Source of the DNA: Persicimonas caeni
GTDB lineage: Bacteria > Myxococcota_A > Bradymonadia > Bradymonadales > Bradymonadaceae
NCBI RefSeq assembly: GCF_006517175.1
Contig: NZ_CP041186.1
Coordinates: forward strand, 2,693,001-2,757,000
Length of the DNA: 64,000 bases
Reading direction: 5' to 3'
In this document: positions 1 through 64,000 of the stretch, in pieces
How positions within the stretch are numbered: position 1 is the stretch's first letter
How the letters are laid out: the number at the start of each line of letters is the position of its first letter
Notes under the pieces: generated by a model
The model's database searches: none
Told to the model about the DNA's origin: nothing
Seen by the model: the letters and a program-made list of their open reading frames with translations, nothing else
Made by a program: the position numbers and the translations under genes

Positions 1-1401
1 GACCTTCTTGAGCGTGGCCTGCTCGGCGTTGAGCACCTTACCGCGAAGCGGCAGGATCGCCTGGGTGTTGCGGTCTCGGCCCTGCTTGGCGTTACCACCG
101 GCCGAGTCACCCTCGACGATGAACAGCTCGGACTCCTCGGGGTCGGTCGACGAGCAGTCGGCGAGCTTGCCGGGCAGGTTGAGCCGGTGGCTGACCGCGC
201 GCTTGCGCTTGACCTTCTTGACCGCCGAGCGCGACGCCTGACGAGCCTTGGCCGCCTGGATGATCCGCTTGGCGATCTTCTCGCCGGTATTCGAGTTCGA
301 GTACAGGTACTGCTCGAGCTCCGAGCGCACCAAACCGCCCACTAGGCGCTTGACGCCCGGGTTATTGAGCTTGTCCTTGGTCTGGCCCTGGAATTGCGGG
401 TCGAGCATGAAGATATTGACGACCGCTTTGACACCCTCGCGGATATCCTCAGTGCCGATCTTGAGGCTCTTGGGGGCGATGTCATTGGTGTCGAAGTAGT
501 TGCGCAGCGCCTTTTGCAGCCCGTCCTTAAAGCCACCTTCGTGGGTACCACCGTCGCGGGTCGGAATGCCGTTGACGAAGGTGTAGAACTCCTCTTTGGT
601 GTCCTCGGTCCACTGCAACGCCACCTCGATGCGGGTGACGTTGTCGCCGTCGGGCGTGTCCTCTTCGAAGTAGATCTTATCGGTGTGGATCGGCGGCTGC
701 TTCGACTCCTTGGTGACGTGGTCGAGGTAGTCCTTGATGCCGCCGTCGTGCTTGAACTCGTGGTAGGCGTCGTTGACTTCGTCGCGGAAGACGATGCGTA
801 GACCCGAGTTCAGGTACGTCTTGATCTCGAGGCGCTCGGCCATGAGCTTCGGGTCGAACTCGGTGTCCTCGAAGATCTCGGCGTCGGGCTGGAAGAAGAT
901 TTCGGTACCCGTGCCGCGCACGCCGTCTTTGACGACCTCGAGCTTGGTGCGCGGGATGCCGCGCTCGTAGCGCTGCTCGTGCAGTTTGCCGTCGCGCTTG
1001 ACCCGCGCGATGAGCACCTCACTCAAGGCGTTGACCACCGAGCTACCCACACCGTGCAGGCCGCCGGAGGTCACGTAGTTCTGCCCGTCGAATTTACCGC
1101 CGGCGTGCAGCGTGGTCAGGATGATCTCGAGCGCGCTGCGGTCCTCGCCAGGCTTGGCGTCGACCGGGATGCCTCGGCCGTTGTCGGCCACCGTGACCGA
1201 CTCGCCGTCGGCGTGCAGCGTCACCTCGATGGTCGACGCATACCCGTTGATCGCCTCGTCGACCGAGTTGTCGACGATCTCCCAGATCAGGTGGTGCAGG
1301 CCCGTCTTGCCGGTGCCCCCGATGTACATGCCCGGGCGCTTTCGGACCGGCTCGAGGCCCTCGAGAATGGTGATATTACTTGCGGTATATTCGGTAGCCA
1401 C
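1..1401 (-). CDS. Type IIA DNA topoisomerase B subunit (GyrB/ParE), 5' part
   Basis: ATPase and strand-passage subunit of DNA gyrase or topoisomerase IV; pairs with GyrA/ParC to change DNA supercoiling or decatenate chromosomes. The gene runs off the left edge, leaving 467 codons from the N-terminus. The visible order is the GHKL ATPase domain (RKRPGMYIGG near residue 20, the Mg-binding EIVDNSVDEA segment, DNGRGIP, and the ATP-lid GGLHGVGSSVVNALS), the transducer, and the start of the TOPRIM domain with EGDSAGG and QGRDRNTQAILPLRGK. The GTG start at 1401 is preceded by AGGAAG at 7-9 bases. The TOPRIM continuation (GKVLNAE) looks GyrB-like, while the N-terminal GLHHLIWEIVDNSVDE also fits ParE, so the two are not separated here; the missing C-terminus would decide. 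Confidence 0.95.
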   Translation of the reverse strand, partial: MATEYTASNITILEGLEPVRKRPGMYIGGTGKTGLHHLIWEIVDNSVDEAINGYASTIEVTLHADGESVTVADNGRGIPVDAKPGEDRSALEIILTTLHAGGKFDGQNYVTSGGLHGVGSSVVNALSEVLIARVKRDGKLHEQRYERGIPRTKLEVVKDGVRGTGTEIFFQPDAEIFEDTEFDPKLMAERLEIKTYLNSGLRIVFRDEVNDAYHEFKHDGGIKDYLDHVTKESKQPPIHTDKIYFEEDTPDGDNVTRIEVALQWTEDTKEEFYTFVNGIPTRDGGTHEGGFKDGLQKALRNYFDTNDIAPKSLKIGTEDIREGVKAVVNIFMLDPQFQGQTKDKLNNPGVKRLVGGLVRSELEQYLYSNSNTGEKIAKRIIQAAKARQASRSAVKKVKRKRAVSHRLNLPGKLADCSSTDPEESELFIVEGDSAGGNAKQGRDRNTQAILPLRGKVLNAEQATLKKV

Positions 1402-1627
1402 AGCGTTACTTCCTGCGTGTGTACTTCGTCCGTGAACTTTCAAAACATAGGGCGAGACGCCGCATAGGAAACACCAGGATGCGCGTGAACGCAAGGGAAT
1501 CCACGGCTCGTCGCCCGTCTAGCCTTAGGAAACGTGCCCGAGGCACTGAAATTCCGTACAGTACCAGATACGTACGCCAAGGCAAGGGCCGTCGCGCACG
1601 CCCCTACAACGCAACATGAAACGCAAC

Positions 1628-1653
1628 AAGGCCGACTCCGAGGAGCCGACCTT
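1628..1653 (-). terminator. Hairpin after the 1696-3939 lipoprotein gene
   Basis: Read on the minus strand this forms a 12-bp stem (two G-U pairs) with a 2-base loop, about 45 bases past the stop codon of the upstream minus gene. It is followed by a broken T-rich run. On the plus strand the two wobble positions become C-A mismatches, so the fold favours minus-strand RNA. It is a probable intrinsic terminator, weakened by the imperfect U tract. Confidence 0.5.
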
Positions 1654-1695
1654 GTGCATCGCTGCATCAATCAGATTGCTGTGCGCGATCGGGCT

Positions 1696-3939
1696 TTAGG
1701 GCAAGGTGAAGCTCAACTCGTGCTTGTCACCGTCCTGCCCGGTCGACTGACCCTTCCACTCTTTGACCGTCTGACCGTCCTGCTTGACGATCAGGTCGAA
1801 GGTGCCTTGGCCGGTCGACTGGAAGTTCTCGACCTCGAAGGTCATCTGGGTGCCCGACGGCGGCGCGGCGCCCGTCTGCTCCATGACGATCGACTCGGTG
1901 TACTTCCCGTTGCTGTCTTTGATGCCGTAGCAACTTCCGCCGAAGCTCGCCGGGCACTCGTCGCCCTCGTGGCGGTAGCTGCTGCCGTTGGTGAAGCTGT
2001 CGTCCTGGTAGTCGATGTACTCGGGCTGGAGCATCGCCAGGTCGAGGTCGACCGCGTCGCTCTCCCAGCTCAACTCGACTTCCAAGGGCTTGGGCGCCTC
2101 GTCGCCCAGGCACGTCTTGACGCACAGGGGCATCTCGTCGTTGGCCGGGCAGTAATCCGAGCAGGTGTCGTTGATGGGCTTGTTCCACTCGCACTTCGAG
2201 CCGCAGATATTGGCGGCGGTCAGGCCGATCTTCGACTCGATGCCGATGCGACCGCACAGGCTGGCCGGGTTCTCGCCGCAGGCGCTCGACGGCGAGCTGC
2301 CGTCACGCACGCTGAACACCCCGCCGGCGTCGAATTGCACGCTGGCGTAGGGGCTGAACGGCTCGAGGTAGGGGCCGGCGACGTCGTAGAGCAACAGGTC
2401 GATGCGCGGGGAGAACTGCAGCTTGGCGCTGGCCTTGCCGGTCAGGTTGACCGTCAAATCCTGCTCCTCGAGGTTCAGCCCCTGGAAGCCCGGATTCGGG
2501 CGACGCTCGGGGTTGCCCTCGAAGCTGCCATCGATGCCCTTGTAGAACGGCTCGATGCTCCCGTCGTTCATGCGCACGCCATAGCCCTCGTCCTCACCCG
2601 AATCGGCGAAGTAGTGAAAGCCGTTGCCGTAGCGAAGGCCAGTGACCTCGACCGGGTTGAGCTCGATGGTGGCCTCGGCGCTGGCCTCGGCGCTAGCCGT
2701 CAGCGTCGCCTTGGCGTTGGCGGTGATGTAGACCGGGAACCAACCGATGAAGAAGAGCTTGCTCATCAGTCGCTTGTCGTGGGTCTCCCAGATCGTCCAC
2801 GACTTTTTGGCCGAGGCCGAAAAGCCCACCTTGAGCGGGCCGGTGGTCGGCGTCAGCGAGCCCTCGGCGTCGAAGACCATGCGCTTGAGCGCGCCGGTGC
2901 AGTTGTCCTTGGCCCAGTCGACCTGAACCGGGTGCGGCGGAAGGTAATCGCCGCAGGGGCCGGCCTTGACCTGAGTGAGCGTCTTGGTGCCCTCGTAGTA
3001 GGCGTTGAAGTCGGCATCGCACGAGGAGTTTTGGGCCGCGTAGTCGAGGGAAGCGATGATGTCGTTACACGACGGGCCGGCCGCGTCGAACCAGAAGCCG
3101 TCGTACTCGGTGCTCTCGTAGACGCAACGGTTGGCCTGGCAGCTCACGCCGCGGTTCTCGCCGCGTGCGGCCTCCGGGAAGCAGTCGTTGGTGCTATAAC
3201 AGGTCTTGGTCCCCGTAAACGTAGTGTACGAGGTGTCCATGTTGCTGCCCGGCTCGATCTTCAGGTCCATGTAGACGCTGGCGTCGAGCTGGATCTGGGG
3301 CTTGGCGCTAAACGACACGCCGTTGTTGGCCGTGTAGGTGATCGTGCCGCCGGAGACCTGCAGGTTGGGGATCGACTGCGTCTTCGAGTCGGGCACGCCG
3401 ATGGAGACCGTGCCCGAGGAGATGCGCGGTGCTTCCTGAGCGCCCAATTCCTGGCGGCGAACCCCCGAGGTGTCGGTCTCGGTGGGCTGCTGCGGGGTCA
3501 ACTCCCCCTTGTAGACCGCCTCGGTCAACTGGGCGTTGCGCGTGTTGAAGATCAACGCGCTGTCGGTGCGCTCGACGCTCTCGACCTTGCGCAGGAACGG
3601 ACGGTCCGGGTTGGCCGAGACGAGCACGTCGCCCCGGTCGAACTCGCTGGCCGCTTCGGCCGGCGCGCCGCTCACCGGAAATACCAGGCGATTGGGCTCG
3701 ACCTGAATCTGGTCGACCACATCGTTGGCGATCTGGTGCGTCCAGGGCATGACCACGTTGGTCTTCTGGGCGATATACTCGTCGCCCAAATCCATCGGTG
3801 TGCCCTGCTCGCTGTCATCCGCAGTCGAGTTCACGACGCGAGATTCCTGCTCGCCGCAACCAACGGCCAGCGTCAGACTCAGACCGACCAATAAAGCCGG
3901 CAGGCGAAATCGTCTCTTAGCATCCATCTGCGCAATCAT
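1696..3939 (-). CDS. Large secreted lipoprotein, unknown function
   Basis: 747-residue predicted lipoprotein. The ATG at 3939 is chosen because GAGGAAAG lies just upstream and it gives a normal signal peptide ending in the lipobox LAVGC near residue 28; a longer reading from 3996 puts extra sequence before the signal. The mature protein is rich in paired cysteines in its middle (around residues 190-330) and again near residues 570-630, suggesting disulfide-bonded extracytoplasmic domains. The last ~130 residues carry a VDLDLAML motif like the metal-binding beta-sandwich of DUF2135-type domains. The sequence between is beta-rich with no family I recognise. It is monocistronic, divergent from the Cys-rich lipoprotein at 4380. 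Function is not assigned. Confidence 0.85.
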   Translation of the reverse strand: MIAQMDAKRRFRLPALLVGLSLTLAVGCGEQESRVVNSTADDSEQGTPMDLGDEYIAQKTNVVMPWTHQIANDVVDQIQVEPNRLVFPVSGAPAEAASEFDRGDVLVSANPDRPFLRKVESVERTDSALIFNTRNAQLTEAVYKGELTPQQPTETDTSGVRRQELGAQEAPRISSGTVSIGVPDSKTQSIPNLQVSGGTITYTANNGVSFSAKPQIQLDASVYMDLKIEPGSNMDTSYTTFTGTKTCYSTNDCFPEAARGENRGVSCQANRCVYESTEYDGFWFDAAGPSCNDIIASLDYAAQNSSCDADFNAYYEGTKTLTQVKAGPCGDYLPPHPVQVDWAKDNCTGALKRMVFDAEGSLTPTTGPLKVGFSASAKKSWTIWETHDKRLMSKLFFIGWFPVYITANAKATLTASAEASAEATIELNPVEVTGLRYGNGFHYFADSGEDEGYGVRMNDGSIEPFYKGIDGSFEGNPERRPNPGFQGLNLEEQDLTVNLTGKASAKLQFSPRIDLLLYDVAGPYLEPFSPYASVQFDAGGVFSVRDGSSPSSACGENPASLCGRIGIESKIGLTAANICGSKCEWNKPINDTCSDYCPANDEMPLCVKTCLGDEAPKPLEVELSWESDAVDLDLAMLQPEYIDYQDDSFTNGSSYRHEGDECPASFGGSCYGIKDSNGKYTESIVMEQTGAAPPSGTQMTFEVENFQSTGQGTFDLIVKQDGQTVKEWKGQSTGQDGDKHELSFTLP

Positions 3940-4379
3940 TCTTTCCTCTATATTTCCGACTCGGCAGCAACCATTCGTTCCGACACGAACCTGCAATAGC
4001 TATTTCTTCAGCGTTAGGAACAGCAATAATTGATCCACTTCCCTTGTACGAAGCGCCACTGCTTGCTGCAAGACTTGTGATGCCTCGCAGCTGTGACATT
4101 TTGGCACGCACCTGGTGACTACTGCCCCCAACCTACACCAGTAACCAAAAGTAAAACTGGCGTTTATTGCGTTGAGGCTTTGCGAAGCACTTCGAATAGT
4201 ACTGGAGACGCCTTACGCCCGCAAGGCGGCGGCTCACCGGGCGCGCCAAGCCTGTGCAACAATCCGGTGACGCCGCCCGCCGACCCCTCGTGCGCCCGAT
4301 AGCCGCTTGTTTGTGGGTCACGGGGGCGTTACGATACCGAACAGTGTAGCCAGCAGTCACCGAGCCTCGATAGGTCCGC
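3940..4379. other. Divergent intergenic region, no gene seen
   Basis: 440 bases between two divergently transcribed lipoprotein genes, less GC-rich than the flanks, so it should hold both promoters. I cannot pick a convincing -35/-10 pair. A short hairpin (6-bp stem CGCCTT/AAGGCG) lies near 4209-4228. Short reading frames here have no ribosome site or recognisable product. Confidence 0.5.
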
Positions 4380-5789
4380 ATGTCACATCGTATCCGTCAT
4401 CTGGGCAGCTTTCTGATCGTCGCAATGGCCCTTACCGGTTGCACGAACGAGACGAGACTGGTCAGCACCCTCGACAATGGAGACGCCTCTCACAACGACG
4501 TCTCCCCTCAAGATGCCGCGGACCCCGACACGACTCTGCCGCCGCAGGACACCGGACCGGACACCACCGAGGTGGACACCGGCCCCAACCCTCCCGAGGG
4601 CCCCTCGGTAGCCATCTACTGCGCTCAGGCCGCACGCGTGATGTGTGACAGGCTCTACGAATGCGCCGACGCGACGGTCACGCTGCGCAGCCAACTCGAG
4701 GGCAACTTCGGCTTCGACGACCAGTACGAGTGCCGCCAGAAGATGACCCGGCGCATGGTCGAGTTCTGCCACCCGGCCGCCATCAGCGCCCAGAAAGGCC
4801 GCCTCGACTACAGTCCCCAGGCCGCCGACACCTGCCTCGACACGATGCAGACGACGAGTTGCGCTGACTTCGCCGCCGGCCTGCCGCCGCTTCGCTTCAT
4901 GACGCTCTTCGAGCCGACCTTCTGCGGCGACATCGGCGTGGCCACCCGCCAGCCCTCCGACGCCTGCTTGTCCCACAGCGACTGCACCGGTGAGGACGCC
5001 TACTGCGACGGCTCGAGCTACGTCGGGAACGTGGCCACCAACGGCACTTGCGGCGTGCGCGGCCAAGCCGGCCAGTCTTGCACGCTCCCCGAAGACTGCG
5101 CCGAGGGCCTCTACTGCGACCGCGACGGCGTCTGCTCCGAACCTCCCGGCGAGAACGAGCCCTGCACGAGCATCTGCCAGTCGGGCCTCATCTGCAATCG
5201 CGAGGTCGACGAATGCCGTCCCCTGGGAGGCGACTCCGACCCCTGCTACGAGGCGATCGAGTGCCAGCCCGACCTGGCCTGCGGCGCCGACAACACCTGC
5301 CAGACTCCGCCCGCCAACGGCGAGTCGTGCTTCGAGCGCTGCCAGCCCGACCTGAAGTGCAACCTGCAAACCGGCACCTGTGAGCCGCTGCCCAGCCAGG
5401 GCGAAGACTGCTCGGGCGAGTGCGCCGACGGCTTTGTGTGCGGCGCGGACTCTACATGCCAGCCCATCGCCTCCGAAGGCGACTCCTGCGCGTCCAACGA
5501 CTGCACCGACGGACTCCTGTGCACCAACGCCACCGCCACTTGCGTCGTCCCGGCCCTCGTCGATACCTCCTGCGAGCCCGGAAACTGCGTCTGGTACGCC
5601 ACCTGCCATCCCTCGGGCACCTGCGACCCGCTCCCCTCGCTCGGCGAGGCGTGCACCGGCGCGTGCATCGAGCCGGCGGTCTGCTCCGGCGGCACCTGCA
5701 CCGACCCCTCCAACCTCGAGCCGTGCGACAGTGGAAGTTGTAGCGCCGCTGACGAGTTCTGTGACGACGGCGTCTGCGTCAAAGGGTGA
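4380..5789 (+). CDS. Cys-rich modular lipoprotein
   Basis: 469-residue predicted lipoprotein with the lipobox ALTGC near residue 21, then an Asp/Pro/Thr-rich linker to about residue 75. An alpha-helical Cys-containing domain spans about residues 75-185. From about residue 190 to the end there are around nine short modules of the form C-x(4-6)-C-x(2-4)-GL-x-C, like the Dickkopf/EGF-type Cys-rich repeats common in myxobacterial surface proteins. Likely displayed on the outer surface or in the periplasm; ligand unknown. It starts with ATG after a weak AGG. A strong hairpin at 5842-5870 follows it. Confidence 0.88.
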   Translation: MSHRIRHLGSFLIVAMALTGCTNETRLVSTLDNGDASHNDVSPQDAADPDTTLPPQDTGPDTTEVDTGPNPPEGPSVAIYCAQAARVMCDRLYECADATVTLRSQLEGNFGFDDQYECRQKMTRRMVEFCHPAAISAQKGRLDYSPQAADTCLDTMQTTSCADFAAGLPPLRFMTLFEPTFCGDIGVATRQPSDACLSHSDCTGEDAYCDGSSYVGNVATNGTCGVRGQAGQSCTLPEDCAEGLYCDRDGVCSEPPGENEPCTSICQSGLICNREVDECRPLGGDSDPCYEAIECQPDLACGADNTCQTPPANGESCFERCQPDLKCNLQTGTCEPLPSQGEDCSGECADGFVCGADSTCQPIASEGDSCASNDCTDGLLCTNATATCVVPALVDTSCEPGNCVWYATCHPSGTCDPLPSLGEACTGACIEPAVCSGGTCTDPSNLEPCDSGSCSAADEFCDDGVCVKG

Positions 5790-5841
5790 CAACACCCCAC
5801 TCGCGACCCGATCCCCAAGTCTGACAAATCAGCCGGGGGCT

Positions 5842-5870
5842 CCTCCCCAGCGCGTCCAGCGCAGGGGAGG
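5842..5870. repeat. Strong intergenic hairpin
   Basis: CCTCCCC at 5842-5848 pairs with GGGGAGG at 5864-5870. Inside, GCGC (5850-5853) pairs with GCGC (5859-5862) around a 5-base loop, with one A-A internal mismatch. There is no U tract, so it is not a classical terminator. It sits between the Cys-rich lipoprotein gene and transketolase, and could be a 3'-end stabiliser or a member of a dispersed palindrome family. Confidence 0.6.
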
Positions 5871-6018
5871 TGGTCGAGCGCCCCGCGCGAGACCGGAGGG
5901 GCCACGCCAACAAGCAAGGGATTTCAGTCCCTCCATTGACACATATGGTCGAACGCGGCATTAGTGCCCCCGCAAAAAGCGCCCGAATTCCCTGCAGTTC
6001 TCACCTGTCGAGAGGACC

Positions 6019-8022
6019 ATGAGCGACGCGAGCAAGAAAGGCATCGAAGAGTTGACCGTCAACACCATCCGCACCCTGGCCATGGACGCCGTCCAGAAGG
6101 CCAACAGCGGCCACCCGGGCGCCCCCATGGGCCTGGCCCCCGCCGCCTACGTGGTGTGGCACAATCACCTGCGTCACAACCCCAAGAACCCCGACTGGCA
6201 CGACCGCGACCGGTTCATCCTGTCGAACGGCCACGCCTCCATGCTGCTGTACGCCATGCTTCACCTGACCGGCTACGAGCAGATGACCCTCGAGCAGATC
6301 GAGAACTTCCGCCAGTGGGACAGCGCCACCCCCGGCCACCCCGAAAACTTCGAGACCGAAGGCGTCGAGATGACCACCGGCCCGCTCGGCCAGGGGTTTG
6401 CGACCGCCGTGGGCATGGCCCTGAGCGAAGCGCAGCTCAACGAGCGCTTCGACGGCGTGGTCGACCACTTCACCTACGTCTTCTGCTCCGACGGCGACCT
6501 CATGGAGGGCATCTCCCATGAGGCCGCTTCGCTCGCCGGCCACCTCGGCCTGGGCAAGCTCGTCTACATCTTCGACGACAACAGCATCACCATCGACGGC
6601 GGCACCGACCTGACGTTCACCGAGGACGTCCAGAAGCGCTTCGAGGCCTACGGCTGGCACGTGCAGACCGTCGAGGACGGCAACGATCTCGACGCCATCG
6701 ACGAGGCGGTCGAGGCCGCCAAGCAGGTCACCGACAAGCCCAGCATCATCGCGCTGCGCACCGTCATCGGCTACGGCTCGCCCAACAAGGCCGGCAAGTC
6801 CTCCTCGCACGGCTCGCCGCTGGGCGACGACGAAATCGCCGCCACCAAAGCGGCGCTCGGCTGGGAGTACGACGAGCCGTTCTTCGTGCCCGAAGAAGTC
6901 CAGGCCCACATGAGCGCGGCGGTCGATCGCGGCCACCAGCTCGAGAGCGAGTGGGCCGACCGCCTCGAGAAATACGCCGAAGAGGCCCCCGAGAAATACG
7001 CCGAGCTCACCCGCCGGCTCGCCGGCAAGCTCCCCGAGGGCTGGGACGCCGACCTGCCCACCTTCGAGCCCGACGCCAAGGGCATGGCCACCCGCAAGTC
7101 GAGCGGCGCGGTCGTCAAAGAGCTGTACGCCAAGCTCCCCGAGTTCACCGGCGGCTCGGCCGACCTGGCCGGCTCGAACAAGACGCTCTTCGAAGAGTTC
7201 GGCATCATGAGCCCGGGCCACTTCGACGCCCAGAACATCCACTTCGGAGTGCGCGAGCACGCCATGTTCGCCATCGCCAACGGCATGACGCTGCACGGCG
7301 GCACCCGCGGCTTCGGCGCCACGTTCCTGATCTTCTCGGACTACATGCGCCCGGCGCTGCGCCTGGCCGCGCTCATGCAGACCCCGTCGATCGGCGTGTT
7401 CACCCACGATTCCATCGGTCTGGGCGAAGACGGCCCCACCCACCAGCCCATCGAGCACCTGGCCTCGCTGCGCGCCATGCCCAACATGACGGTGCTGCGC
7501 CCCGCCGACGCCAACGAAGTGCGCGAGTGCTGGCAGGTCGCCATCGAGAACACCACCGGCCCGTCGTCCCTGGCGCTCACCCGCCAGTCGGTGCCCACCC
7601 TCGACCGCGAGGCGCTCGGCAGCGTCGGCGACGCCACCAAAGGCGCCTACATCCTGGCCGACAGCGACGCCGATGAGCCGGAGGTCATCTTGATGGCCTC
7701 GGGCAGCGAAGTCGCCGTCTGCCTCGACGCCTACAAAAAGCTCACCGACGAGGGCGTCGCCGCCCGCGTCGTCAGCATGCCCTCCTGGGAGGTCTTCGAG
7801 GCGCAAGACGACGCCTGGAAGGAGCAAGTCCTTCCCAAGAGCGTCACCAAACGCGTGGCCGTCGAGGCCGCCGCCACCTTCGGCTGGGAGCGCTACACGG
7901 GCTGGGACGGCCACGTCCACGGCCTCGATCGCTTCGGCAAGTCGGCCCCGGCCGGCGAAGTGTTCGAGAAGCTCGGCTTTACCGGCGACAACATCGCCGA
8001 GTTGGCCAAAGGGCTTCTGTGA
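6019..8022 (+). CDS. tkt: Transketolase
   Basis: Thiamine-diphosphate enzyme moving two-carbon ketol units between sugar phosphates in the non-oxidative pentose phosphate pathway; cytosolic dimer. The 667 residues match the usual length. Landmarks are [10 protein letters not shown] with the substrate-binding His at 32, the ThDP/Mg signature CSDGDLMEG (Asp160) with Asn188, the pyrimidine-domain activating Glu413 in [10 protein letters not shown], and the third conserved C-terminal domain. ATG is preceded by GAGAGG at a good distance. No other pentose phosphate gene is adjacent, so it appears monocistronic. The downstream 8039-8226 palindromic repeat probably marks the end of the transcript. 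Confidence 0.98.
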
Positions 8023-8038
8023 TCGCCTAGCTTTATGA

Positions 8039-8226
8039 GGCCCCCCATCCGCCTCGCGCTAAACTGCGCGCGAGGCACCTTCCCCCCGGGGAAGGGATGC
8101 CCCTGCGGAAAGCAAGGCGTAGCTTTATGAGGCCTTGCGAAAAGCAACGTGGTCCAAAGAAGCTAAGGCAGCCCTTCCCCCGGGGGAAGGTGCCCGTAGC
8201 GAAGCGAAGGGCGGATGGGGGGCGTC
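8039..8226. repeat. Interspersed palindromic element, family B, copy 1
   Basis: Imperfect palindrome whose ends are CCCCCCATCCGCC on the left and GGCGGATGGGGGGC on the right. Internal blocks are also mirrored: CACCTTCCCCCCGGGGAAGG and CCCTTCCCCCGGGGGAAGG. A second copy lies at 44687-44949 with the same order of blocks, including CTCGCGCTAAAC, GGGATGCCCCTGC and CTAAGGCAGCCCTTCC. It carries no coding gene and ends 46 bases before the start of the next gene, so it lies in that gene's leader region. Confidence 0.85.
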
Positions 8227-8271
8227 AAGAAGCTACGCCTCACTCTCTCATCAAACCGAGGCTTCAAAGCG

Positions 8272-9351
8272 ATGCACAAAACGCTGTCTGTCGTCATTCT
8301 GGCTACTCTTTGCGCCATCGCCTCCCCCGCCATGGCCCAGTCCCCCACCGTCGAAGGCGCCCTGCAGACCCACTTCGGCGCCGACTCCGACGACCCGGCC
8401 GCCCAGGTCCTGCGTAAAGCCGGCTACAGCTACGAGCGCACCCTCGTCGCCGAGATGCTCCCCAGCGAGACGACCCTCTTCGTCGAGGTCGAGCTCGCCC
8501 GCGACGACACCAACCTGCGATACCCGCTCAAACTCGCCCGCAAGCTCGACGGCGGCGAGGTACGCTGGTCGGTCGACTGGTCCCCCGTCGAGGACTACGC
8601 CCGCGGCCTGGTCGCCGTGGGCAAAGACGACGGCCTCGCCCCCATCAACGCCAAGACCGACTGGATCGCCGTCGAGCGCCTGCCGGCCTTTCCGGTCATC
8701 GTCGGCGAGCAGGTCTTCGTGACGCCCTACGGCCGCGTGGCCACCCAAACGCAGCCGTCGGGCGACGAAGCCGCCCAACTCGCCCCGCCCAAAAAGCTCG
8801 CCGAGCACGCCCAGCGCTGGATCGGGCTCACCCTCGAGGACGAGCCGGGCACCGCGAACGTCGACCTGATCTTGTCGCCCGACGTCACCTGGCAACGCGC
8901 TACCACAGCGCTCATGGCGCCGGCCTCGTTCGGCATGTTTCGCATGTATGTGGTGGGGAGTAACGATGGGCGCCCGGTCGCCTTCGCCACCGCCGCGCCG
9001 GTCCTGCGCCAGGCGCCCGACGGCGCGGCCCCGCTCGTCGTGGGCATGTACCCCGCCGGCGAAGAAAGCGCCTTCAAAGTACGCATCGGCGACGAAGTCG
9101 TCGCCGGCGAGGACGCCTGCGCCGCCGCGATGACCTTCTGCGCCAAGACGCTCGCCGACTTCGAACAACAGGCCCTCGACCGGATCACCGCCGCGGTGAC
9201 CGAAAAGCAGACCAAGCTCGCCTACGTGATGTTCGCCGCCACCGGCGACTTCGAAGCGAGCGCCGTCGCCAATCACCTCATCGGCCTGGGCCGCGCGCTG
9301 GGCGTGCCGACCGCCAAGATCTTCATGGGCTATATCGGAGGCAAGCAATGA
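8272..9351 (+). CDS. Secreted protein of unknown function
   Basis: 359 residues from the ATG at 8272, chosen because it opens directly into a signal peptide ending ASPAMA-Q; the longer frame from 8215 begins inside the repeat. The mature protein has no family I recognise with certainty. Two stretches (around residues 195-235 and the last ~60 residues, with AYVMFAATGDFEASAVANH) have the beta-alpha pattern of ExbD/TolR periplasmic domains, a tentative resemblance only. A Cys pair lies near residue 285. It overlaps the next lipoprotein gene by four bases (ATGA), so the two are translationally coupled and probably work together in the periplasm. Confidence 0.75.
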   Translation: MHKTLSVVILATLCAIASPAMAQSPTVEGALQTHFGADSDDPAAQVLRKAGYSYERTLVAEMLPSETTLFVEVELARDDTNLRYPLKLARKLDGGEVRWSVDWSPVEDYARGLVAVGKDDGLAPINAKTDWIAVERLPAFPVIVGEQVFVTPYGRVATQTQPSGDEAAQLAPPKKLAEHAQRWIGLTLEDEPGTANVDLILSPDVTWQRATTALMAPASFGMFRMYVVGSNDGRPVAFATAAPVLRQAPDGAAPLVVGMYPAGEESAFKVRIGDEVVAGEDACAAAMTFCAKTLADFEQQALDRITAAVTEKQTKLAYVMFAATGDFEASAVANHLIGLGRALGVPTAKIFMGYIGGKQ

Positions 9352-9800
9352 TGCGAGCACGCCGCCACCAAAAAATCCGAAACCCTCGCCGGCTTGATCT
9401 CGTCTACTTACTGGCCTGCTTACTCGTAGGCCCCTGGCTGACCGGCTGCGCGACGACGCCCCAAACGACGGCTCAAACGGGCGAGGCCGAAACGACCGCG
9501 CAGACAACCCCGGCCACCCCGGCCCCCGAAGGGCCGTTCGAGGCCGCACAGACGTGGGCGAGCGAGTTTTCGGCGGACACGGCCCCCGAGGCCGTCCGTG
9601 AAGTCGTCGGCGACTGGAAGCGCGCTCGGGTCGCCCGCGTATGGGCCTCCGGCGAGGAGTACCGCGCGGTCGTTGTACAAAAAAGCACCGCCAGGGAAAC
9701 CCCAGCGGTGCTGCTTCGCATCACACGAGGCGACGCGAAGAGGTGGGAGGTCACCGGTGTCGAGCCGACGACCTCCACAAACCTATGGTCGGAGTTATAG
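9348..9800 (+). CDS. Small lipoprotein, unknown function
   Basis: 150 residues. The signal peptide has a long basic N-region and the lipobox WLTGC near residue 34, followed by a Thr/Ala/Pro-rich linker to about residue 62 and a compact domain of about 88 residues ending at the stop. The start codon overlaps the stop of the preceding secreted protein in an ATGA junction, so it is the second gene of a two-gene operon. Its stop is two bases from the stop of the convergent DUF1328-type gene. No family is recognised; it could be an accessory subunit to its partner. Confidence 0.8.
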   Translation: MMRARRHQKIRNPRRLDLVYLLACLLVGPWLTGCATTPQTTAQTGEAETTAQTTPATPAPEGPFEAAQTWASEFSADTAPEAVREVVGDWKRARVARVWASGEEYRAVVVQKSTARETPAVLLRITRGDAKRWEVTGVEPTTSTNLWSEL

Positions 9801-9802
9801 AT

Positions 9803-9979
9803 TCATGTGCTAAGGCTCGATCCGCGCATCAAACCTGCGATGAGCATGAGCAGGAAGATGCCCAGGAACACGAAGAACAGAATCTTTGCGATCGTCGCCG
9901 CGCCTGCTGCGATGCCACCAAAACCAAAGACGGCTGCAACGATAGCGACGACGAGAAATACAAGCGCCCACTTCAGCAT
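9803..9979 (-). CDS. DUF1328/UPF0391-type small membrane protein
   Basis: 58-residue hydrophobic protein, [20 protein letters not shown] at its start, then a Gly/Ala-rich turn ([12 protein letters not shown]) and a second membrane span. This is the pattern of the YtjA family, which has two membrane segments linked by a GFGG-x-AG-x-A loop. The ATG at 9979 follows GAGGAGG at a good distance. The family is widespread in proteobacteria with unknown function, often linked to envelope stress. It is convergent with the lipoprotein at 9348 and apparently monocistronic. Confidence 0.92.
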
Positions 9980-10097
9980 GACGCCTCCTCGTTAGAGAGA
10001 AGATGAACCTCGGGTTCCCCCCGTACTTCCGAGGACTTTTGCTAACTCCGAATCCAAGATAAGCACCAGCAACCTACTGAAAACACTAGGATAGAAC

Positions 10098-11288
10098 GTG
10101 GTACAGCAGCGACTTGCAATTTTGGGGGCCGGACCGATCGGACTCGAGACCGCGCTGTACGCGCTCGGCAAGGGCTATGAGGTACAGGTTTACGAGCGCG
10201 ACATGCCCGGCGCCCACGTCGCCAGGTGGGGCCACGTACGCCTGTTCTCGCCCTGGGAGATGAACCGAAGCCCGTGGGGCGAGCGCGCGGTACGCGAGGC
10301 GGGCCACGAGCTGGCCGACGCCGAGGCGTTTCCGACCGGCCGCGAGTACCTCGACCGCTATCTGCTGCCGCTGGCGCGCCTCGAAAGGCTGCGCGGCCGC
10401 ATCCACGAGGGCAGCAAGGTCGTCGGCGTCTCCCGACGCCACGCGCTCAAGGGCCACTACATCGGCGACGAGAAGCGCGCCGAAGGCCCCTTCGTCCTCC
10501 TGCTCGACGAAGCCGACGGCGAGCGCTACGTCGAGGCCGACATCGTCATCGACACCACCGGCGTGTATGACCAACCCGGCCACCTCGGCCCCGGCGGGCT
10601 GCCCGCCCTGGGCGAACGCGCCGCCGACAGACTCATCGAGCGCCACATCCCCGACGTGCTCGGCACCGACCGCGCACAATACGAAGGCAAGACGACGCTG
10701 CTCGTCGGAAACGGCTACTCGGCGGTCACCTCGGCGCATCTGCTGGCCAAGCTGCACGCCGACGCCCCCGAAACACACGTCCACTGGCTGCTGCTCGACG
10801 ACGCCCCGCCCTACGCCCCCATGGCCGACGACCCGCTCCCCGAGCGCCTCGCCCTGGCCACCTTCGGCAACGACGCCGCCCGCGGCCAGGTCGACGGCAT
10901 CGCCCCGGTCTTCGGCCAACTGCAACGCCTCGAACTCAGCAATGACGGGCTCGTCGCCGACGTCGACTTGGTCGACGGCACGCGCACCCTCGAGCTCGAC
11001 CGAGTCATCGGCAACGTGGGCTACAAGCCCGACGCGAGCCTGTACCGCGAGCTGCAGATCCACCAGTGCTACGCCTCCGAAGGCCCCATGAAGCTCGCCG
11101 CCTACCTGCTCAGTCAAAGCGGCGGCGGCGGCGACTGCCTCGCGCAGACCAGCGGCGGCTTCGAAACCCTGGTCAGCCCGGAACCCGACTTTTACATTTT
11201 GGGCGCAAAGAGTTACGGACGTAACTCGGACTTCTTGCTCAAGCTAGGCTTCGAGCAAATCGAAGAGTTATTCGCCGGACTGCAGTAA
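10098..11288 (+). CDS. FAD-dependent NAD(P)-binding oxidoreductase
   Basis: 396-residue flavoprotein. An N-terminal FAD-binding Rossmann motif AILGAGPIGLETAL starts near residue 7, and a second dinucleotide motif TLLVGNGYSAV near residue 200 should bind NAD(P)H. The organisation fits the flavin monooxygenase/thioredoxin reductase-like group, with a conserved GHVRLFSPWEMN stretch near residue 45. Substrate unknown. The GTG start at 10098 follows AGGA at 6 bases. The MiaE gene begins 9 bases after its stop, so the two probably share a transcript. That hints that this reductase may serve the diiron hydroxylase, but that is speculation. Confidence 0.85.
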   Translation: MVQQRLAILGAGPIGLETALYALGKGYEVQVYERDMPGAHVARWGHVRLFSPWEMNRSPWGERAVREAGHELADAEAFPTGREYLDRYLLPLARLERLRGRIHEGSKVVGVSRRHALKGHYIGDEKRAEGPFVLLLDEADGERYVEADIVIDTTGVYDQPGHLGPGGLPALGERAADRLIERHIPDVLGTDRAQYEGKTTLLVGNGYSAVTSAHLLAKLHADAPETHVHWLLLDDAPPYAPMADDPLPERLALATFGNDAARGQVDGIAPVFGQLQRLELSNDGLVADVDLVDGTRTLELDRVIGNVGYKPDASLYRELQIHQCYASEGPMKLAAYLLSQSGGGGDCLAQTSGGFETLVSPEPDFYILGAKSYGRNSDFLLKLGFEQIEELFAGLQ

Positions 11289-11297
11289 AGACGACAT

Positions 11298-11882
11298 ATG
11301 TTCAAATTGAGAGCCGACACCCCACCCGAGTGGGCCGTCTACGTCGCCGACCACCTCGACCAATTCCTCATCGACCACGCCGCCTGCGAGCGAAAGGCCT
11401 CGGCCAACGCCATGCACTTCGTGGTGCGCTACCCCGACCGCGCCGACATCGTCGACGCCATGGTCGAGGTCGCCCGCGAGGAGCTCGAGCACTTCCACGA
11501 CGTCTTCCACCTGATGCAGGAGCGCGGCGTCGAGCTCGCCGCCGACGAAAAGGACCCCTACGTCAACGCGCTGCTCAAAAAGAGCCACAAAAAGGGCGAA
11601 AAACGCCTGCTCGACCGGCTGCTCTTGGGCTCGATCATCGAATACCGCGGCTGCGAGCGCTTCGCGATGCTCTCGCGCGAACTCGCCAAACGCCCCGACG
11701 ACGCCGCCCTCGCCGAGTTCTACAAAGAACTCGCCGCCAGCGAGTCGAAGCACCGCGGCGACTTCTACGAGCTCGCCCTGAACCACTTCGACCGCGACGA
11801 CGTCGAAGCACGCCTCGACTTCTGGCTCGACCTCGAAGGCCAGATCGTCGACGAGTTGCCCATTCGCGCGGCGTTGCACTAA
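11298..11882 (+). CDS. miaE: tRNA-(ms2io6A)-hydroxylase MiaE
   Basis: Non-heme diiron enzyme that hydroxylates the isopentenyl side chain of 2-methylthio-N6-isopentenyladenosine at position 37 of tRNAs reading U-initial codons. The 194 residues are close to the family norm. Iron ligands are visible in a ferritin-like four-helix layout: a Glu in HAACERKASANA, EELEHFH near residue 65, EYRGCERF near residue 115 and ESKHRGDF near residue 151. It follows the FAD oxidoreductase gene by 9 bases in the same direction, consistent with one operon. The miaA and miaB genes needed to make the substrate are not in this window. Confidence 0.93.
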   Translation: MFKLRADTPPEWAVYVADHLDQFLIDHAACERKASANAMHFVVRYPDRADIVDAMVEVAREELEHFHDVFHLMQERGVELAADEKDPYVNALLKKSHKKGEKRLLDRLLLGSIIEYRGCERFAMLSRELAKRPDDAALAEFYKELAASESKHRGDFYELALNHFDRDDVEARLDFWLDLEGQIVDELPIRAALH

Positions 11883-11885
11883 GAG

Positions 11886-12007
11886 TTCACCACGGGGCTC
11901 ACGGAGAGAAGCTGTTTACGCCTTTACCCGTGCTCCCGTGCTCCCCCTGATAAACCCCCCATGGCTTTTTACGCCTTTCCCCGTGTCTCCGTGCCCTCCG
12001 TGGTGAA
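11886..12007. repeat. Intergenic inverted repeat with internal direct repeats
   Basis: TTCACCACGG at 11886-11895 is mirrored by CCGTGGTGAA at 11998-12007. Between them is a duplicated TTACGCCTTT block followed by CCCGTG, and two CCCCCATGGC runs. The whole lies between the miaE stop and the glycosyltransferase start. It carries no gene and looks like a small mobile or foldback intergenic repeat. Confidence 0.55.
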
Positions 12008-12013
12008 ACCCCC

Positions 12014-13369
12014 ATGGCAAAAAGGCCCAACAAAGCAATCCGTCGCTACCTGAAGCGCCACGGCCACGACGTGCCCGAAGCGAGCACGCTGCCCGCGCCG
12101 CACCCGGACTTACGCGCCTCGGTGGTCATCCCCGCCTACGACGAGCTCGACAATATCGGCCGGGTCATCGCCTCGCTGGAGCAGGCGAGCGAGACACCCG
12201 AGGTGTTCGAGGTGATCGTGGTGGTGAACAACGCCCGCGATGCTGCCGCCGACAAGGTCGAGGCGAACCGAAAGACGATCGCGATGCTGCGCGACCTGCA
12301 GACGCCGTTCGCGCTGCACGTCGTCGACCGCTCGCGTCCGGAGCAGGCCTACGACCCGGAGGACGCCGGCGTGGGGCTCGCCCGGCGTGAGGGCGCCGAC
12401 CTGGCGCTCGAGCGGCTTCTGTCGGTCGGCCGCGGCGCCGACGGGCTCATGCCGTGTCTGGACGGCGACTCCCCGGTCGCCCCCGGCTACATCGACGGGC
12501 TCATCGCCGAATTCGACGCCTACCCCGACATGCTCGCCGGTGTGTGCCGCTACCGCCACCCGGTGCCCGACGAGGGCGAGCACGCCCGCGCCATCGCCGC
12601 CTACGAGGCGTGGATGCGCTACTGGGAAGCCGCGATGGTGCTCACAGGCTCGCCGTACGCCTTCCAGTCGATCGGCTCGTGCATGGTCCTGAGCGCCCGC
12701 GGCTACGCCCTGGCCGACGGCATGCCCACGCTGCAGGCGCTGAGCGACTTCTACGTGCTCGAAAAGGTCATCAAAGCCGGCGGCCCGGGCGCCGTGCGCC
12801 AACTCGGCGCCCCGCTCGTCTACCCGTCCGCGCGCCCCTCCGGCCGCGTGCCCCGCGGCACCGGGCCCAGCGTCCGCATGCAGATGGAGACGGGCACCAC
12901 CCGCTTCGAGATGGCCGAGCCCCCGGGCGTCTTCTTCGCCCTGGGGAGCCTGTTCGACGCCGTCCAAGAGGGCTTTCGCAACCCCGAGGCCCTGCGCGAC
13001 GCCGTCGACAGCTCCGGCGCCTACGCCCCCATCCTCGCCAAACTGCTCCAAGAGTACCTCGACGAGATCGACGCCTGGCCCACCTTCGCCAAGCTACGCG
13101 ACAACGCCCCCACCGCCGCCCACTTCGCGCGCCACTTCCACACCTGGTTCGACAACCTCAAGGTCGTCAAATTCGCCAACGTCGCCAAGCGAAGCCGCGG
13201 CGGAGTGTGGATCTTCGACGCCGTGCGCGACGTCTACGCCGCCCTCGGCCTCACCCAGGTCGCCACGAAGATCCCGCGCGTCGGCCCCGACGAGGCCGAC
13301 GTCGCCGCCTGGCGCGAGCTTCTGGACGTGCTGCGCGACGCGGAATTGGCGGTGCATCTGTCGATGTAA
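12014..13369 (+). CDS. Family 2-type glycosyltransferase
   Basis: 451 residues with an N-terminal GT-A domain. ASVVIPAYDELDNIGRVI near residue 37 is the nucleotide-sugar binding strand-helix of GT2 enzymes, and CLDGDSPV near residue 154 supplies an Asp-x-Asp-like site in a region where GT2 metal ligands lie. No membrane segments are evident, so it is probably cytosolic or peripherally attached. The C-terminal ~150 residues have no recognised domain. Acceptor and donor are unknown, and no polysaccharide cluster surrounds it. It begins 6 bases after the 11886-12007 repeat, so that repeat occupies its leader. Confidence 0.82.
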   Translation: MAKRPNKAIRRYLKRHGHDVPEASTLPAPHPDLRASVVIPAYDELDNIGRVIASLEQASETPEVFEVIVVVNNARDAAADKVEANRKTIAMLRDLQTPFALHVVDRSRPEQAYDPEDAGVGLARREGADLALERLLSVGRGADGLMPCLDGDSPVAPGYIDGLIAEFDAYPDMLAGVCRYRHPVPDEGEHARAIAAYEAWMRYWEAAMVLTGSPYAFQSIGSCMVLSARGYALADGMPTLQALSDFYVLEKVIKAGGPGAVRQLGAPLVYPSARPSGRVPRGTGPSVRMQMETGTTRFEMAEPPGVFFALGSLFDAVQEGFRNPEALRDAVDSSGAYAPILAKLLQEYLDEIDAWPTFAKLRDNAPTAAHFARHFHTWFDNLKVVKFANVAKRSRGGVWIFDAVRDVYAALGLTQVATKIPRVGPDEADVAAWRELLDVLRDAELAVHLSM

Positions 13370-13394
13370 GTGATGCTCTTCTATGCAGAAGTGA

Positions 13395-14159
13395 TGGCCT
13401 TGCCGGTGCGCGGCGCCTGCTACATGGGGCGCCCTGAACTGCGGGCGATAAGGACATAGGGGTCGCGCTGTCGGGGCGTGCGGGTTGTCGCAGCCTGCGT
13501 TGGAGGGGTCACAACCATCGTGGCGCGGCGCCTCGCAGCCCTCATGTCCTTAACGCGCGTAGTCCAGCGCGCCCCATGTAGAGGGCGTTCCTCCTCTGCA
13601 AGGCCTCCTCTCTGTTCTCAACACGGTGTCTGACACCGAGTTCAGCGGACACCGTGTCGCTGGCCTTGCCGGTGCGCGGCGCCTGCTACATGGGGCGCCC
13701 TGAACTGCGGGCGATAAGGACATAGGGGTCGCGCTGTCGGGGCCTTCGGGTTGTCGCAGCCTGCGTTGGTGGGGATTACAACCATCGTGGCGCGGCGCCT
13801 CGCAGCCCTCATGTCCTTAACGCGCGTAGTCCAGCGCGCCCCATGTAGAGGGCGTTCCTCCTCTGCAAGGCCTCCTCTCTGTTCTCAACACGGTGTCTGA
13901 CACCGAGTTCAGCGGACACCGTGTCGCTGGCCTTGCCGGTGCGCGGCGCCTGCTACATGGGGCGCCCTGAACTGCGGGCGATAAGGACATAGGGGTCGCG
14001 CTGTCGGGGCCTTCGGGTTGTCGCAGCCTGCGTTGGTGGGGATTACAACCATCGTGGCGCGGCGCCTCGCAGCCCTCATGTCCTTAACGCGCGTAGTCCA
14101 GCGCGCCCCATGTAGAAGGCGTTCCTCCTCTGCAAGGCCTCCTCTCTGTCCCTTGCCGA
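13395..14159. repeat. Three tandem ~266-bp units, each with a long imperfect palindrome (family A)
   Basis: Units start at 13395, 13661 and 13928 (spacing 266 and 267 bp) and are nearly identical. In unit 1 the left arm, CTACATGGGGCGCCCTGAAC onward at 13420-13463, pairs with a right arm ending GCGCGCCCCATGTAG at 13538-13581. The outer 13 bp pair perfectly and inner blocks such as AAGGACAT/ATGTCCTT also match. Between units 1-2 and 2-3 lie REP motifs (13621-13640, 13888-13907) and the sequence CAAGGCCTCCTCTCTGT. Short reading frames through the repeat are not credible genes. Confidence 0.9.
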
Positions 14160-14164
14160 CACTT

Positions 14165-14270
14165 TGTCACAGACCGGGGTAAGTGATCGTAGCTGGTTCG
14201 CCCAAAGTGACCACGGCTGGTTCGGCCAAAGTGATCGGCCCTGGTTCGGCCAAAGTGATCGCAAAATCGG
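14165..14270. promoter_or_regulatory. IS21 left end with multiple transposase-binding repeats
   Basis: Repeated blocks of the form AAAGTGATCG...CTGGTTCGGCC occur here, about four in total (around 14183, 14206, 14230 and 14253). The right end at 16681-16804 carries the same motif in inverse orientation (GATCACTTTGGCCGAAC near 16685 and 16757). Multiple terminal repeats of this kind are what IS21 transposase binds. Confidence 0.75.
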
Positions 14271-14348
14271 GCGGATGTCGATGACCTGAAACGCTCAGAC
14301 TGGGAGAATGCAGAGCAGATGGCTTTAGCCCCTGCTCTGGAGGACCCG

Positions 14349-15941
14349 ATGAGCAATGAGAGGATCGACATGCATCGATTACAAGACCTGGTGCGGATGC
14401 ACCGTGAGGGCGTTGGCTGCCGCGAGATTGCCCGCCTTCTAAAGATGAGTCCCAATACCGAGCGCAAATACCGCCACGCGCTCGATGAGGCTGGATTGCT
14501 CAAAGGCGAGCCTTCCGAGATCATCCCACTGGACGAGCTCAAGCAGGCGGTCGCAGAGCTCCTTCCGACGAGCACGCCGCCCCAGGAGACCTCCACGGTC
14601 GAGCCGTGGCGCGCACAGATTGAAGAGATGTACGAGCGCACGCGCTCACCCCGAGCCATCTGGGACAGGCTTCGGCTCGAGCACGCCGATTTCGACGGCA
14701 GCCTGTCCGCCGTCAAGCGCATGTGCGCCCGCATCAAAGCCGACAGAGGCCCACGTCCGCAAGATGTGGTCATTCGCGTCGAGACCGCGCCAGGAGAGAT
14801 TGCCCAGGTCGACTTTGGCTATGTCGGCCGACTCTTCGACCCGATGAGCGGCAAAGTCAGAAAGGCTTATGCCTTCGTGATGGTCCTGGGCTTCAGCCGT
14901 CTGATGTACGTCGACCTGGTTTTCGACCAAAAGGTCGACACCTGGCTTCGCCTGCACGTCGACGCCTTCGAGTACTTCGGCGGCGTGCCCGAGACGGTGG
15001 TGCCGGACAATCTCAAAGCGGCGGTTGTGCGCTGCTATTTCGGGCTCAAGGACAAACCGGAGCTCAACCGAAGCTACCGTGAGCTTGCTCGCCACTACGG
15101 CTTTATGATTGACCCGACCCCGCCGTATGCCCCTGAAAAGAAGGGCAAAGTCGAGTCGGCGGTCAAGTACGTCAAATCAAACTTCTTTGCGCCGCGCGCC
15201 CTCGAGAAGCTCGACGAGGCCAAGGAGCAATTGAGCCTGTGGCTCGACCAGATTGCCAATCGGCGAGTCCACGGCACCACTCACAGGGTGCCCCGCGAGC
15301 ACTTCGACGCTGAGGAGGCAGAAGCACTTAAAGCACTGCCGCCGACGCCCTTTGTGCCGGTGGTCTGGAAGAAGGCCAAGGTCCACCGCGACAGCCACGT
15401 CGAATTCGAGCGCCGGCTCTACTCGGTGCCGTTTCGGCTCATCGGCCAGACCGTCTGGATCCGAGCTCGAGGCGCAAGCGTCGATATCTTCTATGACGAC
15501 GAGCTGTGCACCTCGCACAAGCGAAGCGGTCCCAGAAAGAGCACCCATGAGGCACACCTTCCTGAGGGGCGGCGCGATCTGCGCCACCGAAGCCGTCAGT
15601 GGTGGCAGGACAAGGCTGACCGGATGAGCCCGATCGTCGGCGAATATGTCGAGGAGGTCTTCGGGGCCGACGATGTCTTCAATCAGCTGCGCGCAGTCCA
15701 GGCGATCGTGTCGTACCTCGAGCAGTTCCCCGTCGAGCGTGCCGAGGGCGCCTGCCGAAGGGCTCGCGCTTTCGGAAACTACACCTATCAAGGCATCAAG
15801 CGGATTCTGGTGGAGGGCATCGACTTAGAGCCTGCCATCCCGCAGGCCGTCTACGTGCACGGCAAGCTCGCCCACCCGCGTTTTGCCCGAAATTTCGAGG
15901 AGCTGGCCCTGGCCGAGGAGGTCTACCATGAGCGCTCGTGA
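14349..15941 (+). CDS. istA: IS21-family transposase IstA
   Basis: DDE transposase that cuts and joins the IS21 ends. 530 residues from the ATG at 14349, chosen for the GGAGG just upstream. The N-terminal helix-turn-helix (about residues 12-45, REIARLLKMSPNTERKY) binds the terminal repeats. The catalytic triad is Asp155 (AQVDFGYVG), Asp220 (VVPDNLKAAV) and Glu269 (KGKVESAVKYV). A C-terminal beta-barrel domain with FERRLYSVPF follows. The stop overlaps the istB start by 14 bases, the usual IS21 coupling. Confidence 0.96.
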   Translation: MSNERIDMHRLQDLVRMHREGVGCREIARLLKMSPNTERKYRHALDEAGLLKGEPSEIIPLDELKQAVAELLPTSTPPQETSTVEPWRAQIEEMYERTRSPRAIWDRLRLEHADFDGSLSAVKRMCARIKADRGPRPQDVVIRVETAPGEIAQVDFGYVGRLFDPMSGKVRKAYAFVMVLGFSRLMYVDLVFDQKVDTWLRLHVDAFEYFGGVPETVVPDNLKAAVVRCYFGLKDKPELNRSYRELARHYGFMIDPTPPYAPEKKGKVESAVKYVKSNFFAPRALEKLDEAKEQLSLWLDQIANRRVHGTTHRVPREHFDAEEAEALKALPPTPFVPVVWKKAKVHRDSHVEFERRLYSVPFRLIGQTVWIRARGASVDIFYDDELCTSHKRSGPRKSTHEAHLPEGRRDLRHRSRQWWQDKADRMSPIVGEYVEEVFGADDVFNQLRAVQAIVSYLEQFPVERAEGACRRARAFGNYTYQGIKRILVEGIDLEPAIPQAVYVHGKLAHPRFARNFEELALAEEVYHERS

Positions 15942-16680
15942 TGATCTGGTCCCCATCCTCAAGCGCCTGCGGCTGTCGGGGCTTCTCAATACGCTGGAGC
16001 TTCGCGCCGAGCAGGCCGTCGACGACAAGCTTGGCTACGTCGACTTTGTCTATCGACTGCTCCACGACGAGGTGGAGCGCCGCGATGCCAATAAGCTGAC
16101 GCGCTTGATTCGCCAGGCTGATTTCGAGGCCCACAAAACGCTTCAGGATTTCGATTTCAGCTTCAATCCCAAGATCCCACGCGAGCGGATCATCGAGCTC
16201 GGCACCACAAGCTTTGTCGAGCGCCAAGAAAACGTGCTCCTGGTCGGCCCGGCCGGCACGGGCAAGTCGCACATCGCCCAGGCGCTGGGTCACCGGGCCT
16301 GTCGAGCCGGCTACAAGACCAGGTATGTCGCCGCACATCAGCTTTTGAGCGAGCTTCGAGCAGCCCGCGCCGACCGCAGCTGGGACAAGCTGATGTACAA
16401 GCTGTGCGCGGTCGACCTCCTGATCATCGACGATCTTGGGCTGCGTCCGCTGGCCCAGGACGAGCCGGTCGACCTGTACGAGCTGATACGCCGCCGCTAC
16501 GAGCAGGGCTCGCTCGTGATCACATCCAACCGCGCCATCGACGAGTGGTACGCCATGTTTGGTGACGCGCTGCTCGCCAGCTCGGCGATGGACCGACTGC
16601 TACACCACTGCCACGTCGTCACGCTCGACGGGCACTCGTATCGAAACCCGCCGTCGAAAGCCCGAGCCAAGACGGCCTAA
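15928..16680 (+). CDS. istB: IS21-family helper ATPase IstB
   Basis: AAA+ ATPase that recruits target DNA and stimulates IstA, related to DnaC. 250 residues from the ATG at 15928, inside the 3' end of istA. Walker A is GPAGTGKS at residues 107-114 and Walker B is DLLIIDD at 163-169, followed by the sensor region VITSNRAIDEW. Length and motifs are complete. The upstream in-frame ATG at 15883 would add 15 residues not typical of the family and was rejected. Confidence 0.96.
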   Translation: MSARDDLVPILKRLRLSGLLNTLELRAEQAVDDKLGYVDFVYRLLHDEVERRDANKLTRLIRQADFEAHKTLQDFDFSFNPKIPRERIIELGTTSFVERQENVLLVGPAGTGKSHIAQALGHRACRAGYKTRYVAAHQLLSELRAARADRSWDKLMYKLCAVDLLIIDDLGLRPLAQDEPVDLYELIRRRYEQGSLVITSNRAIDEWYAMFGDALLASSAMDRLLHHCHVVTLDGHSYRNPPSKARAKTA

Positions 16681-16804
16681 ACCCGATCACTTTGGCCGAA
16701 CCAGCACCTTGAGGAGAACGACGAGAAATCGCCCATGACATCCGCCCGAAAATCGCGATCACTTTGGCCGAACTGAGCGCGATCAGTTTGCCCGTCCGTT
16801 GACA

Positions 16805-17056
16805 CACTTCTCTGTCGCCCGCCGACACTTCTCTGTGGCCCGCCCACGCTTCTCTGTAGCCTTCCAGCACTTCTCTGTAGCCGGTTTGAAGCATCTCTGT
16901 AGCCCACCGACGCTTCTCTGTAGCTCGCCGAGCTGTCTCTGTAGCCCGCCGACGCTTCTCTGTAGCCCGCCGACGCTTCTCTGTAGCCCGCCGAGCTGTC
17001 TCTGTAGCTCGGCGCGCTCTCTCTGTAGCCGCCCATTGCCTGCGCCGCCATCTCTG
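16805..17056. repeat. 21-bp minisatellite
   Basis: About a dozen tandem copies of a 21-bp unit with core CTTCTCTGTAGCCCGCCGA, some exact (16930-17000) and some varied at the GCCGACG/GCCGAGC position. One copy begins on the far side of the IS21 element (up to 14164), showing that the IS landed in the array. 21 is a multiple of three, so both strands stay open through the array, producing long spurious reading frames. There are no spacers of CRISPR type. Confidence 0.88.
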
Positions 17057-17186
17057 CATAGACTGCTCTCACTTTCCGACAGAGCAGTTGTGTCGGGTGG
17101 GGCATCAACCAACCTGGCCACGCAGCTATCCCGTGGACCGTGGGGGTCTGTGGGGCGGTCGTGGCCGCGACCAACGGAGGAAGACT

Positions 17187-17981
17187 ATGCCGACGAACCA
17201 CCTGGAAACGCTCGCACCGACGCTGACCACCCTCGACGCCGCCGACGTCCACGCGCCGGCGGGCATGCCCATCGCCACCATCTTGGCCGAGGCCGACGAC
17301 CTCGCCGTGCTTACCCGCAAAGACCAGATTCGCCAGCGCCTGCTCGGCGTCGGGATCGATCCGGCGAGGCTCGACCTGTTGCCAGTGGCCGTCGGGGCCT
17401 GCCGTCAGGCGCAGGCGCAATGGGTGCAGGCGCGCTACGGCACCCGCACGCAGGCCGACCTCGAGCTGATCGCCCGGGCCGATGAGCTGCGCTCCAACGG
17501 CCTTCGCGCCGGGCGCTGGAACCTGCGCCGCGACCGCCGCGCCCGCGCCACCCTCGACATGATCACCGAGGGCGACGACCAAGACGATCTCGTTCAAGAT
17601 CTGCACGAATTGGCCAGCCTGGTCGACGACAACCTCGCAGCCTTCGCCAGCGACCAGTCCTTCGACGCCTCCACCTTCATCGACGAGGCGCTCCAGCTCG
17701 CCCAGCAACTGTCGACGGCCAACGCCGAGTACGCCGCGCGCATGAGCCCCGACCAAGCCAAAGACCTTCGCGACCGCGCCTTCACCCTCCTCGACGACCT
17801 CGTCGGCGAGCTGCGCGAGGCCGGCCGCTACGCCTACCACGACGACAAGGCGATGCGCCGCAAGTTCACCAGCGCCTACTGGCGCCGCCACAACCACGAC
17901 GAGCCGCTGAGCGACCCGCCCATGCCCACGGCCGACGACGTCAACGACGGCGTCGACGAGCCGGCAGCCGACCCCGTCTAG
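17187..17981 (+). CDS. Unknown conserved-looking soluble protein
   Basis: 264 residues from the ATG at 17187, which follows GGAGGAAG at a good distance; the longer frame from 17088 lacks a ribosome site. No signal peptide or membrane span. It is mostly helical and rich in Ala, Asp, Arg and Leu, with an acidic, Pro-containing C-terminal tail (DEPLSDPPMPTADD). Function not recognised. It sits between the 21-bp minisatellite and a REP cluster, so it may be part of a mobile or variable region. Codon use looks like that of neighbouring genes. Confidence 0.75.
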   Translation: MPTNHLETLAPTLTTLDAADVHAPAGMPIATILAEADDLAVLTRKDQIRQRLLGVGIDPARLDLLPVAVGACRQAQAQWVQARYGTRTQADLELIARADELRSNGLRAGRWNLRRDRRARATLDMITEGDDQDDLVQDLHELASLVDDNLAAFASDQSFDASTFIDEALQLAQQLSTANAEYAARMSPDQAKDLRDRAFTLLDDLVGELREAGRYAYHDDKAMRRKFTSAYWRRHNHDEPLSDPPMPTADDVNDGVDEPAADPV

Positions 17982-17998
17982 GCGGCCCGAATGTCGGC

Positions 17999-18096
17999 GA
18001 CACCGTGTCTGACACGGTGTCGCTGGACACGGTGTCGCTGGCCTTGCCGACACTTCTCTGTCGCTCGCCATCCCCACACGGTGTCTGACACCGTGT
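17999..18096. repeat. Cluster of REP palindromes
   Basis: Contains a REP variant at 17999-18020 (GACACCGTGTCTGACACGG), a half-site at 18025-18037, the phrase TTGCCGACACTTCTCTGTCG shared with the IS21 target, and a full REP at 18076-18096 with core CACGGTGTCTGACACCGTG. Located between the unknown gene and the FG-GAP lipoprotein. Confidence 0.85.
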
Positions 18097-18179
18097 TCAT
18101 CGCTCACCAATTATGTTAAATAGCCCCCCTCACTGGCGGTTCTTTCCGCCGGCTCCAATCAAAACGTATGGGAGGGAAC

Positions 18180-20285
18180 ATGAAGCCGACGATGAGACAC
18201 CACGCGCCCCTGATCGCCTTGGCGATGCTGCTCGCCGCCTGCAACTCGGAGCCCGACGCTCGACCGGACGCGGGGGGTGATGCGGGAACCGACGACGCCT
18301 CAGCCGAAGTCGTCCAGCTCAGCGGCTCGGTGCAGAAGGGGCCGTTCGTCCTCGGCTCGTCGGTCGACGTGGCCGCGGTCGACGCGCAGGGTACTACCAC
18401 CGGCGAGGTCTTCTCGACCCAAACCTCCAACGACCTGGGCGAATTCGAGGTGTCGGTGCGCTACACCGGGCTCGCCTCCATCGAGGCGTCGGGCTTTTAT
18501 TACAACGAGGTGCGCGGCAACTTGTCGTCGGCCGAGTTGACGCTTCGAAGCTTCGCCGACATCCAGCCGGCAGCGACCCAGACCACCTACGTCAATATCC
18601 TGACCCACTTGAGCCACGGTCGCGTCGACACGCTGTTGGACGGCGGATTGAACTTCGCCGACGCCCGCCAGCAGGCCGAGACCGAGCTGGTCGCCGCGCT
18701 GGCGGTCGGACCGTCGAGCGCCTCGCCGGGCGCCGCCAACGAGCTGAGCATCCTGGGAGGCGACACCGACGCCAACGCCTACCTCTTCGCGGTGAGCACC
18801 ATCTTCACGCAGGCCGCGAAGCTGCGTGCGGCCGACGGCGCGGGCAGCACCGAGGCGAACCTCCAAGAGCTCCTCAACCAGTACAGCGCCGACTTTGCCG
18901 CCGACGGACAACTCGACGCGGCGCGCGCCGACGAGCTTGTCGCCGCCGAGCGCGCGGTCGACACCGACCAGGTCGAAGCCATGTTGGCCGCGCGCCTCCA
19001 AGACCTCGGCTCGACGGCCACGGTGCCCGACCTCGACCGGTTTATCGACACCGACGGCGACGGCATCGTCAACGCCGACGACCCCTGCGTGCTCGACCCC
19101 TCCACGCAGCCGCAACACGCGATTTGCGCCGTGTCGGACGAGGTGCTCGTAGCGCTCGAGACCACCACCCGGCCGTACAAGTGGTGGGCAGCCGACTTCG
19201 ACGGCGACGGCGAAGGAGAGATCGTGACCGTGGCGATCAGCGCCTCGTTGCGCTATATCGACCGCGCCGACGACGGCACGTTCACGCTGGGCGCCGAGCA
19301 GCGCGCCATCACCGTGGCGCCGGGCGAAAACGTCGAGGAGCCGCGGCTGCTCGACTACGACGACGACGGCGACCTCGACATCATCGCCGTGCACACTGGG
19401 CGCGACGACGCCCCAGACGTCGGCGCCATCGCCCTGCAAAACGACGGCGCCGGGCAGTTCACCCAGGTTTCACTGGACGTGCCGACCTCGACCTGGAGCG
19501 ACGGCATCAACCTGACCTATATCGACGAGTACACCGCCGTGGACCTCGATGGGGACGGACTCCGCGACCTGGTGGTGCGCAGTTCGGGGCGGGTCGGGGT
19601 CATCCTGGCACAACAAGGCGGCGGCTGGTCCGACGTGACCGAGCTCGACCTGGGCACGCCGACGCTTCGCGGCCTGTCGCGCTTTGCGGTCACCGACCTC
19701 GACGCCGACGCCGATCTCGACGTCCTCATCAGCGCGGCCGACGAACCCTCCGACGGCGAGGTCACCGGCGCGATGTTCGCCCTCATCAACGACGGCGATG
19801 GAGAGCCTCAGGTCATGGGCCCGTACACCGACGGACTCGACGAGCGCTTCGCCGTCGCGGCCGAGCTGCACACGGGAGACTTCAACGCCGACGGCCACAC
19901 CGACGCGTTACTCACCACCGACGCGTTTCCCTGCGAAGGCCAGTGCACCGCCGTGATGTACGGCGACGGCGCCGGCGCATTCGGCACCGCCGAGCCCCTC
20001 CCCGAAAAGGCCACGCTCCACCACGTCGACACCGGCGACTTCAACGGCGACGCAGTCAGCGACCTACTCGTCGCGGGCAACCAGACCGATTTCCTGCTCG
20101 GCGCCAGCGGCGGCCTCGCGCCCGGCCCCACCCTCGAACTCGACAAAGAGCATTTCCTGCGCTCGGCGCAGGTGGTCGACTTGGACGCCGACGGACGCAG
20201 CGACATCGTCACCGTCGAAGACCCGACAGGCGGCGAGTCGCTGCAGCTTCGCGGCTGGTATTTCGAGGGGCCCGCCAGCAACTGA
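18180..20285 (+). CDS. FG-GAP/VCBS-repeat lipoprotein
   Basis: 701-residue lipoprotein. The ATG at 18180 follows GGGAGGGAAC; four more codons upstream are possible. Lipobox LLAAC near residue 17. Residues about 40-270 form an N-terminal domain with a QLSGSVQKGPFVLGS beta segment. A calcium-binding thrombospondin type 3-like motif DTDGDGIVNADDPC lies near residue 290. The C-terminal ~400 residues hold repeated FG-GAP/VCBS blades with Asp-rich calcium loops (for example DFDGDGEGEIV, DYDDDGDLDII, DLDGDGLRDLVV, DFNADGHTDALL), predicting a beta-propeller exposed at the cell surface. Ligand unknown. Flanked by REP sequences on both sides. Confidence 0.9.
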   Translation: MKPTMRHHAPLIALAMLLAACNSEPDARPDAGGDAGTDDASAEVVQLSGSVQKGPFVLGSSVDVAAVDAQGTTTGEVFSTQTSNDLGEFEVSVRYTGLASIEASGFYYNEVRGNLSSAELTLRSFADIQPAATQTTYVNILTHLSHGRVDTLLDGGLNFADARQQAETELVAALAVGPSSASPGAANELSILGGDTDANAYLFAVSTIFTQAAKLRAADGAGSTEANLQELLNQYSADFAADGQLDAARADELVAAERAVDTDQVEAMLAARLQDLGSTATVPDLDRFIDTDGDGIVNADDPCVLDPSTQPQHAICAVSDEVLVALETTTRPYKWWAADFDGDGEGEIVTVAISASLRYIDRADDGTFTLGAEQRAITVAPGENVEEPRLLDYDDDGDLDIIAVHTGRDDAPDVGAIALQNDGAGQFTQVSLDVPTSTWSDGINLTYIDEYTAVDLDGDGLRDLVVRSSGRVGVILAQQGGGWSDVTELDLGTPTLRGLSRFAVTDLDADADLDVLISAADEPSDGEVTGAMFALINDGDGEPQVMGPYTDGLDERFAVAAELHTGDFNADGHTDALLTTDAFPCEGQCTAVMYGDGAGAFGTAEPLPEKATLHHVDTGDFNGDAVSDLLVAGNQTDFLLGASGGLAPGPTLELDKEHFLRSAQVVDLDADGRSDIVTVEDPTGGESLQLRGWYFEGPASN

Positions 20286-20288
20286 GAA

Positions 20289-20587
20289 ACACGGCATCTG
20301 ACACCGTGTTCATCGGGACACGGTGTCGCTGGCCTTGCCGATGCGCGGCGCCTGCTACATGGGGCGCCCTGAACTGCGGGCGATAATGACATAGGGGTTG
20401 CGCTGTCGGGGCGTTCGGGTTGTCGCGAACGACACGGTGTCTGACACCGTGTCGCCGGCCTTGCCGATGCGCGGCGCGTCGCAGCCCTCATGTCCTTATC
20501 GCGCGTAGTCCAGCGCGCCCCATGTAGAGGGCGTTCCTCCGCTGCAAGGCCTCCTCTCTGTCCCCAACACGGTGTCTGACACCGTGT
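20289..20587. repeat. Palindrome family A copy 4, with REPs at its ends and centre
   Basis: The left arm CTACATGGGGCGCCCTGAAC onward (20355-20397) and right arm ending GCGCGCCCCATGTAG (20484-20527) match the 13.4-14.1 kb units. Unlike those, the centre is replaced or interrupted by a full REP at 20432-20452. Further REPs lie at 20289-20309 and 20567-20587. The last one abuts the stop codon of the GH13 gene. Confidence 0.88.
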
Positions 20588-24019
<3,432 letters not shown>

Positions 24020-24119
24020 AGGCGCAGGTCGCAGTGGAACACATCAATTGGGCACTACAACCGGACCCTACACACTCGGTTCTAAATGTCCACCGGCGAC
24101 AACGCCCACGGGCGTGCCA

Positions 24120-25412
24120 CTACTGGGGGGTCTCCCACAACACGTTCAGGCTGCAGCGGTCGGTGTCGTCGCAGGTATAAAACGAGATGACCAGGTCGCC
24201 CGACTGGGCGATGGCGGTCGACACGCCGTAGGACGGGCCGTCGAAGACGGTCTCGACAGTCCAGGTGCCGGTGACGACATCGCGGCGCGCCACCCGAAGC
24301 TCGTCGTTGCCGTCGGGGTTGAACGCCACATACAGCGTGCCGTCGGTGCCCTCGATGATCGACGAGGGATGGCCGTAGGCGAGGCGCTCGCCGCGAAACA
24401 GCCGGGTCTCGCCGGTCAGGTCGAACATCGAGCCGCAGGTCACGAGCAGGTCGTCTTGGTAGTTGCCGCTCATGCACAGCCGGTAGTCGGCGGTGATGAA
24501 GAGCGAGTGGACAAAGGTGCTGGTGAGTTGCTCGAGTTCGACCGACTGCGGCCAGGCGTCGACCTCCTCGTCGTAGCGATACACGCCGTAGACGCCCGAC
24601 TGCCCGCTCTGGTTGACCAGGTAGACGCTGTCGCCGTTGTCGGCGCGAAGCCCACGCTCCATGGCCGCCTGGGGGTTAGTCACCTCGAGCGGAGCTTTGC
24701 GGCGCCACTGGGGACGGCTGGCGGTGGTGTCGTAGGCGTAGAATTCGACGCGCTGGGCGTCTTGGGGGGCGAAGCTGACGAAGTAGCTCTTGCCGTCGTT
24801 GGTCACGTCGAAGCCGTCGTAGCGGGGGGTGCGGCTGCGGTCGACGGGGAAGGTGTGGAAGCGCCACGAGCCGTCGGGCTGGCGCATGGCGGCCTTGTAG
24901 GTGTCTTCGAGGGTGTCGGGAAAGACCACGATGGGCTTTTGGGGCTCGATGACGCTGACCCCGAAGATGCCCTCGTGGGCGCGGATGCGCTCGCCGGCCC
25001 ACTCGCCGCCGACCGGCTTGTGGACGACCTTGAGGGTGGGGTTGTCGCAGCCGAGGGTGTTGCACTCGTGGTAGCCGAGCCACAGGGTGCCGTCGGGGTC
25101 GACGGCGAGGCTGGTGCGGTCGGTCAGCGCGTGGGTGCGCGAGACCGACTCGACGACCTCGGGCTGCCAGGGCTCGACGGGCGGGGCGTCGGGCTCGTCG
25201 GCCACGTCGACGGTGTCGACGAGGTCGGGCGGCGCGTCCCAGGCGTCGGCGATGTCGGGCTCGACGTCGGCGGTCACGTCGACGCCGGCGTCCTCGGGGA
25301 ACTCCAGGTCGGACTGCAGATCCCACCCCGACTCGAATTCGTCGTGGCAGTTGCAGCCCGAAAGGGGGAGTACTGCGGCGATAGTCAACAGTATCAGTCG
25401 TCGCATGGTCAT
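24120..25412 (-). CDS. Lipoprotein, probable beta-propeller
   Basis: 430 residues. Signal peptide with lipobox LPLSGC near residue 20, then an Asp/Pro/Val-rich linker to about residue 85 typical of surface lipoproteins here. The remainder is beta-rich, with recurring segments such as SLAVDPDGTLWLGY, GFDVTNDGKSYFVSF and IIEGTDGTLYVAFNPDG spaced like propeller blades. An in-frame ATG two codons downstream is an alternative start. Monocistronic; about 100 bases separate it from the GH13 gene downstream on the same strand. Function unknown. Confidence 0.83.
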   Translation of the reverse strand: MTMRRLILLTIAAVLPLSGCNCHDEFESGWDLQSDLEFPEDAGVDVTADVEPDIADAWDAPPDLVDTVDVADEPDAPPVEPWQPEVVESVSRTHALTDRTSLAVDPDGTLWLGYHECNTLGCDNPTLKVVHKPVGGEWAGERIRAHEGIFGVSVIEPQKPIVVFPDTLEDTYKAAMRQPDGSWRFHTFPVDRSRTPRYDGFDVTNDGKSYFVSFAPQDAQRVEFYAYDTTASRPQWRRKAPLEVTNPQAAMERGLRADNGDSVYLVNQSGQSGVYGVYRYDEEVDAWPQSVELEQLTSTFVHSLFITADYRLCMSGNYQDDLLVTCGSMFDLTGETRLFRGERLAYGHPSSIIEGTDGTLYVAFNPDGNDELRVARRDVVTGTWTVETVFDGPSYGVSTAIAQSGDLVISFYTCDDTDRCSLNVLWETPQ

Positions 25413-25832
25413 GGTGCCGAGTTAGGCGTGTGGTCCCCGAGAATATTCACCAACTGCAGAAAGCGTAGCGAAGATCCCCATTTCACGCCACTCGCACACG
25501 GGTGTCAGACACCGTGTTTTCGCCGCGCCCAACTGTGTCAGACACCATGTTTTTGCCCTTATTGAAACGGTGCCAGATACCGTGTTTACCCCGCAAAATG
25601 AGTGTGAGAGCGTGATCTCGCCTCGAAAGCACCCGCTATTTGCACAACATCGTGGCCAGAGCCTTGGCCTCGACTCACGCAACGACGGTCTGCGTTCGGC
25701 TCTCGGCGTCAGTGTCCGTCATTTTGGCAAAAATCGAGCCTCGAGGAGGCGATGAAGGCACACTTCGGCAGGCTCGCGACGCTTGAAGCGCGCGCAGGAA
25801 GGGAACGATGGCTGGTAGGGGTGGGGTTGGGT
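25413..25832. repeat. Gene-free stretch with three degenerate REPs
   Basis: REP-like palindromes at 25497-25518, 25533-25551 (GTGTCAGACACCATG) and 25566-25586 (CGGTGCCAGATACCGTG), each with one to three changes from the common core. They lie downstream of the RAYT gene in its direction of transcription. The rest (25590-25830) has no recognised feature; reading frames there lack ribosome sites. Confidence 0.75.
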
Positions 25833-26795
25833 TCACGCCACCTTGGAAGGCGGCTCTCGGCGGATTCGGGTGCTCCCTCCCTCGCAAAACTGATGGCCTG
25901 GTGGAATGGTGCCGTCGGGGAAAGTCACCGACGATTTGCCTTTGCGCCATCGGTCGATCGCTGTTCGGTAGCGGTCGACGAGAGCACGATAGTCTGCGCG
26001 GTATTCGCCGAGCTTCTCGAGCTTACTGCCGAGACACAACGGACGAGGCGCCCTTTTCGGCTCGTTGGGACGATCTTCCCAGTCTCGAGCTAGGACCTTC
26101 TCACGCCCAATGCACTTGCCGACACGCTTCTTATCGAGCTCGTCGGCATGATCGTGGCACACTTCGACGATCTTTTTGTGGTACGCCTCGTCGTCGAGGT
26201 CTTGCCACTGGGGGAGCTTGGCCATGTCGAGGGTATATGTCTCGGTGGCCATCTGGATGAGCTCGGCTTCCGTCTTGTCTTCGTTCTTCTTTTTGCGTTT
26301 CTCGGCCCAGTACGTCTTGCGATTGACGACTTTCCCCACAAGCGGCTCGCCGCTCTTGTGGATATCCCAGGAGCAGAGTCCCGGCCACTTCATCGGGTGT
26401 TGGACCAAGTTCGACTCGCAAGGATTGCACACGATGTAGCGCAAACGTTCGAGCAGCATCTCGTCGTCGAGCACGCGTATTGCGGTGTAGCGGCGCTCCC
26501 AGAAGGTACCTTTACGACCGCGTAGCTTGTTGATCTTCTTGGCCAACTGGCTCTGGAAGTCGCGCATGAACAGGTGCATCTGCAGGGAGGGGCAGCGCGC
26601 CAGGATGTGGAAGTGGTTGGACATGAAGCAAAACGCGAAGATCTCGACACTGTAGCGCCAAGCCATCTTCGCCAGCAGCCCCAAGATGATGCGGTTGACC
26701 TGCTCTTCGGGTAGAAGCGCGTAAATCTGGTGCAACGTGCGATTGCCCAGCTCGTAGATGGCATCCTTCTCTTGATTTCGCAGCGGGTGTCCCAT
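25833..26795 (-). CDS. REP-associated tyrosine transposase (RAYT)
   Basis: 320-residue HUH/Y1-type nuclease related to IS200/IS605 transposases; such single-copy proteins mobilise or maintain REP palindromes. The HUH metal site is visible as SNHFHILARCP near residue 60, followed by a helical segment and the FWERRYTAIRVLDDE motif near residue 100 characteristic of TnpREP proteins. The ATG at 26795 follows GGAG at 8 bases. A long basic C-terminal region after residue 165 exceeds the IS200 size. REP-like palindromes flank it: three at 25497-25586 and one near-perfect at 26948-26979. That arrangement is the standard context for a RAYT acting on those REPs. Confidence 0.92.
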   Translation of the reverse strand: MGHPLRNQEKDAIYELGNRTLHQIYALLPEEQVNRIILGLLAKMAWRYSVEIFAFCFMSNHFHILARCPSLQMHLFMRDFQSQLAKKINKLRGRKGTFWERRYTAIRVLDDEMLLERLRYIVCNPCESNLVQHPMKWPGLCSWDIHKSGEPLVGKVVNRKTYWAEKRKKKNEDKTEAELIQMATETYTLDMAKLPQWQDLDDEAYHKKIVEVCHDHADELDKKRVGKCIGREKVLARDWEDRPNEPKRAPRPLCLGSKLEKLGEYRADYRALVDRYRTAIDRWRKGKSSVTFPDGTIPPGHQFCEGGSTRIRREPPSKVA

Positions 26796-26947
26796 GTGTC
26801 TGTCTCCATCCGTGGTGAAGGTTCATCAACAGCCCTCATTACGGTTTTCGGCAGAAAGGGACGATTCGTTGCGTGATCGGGCAAAAATTCTTGCGGAGGC
26901 GGAGCGCACAGACATCCACGAGATCGCCCTCAGACGCGCATGAATAC

Positions 26948-26979
26948 TCACCCACACGGTGTCTGACACCGTGTGGGTG
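26948..26979. repeat. REP palindrome, longest near-perfect copy
   Basis: CACGGTGTCTGACACCGTG core extended on both sides by CACCCA and TGGGTG, giving about 15 paired bases either side of a central T. It lies upstream of the RAYT gene and downstream of pbpC (stop at 27040). Confidence 0.9.
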
Positions 26980-27039
26980 GGCGGCGAGATCGTGGTCATT
27001 TTTCTGTTTGCCTGCATGCTTCGATCTGGTGCCCCACCA

Positions 27040-29496
27040 CTAGCGCACCACCAATTTTCGGCGTGACGCCTGCCCGGCGGTGTTCATCACGACCAGCTCG
27101 TGCTCGCCCTGGGCGGGGGTCCACCACAAGGTGTCGTCACCGTCGACCTTGCCCAGAAACCGTCCGTTCACAAACCAGCTCAGCTGGCTCTGCGAGTTGG
27201 CGGCGTGTGCCTGCAGCAGGACCTTCTGACGCTCTTTCGGGATGCCGGGCATCAACACCAATGTCTGGCCCGGCGGCGGCGAGGCGATGGCCGGCGGGGC
27301 GGCCTCGCGGGCCGCACCGCAGTCGGAATGCATCGGCGGCGGTTCGCTCACATCACCCAGCCGCTCTTCCATCCAACGACGCACGTCAGGAGGAAGCTGC
27401 ACAAAGGACCGCGTCTCGAACTCCCGCCCCTGCCGGCACCGCGGAGTGAGCGCGCGACCCGTCTCCAGGTCGACGTCGACCTCCACATGGTACGGGCACC
27501 GCTCGGTCGGTACCGAACGGGTGGGCAAGTACACTTCCTCAATATGCTCGCATGCTCCACTGGGTAGATGACCTGAAAAGGAGCATACTTCGACCTCGGT
27601 CATCACCTCGTTGGGCATCGGGTCATCCAGCCGCGTGGTGTCGTCGAGCGCCTCCAAGATGTCGAAGAACAGCGGCGCCGCGGCCTGCGAGCCCACAAGG
27701 TACGTGCTCGGGGAATTGGTCAAGTTGCCCATCCACACCACCGCTGTGTACCGACTGCTCGAACCGGCCGTCCACGCGTCCTTGTGGCCGCTGCTGGTGC
27801 CGGTCTTCCAGTGAATAGCCCCCGAGGTGCCCGTCCCACGCGCACGCCCCGGAAAGTCCGGTCGGTCGCGCCGACGTAGTGCTTGTCGAGTCAGCCATGC
27901 GGCACCAGAGCTGACGACGCCAGAATCGCGTTTCGCGGTGTCAGACACCGTGTTTTTTCTGCGCTCCGACACGGTGTCAAACACCGTGTGGGCCCCATTC
28001 TGTGCGGGCGTGGCGGCCTTTGCGAGCACGCGCAACTCCGTGGCGCGTGCATCGTTGGCCAGCGCCGCGTACAACTCGGCCACCTCCACCGGCGTGGCTT
28101 CCACGCCGCCCACCGCGATCGACAACCCCGTGTCGCCCGGCCGCGGGTTGAACCGACGCAGCCCCAGCGCGCGCAATGTACTCTGGAACCGGTCGACGCC
28201 GACCTCCCCCAGCAGGTTGACGAACGGCACGTTTAAAGAGCGCGCCAAGGCGTCGTCCATGCGCACCAGCCCCGAGTATTCGTAGTTGTAGTTCTCGGGG
28301 CTGTAGGTGCCGTAGGTCACCGGGATATCCGATTCGAGATGCTCCGGGGCGATCAACCCGTCGTCGATGCCTTGGGCATACAGAAAGGGCTTGAGCAGCG
28401 AGCCGGTCGACCGGGCCACGTCGAACCCGGCAATCTGGCCGCCGTGGCGCGCATCGCTAAAGTCGAAGTTGCCCACCAGCGCGCGAATCTCGCCGGTCTG
28501 ATGCTCGGCGACGACCACCGCCGTATTGTGAATACCGTGGGTCTCGGCGACCGCCCGCCGCGCGTCGACGAGCTCCTCGACCGTTGCCTGCGCATACCGG
28601 TCCAGCGTCGTCTCGAAACGTCCCTCCTCGGGAGATCGAGCGCGCAGCCAAAACGCCAGGTGAGGAAGCCGCCGCGGCAATTGGGTCATCGCCACCGGCA
28701 CCTCCTCGGCGGCCACCTGCGCGTACGCCTCCTCGACGCTCAGCCCACCGCCGCCCTTCCCCGCCGACAACGCCCCCTCCTCGAAGAGCTTCTTGGCGAT
28801 GCGATTTCGCGTCTTCTCGAGCCGCTCGGCGTTCGCCTCCGACGGATGGTGCAAGGTCGGATTCTGCGGCACCGCCAACAACGTGGCGATCTGCGCGTCG
28901 GACATCACCTCGGCTGACTGCTCGAAGTAGGCCAACGACGCCGTCTCGATGCCCTCTCGGTTGCCCCCGTAGGGCACAAACCGAAGGTACGCCTCCAGAA
29001 TCTCCTCTTTGGACATGTGCACCTCGAGTTGCATCGCGCGCAGCGCCTCGACCATCTTCGAGCCCAGCGTTCGCGGCCTGGGCTCGAGCAGGCGCACCAG
29101 CTGCATCGTGATCGTCGAGCCGCCCGAGACGACCTCCCCGTAGCGCACGTTCGACCACGCCGCGCGTACAATCGCGATGGGGTCGACGCCGGGATGGTGC
29201 CAGAAACGCTCGTCCTCGAGCGCGATCAGCGCCTCGACATACGCCGGGTCCACTCGGTCGAGCTCCACCGGGATGCGCTGCTTGTCGTCACCCGACAAGA
29301 GCACATGCGCCGTGCTGCCGTCGCGCCAGGTCACCACCATCGAGTCGCGCACCGAGAGCCGCTCCGGCAGGGGGACCAAATGGGCTGCCAAAACCCCCGC
29401 AAAAACCAGCAACATGAAAAGTGTCAGACACCATGTGAGGGCTCTCAGGAGCCGCTTTCGGCCCCATCTGGTCCATTTTGTCACCAACGTGCGCAT
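27040..29496 (-). CDS. pbpC: Penicillin-binding protein 1C
   Basis: Bifunctional peptidoglycan synthase: GT51 glycosyltransferase plus transpeptidase, anchored by one N-terminal membrane span (about residues 20-40). 818 residues from the ATG at 29496, chosen for the GGAGGAG directly upstream; ATG 29511 is possible. The GT51 catalytic Glu is in ALEDERFWHHPG (about residue 94). The transpeptidase Ser366 is in STGSLLKP, with SLNVPF and KTGTSSG motifs following. The C-terminal ~90 residues form the PBP1C-specific domain. It follows the alpha-2-macroglobulin gene by 36 bases, the classic pairing. Two REPs are translated in frame around residues 503-521, and a REP half lies in the membrane span. 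Confidence 0.95.
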   Translation of the reverse strand: MRTLVTKWTRWGRKRLLRALTWCLTLFMLLVFAGVLAAHLVPLPERLSVRDSMVVTWRDGSTAHVLLSGDDKQRIPVELDRVDPAYVEALIALEDERFWHHPGVDPIAIVRAAWSNVRYGEVVSGGSTITMQLVRLLEPRPRTLGSKMVEALRAMQLEVHMSKEEILEAYLRFVPYGGNREGIETASLAYFEQSAEVMSDAQIATLLAVPQNPTLHHPSEANAERLEKTRNRIAKKLFEEGALSAGKGGGGLSVEEAYAQVAAEEVPVAMTQLPRRLPHLAFWLRARSPEEGRFETTLDRYAQATVEELVDARRAVAETHGIHNTAVVVAEHQTGEIRALVGNFDFSDARHGGQIAGFDVARSTGSLLKPFLYAQGIDDGLIAPEHLESDIPVTYGTYSPENYNYEYSGLVRMDDALARSLNVPFVNLLGEVGVDRFQSTLRALGLRRFNPRPGDTGLSIAVGGVEATPVEVAELYAALANDARATELRVLAKAATPAQNGAHTVFDTVSERRKNTVSDTAKRDSGVVSSGAAWLTRQALRRRDRPDFPGRARGTGTSGAIHWKTGTSSGHKDAWTAGSSSRYTAVVWMGNLTNSPSTYLVGSQAAAPLFFDILEALDDTTRLDDPMPNEVMTEVEVCSFSGHLPSGACEHIEEVYLPTRSVPTERCPYHVEVDVDLETGRALTPRCRQGREFETRSFVQLPPDVRRWMEERLGDVSEPPPMHSDCGAAREAAPPAIASPPPGQTLVLMPGIPKERQKVLLQAHAANSQSQLSWFVNGRFLGKVDGDDTLWWTPAQGEHELVVMNTAGQASRRKLVVR
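27935..27988. repeat. Two REP palindromes inside the pbpC coding sequence
   Basis: CGGTGTCAGACACCGTG at 27935-27951 and ACACGGTGTCAAACACCGTG from 27968, separated by 16 bases. They are read in frame as Thr-Val-Phe-Asp-Thr-Val and Thr-Val-Ser-Asp-Thr. The segment lies in a hydrophilic stretch between transpeptidase motifs, with no frameshift or stop. Confidence 0.85.
29421..29436. repeat. Degenerate REP in the pbpC membrane-span codons
   Basis: GTGTCAGACACCATGT, a REP core with one arm shortened, encodes part of the LTWCLTLFMLLVF membrane segment on the minus strand. It may be a decayed REP or a chance match, since only 16 bases agree. Confidence 0.5.
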
Positions 29497-29532
29497 CGCA
29501 GCCTCCTCCATTCTCCGACTCCATCCACCCGC

Positions 29533-32500
29533 TCAATCCACCAACCCAGACCACGGTCCTTTGACCGTAATGCTCTCCCGCTTCTTTCGCGCCCACACGT
29601 CGGCGTCGTACATCGACTCGGCGTGCACCGACGGCACGGTGAACTCCCCGGCGAGTGTGGCGCGCACCGGGTAGACCACCTGGGCCTCCTCGTAGCGGCT
29701 GAGGTTGCCGAAGATCGCAATCTTGGAGTCGCGCACGTCCATGTAGTCGCGGCTCCACGTGCGCTTGGAGTACAGCGCCCGAAGCGCCCTATGGTTCTTG
29801 TTGTGTCGCGGGTTCTGGATCTCCCAGCCGGCCGGCACGCGGTCGACCAGCGCGATATTTTGCTGCGACCTTCCCGACGTGTTTTTGACCGTCAGGCGCA
29901 CGTAGGCCAAGTCGCCCAGCCGGTGGGCGCTCTTGTCGAGCGCCTGACCGTCCGTCCCCAAAAACTCACGCGAGACCTCCAGACCTTTGCCGCCGTACGA
30001 GACCGTCGGCTTTCGGCGCACGCCCTCGCTGCTGATCACCAGATACAACTCGCCCTTCTTGCGACCGTCGGTCTTCCGACCCTTCGACTGCACGTCGATT
30101 TCAAGCGAGCCGAAATCCGCCGCTCGCGCCAGCGACCAGCTCACTCCGTGGCTGTTATTGACCGCCGCGGGCACCTTTTTGCCGTCGGCCTTCAAAACGG
30201 CGCGCTTGATGCCGTTCGACCCGGTCTTCGACCATTTGCCGAGTCCGGTGACGCCCCAGGTGACCTCCTGGGTGTTGTAGCGACCGTAGCCGTGCTCGCT
30301 CAGCCCCCTGGCGACAGCCTTCATCAGCGGCTCGCCGGCCGCATCGTGGCCGAACAAGTCGACGAAAACGTTGAGCTGGAAGCCCTTTCGGCGAAGGTCG
30401 GAGTAGTAGCTTCGCCACGAGGTGCGCTCACCGCTGTCGGCGTCCAACCGCGGGCTCTTGAGGTCGTCCTCGTAGCGGCGGTCGCCGGCCAAGTACAACG
30501 CGGCCTTGAGCAGGTAGAGCTGCTCGGACTTCCAGCCGCGCGTCTTCGCCTCGTAGCGGTCGATCGCCCGCCGAATCGTTCCTTTATTAGCCCGGCCGGT
30601 CAGCGCGAGCACATACTGCGTATAGCCGTTCGCCCAGCGATAGTTCTTGTTGTCGACCTGATTTCGCAGCCACTCGAGCGCATCGTCGAGGCGCTCCTGG
30701 GGGATGTCGTAGCCTGCCTTTTTGGCGTCGAGCAGCGTGTGCGTGGCGATGGTCGTCCCCCACACATCCGGCCGACGCGCCCCGGGCCAGTAGCCGAATC
30801 CGCCCTGAGAGGTCTGCATCGACAAGAGTCGGTTGACCCCAGCTTCGACCCGCTCGTCGATCTGCTCTTTGGAGTAGGCGCCCTCCGGGTCGGCCGCGCG
30901 CATCAACTCGGACAAAAAGAGCATCGGCCGCGTCGACGAACTCGTCTGCTCGACGCATCCGTACGGGTAGCGCACCAAGTATTTGAGGTGGTCGAACGCT
31001 CGCCCGTACGGAATGTGGCTCACCCACAGAGTCGACCGCTCGGTGTGGCGCTCCCAGCCTTTCAAGTGCTTGGACAGGTCGGTCTTGCCATCCTCGAGCT
31101 TGATGCTCTGGATGAGGCGCTCGCGCGGCTGCTTCGGGTGGATGGGAAGTTGGGTCTGGTCCGTCGAGCGGATCCCCTCTCCCCTGGCAACGACCTTGAA
31201 ACGCGCGCCTCCCGAACGCGCCCTCGTCTTCGCCTCGAACACGAAGGTGTGCGACTCACCATCGGCGACGGTCGCGCTCTTGGTGTCAGCCTTGAAGGCG
31301 ACCGGGGCGAGCAGCTCGTCCAAGAAGGTGCTGCCGGGAAGTTCGATCGCCTCGGCGTCGATCGCGACCTCGACCTTCTGCGCCTTGCCGGTCGTGTTGG
31401 TCACAAAGACCGGAATCTGGACCGTGTCGCCGGCGGTCAAAAACCGCGGCGTGGTCGTCTGGATGGAGAGCGGGTCGCGCACTTTGACCGCCGTTTCGGT
31501 CGAGGCGACCTTCTTATTCGTCGCCGCGATCGCCATCACGCGCAGCTCGCCGCGGTAGTTGGGCACGTCGAACGCGATCGTCTTGCGCCCGCTCCGGGGC
31601 AATTTGACCAGCCCCGACCACAGCGCCACCGGCTTGACCGGCATGATGCGCCCGGTGTGATGCGAGCCGCCCTCACCCGAGCCGCCGCCGGGAGGCCCAT
31701 TCTGTCCCGCCTCGGGCATCTGCACGTTCCAGCCGACGGTGTCGAAGGTCGTCACCCCCAGCGCCCGCTTGGCGATGAGTTGGTCGGTCAGATCCGGCGT
31801 CTCGTAGTTGTTGAGCGACAAGATGCCCTCGTCGACCGCCGCCACCGTCACATACATCGGCTCGCGCAGCTTGCCGGCGTCGACGACCACCTCCAGGCGA
31901 CTGTTCGGCCGCACCTCTTTGGGCGCTGCCACCTCGAGCTTGTGCCGGTACGGGGAGCGATCGACGGCCAGCGACTTGGCCCCGAAAGCGCGCTCGGGCA
32001 AAAAGGCCATCTTCGAATCGAGGTGCGGATCTTTGATGAGAAAGACCGTCGCATAGGCGTTGGGCACCCGCTCGTCGAGGGTGAACGTCCAGGTATTTTC
32101 GCCCGGTTCGACCTCCTTCCAGTCGTGCTCGACCACCCGGTGGGTCTCCAGCGTCAGCAGCGCGCGGCCCTTGTACGGCGAGTTAAACCGAATGGTGTGG
32201 CGCTTTCCGACTTGAATCTCGTCGGGCCCCTCGATCTCGAGCTGGGTCGGATCTTCGACGCGCTCGGTGCGGCTGTTGTTGCGGCGAGAACGCCACCAAG
32301 ACCAGTAGTAGCGCCGGTTCGTCTCGAGTTGCAGCGCCGTCTCGGCCTTGCCCGAGCGTGCCCGCACGGCGAACCCGTCGCGCACCTCGTGGGGCGTGAT
32401 TTGCAGCTCGAATTTGCCGTCTTGGACGGCAACCTTCTTGGTCTCGGTGATCAGCGGCTGCCAGCGCGAGCGCCGGCTGTGGCTGCCCCGCGAGCGGTGG

Positions 32501-35262
32501 TAGTACCACGAGTAGTTGCGCAGCAGGTTGACGATCTCGAGTTCGACCTCGTCGGCCTCCTTGTACGGCTTGCCGTCGGGGGTGACCACCACGCCATTGA
32601 TCGTCACCGGCTTGCCGTCCTCGACCTTCTGCACGTCCGCTTTCAGCCCGATATAGTAATGCGTCGGGTGGAACCAGGCGCTGGCCTGCTCGTCGGTCGT
32701 GCGACCGCTGCCGGCCTCGAAGACCGACGCCGTCGCCACGATCCGGCCTCCCGTCGAGCCGGCCACGTCGACTTCCGGGCAGTCGAGCGTGGCGATGTCG
32801 TCGTCGCCGATGGTGCCCACCGCTTTGCCCAGGTCGACGGCACGGTGGTCGGCATCCTCGAAGGCCGCCGGGCCGAATTTGTAGCCTTCGAAGCCGGCCG
32901 GCTGGAAGGTTTTGGGCTCGAGCCGGCACCGCAATTCGACGTTGCTCCCTTTGGCCGACGCGCCGAACAGGTAGCGCGCGTGCACCCCGAACTTGGCGTC
33001 ATCTTCCGGATAGAACGCCTCCGACAGCGCCTCGACATCGACCTCCATACGCTCGGGGACGAACTCCTCGACGTAAAAGTCGTGCTGGGCGACACGCTTT
33101 TTGCCCACCAGCAGGCGCAAACGCCAGCGGCCGGTCGGGCTGATGTCCGACAACTGGTAATCGACCGCGATCACTCCGGCCTCGTTGGTCTCGACCACCC
33201 CCGACTCGGCGGTACGTCCTCGGGCGTCGAACAGCTCGTACTCGACGGGCAGGCCCTTTTTGGGGGCACGCTGGCCGTGGTTTCGGAGCACCCCGACCAG
33301 GTGGACTTCCTCGGCCGGCCGATACAGGTCGCGGTCGCCGTAGACCGCCGCGCGGTACGGCTTGGGCGACAGGTACGGCTCCCCGCCGGTGTCCGCCCCG
33401 GTCAACTGAGTCTCGAGTTCGCCGTACTTCAGGTAGGTGACGTCGTCGCCCTTCGAAGCGACGATCGCAAACGGCGCGTTCGGGTCGACGTCTTTCTTGG
33501 GCACGTCGAGCCGGCACGTGCCCTTGCGCCCCGTCTTGCAGCGCGCCATCACAAAGCCGCTCTGGCGGATAAGCTTGACGTCGACGCCGCGCTTGGGCCG
33601 GCTCGTGTGCATGTCGACCGCCCACACGAACACCTCGTCGCTCCACGACGCGTCGGGCTTTTTGGCGCTGCGTTTGGCCAACAAGTTGATGTCGGTCAAG
33701 AGGAGCCTGGCGGTGTCGCGCGAGTTCGAGTTCTTGTCGCGGATATGCACCTCGTAGACGCCCGGCTTGCGCTGGCCGACGAAGTCGCCGATGTCGACGA
33801 ACAACGTCTCGACCACGTCCTGCTTGCCACGGGGCTCGAGGGTCGTCTTGCCCACCAGGTTCGAGGTGCGCGCGGTGGCCGACTCGCGATAGCCGCTCAT
33901 CCAGAACACGAGGTTCTCGCGCGGAATGTGGCGCACCTCCACCTCGAGCTCGTCGACATTGCGGTGGCGAATCGCCAGGTTGTTCCAGGCCTCCGGCGGG
34001 ATGTAGCGCCCCTCGCCGACCAGTTGGACGACCGACGAGCGCTTGCCGACGTCGTATTCACGCTCGACGACCTTGTCGAGCACACCGCCGTCGATCGTGC
34101 GCAGGCCCGGGCGCAGCCGAACGGTGTAGTTGTCGGGCTTGAAGTCGCCGCGAATCTGGAAGCCTGCGGCCGCCGGGGCGATGTCGAAGTCGACATTCGG
34201 CTCGATGTCGATATGACGTTTGGCCGAGTCGACGTCGGGGGTACACCGCTGGCTGACCCGGTAGTCGCGATAGCCGATGACGTTTCGGAAGTAGACGTCA
34301 CCGCCCGCGACCGCCGCGTCGTCGCAAATGACATAGATATAATACCCGTCGACGCCTTCTTCGAGGGCGACGTTTTCCACCTGGACGCGCTCGCCGAAGG
34401 CCACCGACTTGTGCTCGTTGGCCGCCGGCGCTCGGATGGAGTGCGCCTCGTCGAACGGAAGCCCGCCGGCCAGCGCCAACTCGACCGACGCGTAACCCTT
34501 CTCTTTCATGAACGCGCTGGCCGTGATCGTCGCGCGCACCACGTGCGGCTTGTCGCCGCGGGCGTAGCTGACGTTGTAGGCGACCGTGCCGTTGACCCGC
34601 CAGTTGGCGTATTTGTCGACGGTCTTCGGGTCGACCGGTGCCGAGAAGAGCAGGTCGACCTGGGCTTGGCTTTTGTCGGTGACCGCCACCGGCGTCATCA
34701 TGCGCACGAGCTCGAATTTGGGCAGCTCGTAGGTATGCGACCACGCCTTCCGGGGCTCGAGGCGCGTCACCGCGACCTCTTCTTCGCCCGCGTCGTTCTT
34801 GGTGGTGCGCTCGACGCCGATGGACTCGATGGTCACCTTGTAGGCGTCGCCTGGCTCGAGCTTGTCGCTGGGTCGAAAGACCAGCCGGTCGCGCTTGTCG
34901 AAGGTCCAGCGCCCGGCGAGCGTGGGCTCGATGGCGATTTCGGTCTCGCCGTTGAGCTCGCGGCCGGTGCGCGCGACGATGTCGTGACTGAACTCGACGA
35001 CGAAGGCACGCGGCAACACCTCTTCAGGGCCGTCGGTGCGAAAGTCAGCCTCGAGCGTCGCCGCCGTGGGCAGCTTCGATGCAGCAACTTTGTCGACCAC
35101 CTCGTCGAGCTCACCGGCCTCCTCGACCACTTCGTCCGAGCTCGCCGACGCCTCGCCGTCCGCCTCCGCGTCGTACTCCACACAGCCACTCGGCGACACC
35201 GCCAGAAGGGTCGCCAAGAGCACCCAAGTCGCCGCGCGCACCATCATCACCTTGCCATCCAT
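29533..35262 (-). CDS. Bacterial alpha-2-macroglobulin lipoprotein (YfhM type)
   Basis: 1909-residue periplasmic protease trap. Signal peptide with lipobox SPSGC near residue 27, acidic linker, then successive MG and bait-region domains. The thioester motif is intact: YPYGCVEQ with Cys1436 and Gln1439, predicted to bond covalently to attacking proteases. The following alpha-helical thioester domain and C-terminal receptor-like domain are present. In the first half a Ser/Arg-rich stretch (SRGSHSRRSRWQP, near residue 930) may be a protease-sensitive segment. ATG at 35262 follows GGAG. It is the first gene of an operon with pbpC, in which the pair is thought to protect and repair the envelope. 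A REP lies upstream at 35402-35422. Confidence 0.95.
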   Translation of the reverse strand: MDGKVMMVRAATWVLLATLLAVSPSGCVEYDAEADGEASASSDEVVEEAGELDEVVDKVAASKLPTAATLEADFRTDGPEEVLPRAFVVEFSHDIVARTGRELNGETEIAIEPTLAGRWTFDKRDRLVFRPSDKLEPGDAYKVTIESIGVERTTKNDAGEEEVAVTRLEPRKAWSHTYELPKFELVRMMTPVAVTDKSQAQVDLLFSAPVDPKTVDKYANWRVNGTVAYNVSYARGDKPHVVRATITASAFMKEKGYASVELALAGGLPFDEAHSIRAPAANEHKSVAFGERVQVENVALEEGVDGYYIYVICDDAAVAGGDVYFRNVIGYRDYRVSQRCTPDVDSAKRHIDIEPNVDFDIAPAAAGFQIRGDFKPDNYTVRLRPGLRTIDGGVLDKVVEREYDVGKRSSVVQLVGEGRYIPPEAWNNLAIRHRNVDELEVEVRHIPRENLVFWMSGYRESATARTSNLVGKTTLEPRGKQDVVETLFVDIGDFVGQRKPGVYEVHIRDKNSNSRDTARLLLTDINLLAKRSAKKPDASWSDEVFVWAVDMHTSRPKRGVDVKLIRQSGFVMARCKTGRKGTCRLDVPKKDVDPNAPFAIVASKGDDVTYLKYGELETQLTGADTGGEPYLSPKPYRAAVYGDRDLYRPAEEVHLVGVLRNHGQRAPKKGLPVEYELFDARGRTAESGVVETNEAGVIAVDYQLSDISPTGRWRLRLLVGKKRVAQHDFYVEEFVPERMEVDVEALSEAFYPEDDAKFGVHARYLFGASAKGSNVELRCRLEPKTFQPAGFEGYKFGPAAFEDADHRAVDLGKAVGTIGDDDIATLDCPEVDVAGSTGGRIVATASVFEAGSGRTTDEQASAWFHPTHYYIGLKADVQKVEDGKPVTINGVVVTPDGKPYKEADEVELEIVNLLRNYSWYYHRSRGSHSRRSRWQPLITETKKVAVQDGKFELQITPHEVRDGFAVRARSGKAETALQLETNRRYYWSWWRSRRNNSRTERVEDPTQLEIEGPDEIQVGKRHTIRFNSPYKGRALLTLETHRVVEHDWKEVEPGENTWTFTLDERVPNAYATVFLIKDPHLDSKMAFLPERAFGAKSLAVDRSPYRHKLEVAAPKEVRPNSRLEVVVDAGKLREPMYVTVAAVDEGILSLNNYETPDLTDQLIAKRALGVTTFDTVGWNVQMPEAGQNGPPGGGSGEGGSHHTGRIMPVKPVALWSGLVKLPRSGRKTIAFDVPNYRGELRVMAIAATNKKVASTETAVKVRDPLSIQTTTPRFLTAGDTVQIPVFVTNTTGKAQKVEVAIDAEAIELPGSTFLDELLAPVAFKADTKSATVADGESHTFVFEAKTRARSGGARFKVVARGEGIRSTDQTQLPIHPKQPRERLIQSIKLEDGKTDLSKHLKGWERHTERSTLWVSHIPYGRAFDHLKYLVRYPYGCVEQTSSSTRPMLFLSELMRAADPEGAYSKEQIDERVEAGVNRLLSMQTSQGGFGYWPGARRPDVWGTTIATHTLLDAKKAGYDIPQERLDDALEWLRNQVDNKNYRWANGYTQYVLALTGRANKGTIRRAIDRYEAKTRGWKSEQLYLLKAALYLAGDRRYEDDLKSPRLDADSGERTSWRSYYSDLRRKGFQLNVFVDLFGHDAAGEPLMKAVARGLSEHGYGRYNTQEVTWGVTGLGKWSKTGSNGIKRAVLKADGKKVPAAVNNSHGVSWSLARAADFGSLEIDVQSKGRKTDGRKKGELYLVISSEGVRRKPTVSYGGKGLEVSREFLGTDGQALDKSAHRLGDLAYVRLTVKNTSGRSQQNIALVDRVPAGWEIQNPRHNKNHRALRALYSKRTWSRDYMDVRDSKIAIFGNLSRYEEAQVVYPVRATLAGEFTVPSVHAESMYDADVWARKKRESITVKGPWSGLVD

Positions 35263-35564
35263 CGCACCATCTCCATTCCGTTAGGGTTCGCGTTCTATCC
35301 TTCGACGCTACCCAAGGTACGGAGTGGTTGTTGTGCGCGTTTGGCCCGCGGGTTGCGCTTTACGGGCGAAAATGTGCAGAGGATGTGCAGAGAGGGCGAT
35401 CGCACGGTGTCTGACACCGTGCTCGGCACGCACTCCTACGCCGCCACGACACTCTGGAAAGACGCGCCAAACTCGCCTATAAATCTAGCGAACACTTAGA
35501 ATACCCTCTAATCACGAGTCTCCCCTCCCCCTGTCAGCGCCCCTCTTAAGCCGGGTTGGCGACC
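35263..35564. other. Divergent intergenic region with one REP
   Basis: About 300 bases between the alpha-2-macroglobulin gene (minus) and the rtcB promoter (plus). It contains a REP at 35402-35422 (core CACGGTGTCTGACACCGTG) and an AT-richer stretch at 35475-35520. No gene is seen. Confidence 0.6.
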
Positions 35565-35580
35565 TGGCACGCATCTTGGA
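35565..35580 (+). promoter_or_regulatory. Sigma-54 promoter of the rtc operon
   Basis: TGGCACGCATCTTGGA matches the -24/-12 consensus TGGCACR-N4-TTGCW with correct spacing; one base differs (TTGG for TTGC). It lies 59 bases before the rtcB start. The operon encodes RtcR, a sigma-54 activator, so the promoter class fits its regulator. Predicted transcription starts near 35592. Confidence 0.85.
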
Positions 35581-35638
35581 ATAGGTCTCTGCGACGTTGC
35601 CGCAACAATCCGCAACTAGAACGAACAAGGAGAGAACG

Positions 35639-37024
35639 ATGCGAGGCAGCGAATTGAAGCAGATGGGCTACCCCGAGGGGAACACGACCACCCTGGCGCT
35701 GAACCTGGTGGGCAAGGCCTGCGAGTCGGGCTGGGACGTCGACGACGTGCGCGACGTGCTCGAGAAGCTCGTCGAGGAGCCGGGCGAGTACGCCGAACAC
35801 GAGATCTTCGGCGAGCTCGCCGAGGCGATCGGTGAGCGCGTGCTCTTCCGTGAGCGCGACGAGCCGGCGCCCTGGAAGCAGTGGGGCTCGGATCTCGACC
35901 CGGCCGCCATCGGCCAGCTCGAGAACGCCTGCCGTTTGCCCGTGTCCGTCGCCGGCGCGCTCATGCCCGACGCCCACCGCGGCTACGGGCTGCCCATCGG
36001 GGGCGTGCTCGCCACCGAGGGGGCGGTGATTCCCTACGCCGTTGGCGTCGACATCGCCTGCCGTATGAAGATGACCGTCTTCGACGCGCCGCCCTCGGCG
36101 CTCGAGCACGACAAGGAGCACTTGTCGAAGATCATCGAGGACGAGACGCGCTTTGGTATCGGCGCCTACTTCGACAAGCCCCACGACCACGAGGTCATGG
36201 ACCGCGACTGGGGCGTCTCGCCGGTGACGCGTCGGCTCAAGGAGAAGGCGCGCTACCAGCTCGGCTCGAGCGGCTCGGGCAACCACTTCGCCGAGTGGGG
36301 TGTGTTGACGCTCGCCGACGACGCTCTGGGCGTCAAAAAGGGCCAGTACCTGGCGCTGTTGACCCACAGCGGCAGCCGCGGGGTGGGCGCGTCGGTGGCG
36401 AACCACTACTCGAAGCTCGCCCGCGAGTGGCACCCCGAGCTGCCCAAGGAGCTGCAGCACCTGGCGTGGCTCGAGCTCGACAGTGAGCTCGGCCAGGAGT
36501 ACTGGGCGGCGATGAGCCTCATGGGTGAGTACGCCGCGGCGAACCACGCGGTCATGCACCGCGAGATCGTCGAGGCGTTGGGCGCCGAGGTGGTGGCCGA
36601 CGTCGAGAACCACCATAACTTCGCCTGGAAGGAGGAGCACGACGGCCGCGAGGTGGTCGTGCACCGCAAGGGCGCCACGCCCGCGGGCAAAGGCGTGCTC
36701 GGGGTCATCCCCGGGTCGATGGCCGAGCCGGGCTTCGTGGTCCGCGGCAAGGGCGAGGCGACCTCGCTCGAGAGCGCCGCGCACGGCGCCGGGCGCGTGA
36801 TGTCGCGTCGTCAGGCCAAGCGTGAGATCTCTTGGAAGGACGTGCAGGCCGAGCTCGACGCGTCGGGCGTGACCCTGCTGTCGGCCGACCTGGACGAAGC
36901 GCCCGACGTCTACAAGGACATCGAATCGGTGATGAGCCACCAGGACGACCTGGTCGAGATCGTCGCGCGCTTCGACCCCAAGATTGTGAAGATGGCGCCT
37001 CCTGGTGAGCCGCCGGAGGATTGA
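35639..37024 (+). CDS. rtcB: RNA-splicing ligase RtcB
   Basis: GTP- and Mn-dependent ligase joining RNA 2',3'-cyclic phosphate or 3'-phosphate ends to 5'-OH ends; cytosolic. 461 residues from the ATG at 35639 after AAGGAGAG. Metal and active-site motifs are present: DAHRGYGLPIGGV near residue 115, YAVGVDIACRM with the Mn-binding Cys near residue 140, GSGNHFAEW near residue 215, the NHHNF His cluster near 324, and HRKGATPA near 340 for the guanylylated His region. First gene of rtcBAR under a sigma-54 promoter; rtcA starts 4 bases after its stop. Confidence 0.97.
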   Translation: MRGSELKQMGYPEGNTTTLALNLVGKACESGWDVDDVRDVLEKLVEEPGEYAEHEIFGELAEAIGERVLFRERDEPAPWKQWGSDLDPAAIGQLENACRLPVSVAGALMPDAHRGYGLPIGGVLATEGAVIPYAVGVDIACRMKMTVFDAPPSALEHDKEHLSKIIEDETRFGIGAYFDKPHDHEVMDRDWGVSPVTRRLKEKARYQLGSSGSGNHFAEWGVLTLADDALGVKKGQYLALLTHSGSRGVGASVANHYSKLAREWHPELPKELQHLAWLELDSELGQEYWAAMSLMGEYAAANHAVMHREIVEALGAEVVADVENHHNFAWKEEHDGREVVVHRKGATPAGKGVLGVIPGSMAEPGFVVRGKGEATSLESAAHGAGRVMSRRQAKREISWKDVQAELDASGVTLLSADLDEAPDVYKDIESVMSHQDDLVEIVARFDPKIVKMAPPGEPPED

Positions 37025-37027
37025 GGA

Positions 37028-38092
37028 ATGACTGAGATGCTCACGATAGATGGATCGTTTGGCGAGGGCGGAGGGCAAATCCTCCGCAGCTCGCTGTCAC
37101 TAGCCATGATCACCCAGACGCCGTTTCGGATCGAAAATATCCGCGCGCGGCGACGCAAACCGGGGCTGATGCGCCAGCACCTGACCGCCGTGAAGGCGGC
37201 GGCGCGGGTGAGCAACGCCCACGTCGAGGGCGCCGAGCTCGGCTCGACCGAGCTCGTCTTCGAGCCGGGGCCTATTTGCCCGGGCCACTACGAGTTCGCC
37301 GTGGGCACCGCCGGCAGCACGATGTTGGTGCTGCAGACGGTGCTGCCCGCCCTGCTCCTGCTTACCGAGTCAGGCGGCGAGTCAGGCGGCGAGTCGGGCG
37401 GCGAGCCGAGCGAAGTCTCCGTCGAAGGCGGCACACACAACATGAACGCGCCGGTCTTCGAGTTTTTGGACCGCGCGTTCCGCCCGCAGATGCAGGCGCT
37501 CGGCGCCGAGGTCTCGTTCGGGCTGGAGCAACACGGGTTCTACCCGGCAGGCGGCGGGCGCGTTCGCGCCACGATCAACCGCGGCTTCGACCCGTCGGCG
37601 AGCCTCGAGCTCGTCGAGCGCGGCCGGCTCGAATCGGTGGAGGCGACCGCGCTCTTGGCGCATCTGCCCGCGCATATCGCCGAGCGCGAGTTCGCCGCCC
37701 TCGCCGAGGCGCTCGACGTGCCGGTCGACGAGACGCGAACGGTCACGCTCGAGGAGTCGCGCTCCCCTGGCAACACGCTCATCGTCGACGTGGCGAGCGA
37801 GAACGTCACCGAGGTCTTCACCGGCATCGGCCGCAAGGGCGTGCGCGCCGAAGAGGTCGGCGAAGAGACCGCCCGCGCCGTCAACGCCTACCTGGCCGGC
37901 GGCGCGCCGGTCGGCCCCTATTTGGCCGACCAGTTGCTCTTGCCGATGACGATCACCTCCGGCGGCGTCTTTCGCACGAGCGAGTGCACGCCGCATACGG
38001 CGACCCAGCTCGCGCTCATCCCGCGCTTTGTCGACGTCGGATTCGAGCGCATCGACGACGAGCACGGCACCTTGATTCGTGTGGAGAAGTAG
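37028..38092 (+). CDS. rtcA: RNA 3'-terminal phosphate cyclase RtcA
   Basis: ATP-dependent enzyme converting RNA 3'-phosphates to 2',3'-cyclic phosphates, the substrate for RtcB. 354 residues, normal length. Family signatures are DGSFGEGGGQILR near residue 8, RRKPGLMRQHL near 42, GGTHNMNAP near 136 and FYPAGGGRV near 173; the C-terminal nucleophile His is in CTPHTATQ near residue 322. Residues 118-130 contain an in-frame 12-bp tandem repeat giving Glu-Ser-Gly-Gly three times, probably a surface loop expansion. It overlaps nothing but ends in a triplicated 18-bp sequence before rtcR. Confidence 0.97.
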   Translation: MTEMLTIDGSFGEGGGQILRSSLSLAMITQTPFRIENIRARRRKPGLMRQHLTAVKAAARVSNAHVEGAELGSTELVFEPGPICPGHYEFAVGTAGSTMLVLQTVLPALLLLTESGGESGGESGGEPSEVSVEGGTHNMNAPVFEFLDRAFRPQMQALGAEVSFGLEQHGFYPAGGGRVRATINRGFDPSASLELVERGRLESVEATALLAHLPAHIAEREFAALAEALDVPVDETRTVTLEESRSPGNTLIVDVASENVTEVFTGIGRKGVRAEEVGEETARAVNAYLAGGAPVGPYLADQLLLPMTITSGGVFRTSECTPHTATQLALIPRFVDVGFERIDDEHGTLIRVEK

Positions 38093-38128
38093 ATTCGTGT
38101 GGAGAAGTAGGTTCGTGTGGAGAAGTAG
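38075..38128. repeat. Triplicated 18-bp rtcA stop region
   Basis: ATTCGTGTGGAGAAGTAG occurs at 38075-38092 (the last rtcA codons and TAG), again at 38093-38110, and once more with one change at 38111-38128, immediately before the rtcR ATG. Each copy brings GGAGAAG followed by TAG, so the third copy also provides the rtcR ribosome site. Confidence 0.92.
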
Positions 38129-39739
<1,611 letters not shown>

Positions 39740-39915
39740 AGCGCCACGACACGTGCGCCGGCCATGCTCCGCTCGTAGAGCAACTGTATTCATCAAAAAA
39801 CCCGCACTCAACCCCAAAAAGGCTTGAATCTCGATCCAAAAGGCTTAAAACTACCATCAACCGTATTCTGAAAGATGCAATTGGAAGCTCTGGCCTGCTT
39901 GAAGCTGAGAGTCGA
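39740..39915. other. AT-rich intergenic region
   Basis: About 176 bases, notably AT-richer than the flanks, with a direct repeat AAAAGGCTT(G/A)AA near 39815 and 39838. TTGAAT and TAAAAC separated by 16 bases (about 39823-39850) could be a vegetative promoter for the TIG/Kelch gene; this is weak. A GGCGC-TGAA-GCGCC hairpin overlaps the rtcR stop codon at 39732-39745. Confidence 0.4.
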
Positions 39916-42900
39916 ATGATGAAACGATCTCCGATGGTTGATGTTGGCAAACTCGTCCCGTGGCGCGTACCGCGTCACATGATTGGTCTCCTATTGATGG
40001 CCGGACTGGCCGTCAGTGGCTGCAGTGAAGAGGTCACCGGCCCGGACCCGGGCCTCGAAGACCCGGTGCAGGGTCAAGCGCTTCCGGTCAACCCCGGGAT
40101 CATCTGCCAAGAGCAGCACCCCGAGGGAGGCACGCGCGTCGAGGTCACCGGCGAAAATATGGCGCCGGTGCCCGTCGACCTGCCGGGCAACCCGACGGTG
40201 GCGCTGCCGTCGCTGTCGCTGATCAAACAAGCCACGCTCGGCGGCCAAGCCGAGACGGGCACGACGATCACGTACGGCAGCGAGCCGGGCGAGACCAACG
40301 CCTCGCTGCTCAGCTGGGAGAGCCAGTCGTTGATGGCCTTCCAGGTGCCCAACAGCCTGACGTTGGGCGACGGCACCGACGGCATGCTCCCCACGGGCGT
40401 GTATGACGTGCAGGTGACCAACCCCAACGAGTCCGACGCGACCTCGATGGGTGCGCTTGCGGTCGCGCCGCGGCCCACCGTCGAAGAGGTCAGCCCCGGC
40501 CTTGTCTGCGTGGCTCAGGGGTCGGAGACGATCACGCTGACCGCCCAGACGGTGCTTCGCATCGGCGACAACCAGGCGGTCGTGCGCATCGGCGGCAACG
40601 AATTCACCGTCGACTCGACCGACGGCTGCACCCCGGTGGCCCACGAGGGCCTCGACGCCGAGTTCTGCGACACCGTCACCGTCACCCTCGAGCAGGGCAG
40701 CCTGCCGGCCGGCTTCCACGACGTGGTGGTCGCCAACCCGGAGACGGCTGCATGTGTGAGCGACCCGGCCGCCGACGCGGTCAGCCTGCGCGTGGTCGAC
40801 GCCCCCGAGATCACCAGCATCGAGCCGGCCGCGCTTTGCAGCACCGAGCTTCCGGCCACCGTCACCCTGGTGGGCACCGGCTTTCTGGAGGTCGACGGCG
40901 AGCTTCCCACCGTCACGGTCAACGGCACCGACGTCACCGTCGACAGCATCGGCGGCACCTGTGAAGACCTCGAGACCCAGGGCGCCACGGTGCGCTCGTG
41001 CACCGAGGTCACCGTCACCCTGCCCGACGACCCGTCCATCTCGGCGGGCACCCAGACGACCGTCGAGCTGACCAACCCGGGCACCGCCGACTGCACCGGC
41101 CAGACCTCCACGCAACTGTCGGTCGCCGGGCCGCCCACGGTCACCGACGCACAGCCGTCCGAAATCTGCAGCGACCAGCCCGAGACGATCACGGTGTCTG
41201 GCACCGGGTTCGTCGACGGCGCCACCGTCACGGTGGGCACCGCGCAGGCGACCTCGGTCACCGTCAACAACGACGGCACCGAGCTGACCGCCGAGTTCAG
41301 CCAGGGCATCGCCCCGGGCACCTACGACGTCACCGTCGAGAACGCGCCCGGCTGCGGCGACACCCTCGAAGCGGCCATCTCCGTCGAGCCGACCCCGCTG
41401 GTCTTCTTCGTCGACCCGCCGGTCGTCTACAACGACATCGCCATCGAGGCGACGATCTTTACCACCGGCCTCGACGCCGCCGCCTCGACGGTCGAGGTGG
41501 TCGCCGACGACGGCACCGCCACCGCGTTGACCGGCATCCGCAGCCCGACGCGCTTCAACCGCATCCTGGGCACCATCCCCAGCGGGCTGACCCCGGGCGT
41601 CTACGACGTGCGCGTGACCAGCGACATCGGCTGTGCGGGCACCCTCGAAGACGCGATCACCATCACCGACACCACGACCATCGACATCGCCTCGGTCGAG
41701 CCGGCGTTCGTCTCGCCGACCGAAGCTACCGGCATCACGATCGCCGCCGACGCCAACTCCACGGCGCTGTTCGAGGCCACCCCGCGCGTCTACATCAACC
41801 CGAATCCGGCCCAGACCGGCGCGATCGCCACGGCGCTTCGCGCGGTCGAGTTCCAGGACGACCAGACCTTGAGCGCGGTCGTCCCCGGCGGGCTCAACCC
41901 GGGCACCTACGACCTCATCGTGGTCAACCCCGGCGGTGAAGTCGGCGTGCTCACCCAGGGCGTGACCGTGACCAGCGCCGAGCCGCCGCTCGTCACCGGC
42001 GTGCAGCCCGGCTCGTTCGACGCGGGCACCACGCCCACCGCCACGGTCTTCGGCGAGAACTTCCAGAGTGGCGCGACCGTCGAGTTCACCTGTGACCTCA
42101 ACGGCACCACGAGCACCCCGTCGGTGGGCGCCTCCTTCGTCAGCGCCACCGAGCTGACCATCACCCCCGACCTGAGCAACGTGTCGGCGGGCAACGTCTG
42201 CCTGGTGCGCGTGATCAACCCCGACGGCGCCTCCTTCGAGTTCTCGGCGGTCTCGGTCAAAGAGCCGGCCCAGAACTTGTTCCCCTTCTCGACCACCAGC
42301 AGCATGCAGGAGCCGCGTCGCGCCCTCGGCCTCGAGGCGGGACGTCCCACCGCCACCAGCCGCTTCCTGTACGCCATGGGTGGTGACGACGGCACGCTGG
42401 CCAACGCCAAGACGAGCGTCGAGTCGGCGCGCGTGGGCGTCTTCGGCGCCCTGGGAAGCTGGTTCGACCAGCGCTACAGCCTGCCCGAAGCGCGCACCCT
42501 GGCGTCGACGGCGATCATCGGTCGCTACATCTACATGGTCGGCGGCAGCAACGGCACCAGCGCTCAGAACACCCTGTACCGCGCCCAGATCTTGGATCCG
42601 TTGGCCGGCCCCGAGGTCACCGACCTCGACGCCGAGTTGGGCGACGGCACCACCGGCCTCGACGGAGGCACCTGGTACTACAAGGTCTCGGCGACCTTCC
42701 CCGACACCGACCCGGACAACCCGGGCGGCGAGTCGCTCCCCGGCGAGGTGCTGAGCGTGCAGCTTCCCGACCGTCAGGAGAATATCATCCTGACGCTGAC
42801 CTGGGATCAGGTGCCCGGCGCCGACGGCTACCGCATCTACCGCACCGCCGCGGCTGACGGCGACGCCGACAACGTCGAGCTTCTGGCCGAGGTCACCGAC

Positions 42901-43686
42901 GGCACGACCACCAGCTACACCGACGACGGCCAGACCGCGGTCACCACGGGCACGGTGCCGCTCCCGCCCGGCTCGCTGGGTCAATGGCGTGACATGACCG
43001 GCTCGGCGCTGAACACCGCGCGTGCCAACCACGCCACCGTCGCCGTGCAGAACCCCAACGACGTCAGCCAGTACTTCCTGTACGCCTTCGGCGGGCGCGA
43101 CGCCTCCGACACGCTGCTCGACTCGTACGAGTGGGCCACTGTCGACGTCGCCGCCGACGGCACCCAGACGGTGTCGGGCTGGACCACGGGCACGCGCACC
43201 ATCGGCGCAGCCAAAGAAGGCCTGGTCGCCTGGACGGTCACCAACCGCGAGAGCGGCGATGTGGCCGCCGGCGAGACTTACATCTTCGTGGGCACCGGCT
43301 TTTTGGCCAACGGTCAGTCGACGGGCGCCATCTTGTCGGGCTTCCTCGACGCCACGAGCACCGACGGCGACCTGATGGCCTCGGCAGGCGGCACGCTCGA
43401 CACCGAAAACGGTATCTCGACGGGCCGAGGTGGCGCCGTCGGCGCTGCGGCCAACGATTTCCTGTTCCTGTTCGCGGGTGGGCGAAACACCGCCATCACC
43501 AACGACCAGTCGACCGAGATCATCGCAGGTCCCGATCTCGACAACTGGAATGCACTCGGTGGAGGTAGCCTGCCGACGCCGCGCTTCTACCCGGCGCTGG
43601 CCTCCGAGAGCGCATTCTTCTTCGTCGCAGGCGGCGCCGACGACGCCGGCAACGCCCTCGACGTGGTCGAGCAGACGGTCAAATAA
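39916..43686 (+). CDS. TIG- and Kelch-repeat lipoprotein
   Basis: 1256 residues. Of two adjacent ATGs (39916, 39919) the first is used; neither has a strong ribosome site. Signal peptide with lipobox AVSGC near residue 35. Residues about 60-790 form around eight immunoglobulin-like IPT/TIG domains, each ending in a phrase like GVYDVQVTNP or GTYDVTVENA. From about residue 800 Kelch-type blades appear (FLYAMGGDDG, YIYMVGGSNG, YFLYAFGGRD, FLFLFAGGRN, FFFVAGGAD). A fibronectin III-like domain (GTWYYKVSATFPDTD to GADGYRIYRT) is inserted among them. Probably a surface adhesion or binding protein. The barrel gene follows in the same direction. Confidence 0.9.
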   Translation: MMKRSPMVDVGKLVPWRVPRHMIGLLLMAGLAVSGCSEEVTGPDPGLEDPVQGQALPVNPGIICQEQHPEGGTRVEVTGENMAPVPVDLPGNPTVALPSLSLIKQATLGGQAETGTTITYGSEPGETNASLLSWESQSLMAFQVPNSLTLGDGTDGMLPTGVYDVQVTNPNESDATSMGALAVAPRPTVEEVSPGLVCVAQGSETITLTAQTVLRIGDNQAVVRIGGNEFTVDSTDGCTPVAHEGLDAEFCDTVTVTLEQGSLPAGFHDVVVANPETAACVSDPAADAVSLRVVDAPEITSIEPAALCSTELPATVTLVGTGFLEVDGELPTVTVNGTDVTVDSIGGTCEDLETQGATVRSCTEVTVTLPDDPSISAGTQTTVELTNPGTADCTGQTSTQLSVAGPPTVTDAQPSEICSDQPETITVSGTGFVDGATVTVGTAQATSVTVNNDGTELTAEFSQGIAPGTYDVTVENAPGCGDTLEAAISVEPTPLVFFVDPPVVYNDIAIEATIFTTGLDAAASTVEVVADDGTATALTGIRSPTRFNRILGTIPSGLTPGVYDVRVTSDIGCAGTLEDAITITDTTTIDIASVEPAFVSPTEATGITIAADANSTALFEATPRVYINPNPAQTGAIATALRAVEFQDDQTLSAVVPGGLNPGTYDLIVVNPGGEVGVLTQGVTVTSAEPPLVTGVQPGSFDAGTTPTATVFGENFQSGATVEFTCDLNGTTSTPSVGASFVSATELTITPDLSNVSAGNVCLVRVINPDGASFEFSAVSVKEPAQNLFPFSTTSSMQEPRRALGLEAGRPTATSRFLYAMGGDDGTLANAKTSVESARVGVFGALGSWFDQRYSLPEARTLASTAIIGRYIYMVGGSNGTSAQNTLYRAQILDPLAGPEVTDLDAELGDGTTGLDGGTWYYKVSATFPDTDPDNPGGESLPGEVLSVQLPDRQENIILTLTWDQVPGADGYRIYRTAAADGDADNVELLAEVTDGTTTSYTDDGQTAVTTGTVPLPPGSLGQWRDMTGSALNTARANHATVAVQNPNDVSQYFLYAFGGRDASDTLLDSYEWATVDVAADGTQTVSGWTTGTRTIGAAKEGLVAWTVTNRESGDVAAGETYIFVGTGFLANGQSTGAILSGFLDATSTDGDLMASAGGTLDTENGISTGRGGAVGAAANDFLFLFAGGRNTAITNDQSTEIIAGPDLDNWNALGGGSLPTPRFYPALASESAFFFVAGGADDAGNALDVVEQTVK

Positions 43687-43696
43687 ACGGGTGTGA

Positions 43697-43721
43697 GCCG
43701 GAGGCCCCACGGGTCTCCGGC
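43697..43721 (+). terminator. Hairpin after the Kelch lipoprotein gene
   Basis: GCCGGAG at 43697-43703 pairs with CTCCGGC at 43715-43721 around an 11-base loop, 10 bases after the stop. There is no T run, so it may be a 3'-stabilising or attenuating structure rather than a complete terminator. The outer-membrane barrel gene starts 45 bases later. Confidence 0.4.
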
Positions 43722-43766
43722 CGGCAACCGAGCGCCGAAAGGCAAGACATCAATGGAGAAATGACG

Positions 43767-44630
43767 ATGAAATCGATGATGCATATAAAACTATTGGCCC
43801 TGGCCGCCGTGCTCACCCTCGCCCCGGCCACCGCGTTCAGCCAGCAGATGGGAACTCCGCCGGAAGACGAGCAGCCGGCGGCGACGGAGACCGAGACAGA
43901 CACTGAGACCGACACCGAACCGGAGGCTCAACCGGCCGAAGGCGAGGAGATGGCCGAGCCGATGGCCGAAGACGAGGCCGTCGAGCCGATGGCCGACGAA
44001 GACGCCACCGTCGGCGCCGAGATGGAAGTCGGCGCCGACGACGAGCTGATCTACCAGCAAGGCGGGCTCTCGGGCCTCGGCCTGGTCATCGGCGCCAAGG
44101 TCGGCGGCGGCTTCCCGCAGCTCACCAGCGAATTCGACACCACCTTCACCGGCGAGCTCGAGCTCGGCTACACCCTGCCGGTGCTCGACCGCAGCATCGA
44201 GGTCTTCTTGAGCGGCCAGTACGCCGCGCCCAGCTCCGAGGAGACCGAGGCCGGCCCCGACGAGCGCCTCCCCGGCGACGGCACCTGGAGCTACGAGGCC
44301 ACGATGCACCAGGTCGTGCTCACCCTGGGCGGCCTGTACCGCCTCGACGTCGGCTCGGACCTGGTCGTCCCCTACGGCGCCCTGGGCGGACGGATGTACC
44401 TGTGGCAGACCGACGTCGACGGCGAAGCCGACGGCCAGCCGTTCGGCGAGTACGAAGAGCAGGACACCGACTTTGGCGGCTACGCGGCGCTGGGCGCCGA
44501 CTTCTTCCTGGGGCCCGGTTCGCTTCTGGTCGAAGTGCAGTTCGGCTACGCCTCGGTCGATAACTTCATCTTGCGCGATACCGACACGGGCAGTTTGAAC
44601 GCGGTGATTGGGTATCGGATGTTTTTGTAA
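43767..44630 (+). CDS. Outer-membrane beta-barrel-type protein
   Basis: 287 residues. The ATG at 43767 is preferred because GGAG lies 8 bases upstream; the ATG at 43761 leaves only 2. Signal peptide ends at TAFS-Q, then a very acidic low-complexity segment (about residues 30-95, Glu/Thr/Asp/Met repeats) in the periplasm or at the surface. The C-terminal ~190 residues have alternating hydrophobic strands and Gly/Tyr-rich turns and end in Phe-Leu (GYRMFL), like small outer-membrane barrels. Same orientation as the TIG/Kelch gene 80 bases upstream; the two may be co-expressed surface components. Confidence 0.82.
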   Translation: MKSMMHIKLLALAAVLTLAPATAFSQQMGTPPEDEQPAATETETDTETDTEPEAQPAEGEEMAEPMAEDEAVEPMADEDATVGAEMEVGADDELIYQQGGLSGLGLVIGAKVGGGFPQLTSEFDTTFTGELELGYTLPVLDRSIEVFLSGQYAAPSSEETEAGPDERLPGDGTWSYEATMHQVVLTLGGLYRLDVGSDLVVPYGALGGRMYLWQTDVDGEADGQPFGEYEEQDTDFGGYAALGADFFLGPGSLLVEVQFGYASVDNFILRDTDTGSLNAVIGYRMFL

Positions 44631-44686
44631 CCTGAAGCAACGCGTGGCTTCGTGATGCCCCGACGATTTGCTACGCGTTGCTTTTC

Positions 44687-44949
44687 GGCGCCCCCCATCC
44701 GCCTGGCGCTGTTTCGATTTGCTACGCGTTGCTTAGCGGCGCCCCCCATCTGCCTCGCGCTAAACAGCGCGCTCGGCACCTTCCCCGGGGGAAGGGATGC
44801 CCCTGCGAAAAGCTACGTGGTTCAGGCGCGCTAAGGCAGCCCTTCCCCCGGGGGAAGGTGTCTGGCGCGTTTTATAGCGCCAGACGGATGGGGGGCGCCA
44901 CAAAGCAAAGCCTAGCTCTTCGCAGGCGCGAGGCGGATGGGGGGCGCCG
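44687..44949. repeat. Interspersed palindromic element, family B, copy 2
   Basis: Same block order as 8039-8226: CCCCCCATC(C/T)GCC, CTCGCGCTAAAC, CACCTTCCCC, GGGATGCCCCTGCG, CTAAGGCAGCCCTTCCCCCG, GGAAGGTG, CGGATGGGGGGCGCC. The terminal modules are doubled here: GGCGCCCCCCATC occurs at 44687 and 44738, and GCGGATGGGGGGCGCC-type ends at 44885 and 44933. CTACGCGTTGCTT is also repeated on the left side. No gene inside. The element lies between the barrel gene and the nitroreductase gene. Confidence 0.85.
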
Positions 44950-45081
44950 CACGGCTACGCGCCCCATTGTCCTCACACAAAAACGCTCATTTTCCTTTTA
45001 CGGGGATTGTTGCCTACCAAAACCGCATTACCATCGTTGGGTAAACAAAGCTGATTCCCAAACCACCCAACGAGGCCCCCA

Positions 45082-45702
45082 ATGAGCACCGCCAAGAAGC
45101 ACCCCAAAGCTCCCACGCCGCCCTCCAGCAAACTCGCCGCCACCGACCACCCGGTCCACGACCTCATCGCGCGTCGCTTCAGCCCGCGCGCCTTCGCAAA
45201 CAAGCCGATCGACGACGCGACCCTGCGCTCCATCTTCGAGGCCGCGCGCTGGGCACCCTCGGCGTTCAACGCCCAGCCGTGGAGCTTTATCGTGGCGCGG
45301 CGCGAGGACGAAACAGCGTTCGAAAAGGCGTCGAGCATGCTCATGGACGGCAACAAGCGGTGGGCCACGGAGGCCGCCGCGCTGGTGTTGGTGATGGCGC
45401 AGACCCACGATCCCGAGACCGGTCGCAACTACAGCCACGGCCGCCACGACGTGGGCCTCGCCACCGGGTTTTTGCTCCTGCAGGCGCTCGACCACGACGT
45501 CTATGCCCACCCGATGGCCGGCATTCACCGCGACAAGATCGCCGAAGCGTACGGCATCCCCGAGCATTTCGAGCCGATCACGGCGCTGGCGCTGGGGTAT
45601 CTGGGCGAGCCCGCCGACCTGCCCGACGACCTCGAAGAGCGCGAGCGTGCCCCGCGCAGCCGCCGCCCTCAGGACGACTTCGTGCACATGGGAGAGTGGT
45701 AG
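45082..45702 (+). CDS. Nitroreductase-family FMN oxidoreductase
   Basis: 206 residues. FMN-dependent NAD(P)H oxidoreductase of the nitroreductase fold. Family features are the N-terminal FMN-phosphate arm ARRFSPRAFANKPI near residue 30, the RWAPSAFNAQPW segment near 58, and ALGYLGEPADLP near 174. Substrate unknown; family members reduce nitroaromatics, quinones or flavins. ATG at 45082 follows GAGG at 6 bases. It is followed 74 bases later by the nucleoside phosphorylase in the same direction, with no obvious functional link. Confidence 0.92.
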   Translation: MSTAKKHPKAPTPPSSKLAATDHPVHDLIARRFSPRAFANKPIDDATLRSIFEAARWAPSAFNAQPWSFIVARREDETAFEKASSMLMDGNKRWATEAAALVLVMAQTHDPETGRNYSHGRHDVGLATGFLLLQALDHDVYAHPMAGIHRDKIAEAYGIPEHFEPITALALGYLGEPADLPDDLEERERAPRSRRPQDDFVHMGEW

Positions 45703-45775
45703 TTGCGTGGCCGCGTGCCGGCCACTACATTGGCTTCGTTGCAGATAATCTGAACCAACAGCACAACGAGGCACC

Positions 45776-47077
<1,302 letters not shown>

Positions 47078-47085
47078 GGAGCATA

Positions 47086-48222
47086 ATGAGTCGTGCTGCC
47101 TCACTTGGTGGGCTCGCCGCGCCTATTGGCTGCACTCTGATTGGGTTCACGCTGATTGCCTGTCAGCCAAAGCAGGTGAGAGAGCCCCAAGCGGCTCAGC
47201 GAGAATCCAGTGAGGCACCCTCCTCGTCGGAGCAGACGAAAGACGCCCTCGTCAGTCTCGAGGCGCGCCCCGAACTGGTGTTGCCGACGATATTCAGCCC
47301 TCTGTCACCGGTTCCGGGTCCCTACGTCGAGCTGGGACTCGACACCGTCGAAGTGGGTCGGTTCGAGATCGTCAGCGGCGAGCGCAAGGCCGACACCGAC
47401 CCGTCTGCCAGTTTCCCGCGCACGGCGCTGACGGACGGGTCGACGGCGTGGAAAGAGAAGCTCTCCGGGCCGATCTCCATATCCCGAGACAAAGCCGAGC
47501 ACTCGAACGAAGCGTTCGATCCCGTCCTGCGCGTGGCAGCTGACCACACCATTGGCGCACACGAGCTTCTGGCGTTGATGGTGGGAGCAGAGGATGTCGC
47601 CGGCATCCGCCGGTTCAAGCTCTTTGTGCGAGTGCCCGAAGTGGGCTTGGGCGTCACCAACATGACGCTGCTCGACCAGCTTCCCCCGACCGAACCGCCC
47701 GAGGGCTCGAAGCCCTTGCTGCTCACGATCGATATTTTGCCCGACGGCTTCACCGTCTCCTCGCCGCGCGCCACCTTGCCCCAAATCGAAGGATGTCCTT
47801 CGACAGGCCCCACGGTGTGTCGCCCCAAGACACAGGTCGACCCCGCCGCACTCGCGAAGGCTCGAGCGCTCCAGCGTGCCGGCAAATACGAGGAGAGTCG
47901 TCAAGAGGTGGCCGAAGTGCTGACGACCTACGACTGGCCGGGCCTCTACAGCAAACTCGTCGAGGTCAAGCGCGCCCATTTCAACGCGACGGTAGTCCAT
48001 ATTCGGCTCGGAGACCGAGACGTGCCGCTGGCGGTGCTCGCTCAACTCATCGACACGGCCCAGTACGGGTTGCGAAAGGCCGATGGACAAGATTGCACCG
48101 ATGACTTTTCGAACTCCGAAGAACTCCTCGCAGCGGTTCCCTGCAAGAGGGGCGGAAGACTCGCGCCACTCTTTCCCGACGTGGTACTGCTGACGCAGTC
48201 CACGCCCACCAAGAAGAAGTGA
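47086..48222 (+). CDS. Lipoprotein with ExbD-like C-terminal domain
   Basis: 378 residues from the ATG at 47086, preceded by GAGGAG overlapping the deoA stop region. Signal peptide with lipobox TLIAC near residue 26, then a Ser/Glu/Gln linker. Residues about 65-200 are a beta-rich domain of unknown type. From about residue 205 (LLLTIDILPDGFTVSSP) to the end the pattern is that of ExbD/TolR periplasmic domains: a beta strand after TID, a helix, then HIRLGDRDVPLAVLAQLID where ExbD has a beta strand and helix. The ExbD membrane anchor is absent; the lipid would anchor it instead. This homology is tentative. Four Cys may form disulfides. Confidence 0.8.
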   Translation: MSRAASLGGLAAPIGCTLIGFTLIACQPKQVREPQAAQRESSEAPSSSEQTKDALVSLEARPELVLPTIFSPLSPVPGPYVELGLDTVEVGRFEIVSGERKADTDPSASFPRTALTDGSTAWKEKLSGPISISRDKAEHSNEAFDPVLRVAADHTIGAHELLALMVGAEDVAGIRRFKLFVRVPEVGLGVTNMTLLDQLPPTEPPEGSKPLLLTIDILPDGFTVSSPRATLPQIEGCPSTGPTVCRPKTQVDPAALAKARALQRAGKYEESRQEVAEVLTTYDWPGLYSKLVEVKRAHFNATVVHIRLGDRDVPLAVLAQLIDTAQYGLRKADGQDCTDDFSNSEELLAAVPCKRGGRLAPLFPDVVLLTQSTPTKKK

Positions 48223-48376
48223 TGCCATGGATACAGGCATCCGGGGCCGAACAGAGAAATCGGCCCCTGGCGCCCTTCCTGCGGCGATCGACGCAACAAA
48301 ATCGAAAATCTGCCGATAACCGTACTGAGAGGCATGAAGTCTCGTGGCCACGAAGCTGCTCTTCTCATGGGCGGGT

Positions 48377-48404
48377 GGGCCGTGCTCCTTCGGGAGCGCG
48401 GCCC
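48377..48404 (+). ncRNA. Candidate structured RNA hairpin with UUCG tetraloop
   Basis: GGGCCGTGCTCC (48377-48388) pairs with GGAGCGCGGCCC (48393-48404), 12 bp with one G-U pair, capped by a C(UUCG)G tetraloop, the most stable RNA tetraloop type. The orientation that yields UUCG is plus. It lies 155 bases after the ExbD-like lipoprotein gene, with no T tract. Confidence 0.4.
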
Positions 48405-48930
48405 CTGGCCTGGTGGCCGAGCCCTGTGGGCTTGGACGGTTCTGTTCGACAACTCCTCCCGTCGCCGAAGGCGGTTGATTCGTGCATCTTCGGCGCCCTC
48501 TGTCCTCGACGATGCTCCGCATCGCCTTCGTCAGACGGCGTCCGAATCTGCAGCGAATCCCCTCGCCTCGGCTCGGTCCGGAGGTGCCGAGCAGAACCTG
48601 GTCTGCGGCGGAAGCGGTTTTGCTCCGGTTCCGAAAAAGTGGGTGTCACGCGCGAACGTCTTCCGAAGGCCCGTCGGTTCGCGCAGGGTGCTCCAAGTTG
48701 CCCGGTGCGGCTCGCGGCGGGCGGTGTGTTTGCCTCGTGCAAACATGCCGAAGGCCGAGCACGTACCACCTGACAATTGCCGCAGCGGTTCCGGCGTTCC
48801 GATGAGTGAGAAGGTGGCAGTTCGGGCGTCGGCGTCGGGGTAGGCGCGTGCGCTGCGACCTATCCAAGGTGGCTTCAAAAACCGGAGCCGGCTTCGGCCG
48901 GCACAGCATGGCTGGCTGCGCGGTGCACCG

Positions 48931-49035
48931 GTCGAGCTGGTCGCTACGCCGGCCAACCTGGTCGCTACGCCGGCCAACCTGGCGGCTGCACCGGTCGAGC
49001 TGGTGGCTGCACCGGCCAACCTGGTCGCTACGCTG
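48931..49035. repeat. Second 21-bp minisatellite
   Basis: Five tandem 21-bp units built from GCCAACCTGGTCGCTACGCC, with GTCGAGCTGG and GCGGCTGCACCGG variants alternating in pattern. All frames stay in phase; one frame reads as heptads like VELVATP and ANLVATP, but it has no start codon upstream and runs from a stop at 48841. Same period as the 16.8 kb array but unrelated sequence. Confidence 0.8.
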
Positions 49036-49170
49036 GCGAAGTTGGCCAAGGCCGAGCCAGAGCCGGTCGGTCAGCTCATGCAAAATGACATTTCGACACA
49101 CCGGCTGTCGCGTTCATCGTGGCTCCGGACCGCACATTTGTGCCTACCGTCCGCTCCCCCACGAAAACCA

Positions 49171-50007
49171 TTACGAAACAGGCACCGCCGTCGGCTCGCC
49201 TTCCGGCAACTGCGCCGGCTTGTCGGCTCCGTCGAGGGACCAGGGGTCCTCGAAGACTTGTCGGAAAGCGTTGGCGAGGGTGCCGAGTTGGTAGCCGTCG
49301 ACGAAGCGGTGGTCGACGGTGGCGGTGATGGTCAGTTGCTCGCGCACGGCGAGCTCGCCGTCGATGACGGTGGGTTGCTCTTTGATGGCTCCCACCAGCA
49401 GATAGACGGGCACGCGGGCGAACGGCGTGGGCGGCGCGTAGCCCTCGTCGATGCCGAACATGCCGACGCTGGTGATGATGCACGAGCCGAAGGGGAATTT
49501 GTCGAGGCCGAAGTTCGACAGGTCGAGGCCCAGGGCGCTGGTCAGCCAGCCGACGAGCCACAAAAAGCGCGGCAGCATCCAGCGGGGCATCAACTTGAGC
49601 GGGCCTTTCGACTTTTCGAATTGCTCGTCGTTGCCGCGGCGCAATTTACCGGCCTGCTCGCGTAGCTCGCCGGCGATGTCGGCGACCGACTTCTCGTCGG
49701 CGCGCTCGACCTTGGCCTTGGCCAGGTCGGCGCCGTCCTCGACGGTGACCAAAAACGAGAGGTCGACCGTCTCGAAGGGCACGAAGCGCCGAAAAAGGAT
49801 GCGCCCGTTGAGGCTCGGCTCCTTCTTGAGGGCCATGGCGGCGGCTTTGCCGACCAGGTGCGTGACGGTGACCTTCTCGCCGGTCGTTTGGCGCACGTGT
49901 TCGATGTAGCGCTGCGCCTCGGTGACGTCGAGGGTCAGCTTTCCGTAGATATTACCTTCCCGGGGCGACGCCCAGGTGGCGATAGCGAGCTTGCGTCGAA
50001 GGCTCAT
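49171..50007 (-). CDS. Stand-alone 2-oxoacid dehydrogenase E2-type acyltransferase
   Basis: 278 residues of CoA-dependent acyltransferase domain without the lipoyl or E1/E3-binding domains of pyruvate dehydrogenase E2. The catalytic DHRFVDGYQLG motif near residue 237 supplies His and Asp of the HxxxDG signature. RRKLAIATWASPREGNIYGK at the start and SVGMFGIDEGYAPP near 190 are typical of the free-standing group found in many bacteria. Physiological acyl substrate unknown. The ATG at 50007 is preferred because it opens with this conserved start; the GTG at 50037 adds ten unusual residues. A small unknown gene lies about 120 bases upstream on the same strand. Confidence 0.88.
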   Translation of the reverse strand: MSLRRKLAIATWASPREGNIYGKLTLDVTEAQRYIEHVRQTTGEKVTVTHLVGKAAAMALKKEPSLNGRILFRRFVPFETVDLSFLVTVEDGADLAKAKVERADEKSVADIAGELREQAGKLRRGNDEQFEKSKGPLKLMPRWMLPRFLWLVGWLTSALGLDLSNFGLDKFPFGSCIITSVGMFGIDEGYAPPTPFARVPVYLLVGAIKEQPTVIDGELAVREQLTITATVDHRFVDGYQLGTLANAFRQVFEDPWSLDGADKPAQLPEGEPTAVPVS

Positions 50008-50128
50008 GGCAACAGACTCGAGATGGTAAAGGTACACCTCAGCCTAGCCTGCGAGCGTCGCGCCGTCGAGTTTTCTGTGCGGAGACTTGTGCCGGCTTCG
50101 ATTGCCGGCAGCGAAGCGACCGGCCGAT

Positions 50129-50398
50129 TCAGTTTTTGCGCAGCGGGGGCAGGTAGACCACGGCGCCATTTCGCACCTCCCGGCGCACCTCGATCCCCGC
50201 GCCCCACAACTCGTCGACCAAAAAGCCACTCTCGCAAAGGCCCAGGGCGTGGGCGAGCAGGCGGTCGGTGATGCCGTCGGGGTGCTCGAAGATGATCTCG
50301 AGCGCGTCGTCGGCGTCCTCGCTGATGAAGGCGAACTGCTTACCGGATTCCGGCTTGTTGAATTCCGGCTTGTTGAATTCTTCGGTGTTCTCGTCCAC
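50129..50398 (-). CDS. Small acidic protein, unknown
   Basis: 89 residues. The GTG start at 50398 follows AGGGGA at 6 bases, a convincing site. The N-terminus has a short repeat (EFNKPEFNKPE, from a direct GAATTC-containing repeat), then FAFISEDADDALEIIFEHPD, a helical LLAHALGLCESGFLVDELW and a beta-like end. No signal or membrane segment. The C-terminal ~50 residues suggest a small winged-helix-like fold, but this is a guess. Upstream of the E2-type gene on the same strand, with a divergent lipoprotein on the other side. Confidence 0.68.
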   Translation of the reverse strand: MDENTEEFNKPEFNKPESGKQFAFISEDADDALEIIFEHPDGITDRLLAHALGLCESGFLVDELWGAGIEVRREVRNGAVVYLPPLRKN

Positions 50399-50531
50399 TG
50401 CATCCCCTGTTTGACGAGATGTTGAGCGCGCACGGCCCCCTCGCCGGCTGCGCTTCTTCTGTGTCTAAGGGACAAGCTAGACACTTTTGACAAGACGCGA
50501 AGCCGTGTAGGATAAGGTCTCTTTGTGACAG

Positions 50532-52928
50532 ATGTATGACAGAGCAGTAATTGTGCGAAGTACAACGATATTTACCGTATTCGTCTTGACCGCGACCGTC
50601 GCTCTCGCTGCCGGTTGCGGTGGTGACGGCAAAGTCGTCTCCACTCCCAGCGAAGAAGACGCCGGCCCCGATATCGGCCCCGATGTGGGTGATGTCGGCG
50701 AGGACGCGGACGCCGCGCCCGACGCCGACGCGAGCCCTGATGCCGACGCCGACGTCGACCCGCCCCCGCAGGAACTCATCGGCCAGCTCAACGTGTCGCG
50801 TTGGCAGGCCGATGCGCTGTACGACTACCCGGAGTTGCACTCCACGGCGGTCTTCTCGCCGGCGCTCGCCGAAGCCGGCGTCGAAAACGCGCTCGGCTGG
50901 TTGGTCCGCAGCGAGGGGTGGCCCATCTTTTTGCCGCTCGGACACTGGTCGCTGCCCGCGGTCGGTGAGGCCGGCCCGATGCAGCCGGCGACGGTCGACG
51001 GGTTTGGCCTCGACGACGTGCTCGACGCGGGCATCTACGTCACCGTGGGTGAGCACTCGGTCGCCCACGTCGACGAGAATATCCTGGCCGCCCACGACAC
51101 GCCGGTCTATCTGACGCTGCAAGAAGACGCGTTTTTGCACGCCGAGCGCCAGGACCCGGCGGTGCCGATGGACCTCGAGATCGACGGCGGCGAAGACATC
51201 TCGCGCCAGGCCCTCGAGGCGGCGGTCACCCTGCCCGAGCCGCTCGAGATCACAAGCCACGACACCTCGCAGCTCGTGCCGGTGCGGCGCGGCAAAGACG
51301 TCGTCGTCGAGTGGACGCCGAGCGCCGATCCCGACGACACCATCGTGCTGACCGCCGAGACCTGGGACGACGCCCATATGTGGCGCGTCGAGGACACCGG
51401 CCGCGCCAACTTGAGCGAGTTGATGCGCCAGGCGTCCATCGTCGTGCGCGACGCGCCCACGTTTTCGATCACCCGCCTGCTCGAAGACACCGTCCAGCTT
51501 CGCGAGGGGCGGCTTAAAGTCGTGAGCACCGCGCGCCAGTGGCTGTATGGCAAGCGCGTCAAGCCGTGGAAGATGGATCCGTTCGTGTGGCCTGCGGGCA
51601 CAACCACCGAAGTGGAGTTGAACTGGTGGGACGGCGCCGTGCGGCCGAACGAGCTCGTGTTCGACCTGCCGGCCGGGGTGAGCGTGCAGAATATCCGGAT
51701 GCTCGACACCGCCCACCACAGGATCGGGCTGACGGTCGAGGTCGATGCGGACGCCGAGCTGGGCGCCGTTGGCCTGAGCTTCGTCGACGATACCGGCCGC
51801 GCGGTCAACCTCGACGAGGCGGCGTGGGTGGCCGCGTCGCTGCCCGCCTCGGGCGACTGCCAGAGCGCACTCGACGAGGGGCCGCTGGCCGACGGGACTT
51901 ACTTTGCGACCAACGATGGACTTTCGACCGGCGCGTTCGCCACCGACGACTGCCCTCTGGGCGACCCCACCGGACGCGAGCAGGTCATCCCGCTGCACAT
52001 GAAGCCGGGCCAGACGCTCCACGCTCGCCTGCTCAACCAGCAGAGCCTCGGCACGATGTATATCGTCGGCGACTGCAGCGACACCTTGCCGGTGTATGCG
52101 TGCACGATGTCGCCGCGAAAAGAGCGCGCCGCCACGCTCAGCTACACCGCCTACTACGAAGAGGACATCTTGCTGGTCGTCGACAGCTACGGCACCGCCG
52201 ACGGCCCCACCGAGCACTTCGCCGTCGACATCCGCCGAGGCCCCCAGCAGCCGTTCGTGGTCGCCCCGCCCGTGGTCACCGGCGGCGCGCGCTCCGAGGA
52301 GCTCGAGGTGGTCTCCTTTGCCGGCGACTTCGACGCCTCCACGGCGAGCTTCGACTTCGGCGCGGACGTCACCGTCGAGAATATCGACGTCGCCTTTGCG
52401 GACACGGCCTTTGTGACCGTGTCGGTGGCCACGCCGCTGACCAATCCGGGCCCGCGGGACGTGGCGACCCAGATCAGCGGGGTCGACTACACGGTCCCCG
52501 GGGCGCTGACGCTTCGCCCGTGGCTCAACCCGCAGACGACCTGCCAGGACGCCGCGGCGCTGACGCCGCTCGGCGAAGGTGAATACGAGGGACTCACCAG
52601 CGAATTCCTGGGCAGCCAGAACACCGTGTCGGTGGAGTCGTGCTTGGGCCAAACGGCCGACGCCCCCGAGGCGATCTTCCCGGTGGAGCTCGGCCCCTCG
52701 CAGACGCTACGCGCCCGGGTCGACATGCCCGGCGCCGACCCGGTGCTCTACTTGCTCGAGGCGTGTGACGGCGCGGTCTTGCAGTGCGCCGACGACCGCG
52801 CCCCGGGCGACCCGGAGTACCTCGAGTACACCGGCCCGCCCCAGGCGAGCACCGTGTACCTGGTCGTCGACGGCTACGGAGCCACCGACACCGGCGTGTA
52901 TTACCTGAATATCGATTTTACGCTGTAA
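50532..52928 (+). CDS. Large lipoprotein with paired C-terminal modules
   Basis: 798 residues. Signal peptide and lipobox ALAAGC near residue 29, then an Asp/Ala/Pro-rich linker to about residue 80. Residues 85-430 are a beta-rich domain of unknown type. The C-terminal half holds two similar modules, each with C-x-(A/S)-A followed by GPSQTLRARV- or KPGQTLHARL-like strands and ending in a phrase such as LLVVDSYGTADGP or YLVVDGYGATDTG. These resemble bacterial pre-peptidase C-terminal/PPC-type beta domains, between which lies a spacer of other beta strands. The start codon is uncertain, with AAGG 13 bases upstream. The phospholipase D-like gene follows 15 bases later. Confidence 0.83.
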   Translation: MYDRAVIVRSTTIFTVFVLTATVALAAGCGGDGKVVSTPSEEDAGPDIGPDVGDVGEDADAAPDADASPDADADVDPPPQELIGQLNVSRWQADALYDYPELHSTAVFSPALAEAGVENALGWLVRSEGWPIFLPLGHWSLPAVGEAGPMQPATVDGFGLDDVLDAGIYVTVGEHSVAHVDENILAAHDTPVYLTLQEDAFLHAERQDPAVPMDLEIDGGEDISRQALEAAVTLPEPLEITSHDTSQLVPVRRGKDVVVEWTPSADPDDTIVLTAETWDDAHMWRVEDTGRANLSELMRQASIVVRDAPTFSITRLLEDTVQLREGRLKVVSTARQWLYGKRVKPWKMDPFVWPAGTTTEVELNWWDGAVRPNELVFDLPAGVSVQNIRMLDTAHHRIGLTVEVDADAELGAVGLSFVDDTGRAVNLDEAAWVAASLPASGDCQSALDEGPLADGTYFATNDGLSTGAFATDDCPLGDPTGREQVIPLHMKPGQTLHARLLNQQSLGTMYIVGDCSDTLPVYACTMSPRKERAATLSYTAYYEEDILLVVDSYGTADGPTEHFAVDIRRGPQQPFVVAPPVVTGGARSEELEVVSFAGDFDASTASFDFGADVTVENIDVAFADTAFVTVSVATPLTNPGPRDVATQISGVDYTVPGALTLRPWLNPQTTCQDAAALTPLGEGEYEGLTSEFLGSQNTVSVESCLGQTADAPEAIFPVELGPSQTLRARVDMPGADPVLYLLEACDGAVLQCADDRAPGDPEYLEYTGPPQASTVYLVVDGYGATDTGVYYLNIDFTL

Positions 52929-52943
52929 ATATTGGATAGAACG

Positions 52944-55583
52944 ATGAAGAGTTTGATGCTCCGAAAGCTGCTCGGCCTGGCCCTCTTGCTTGTCCTGAGC
53001 GGATGCCTCAACGCCGCCCCCGACGCCCCGGGCAGTGCCCAAGCGCCCGCCCCGGCCGACGAAAGCAGCCAGCAAGATGGCCGCCAGCAAGATGGTAGCC
53101 AACAAGACGACGGCCCGCAGGGCTGGCAGACCGTGCGCCGGCCCTACGTGATCGCCGACGGCGAGGTGCAGCTGCACTTTACCCGCCCGGGCATCGTGCG
53201 TGACGGCGGCGAAGACCCCGAGGCCGACGACGCCATCGCCGAGGCGATTCGCGGCGCGCAGACCAGCGTCGACCTGTGCCTGTACGAGTTCAACCGCCCC
53301 GAGATCGTCGACGCGGCCGTCGAGGCGGCCAACAACGGCGTAGAGGTGCGCTTTGTGGGCGACGGCGACGAGCTCGAAGACGAGGGCTACGTGCGCCTCG
53401 AGCACGCCGGCGTGGAGATGGCGCTTCGCAAGCCGCACGACCGCATCATGCACAACAAATTCGCGGTCATCGACAACCGCATCGTGTTCACCGGCTCGAT
53501 GAACTACTCCGAGAACGGTGTGATGCGTAACAACAACAATTTGCTGCGCATCGAGAGCACCGACCTGGCCGACATCTACGCGCAGGAGTTCCAGCAGATG
53601 TACGACGAGCGCAAGTTCGGCCGCTCCAAAGAGCCGCTGGGGATCAGCCTGCCGGTGGGCATCGGCAACCGCCCCGCGGAGGTCTACTTCAGCCCGCAGG
53701 ACGACGCCGCCGAGCGTGTGCGCGACCTGTTGCAGGAGGCGGACACGCGCGTCTTCTTCATGATCTTTAGCTTCACCCACGGCGACATCTCCGACGACCT
53801 CATCGCGCTGGCCGACAGCGGCGTCGAGGTGGTGGGCATCTTCGACGAGAGCCAGGCACGCGGCCGCTACAGCGTCGACGAGAAGCTCGCCGAGGCGGGC
53901 TTGCCGGTCTTTATCGACGGCAACGAAAACGCCATCGGCTTTGCGGGCGGAAAGCTGCACCACAAGGTCATGCTCATCGACCCGGGCACCGACTCCGACC
54001 CGGTGGTGGTCACCGGCTCGTACAACTGGTCGAAGAACGCCACCGAGAATAACGACGAGAATATCCTCGTGCTGCACGGCCCCGAGTACGCCGCGCCCTA
54101 CCTCGAAGAATTCTGCAAGAACCTCGAGGTCGCCCGGCCCCACCCGGACATCCAGGTCAAGCCGCCCAACCCGTGCGCCAATCTGTTTACGCCGGTGCGC
54201 ATCAACGAGTTCATGCCCAACCCCGACGGCGCCGACAGCGACAACGAGTGGGTCGAGATCGTCAACACGGGCACCGCGCCCATCGACCTGACCGGCTGGC
54301 AGTTGGGCGACGGGCTTCGCAAGGCCCGCCACGTCTTTGGCGACGTGGTGCTCCCGCGCGGCGGCTCGATCGTCGTCTACAGCGGCGGCGCGACCGCGCA
54401 GAACCCGCGCACCGTCGCCTCGACGGGGTATCTGGGGCTGGCGAATAACGCCGACGAGATCGTGCTGCGAGACGAGCACGACGTGGTCATCGACCGGGTG
54501 GCCTACAAGAGTGCCGAGTCGGGGATTTCGTTCAACCGCGACCCCGACGGGGGCAAAGAGGGCGACTTCGTGACCCACGACACGCTGGGCACCGGCCTCG
54601 AGAGCTCGCCGAACCGCCGCGCCGACGGCACCGCGTGGGCGGGCCAGCCGCAGGTCATCATCAACGAGCTCTTCCCCAACCCGTCGGGCACCGACGACGG
54701 CAACGAGTTCATCGAGCTGGTCAACGCGGGCAGCGCGTCGGTCAACCTGCAGGACTGGCAACTCGGCGACTCGGTCGCCGGCGACCGCCACGTGTTCAGC
54801 GCGCGCACCCTCGGCCCGGGCGAGTCGGTCGTGGTCTTCGACAGCGGCTCGCACACGAGCATCGCGAACGCGATCACCTCGTCGTCGGGCACGCTGTCGC
54901 TCAACAACACCGGCGACACCATCACGCTGGTCGACCACCTGGGCCGCCACGTCGACCAGGTCCAGTACGCCGGCTCGACCGACGGGGCGAGCCTCAACCG
55001 CCAGACCGACGGCAGCCCCTTGGCCGCGATGGTCGACCACGACACCATCGGCAGCGCGCTGGGAAGCTCGTCGCCGGGCACCCGCGTCGACGGCAGCCTG
55101 TGGACGCGCGCCGACCTGGAGACCCGCGTCATCATCAACGAGGTCTTCCCCAACCCCGACGGCTCGGACGCCGGCCAAGAATTCGTCGAGATCATCAACG
55201 TGGGCACCCAGACCGCCGACCTGAGCGGCTGGACGCTGGGCGACGCGGTCGTCTCGGACCGACACACCTTCCCCAGCGACACGCGCTTGGCGCCCGACGG
55301 CGTCATCGTCGTGTTCGACAGCGGCACCCACGACACGGTGTCAGGGGCCGTGTCGGCCAGCAGCGGCAACTTGTCGCTGAACAACTCGGGCGACGTGATC
55401 ACCCTCTTCGACACCGGCGGTGAGCCGGTCGACGCGGTGCACTACGACAACGCGACGTCTGGCAAGAGTTTGAACCGCCTCGACGACGGCAACCCCGACA
55501 GCCCCCTCGACTACCACGACCAGGTGTCGGGCGCGGTGGGCAACAGCTCGCCGGGGCTTCGGGCGGATGGGTCGGCGTGGTGA
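52944..55583 (+). CDS. Phospholipase D-type lipoprotein with three lamin-tail domains
   Basis: 879 residues from the ATG at 52944. Lipobox VLSGC near residue 21, then a Gln/Asp/Ser-rich linker with a QQDG repeat. A PLD catalytic domain spans about residues 65-390: the two HKD motifs are HNKFAVIDNRIVFTGSMNYS (about 170) and HHKVMLID with GSYNWSKN (about 335). Three lamin-tail/LTD beta domains follow at about 410-545, 565-705 and 725-860, starting RINEFMPNPDG, IINELFPNPSG and IINEVFPNPDG. PLD enzymes cleave phosphodiesters in lipids or DNA, and LTDs often tether extracellular enzymes. It may be an exported nuclease or phospholipase on the cell surface, possibly predatory. Transcribed with the lipoprotein upstream. 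Confidence 0.93.
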   Translation: MKSLMLRKLLGLALLLVLSGCLNAAPDAPGSAQAPAPADESSQQDGRQQDGSQQDDGPQGWQTVRRPYVIADGEVQLHFTRPGIVRDGGEDPEADDAIAEAIRGAQTSVDLCLYEFNRPEIVDAAVEAANNGVEVRFVGDGDELEDEGYVRLEHAGVEMALRKPHDRIMHNKFAVIDNRIVFTGSMNYSENGVMRNNNNLLRIESTDLADIYAQEFQQMYDERKFGRSKEPLGISLPVGIGNRPAEVYFSPQDDAAERVRDLLQEADTRVFFMIFSFTHGDISDDLIALADSGVEVVGIFDESQARGRYSVDEKLAEAGLPVFIDGNENAIGFAGGKLHHKVMLIDPGTDSDPVVVTGSYNWSKNATENNDENILVLHGPEYAAPYLEEFCKNLEVARPHPDIQVKPPNPCANLFTPVRINEFMPNPDGADSDNEWVEIVNTGTAPIDLTGWQLGDGLRKARHVFGDVVLPRGGSIVVYSGGATAQNPRTVASTGYLGLANNADEIVLRDEHDVVIDRVAYKSAESGISFNRDPDGGKEGDFVTHDTLGTGLESSPNRRADGTAWAGQPQVIINELFPNPSGTDDGNEFIELVNAGSASVNLQDWQLGDSVAGDRHVFSARTLGPGESVVVFDSGSHTSIANAITSSSGTLSLNNTGDTITLVDHLGRHVDQVQYAGSTDGASLNRQTDGSPLAAMVDHDTIGSALGSSSPGTRVDGSLWTRADLETRVIINEVFPNPDGSDAGQEFVEIINVGTQTADLSGWTLGDAVVSDRHTFPSDTRLAPDGVIVVFDSGTHDTVSGAVSASSGNLSLNNSGDVITLFDTGGEPVDAVHYDNATSGKSLNRLDDGNPDSPLDYHDQVSGAVGNSSPGLRADGSAW

Positions 55584-55637
55584 GACCGGCTCTTGGGGGT
55601 TGGGGTCTCGAGCGTGCGCCTTGCAGGGGCTGTGGCC

Positions 55638-57346
55638 ATTAGGCTGGAGTTTCGCCGAATTTGTCGGCGTTTTCTTCGGTGCGAGGGCATCTTGCCCTCG
55701 TAAATTGGGCCGAAGGTAGGCCGTTTCAGGCCGCCTTGCGAGCCCCATCGGCCCCTGGCGGCGCGTGTCGGGCCAGTTGAGTTGTCTGTTTTTCGTAAAC
55801 CCGGTCGTCAGACCGGGTTTGCCATAATTGTTCTTGCTCCATCTGGCGGTGAAATGCCTGGAGCATGTCGACGAAACTGATTGTCACTTTGTGCGGATAC
55901 CACGGGGCCAGATAGCGCGCCCACCATATGTCTTTGAGCGGCTGACCATGGTCGAGATACCACAGCACCACAAAGCTGTAGCACAGCATTCCGAATGGAA
56001 CCGTGCGCTCCGAGGCGATCGGCCGCCGCTCGATAGGAGCCTTGGGCCCGTGGATCGTCGAATCTGCAGGTTCGTCTCCTTGAGCGAATCCGTTTTGGAC
56101 CTCCTCGATGCCCATGTACTGCTTGCAGTCACGGTAGCAGCTCTCCAGCGACCACCGCAGGCTCTGCGGAATCAGGACTTTGGGGCCCGAGCAGCCCGGC
56201 CGGCTTCGAAAGTAGTAGTTATCTTCGAGTCGTCCGCTCGGATCGCGAGTGATGACGACGGTCAGCACGCGATCCTTCCCGGCGCTCTTCCACTGAGCCT
56301 CAAATGTTTTGATCCAAAGCTGCAGTTGTTGACCATAGATGTAAAGGATTTGCTCTTTCCACGGCAGCTGGGGATCCTCAGCGAGCTCGGCCAACGATGG
56401 GAGCCGCTTGCCCCAGATGCGTCGGCGTCCCGGCCCCGGCGTTTGCTCGACCTTGGCATCAAAGAGAGCTGCATTGGCTTTGAATCGGCCGACCATCTCC
56501 ATGTTATCGTCCAGGGCCGAAAAAACGGTCCTGTTGACGTAGTCGTTGTCGCCCACGACGACAAAATGGGCCTCGAGCCACCAGCTTCTCAAGACTGCGA
56601 GCATCTCGGCAAAAAGCTGGGGGCGGCTGCAATAGGCCTCAGGCGGACACAGCTTACGGGTGCGGTGCAGACGAAACAGCAACGGAACGGCGATGCCGCC
56701 GCTGTGCATGAAACCGACCGGGACCCAAACTGCCAGCGTCACAAATTGAAGACCCCAGCAGAATGCCGACTTGCGCACCCTCTTGCCGGTGAGGGTCGAG
56801 CGCATCGGGTCTCGATGGATTCCGGCGCCCATCACAAAGGGCCCAGTGCGCCGGCAAACAGTATCATCCACAAGCACATACACCGTTTGTCCGAGTCGGG
56901 CCTTCAAAGCCAACGCCAGCAGATGGCCGAGCTCATCCAGGCTCCATTTGGCCCGCGAAAAGAACCGATAGAATATCGAGAAATGTTTGGGCTCACCGTC
57001 CGGTTTCATCCTCAGCCCCGGCATAAAACGGCCGGCGCGCAACAGGTTACTGATGCATCGCCTAGATTCACATCGGATCCAGGCCAACATCAGGTAACTA
57101 AAGTTGTCGTAAGTCGGGGTGCTGAAGGCCGGTCGAAACATCTCGATGAGGGCTTTGATAGAGGCCATTGTCGAGCCAGGGCTTGGACGGTTGGACTGCT
57201 TGGTGTACGCAACCCTAGCAACCACCTCCAAGCCCTTCTTATTTTCATTTCGACCACTTATGCCACGTACCTACTAATCGCTGAGCATACTAGACGCGCC
57301 AACTCAAGGAGTGCCGCCTGAAAAGATGGCGAAACTCCAGATTAGG
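55638..57346 (-). mobile_element. IS-A: intact IS4/IS701-like insertion sequence with 6-bp target duplication
   Basis: The element itself is 55644-57340 (1697 bp), with inverted ends CTGGAGTTTCGCC and GGCGAAACTCCAG. It is flanked by ATTAGG at 55638-55643 and 57341-57346. It carries one transposase and, at its left end past the transposase stop, a hairpin CGAGGGC-ATCTT-GCCCTCG (55682-55700). All parts are complete. Confidence 0.94.
55726..57168 (-). CDS. DDE transposase of IS-A
   Basis: 480 residues from the ATG at 57168, matched to the start in the sister transposase; a longer frame exists to 57231. RNase H-fold DDE transposase of the IS4/IS701 superfamily. Asp in VLVDDTVCRRTGPFVMGAG near residue 99 and in VVVGDNDYVN near 206 supply the acids, and Glu in WSLESCYRDCKQY near 348 fits the E-x-x-x-R-D-x-K-Q signature. 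The N-terminal ~80 residues are helical and likely DNA-binding. Intact. About half the residues agree with the IS-B transposase. Confidence 0.92.
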   Translation of the reverse strand: MASIKALIEMFRPAFSTPTYDNFSYLMLAWIRCESRRCISNLLRAGRFMPGLRMKPDGEPKHFSIFYRFFSRAKWSLDELGHLLALALKARLGQTVYVLVDDTVCRRTGPFVMGAGIHRDPMRSTLTGKRVRKSAFCWGLQFVTLAVWVPVGFMHSGGIAVPLLFRLHRTRKLCPPEAYCSRPQLFAEMLAVLRSWWLEAHFVVVGDNDYVNRTVFSALDDNMEMVGRFKANAALFDAKVEQTPGPGRRRIWGKRLPSLAELAEDPQLPWKEQILYIYGQQLQLWIKTFEAQWKSAGKDRVLTVVITRDPSGRLEDNYYFRSRPGCSGPKVLIPQSLRWSLESCYRDCKQYMGIEEVQNGFAQGDEPADSTIHGPKAPIERRPIASERTVPFGMLCYSFVVLWYLDHGQPLKDIWWARYLAPWYPHKVTISFVDMLQAFHRQMEQEQLWQTRSDDRVYEKQTTQLARHAPPGADGARKAA

Positions 57347-57358
57347 GCCTTTGGCGCT

Positions 57359-59101
57359 AATAGACTAGAGTTTCGCCATCTTCGACAGCGATTCTATAGG
57401 AGCCAGGGCATCTTGCCCTGGTAGATTACAAAATTAATGGCCTCTTTTGAGGCTTGTTTTAGGGATTCAAGCGGCCATTGTGAAAAGCTTTTGCTGATTC
57501 GGCCGCTCGAAGCCCAGAGACTGCAGATAATTTTCGTCGAAGCCGTGCTCAGGCGGGTTCGTCCATAATTGTTCATGCTCCATCTGACGGCGAAACGCTT
57601 GGAGCATGTCGCCAAAGCTGATGGTGGTCTTATGCCGCCACCACGGCGCTAGAAATTTCGCCCATTTCAGGTCGCGAGCCGGTTGCCCATGTGCCAGATA
57701 CCACCGCACGACAAAACCATAGGCAAGCATGACAAAAGGGCCGGTGCGTCTGGATGCTCTGGGGTCGGCGTCCACGGGAGCTTGCGGCCCAGGCCGCTTT
57801 CGGCGATGGGTTTTGGCTGGCTTGCCGCGGTGGATAAAGCCGCTTTGGATGTCCTCGAGGTGCAAGAGCTGTTTGGCATCTCGAAACGTCATCTCCAGCG
57901 TCCAGCGCCGACAGATCGTCGTGAAAAAATCCTGGACTTCGGCGTCTGCTTCAGTGCGAAAAAAGCAGCGGTCGTCGTAGGTGCCGGTCGGATCGCGGGT
58001 GACGAGGATCGTCAAGACCCGTTCCTTGCCCATGCTCTTCCAGCGGGCCTGATACGTCTTGACCATCAGCGTAACCGTCCGGCCGTAGACGACAAGCTCC
58101 ATGTGTTGCCAGGGGACCGAGGCGTCCTGAGCGAGTTCTTTGGGCGTCTCGAGGCGCTTGCCCCAGATGGGTCGCCGCCCACGGCCGGTGTGCTCGGGGC
58201 GTTTGTGTTGGTAGAGGGCGGCGTCAAAGCGCATCGGAGCCGTCAAAATGATGTTCTGGTCGAGCACGGCGCCGACTCTTTTGCAGGCATACTCGTCATC
58301 GACGCACAGCTCGAGTGGGCGCGTCGGCCACCAGCTTCTCAAGACCTCGAGCATCTCGACGGCGAGCTCGGTACGCCTCTTCCACTTGCCTTCGGGACAG
58401 GTCTTTTTGCTGCGGTAGAGCCGAAAGAGCACCGGAATCGCCACGCCCCTTGCGTGGACGAATGGACACGGCACCCAAACGGCGAGCACCACGAAATTGA
58501 GCCCGAAGCTAAAGCGTACACGATGCCGACCTTGCTCGTAGCTGACCTGCAGCGGGTCGTAGTGGAAGCCTGCGCCGAGTACCATGGGTCCGCTTCTGCG
58601 ACACAGAGTGTCGTCGATCAAGATGGTCACCGATTCGCCAAGCCACGGCTCGAAAAGCCCAAGCATCAAGTGCCCCAGCTCATCGGTGCTCCACTTGGCA
58701 CGGCTGAAAAGCCTGTAGAAGCACGAGAAGTGCTTGGCCTTGCCGCGATCAGTGGGATAGAGCTGGGGCATATGAAAGATGGCTCTGAGGCAATTGGAGA
58801 TCCAGCCACGCGCCGGATTCATCAGCCAGGCCAGCATAAGAAACTGAAAGTTAGCGAAACTGGGAGCCGAAAAAGCGCTGCGAAACTGAGCGATGAGCGG
58901 AAGAATCGTCGACGTCATGATGTTTGGGAGGTGCGGGTTTTGAGACAGCTCGGTGGTTTTTGGCGAATTCACCAACCTGTCGAGAAGCCCGTTTTATTTT
59001 CCCCTTCCCGATCAACGTCTTGCGCTGCATCTAACCGATGGCCTCTCGAACCTCCGTATCAATCGTTACCGTCTGAAAAGATGGCGAAACTCTAGAATAG
59101 A
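57359..59101 (-). mobile_element. IS-B: second related insertion sequence with 6-bp target duplication
   Basis: The element itself is 57365-59095 (1731 bp), with inverted ends CTAGAGTTTCGCC and GGCGAAACTCTAG, flanked by AATAGA at 57359-57364 and 59096-59101. It carries one transposase, and downstream of its stop a hairpin CCAGGGC-ATCTT-GCCCTGG (57403-57421). Its left target duplication begins 12 bases after the right duplication of IS-A ends. Confidence 0.94.
57467..58918 (-). CDS. DDE transposase of IS-B
   Basis: 483 residues from the ATG at 58918. Same family and layout as the IS-A transposase: ILIDDTLCRRSGPMVLGAG near residue 100 (first Asp), CVDDEYACKR near 210 (second Asp) and WTLEMTFRDAKQL near 350 (Glu). 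Full length, no frameshift. The two starts align (MASIKALIEMFRPAFS versus MTSTILPLIAQFRSAFS), which supports both start choices. Divergence over the whole length shows separate elements, not a recent tandem duplication. Confidence 0.92.
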   Translation of the reverse strand: MTSTILPLIAQFRSAFSAPSFANFQFLMLAWLMNPARGWISNCLRAIFHMPQLYPTDRGKAKHFSCFYRLFSRAKWSTDELGHLMLGLFEPWLGESVTILIDDTLCRRSGPMVLGAGFHYDPLQVSYEQGRHRVRFSFGLNFVVLAVWVPCPFVHARGVAIPVLFRLYRSKKTCPEGKWKRRTELAVEMLEVLRSWWPTRPLELCVDDEYACKRVGAVLDQNIILTAPMRFDAALYQHKRPEHTGRGRRPIWGKRLETPKELAQDASVPWQHMELVVYGRTVTLMVKTYQARWKSMGKERVLTILVTRDPTGTYDDRCFFRTEADAEVQDFFTTICRRWTLEMTFRDAKQLLHLEDIQSGFIHRGKPAKTHRRKRPGPQAPVDADPRASRRTGPFVMLAYGFVVRWYLAHGQPARDLKWAKFLAPWWRHKTTISFGDMLQAFRRQMEHEQLWTNPPEHGFDENYLQSLGFERPNQQKLFTMAA

Positions 59102-59132
59102 TGGCGTGACTTTTCTGCAGGGCCGACACCCT

Positions 59133-59819
59133 CTATTCGGGGCTCGCGCCGAACTCTTCGGGGCGCACGCCGATGCCCTCGCGGATGACACGGTCCATCG
59201 ATCCCTCCTGCATGCCGATTTCTTCGAGGAGTTCGGCGAAGACGGTGCCGAAGACGATCTCGTCGCCGCCGTCGGTCGCGCGCACGCCGAAGACGAGTGC
59301 GGGGACGTAGAGGCGGCGGCCCAGCATCGATTCGAGGCCCTCGGAGCGCACTACGACGAGACCGACGTCGTGCTTTTTGGCGCCGACTTTGGCGTCGGTC
59401 CAGCCCGTCGCGAACAGGGTTCTGAGCTCGTCGCGCTCCATCTGCTCGACGTATCCCTTGATGAACGCGTCGGCCTTCTGCGGCTCGATGACGCCGAGCT
59501 TGCCGAGCTGAGGGGCGCGGGTGAAGACGCGGTAGTCGACGCGGTCGCCGAAGCGTTTTCCGAGCGCGTCGACCTCGCCGGCGTTGAACTTCTGGACGAA
59601 GTCGGCCACGGGTGCGGTCGATGCGGTCTCGACGGCGTCGGCGACGGGCGCCGGCTCGGCCTCGGCGGGCACGTTGTCCTTGTTGCGAACCTCCATGTCG
59701 TCGGCCTCCTCTACTGCACTAGCCTCCCCTTCGGAGGTCTTCGGTTGGGGCTGCGAGCAGGCGCACGCGGCGCCGACGAGCAGGACGAGTAGCGTAGAAC
59801 CAGCGAGAGCACGGATCAT
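59133..59819 (-). CDS. Small secreted/lipoprotein, unknown function
   Basis: 228 residues from the ATG at 59819, which overlaps the stop of the upstream gene (ATGA) and opens directly into a signal peptide with ACACSQ at its end. That is a weak lipobox or a signal peptidase I site. An acidic linker (about residues 28-70) follows, then a domain of ~150 residues with DFVQKFNAGEVDALG near the start. The helix and size recall NTF2/SnoaL-like folds, but this is uncertain. Last gene of the coupled operon with the two zinc-ribbon membrane proteins. Confidence 0.75.
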   Translation of the reverse strand: MIRALAGSTLLVLLVGAACACSQPQPKTSEGEASAVEEADDMEVRNKDNVPAEAEPAPVADAVETASTAPVADFVQKFNAGEVDALGKRFGDRVDYRVFTRAPQLGKLGVIEPQKADAFIKGYVEQMERDELRTLFATGWTDAKVGAKKHDVGLVVVRSEGLESMLGRRLYVPALVFGVRATDGGDEIVFGTVFAELLEEIGMQEGSMDRVIREGIGVRPEEFGASPE

Positions 59820-60670
59820 GTCGTGGTGGGGGCTGAGGATGTTCGAGATTTCAGGGCGGAAAGTGCAGCCGACAAGCCCGATGCATGGCCCATGGCGGGC
59901 TCGCGGGCGGTCTTGCACTCGGGGCAAAGCGAGGCTTCCTTGCGCACCGCATAACCGCACGAGTCGCACTCGACGCGCGCTCGGCGGTCCATGGCGCGTT
60001 GGGCGGCGCGGGCGGCCAGGGCCCCGGCGGCCAAGGCGAGCGCGAAGAAGACCAAGAAGCTAAAGATGATCAGGGGGAGCAGGGGCAGCAAGATGAGCAC
60101 GCCGACCACGCCGCCCGTCTCGATGCGCGCCCACAGGCGCCCCAGGTCGAAGTCGTCGACAAACTCGAGCATTTGGGAGCGAAGCCAGGTCAGCCCGAGG
60201 TTGATACCCACCGCCGCGCCCACCGCGCCCACCTGCACAGGCGTGCCGAGGTCGGAGGAGGCGGCGGCCGCGGTGGCGTCGAGCACCCCGCCGTCGTCGC
60301 CCACGGGCACCGGCGCGCCGTCGACGAGCGCGGTGGCGTCGGCCTCGGGCATGCCCAGCGCGGCGAAGAGCAAGGCGGCTGTGAACGCGCCGAACGCGCC
60401 GGTCAGGTTGTCGACTTGCAGGTCGCGCAACACCGCGGCGATGTCCGGGTCGTGCTTCGCGGCGGTCTCCAGGCCCGCGAGCACCGCCGCCACGACGATG
60501 GCCGGCACCGACACGAGCCATTCGAGGGCCGCGGGGAGCGCGGCCACGTCCTGGGCGACCATGATGGCCACCACGACCTGAACCGCCAAAAAGGTGACGG
60601 CCGGCCGCGCGGCCGCCGTGATCGAGGGGCCGACGGTCATCGCCAAAAATCGCAGCAGCGCCAGACTCAT
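59816..60670 (-). CDS. DUF4126-like membrane protein with C-terminal zinc ribbon
   Basis: 284 residues from the ATG at 60670, overlapping the stop of the upstream gene by four bases. Several hydrophobic segments (near residues 7-35, 45-65, 90-110, 145-165 and 195-225) predict a polytopic inner-membrane protein; the first half resembles DUF4126 proteins in spacing. The C-terminus has CDSCGY and CPECK, a zinc-ribbon pair facing the cytosol. Start and stop overlaps on both sides indicate translation coupling with both neighbours. Confidence 0.83.
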   Translation of the reverse strand: MSLALLRFLAMTVGPSITAAARPAVTFLAVQVVVAIMVAQDVAALPAALEWLVSVPAIVVAAVLAGLETAAKHDPDIAAVLRDLQVDNLTGAFGAFTAALLFAALGMPEADATALVDGAPVPVGDDGGVLDATAAAASSDLGTPVQVGAVGAAVGINLGLTWLRSQMLEFVDDFDLGRLWARIETGGVVGVLILLPLLPLIIFSFLVFFALALAAGALAARAAQRAMDRRARVECDSCGYAVRKEASLCPECKTAREPAMGHASGLSAALSALKSRTSSAPTTT

Positions 60671-61368
60671 TGTGCCAACTCCAGAAGGGTTTTCGCTATC
60701 TCGCTGACGGTCGGGATATCGGCGGTCGACAGCGCGTGCAGCGTGCCCGCCACCGCGCCCACCGTCGAGCCCACGACCACCAAGAGTGCCACCATCACGC
60801 CGCCCGGAAGCGCCCATTCGGCGGTCTTGAGCGGCTGCTCCTCGGCCTCCCAGCGCAGGCGCCGGCGCAAAATGACGAGGCTGCCCTCGACGTACAGCGC
60901 GGTCAGCGCCGGGCCGACGGCGCCCAAGATAAACGCGCTGGCGCCCACCAGGGGCGCGATGGCCACGTTGACGAGCAGCGCCATCGTGGCGATGACCGCC
61001 CCGAAGAGCTTCATACTGATGCGCGCCAGGATGCGCCGGCTCGGCGACAGCCAGACCAGCCCGCGGCGCAGCACCACCACGTGCAAAATAAACAGCGCGA
61101 GCAACTGCACGACGACCTGCAACATCGGGATCGCGCCGGCCACGAAGCTGGCGAACGCCACCATCGCGTAGCCCAAGACGCGCCACCACAGCCGACGCGA
61201 CTCGAGCGCGTCGAGCACGTCGTGGTCGTGGAATCCCAGCGTCGAGCCGCAGTACTCACACGCCGCCTCGCGCAGAATCGCCGTACGCGACACACGCTCG
61301 GCGCACAGGCCGCAGCGGCCGCCGGCGAGCAGCTGGTGTTGGTGGGTCTGTCGTGCCTTGTCACTCAT
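60667..61368 (-). CDS. Zinc-ribbon membrane protein
   Basis: 233 residues. The N-terminus holds paired cysteines (GRCGLCAERV near residue 17 and CEYCGSTLGFHDHD near 37), a zinc-ribbon-like site, followed by about five hydrophobic helices: 67-87, 88-103, 118-140, 143-163 and 190-210. It is first of a three-gene operon with ATGA overlaps to the DUF4126-like gene. Conserved zinc ribbons at the N-terminus here and at the C-terminus of the partner suggest a heteromeric membrane complex, which is inference. Function unknown. Confidence 0.82.
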   Translation of the reverse strand: MSDKARQTHQHQLLAGGRCGLCAERVSRTAILREAACEYCGSTLGFHDHDVLDALESRRLWWRVLGYAMVAFASFVAGAIPMLQVVVQLLALFILHVVVLRRGLVWLSPSRRILARISMKLFGAVIATMALLVNVAIAPLVGASAFILGAVGPALTALYVEGSLVILRRRLRWEAEEQPLKTAEWALPGGVMVALLVVVGSTVGAVAGTLHALSTADIPTVSEIAKTLLELAQ

Positions 61369-61472
61369 CTCTTGCCCTGTCCGCTCATGGTGCCCACCGT
61401 GGCAAATTCGGCCCGCAGGCGCAAGATATCATCGGCTAGTCGCAGGCTCGTGTTCATGTTTGGAGGGCAGAA

Positions 61473-62645
61473 GTGTCCGATGCATGCGCGTTCATCGAGA
61501 CGATGGCACAGAGTTCACATATGAGAGATGCGGCGGCGACGGTACGTTTGATGGCGGTGCTCTTGTGGGGCATTGCCGTCGCAGGACTTCCCTCGGTTGT
61601 CTTCGCGCAGCCCTACGCTGGCCCCGACGCCCTCGAAAGGGCCCACAAGCGCCTCCAATGGCAAGCAAAAAACGGCGGCTGGACGCGCGTGCCCGACGGG
61701 GAAATCCTGCGCTCGGGAAGCGAGGGCACGCGGGTGCTCGAGCTTCGCGAACGTCTGGTCGAGACCGGCGATCTGGTGCGCTGGTGGAGCGCGCCGCCGG
61801 ATCGCTACACCGGCGACGTGGCCGAGGCCGTGCGCCACTTCCAGCGCCGCCACGGACTCCGCGTCGACGGCGTCGTGGGCCCCGAAACCCTGCGCGAGCT
61901 GAACACGCCCATCGACGAGCGCATCACCCAGGTCGAAGAGAATCTCCAGAAGCAGCGCGACTTGCTCGCGAAAAACCAGAAGCACTACGTGCTGGTCAAC
62001 GTGCCCGACTTCCATCTCTTCTTGGTCGAAGAGGGCCGTGTGCGCCTCGATATGGCGGTCGTGGTGGGCAAAGACGGCTGGCGCACGCCCGCGATGCAAG
62101 ACGAGATCGAGCACGTCGTCTTCAACCCCACCTGGAGCGTGCCGGCGAGTATCGTCGAGGAGGAACTCGCCCCGAAGATCGCCACCGACCCGAACTTCTT
62201 CGAGCGCAACAACATGATCGTGCTCGACCTGCGTAACGGCTCGAAGGAGCGCGTCGACGTCGACGGACTCGACGTCGACTGGAAGAACTTCGACCCGCGT
62301 AGCTTCCCCTACCTCATCCGCCAGCAGCCCGGCCCGGCCAATCCCATGGGCCAGATCAAGTTCATGTTCCCCAACTCCCGGGGCATCTACCTGCACGGCA
62401 CGCCCATGGACCACCTGTTCGAGGAGCGCTTTCGCGCCTTCTCCCACGGCTGCGTGCGCGTCGAAGACCCCGTCGCCCTGGCCGCCGCGCTGCTCGACGA
62501 CGAGCCCGGCTGGACCGAGGAGCGCATCGAAAAGCTCACCCACACCGAGAAGACCCGCCAGGTCGATCTCGACGAGCATGTCCCGGTCCACATCGTCTAC
62601 TGGACGGCGTTCGTCGACGAGGACGGAACGCTGCATTTTCGCTGA
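61473..62645 (+). CDS. L,D-transpeptidase (YkuD family) with peptidoglycan-binding domain
   Basis: 390 residues. The GTG start at 61473 has GGAGG 6 bases upstream, better than later ATGs; the resulting signal peptide is long and ends VFAQ. A PG_binding_1 domain spans about residues 75-150 (EAVRHFQRRHGLRVDGVVGP). The YkuD catalytic domain spans about 170-370, with HGTPMDHLFE and the nucleophile Cys in SHGCVRVEDP near residue 327. This is the YcbB-like class that makes 3-3 cross-links in the periplasm. It converges with nothing and is divergent from the zinc-ribbon operon. Confidence 0.94.
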   Translation: MSDACAFIETMAQSSHMRDAAATVRLMAVLLWGIAVAGLPSVVFAQPYAGPDALERAHKRLQWQAKNGGWTRVPDGEILRSGSEGTRVLELRERLVETGDLVRWWSAPPDRYTGDVAEAVRHFQRRHGLRVDGVVGPETLRELNTPIDERITQVEENLQKQRDLLAKNQKHYVLVNVPDFHLFLVEEGRVRLDMAVVVGKDGWRTPAMQDEIEHVVFNPTWSVPASIVEEELAPKIATDPNFFERNNMIVLDLRNGSKERVDVDGLDVDWKNFDPRSFPYLIRQQPGPANPMGQIKFMFPNSRGIYLHGTPMDHLFEERFRAFSHGCVRVEDPVALAAALLDDEPGWTEERIEKLTHTEKTRQVDLDEHVPVHIVYWTAFVDEDGTLHFR

Positions 62646-62725
62646 GCTATCGTGATTACGATCAGTGAAGATCGGGCGCGGTGCAGCAGTCTGCGCGAAT
62701 CGAGGCGAAGACCGGGAGACTTATC

Positions 62726-64000
62726 GTGGGCTGGGATACCATCATCATCGGGAGTGGTTTCGGAGGAAGTGTCACTGCGCTCAGGCTCGCCGAGGCCAAT
62801 ATGCGGGTGCTCGTCCTGGAGCGCGGCCCCTGGTGGGGCCCTCGCCTCGAGGGCGACGTCGATGCGGAGCGCAGGGCGTATCCGCGCGGCGCCGGGTGGC
62901 GCTCCGGGATCCGCAATATCGTCTGGGCCAAGGGCCAAAAGACCCGCCGCGTCGAGCTCGACGCGCGCGGCCTGCTCGAGTTTCACCTGCACCCCAAGCT
63001 CTTCGGGTGGACGGCCTCCGGCGTCGGCGGCGGCTCGCTCATCTACACCGACATCCTGATGCGCCCGCCGAAGGATTTCTGGAAGGCTCTGCCCGCGGAG
63101 ATGTCCGAAGAGGAGCTCGCGCCCTATTTCGACAAGTTCGTCGAGATGATGCGCCCTGCCCCACTCCCCGAGTCGAAGCGACGCGAAGACGCCCGCCCAC
63201 GTCAGATGCTCGAGGCGAGCGAGAAGACCGGAGAGGAGCCCTTCTTTCCGCCGCTGTCGATCCAATTTGACGACGTGCCCGAGGGTAACGCCGCCGGCGT
63301 GCACCAGCCGCCATGCATTCACTGCGGCGAGTGCTTCGTGGGATGCCCGACCGGCGCCAAGACCACCCTCGACCGCACCTATTTGCCCGCAGCGATCAAG
63401 GCCGGCGCCGACATCTGGGAGATGTGCGAGGTCGAAGCGATCGCGAGTCACGACCACGGCTACTCGGTCCACTACCGCGACCGGCGCACCGGCCAACGAC
63501 AGGTCGAGCAGGCCCCGCGTGTGGTGATGGCGGCAGGCACCTTCAACACCCTCGCGCTGCTCAACGACGCCCACCACCGCCACCGCTCCGTGGAGGTTCC
63601 GCCGGCGCTCGGCCGTCAATTCAGCCCGAACGGCGACATGATGGCGGCCGGATGGCGCTCCGGGCCGCAAGACGGGCCGCCCGGCCCCAATTACCCCGCT
63701 CTGCTCACCACCGGCACCGAAAACGGCGGCCCGCTGATCGTCTGGGGCGAAGTCGGCTCCCCGGCGGCTTTCTTTGGCGACGGACCGCTGCGGGAGTGGC
63801 TTCGCTCGACCTACCTCTACTTCGCCATCGGCCAAGACAGGATGCACGCGTCGGTGCGCACCGGCCCCGACGGGATTCAGGTGCAGGCATCTCGCCTCCA
63901 CCGCGCCCCGTACTACGGCCGCTCCGAGCGCCTCATGCATCGGCTGATGGAGGGCTACGAGTTGGACCGCCAGGTCGAAAATCTGCCCGGCGGCCGCGGC
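62726..64000 (+). CDS. GMC-type oxidoreductase with ferredoxin-like Cys cluster, 5' part
   Basis: 425 codons, running off the right edge. GTG at 62726 follows GGGAG at 8 bases. The N-terminal FAD motif IIIGSGFGGSVTALRLAE is at residues 6-23, followed by VLVLERGPWWG. A GMC-like GVGGGSLIYTDILMRPP stretch lies near residue 103. Near residue 197, CIHCGECFVGCPTGAK has the CxxCxxCxxxC spacing of an iron-sulfur ferredoxin site, unusual for GMC enzymes. Relatives include cholesterol oxidase-like proteins. Substrate unknown; the absent C-terminus should carry the catalytic His. Confidence 0.9.
   Translation, partial: MGWDTIIIGSGFGGSVTALRLAEANMRVLVLERGPWWGPRLEGDVDAERRAYPRGAGWRSGIRNIVWAKGQKTRRVELDARGLLEFHLHPKLFGWTASGVGGGSLIYTDILMRPPKDFWKALPAEMSEEELAPYFDKFVEMMRPAPLPESKRREDARPRQMLEASEKTGEEPFFPPLSIQFDDVPEGNAAGVHQPPCIHCGECFVGCPTGAKTTLDRTYLPAAIKAGADIWEMCEVEAIASHDHGYSVHYRDRRTGQRQVEQAPRVVMAAGTFNTLALLNDAHHRHRSVEVPPALGRQFSPNGDMMAAGWRSGPQDGPPGPNYPALLTTGTENGGPLIVWGEVGSPAAFFGDGPLREWLRSTYLYFAIGQDRMHASVRTGPDGIQVQASRLHRAPYYGRSERLMHRLMEGYELDRQVENLPGGRG

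Follow-up and report, generated by a model that had tools for sequence, protein, structure and literature searches.

The window analysed here, a 64-kb stretch of a genome that holds 8.05 Mb on a single contig, carries a gene for a RAYT-class transposase of the Y1/HUH type and, on both sides of it, copies of a short palindrome (Table 1). The protein matches the Y1_Tnp family (Pfam PF01797, 36.8 bits, cut-off 23), and its nearest curated model is the RAYT model NF047646, with 69.3 bits under a cut-off of 80; its sister proteins reach 43-73 bits against the same model. Judged by these scores, the protein is closest to NF047646 but does not qualify as a curated equivalog. With the IS200 model (transpos_IS200, NF033573) it scores 19.6 bits, under the cut-off of 55. 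The HUH motif N60-H61-F62-H63 and the residues Y120...N124-P125 are kept in at least 27 of 28 aligned rows as well as in 6 of 6 rows of a second, smaller alignment, and the catalytic residues are intact. A Foldseek search with the predicted structure gave as top match 4ER8, in which the E. coli RAYT is complexed with a REP hairpin, followed by the TnpA proteins of IS608 and ISDra2; the AlphaFold model of the protein is weak (mean pLDDT 54), its HUH core alone being usable and its C-terminal half unreliable. This RAYT subfamily is marked by a C-terminal part of about 180 residues that contains a conserved FPxGT motif. Family match, conserved HUH and Y---NP residues and fold match all bear out the identification of this reading frame as a RAYT in a preliminary description of the window.

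The same description had listed 15 palindromes. We searched the window on both strands for CACGGTGTCTGACACCGTG, allowing up to 3 mismatches and using shuffled sequences as control, and obtained 28 match rows as compared to a mean of 0.05 in the shuffles. Each of the 15 sites lies within 1-4 nt of where it had been placed, and 14 of them differ from CACGGTGTCTGACACCGTG or from its complement at 0-3 positions; the site listed as 29421 is doubtful. Two weaker sites were absent from that list, one at 41190 (2 mismatches, within a gene) and one at 55334 (3 mismatches). The sites at 13622 and 13889 are not independent, because both lie in one 267-bp tandem duplication (13505-14038, one palindrome per copy), of which a diverged third copy occupies positions 20451-20717. 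A 21-bp tandem array with a consensus near GCCGACGCTTCTCTGTAGCCC is found at 16783-17051. Genome-wide, the core GGTGTCWGACACC has 96 occurrences and its reversed control none.

Table 1. The RAYT unit, the palindromes of the window and the genes of the second RAYT subfamily. Positions refer to the window, except those of L022 and L023, which refer to the genome (G000).
Feature	Position	Strand	Basis or remark
Complete, putatively mobile RAYT unit, ~1.45 kb	25565..27009	-	ends from information content, 13-14 unrelated insertion sites
Left terminal box AAACAGAAA	27001..27009	-	homology among copies begins here; flank ~0 bits outside
Left-end terminal palindrome (gene 5' side), perfect 19-mer	26955..26973	-	in all 17 copies
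RAYT/TnpA_REP-class Y1 HUH transposase, 320 aa	25833..26795	-	Pfam, motifs, fold match
Right-end terminal palindrome (gene 3' side), degenerate copy	25566..25584	+	found in 15/17 copies
Tandem extra palindrome adjoining right end	25531..25549	+	33-36 bp direct spacing
Tandem extra palindrome adjoining right end	25498..25516	+	motif search, direct spacing
Loose palindrome, first copy of 267-bp tandem duplication	13622..13640	+	motif search
Loose palindrome, second copy of 267-bp tandem duplication	13889..13907	+	motif search
Loose palindrome variant CACCGTGTCTGACACGGTG	18001..18019	+	motif search
Loose perfect palindrome	18077..18095	+	motif search
Loose palindrome, 2 mismatches	20290..20308	+	motif search
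Loose perfect palindrome	20433..20451	+	motif search
Loose perfect palindrome	20568..20586	+	motif search
Host gene, penicillin-binding protein 1C (PBP1C), two in-frame palindromes	27040..29511	-	TIGR02073, 611 bits
Second in-frame PBP1C palindrome, peptide NTVSDTA	27934..27952	+	36 bp from first
In-frame palindrome in PBP1C, peptide HTVFDTV	27970..27988	+	segment absent from 11 related proteins
Doubtful palindrome-like site	29417..29435	+	listed as 29421; 4 mismatches, chance possible
Loose perfect palindrome	35403..35421	+	motif search
L022, second RAYT subfamily gene	G000:C1:3892746-3893657
L023, second RAYT subfamily gene	G000:C1:6775239-6776132

The genome contains 17 full-length uninterrupted RAYT copies including that of the window, and two more of a sister subfamily. 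The other 16 share 65-79% amino acid identity with the window's protein, and the 17 copies are monophyletic with a support of 100/100. They lie in units that consist of AAACAGAAA, the palindrome, the gene, the inverted palindrome and NNTT; at the left end AAACAGAAA is followed after about 38 nt by ACGGTGTCAGACACCGT, and the right end reads ACGGTGTCTGACACC-NN-TT. The palindrome is located 172-180 nt upstream of the ATG in 17 of 17 copies, with a C-rich stretch outside it, and an oppositely oriented one 241-278 nt past the stop codon in 15 of 17, while in L012 and L024 no right palindrome can be recognised where it is expected. Unit lengths range from 1436 to 1475 bp. Column conservation drops to about zero just outside AAACAGAAA and within some 4 nt past the right palindrome, and the flanks of the 17 units are mutually unrelated. 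The palindrome is predicted to form a strong hairpin of 27 nt with a 12-bp stem and a 3-nt loop.

The units appear to be intergenic, and joining of the flanks of 15 of them gave no convincing interrupted gene. No target duplications were found at the unit flanks, no conserved target sequence was seen at the left flank by column conservation, and an empty site for a whole unit was not found in comparison genomes of which the nearest belong to other genera. Two pairs of copies, L019/L020 and L021/L026, are 96% and 97% identical in DNA sequence, respectively, over the entire unit including the non-coding ends. Because most copies are diverged (72-94% DNA identity), recent activity of the unit rests on these two pairs. 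Paralogue dN/dS values of 0.05-0.23 indicate purifying selection. A transposing element leaves such traces, namely dispersed units that have their ends in common, lie in unrelated flanks and contain a coding sequence under selection, and the flanking REPs of the preliminary description would be the terminal hairpins of an IS-like mobile element. Its placement of the RAYT between two REPs was thus correct in that palindromes flank the gene and has to be amended in that these are the ends of a 17-copy unit.

Could the gene instead be a fixed and domesticated RAYT which, as in a classical REPtron, mobilises REPs in trans, its 17 copies having arisen by repeated horizontal transfer or by duplication of the gene? 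RAYTs are described as mostly single-copy and their mobility as without evidence (PMC8266576; PMC6006769), and the intra-genome copies known from other class 2 subclasses are distantly related (PMC6006769). However, the copies described here are monophyletic and have ends in common to within a few bp but no flanking sequence, the pairs of 96-97% identity include the non-coding ends, and duplication or horizontal transfer would bring the flanks along. We consider this explanation highly improbable.

In five units (L008, L009, L010, L015 and L019) an additional palindrome precedes AAACAGAAA at a short distance, which might mean that units are inserted next to palindromes or that the left end is at times longer, and some units have a palindrome array at the right end. 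The cleavage point may therefore vary.

How does the unit compare with known systems? With the RAYT/REP system (REPtron) of E. coli and Pseudomonas it shares a class 2 Y1 HUH protein (Y---NP), whose best fold match is 4ER8, cognate palindromes at the gene and loose palindromes scattered in the genome. It differs in that 17 copies with common ends are present as opposed to mostly one fixed copy, in that the palindromes are unit ends at fixed distances and have no GTAG foot, and in that singlets and direct pairs are found instead of inverted REPIN doublets. At 320 amino acids the window protein moreover has a long C-terminal extension as compared to the REP-linked subclasses 2.2, 2.4 and 2.5, whose median lengths are 151-194 amino acids (PMC6006769). 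A tyrosine transposase gene between terminal inverted repeats and without a GTAG tag is also what characterises the TIRYTs (TIRtrons), which mostly belong to Quentin subclass 2.1 and of whose TIRs some are self-complementary and repeated in the genome, and some but not all contain a GGGGWSAS motif (Di Nocera 2013, PMC3733652). Different from these, the unit has a high copy number and common ends, and its TIR palindrome is spread as a repeat family of about 25 bp with many copies within genes.

Subclass 2.3 (Quentin 2018, PMC6006769) resembles the window's subfamily in protein length (~325 amino acids), in several copies per genome and in their identity of about 75%, and has been reported without REP-like flanks. 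We rejected membership of the window protein in this subclass, as it contains YIVCNP, not YVDLNP, and has no 55-aa insertion between beta3 and alphaC; the locus L032 looks like a real member. Members of the IS200/IS605 family such as IS608 and ISDra2 have in common with the unit the Y1 HUH fold, subterminal hairpins, a single gene and the lack of target duplication. They differ from it in their class 1 Y---Q signature, which contrasts with the Y---NP of the window protein (Y120, then NP), whereas here both ends are inverted copies of one palindrome and no conserved target sequence was seen at the left flank. The nearest precedents are TIRYTs with inverted repeats and the multi-copy subclass 2.3. 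Compared with these, the unit stands out as a RAYT-class gene that acts like an IS and whose ends are the apparent source of REP-like repeats; among open-licence papers, a search with the letters of the motif returned unrelated papers alone.

Across 72 distinct solo sites the loose palindromes are conserved over about 23-25 bp only, AACA-CGGTGTCAGACACCG-TGTT, and their flanks carry hardly any information; the consensus foot of the hairpin is AACA/TGTT, and the canonical GT[AG]G foot of GTAG REPs is absent. Singlets account for 41 of the 58 solo clusters, and the multi-site clusters are mostly direct repeats 26-76 bp apart, commonly 33-46 bp. Inverted REP doublets, which constitute the REPINs of Pseudomonas (PMC3116915), are not the dominant arrangement among the 58 clusters. 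When the motif was mapped against the RAYT genes of the genome, 21 of 46 solo loci fell within 20 kb of a RAYT copy as compared to 3.9 expected, which upholds the clustering around the RAYT claimed earlier, with the cognate copies only; it could partly reflect insertion-tolerant regions. By contrast, the notion of one resident RAYT that disseminates nearby REPs does not fit a unit which is present in 17 copies and appears to move, nor loose palindromes of which REPIN doublets are not the main form and about 40% lie within predicted genes. A third short palindromic repeat, roughly GGGGGCATCTTGCCCTC, is found beside several solos (flanks of L086, L088, L064 and L077).

An ordinary TIR-bounded IS (TIRtron) whose decayed or internally deleted copies persist as passive palindromic relics would account for such solos too. 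Remnants of units exist, because some solos (e.g. 3399206 and 5581535) carry inner-end sequence, and TIRYT elements are known (PMC3733652). Decay would, however, leave longer and variable remnants, whereas the 72 solos are barely conserved past ~25 bp and as a rule lack AAACAGAAA and the inner CATGCGC...GCGCGATC box; moreover, two palindromes form a clean in-frame addition in PBP1C. A relic origin thus appears unlikely to us. To the idea that the palindromes are signals of the host, which terminate transcription or bind proteins and have nothing to do with the transposase, we give hardly any credence: although a simple gene caller places 43 of 75 solo sites in intergenic regions and the predicted hairpins are stable, all RAYT units have a palindrome at one end and 15 have it at both, palindromes are found in frame inside some 19 genes, and they are absent from relatives.

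The remaining 32 of the 75 solo sites lie in genes predicted by this mechanical, codon-usage based caller, and 28 of the 32 read as TVSDTV or a close variant. Counted by gene and for better-supported genes only, the TVSDTV-type frame is used in 18 of 19 (P ~8e-7 if the five stop-free frames are equal). On the sense strand, 17 of 18 genes carry the T version GGTGTCTGACACC rather than GGTGTCAGACACC (P ~1.4e-4, one mixed gene omitted), and both encode TVSDTV. As the well-supported genes were chosen after seeing the list, the P values for frame and strand are descriptive. The frame bias is most simply explained by selection for a tolerated peptide.

In PBP1C, whose gene adjoins the window's RAYT, the segment HTVFDTVSERRKNTVSDTAKR is missing from 11 related proteins (45-53% identity) in relatives. 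A family-B DNA polymerase, again with two palindromes, has an extra 18-residue segment around NMVSDTVQDGVNMVSDTM as compared to its one close relative. This part of the analysis is least secure with regard to the gene calls, the identity level of the PBP1C relatives and the polymerase comparison, for which there is a single relative. Other apparent host enzymes, named by sequence motifs, are a RecD-like helicase, in which the palindrome lies within a region too variable for sizing an insertion, and an N6-methyltransferase. In a MobA-like gene (L057) no clear difference in length from MobA sequences is seen by eye, so that the palindrome may have replaced sequence there rather than been inserted. 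An N6-methyltransferase-like gene (L074:2466-4766, G000:C1 ~3.992 Mb) contains four 21-aa tandem repeats, which are made up of the palindrome and another repeat, GGTGCGGGGGCATCTTGCCCTCG.

But might the intragenic palindromes be convergent D-T-V-S coding repeats of secreted-protein linkers rather than insertions? Several host genes (L061, L069, L070, L073, L076 and L081) do encode D/T/S-rich linkers in which DTVSDTV could arise by codon repetition, and codon repetition could contribute in these. As a general explanation it is improbable, however, since other hosts resemble conserved enzymes (PBP1C, family-B DNA polymerase, RecD-like helicase, N6-methyltransferase), relatives of PBP1C and of the DNA polymerase are without the segment, and the TCT version is on the sense strand in 17 of 18 genes even though serine is encoded by TCT as rarely as by TCA. 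Rickettsia palindromic elements (RPE) are palindromes that are inserted in frame within protein genes. Intragenic REPs have been described as well (PMC3733652, PMC6006769). The palindromes studied here resemble both in lying in frame inside protein genes and differ in being tied to a resident multi-copy transposase, in their size of ~25 bp and in the dominance of one frame.

Taken together, we think it likely that the locus represents one copy of an autonomous IS-like element and that the same RAYT protein spreads palindromes of about 25 bp from its ends. The only gene of this ~1.45-kb element would be that of the RAYT-class (TnpA_REP-related) Y1 HUH single-strand transposase, and the inverted palindrome pair would constitute the ends. 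The transposase may bind the 27-nt hairpin on single-stranded DNA and cut outside of it with Tyr120, and the unit would then be excised and reinserted as in IS608; the single-stranded DNA route is suggested by the transposase family. If it used one end hairpin or a loose copy as substrate, the same protein could spread single palindromes of ~25 bp nearby, and among insertions into genes the survivors would be limited to in-frame, tolerable ones. The source of the REP family would be the element's own ends, still or recently active. With respect to the wider proposal, that an undomesticated RAYT-class transposase moves autonomously and that the loose palindromes are its end hairpins released as independently mobile ~25-bp singlets, we lean towards accepting it.

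The genome bears on the origin of REPs and on the spread of RAYTs. The RAYT class is regarded as tame and single-copy, yet in this genome such a gene and its palindromes resemble a single mobile unit whose ends can be defined. This suggests that short repeats of this kind may originate from ends that have broken away from a transposon. The system allows direct tests of how RAYTs transpose and of how REPs are released and enter genes, with the independent second RAYT/repeat pair of the genome as an internal control. The sister subfamily (L022 and L023; 40-42% amino acid identity) has different ends. Its repeat, CGTAAGGGAACCAGGTTCCCCGACGAGGCCCATTCTATGCGGGT, is a double hairpin of about 50 bp with 35 exact core sites (loci L137-L146), and 18 of 23 loci of this family 2 repeat lie within 60 kb of its own RAYT genes as compared to 0.7 expected; neither repeat is enriched near the RAYT genes of the other subfamily. 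If our proposal is true, the genome shows the birth of a REP family twice, as each of the two RAYT subfamilies would supply a repeat of its own, and numerous in-frame insertions into proteins, for which one strand is preferred, would be part of it. The family 2 repeat copies from 6.78 to 6.83 Mb all have one orientation.

Among the 57 genomes of the class, a RAYT with more than 44% identity to the window's is found in its own genome only, and the exact motif, with its 96 occurrences there, is present at most three times in each of the 56 relatives. The motif and its close RAYT are thus confined to the same genome and the motif is not abundant in relatives without this RAYT, which strengthens the link between RAYT and palindrome drawn in the preliminary description. 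A scan of genome contigs with the window RAYT yielded distant relatives only, of 25-34% identity. Among related genomes, G006 and G029 contain other multi-copy members of the RAYT family, and the sister subfamilies in G000 (L022/L023), G006 and G008 have inverted repeats of their own. In the distant relative G029 a RAYT of 24-28% identity is present in at least nine copies (L124-L132), which have sequence in common from about -65 to past the stop codon, without obvious inverted repeats, which suggests another expanded lineage.
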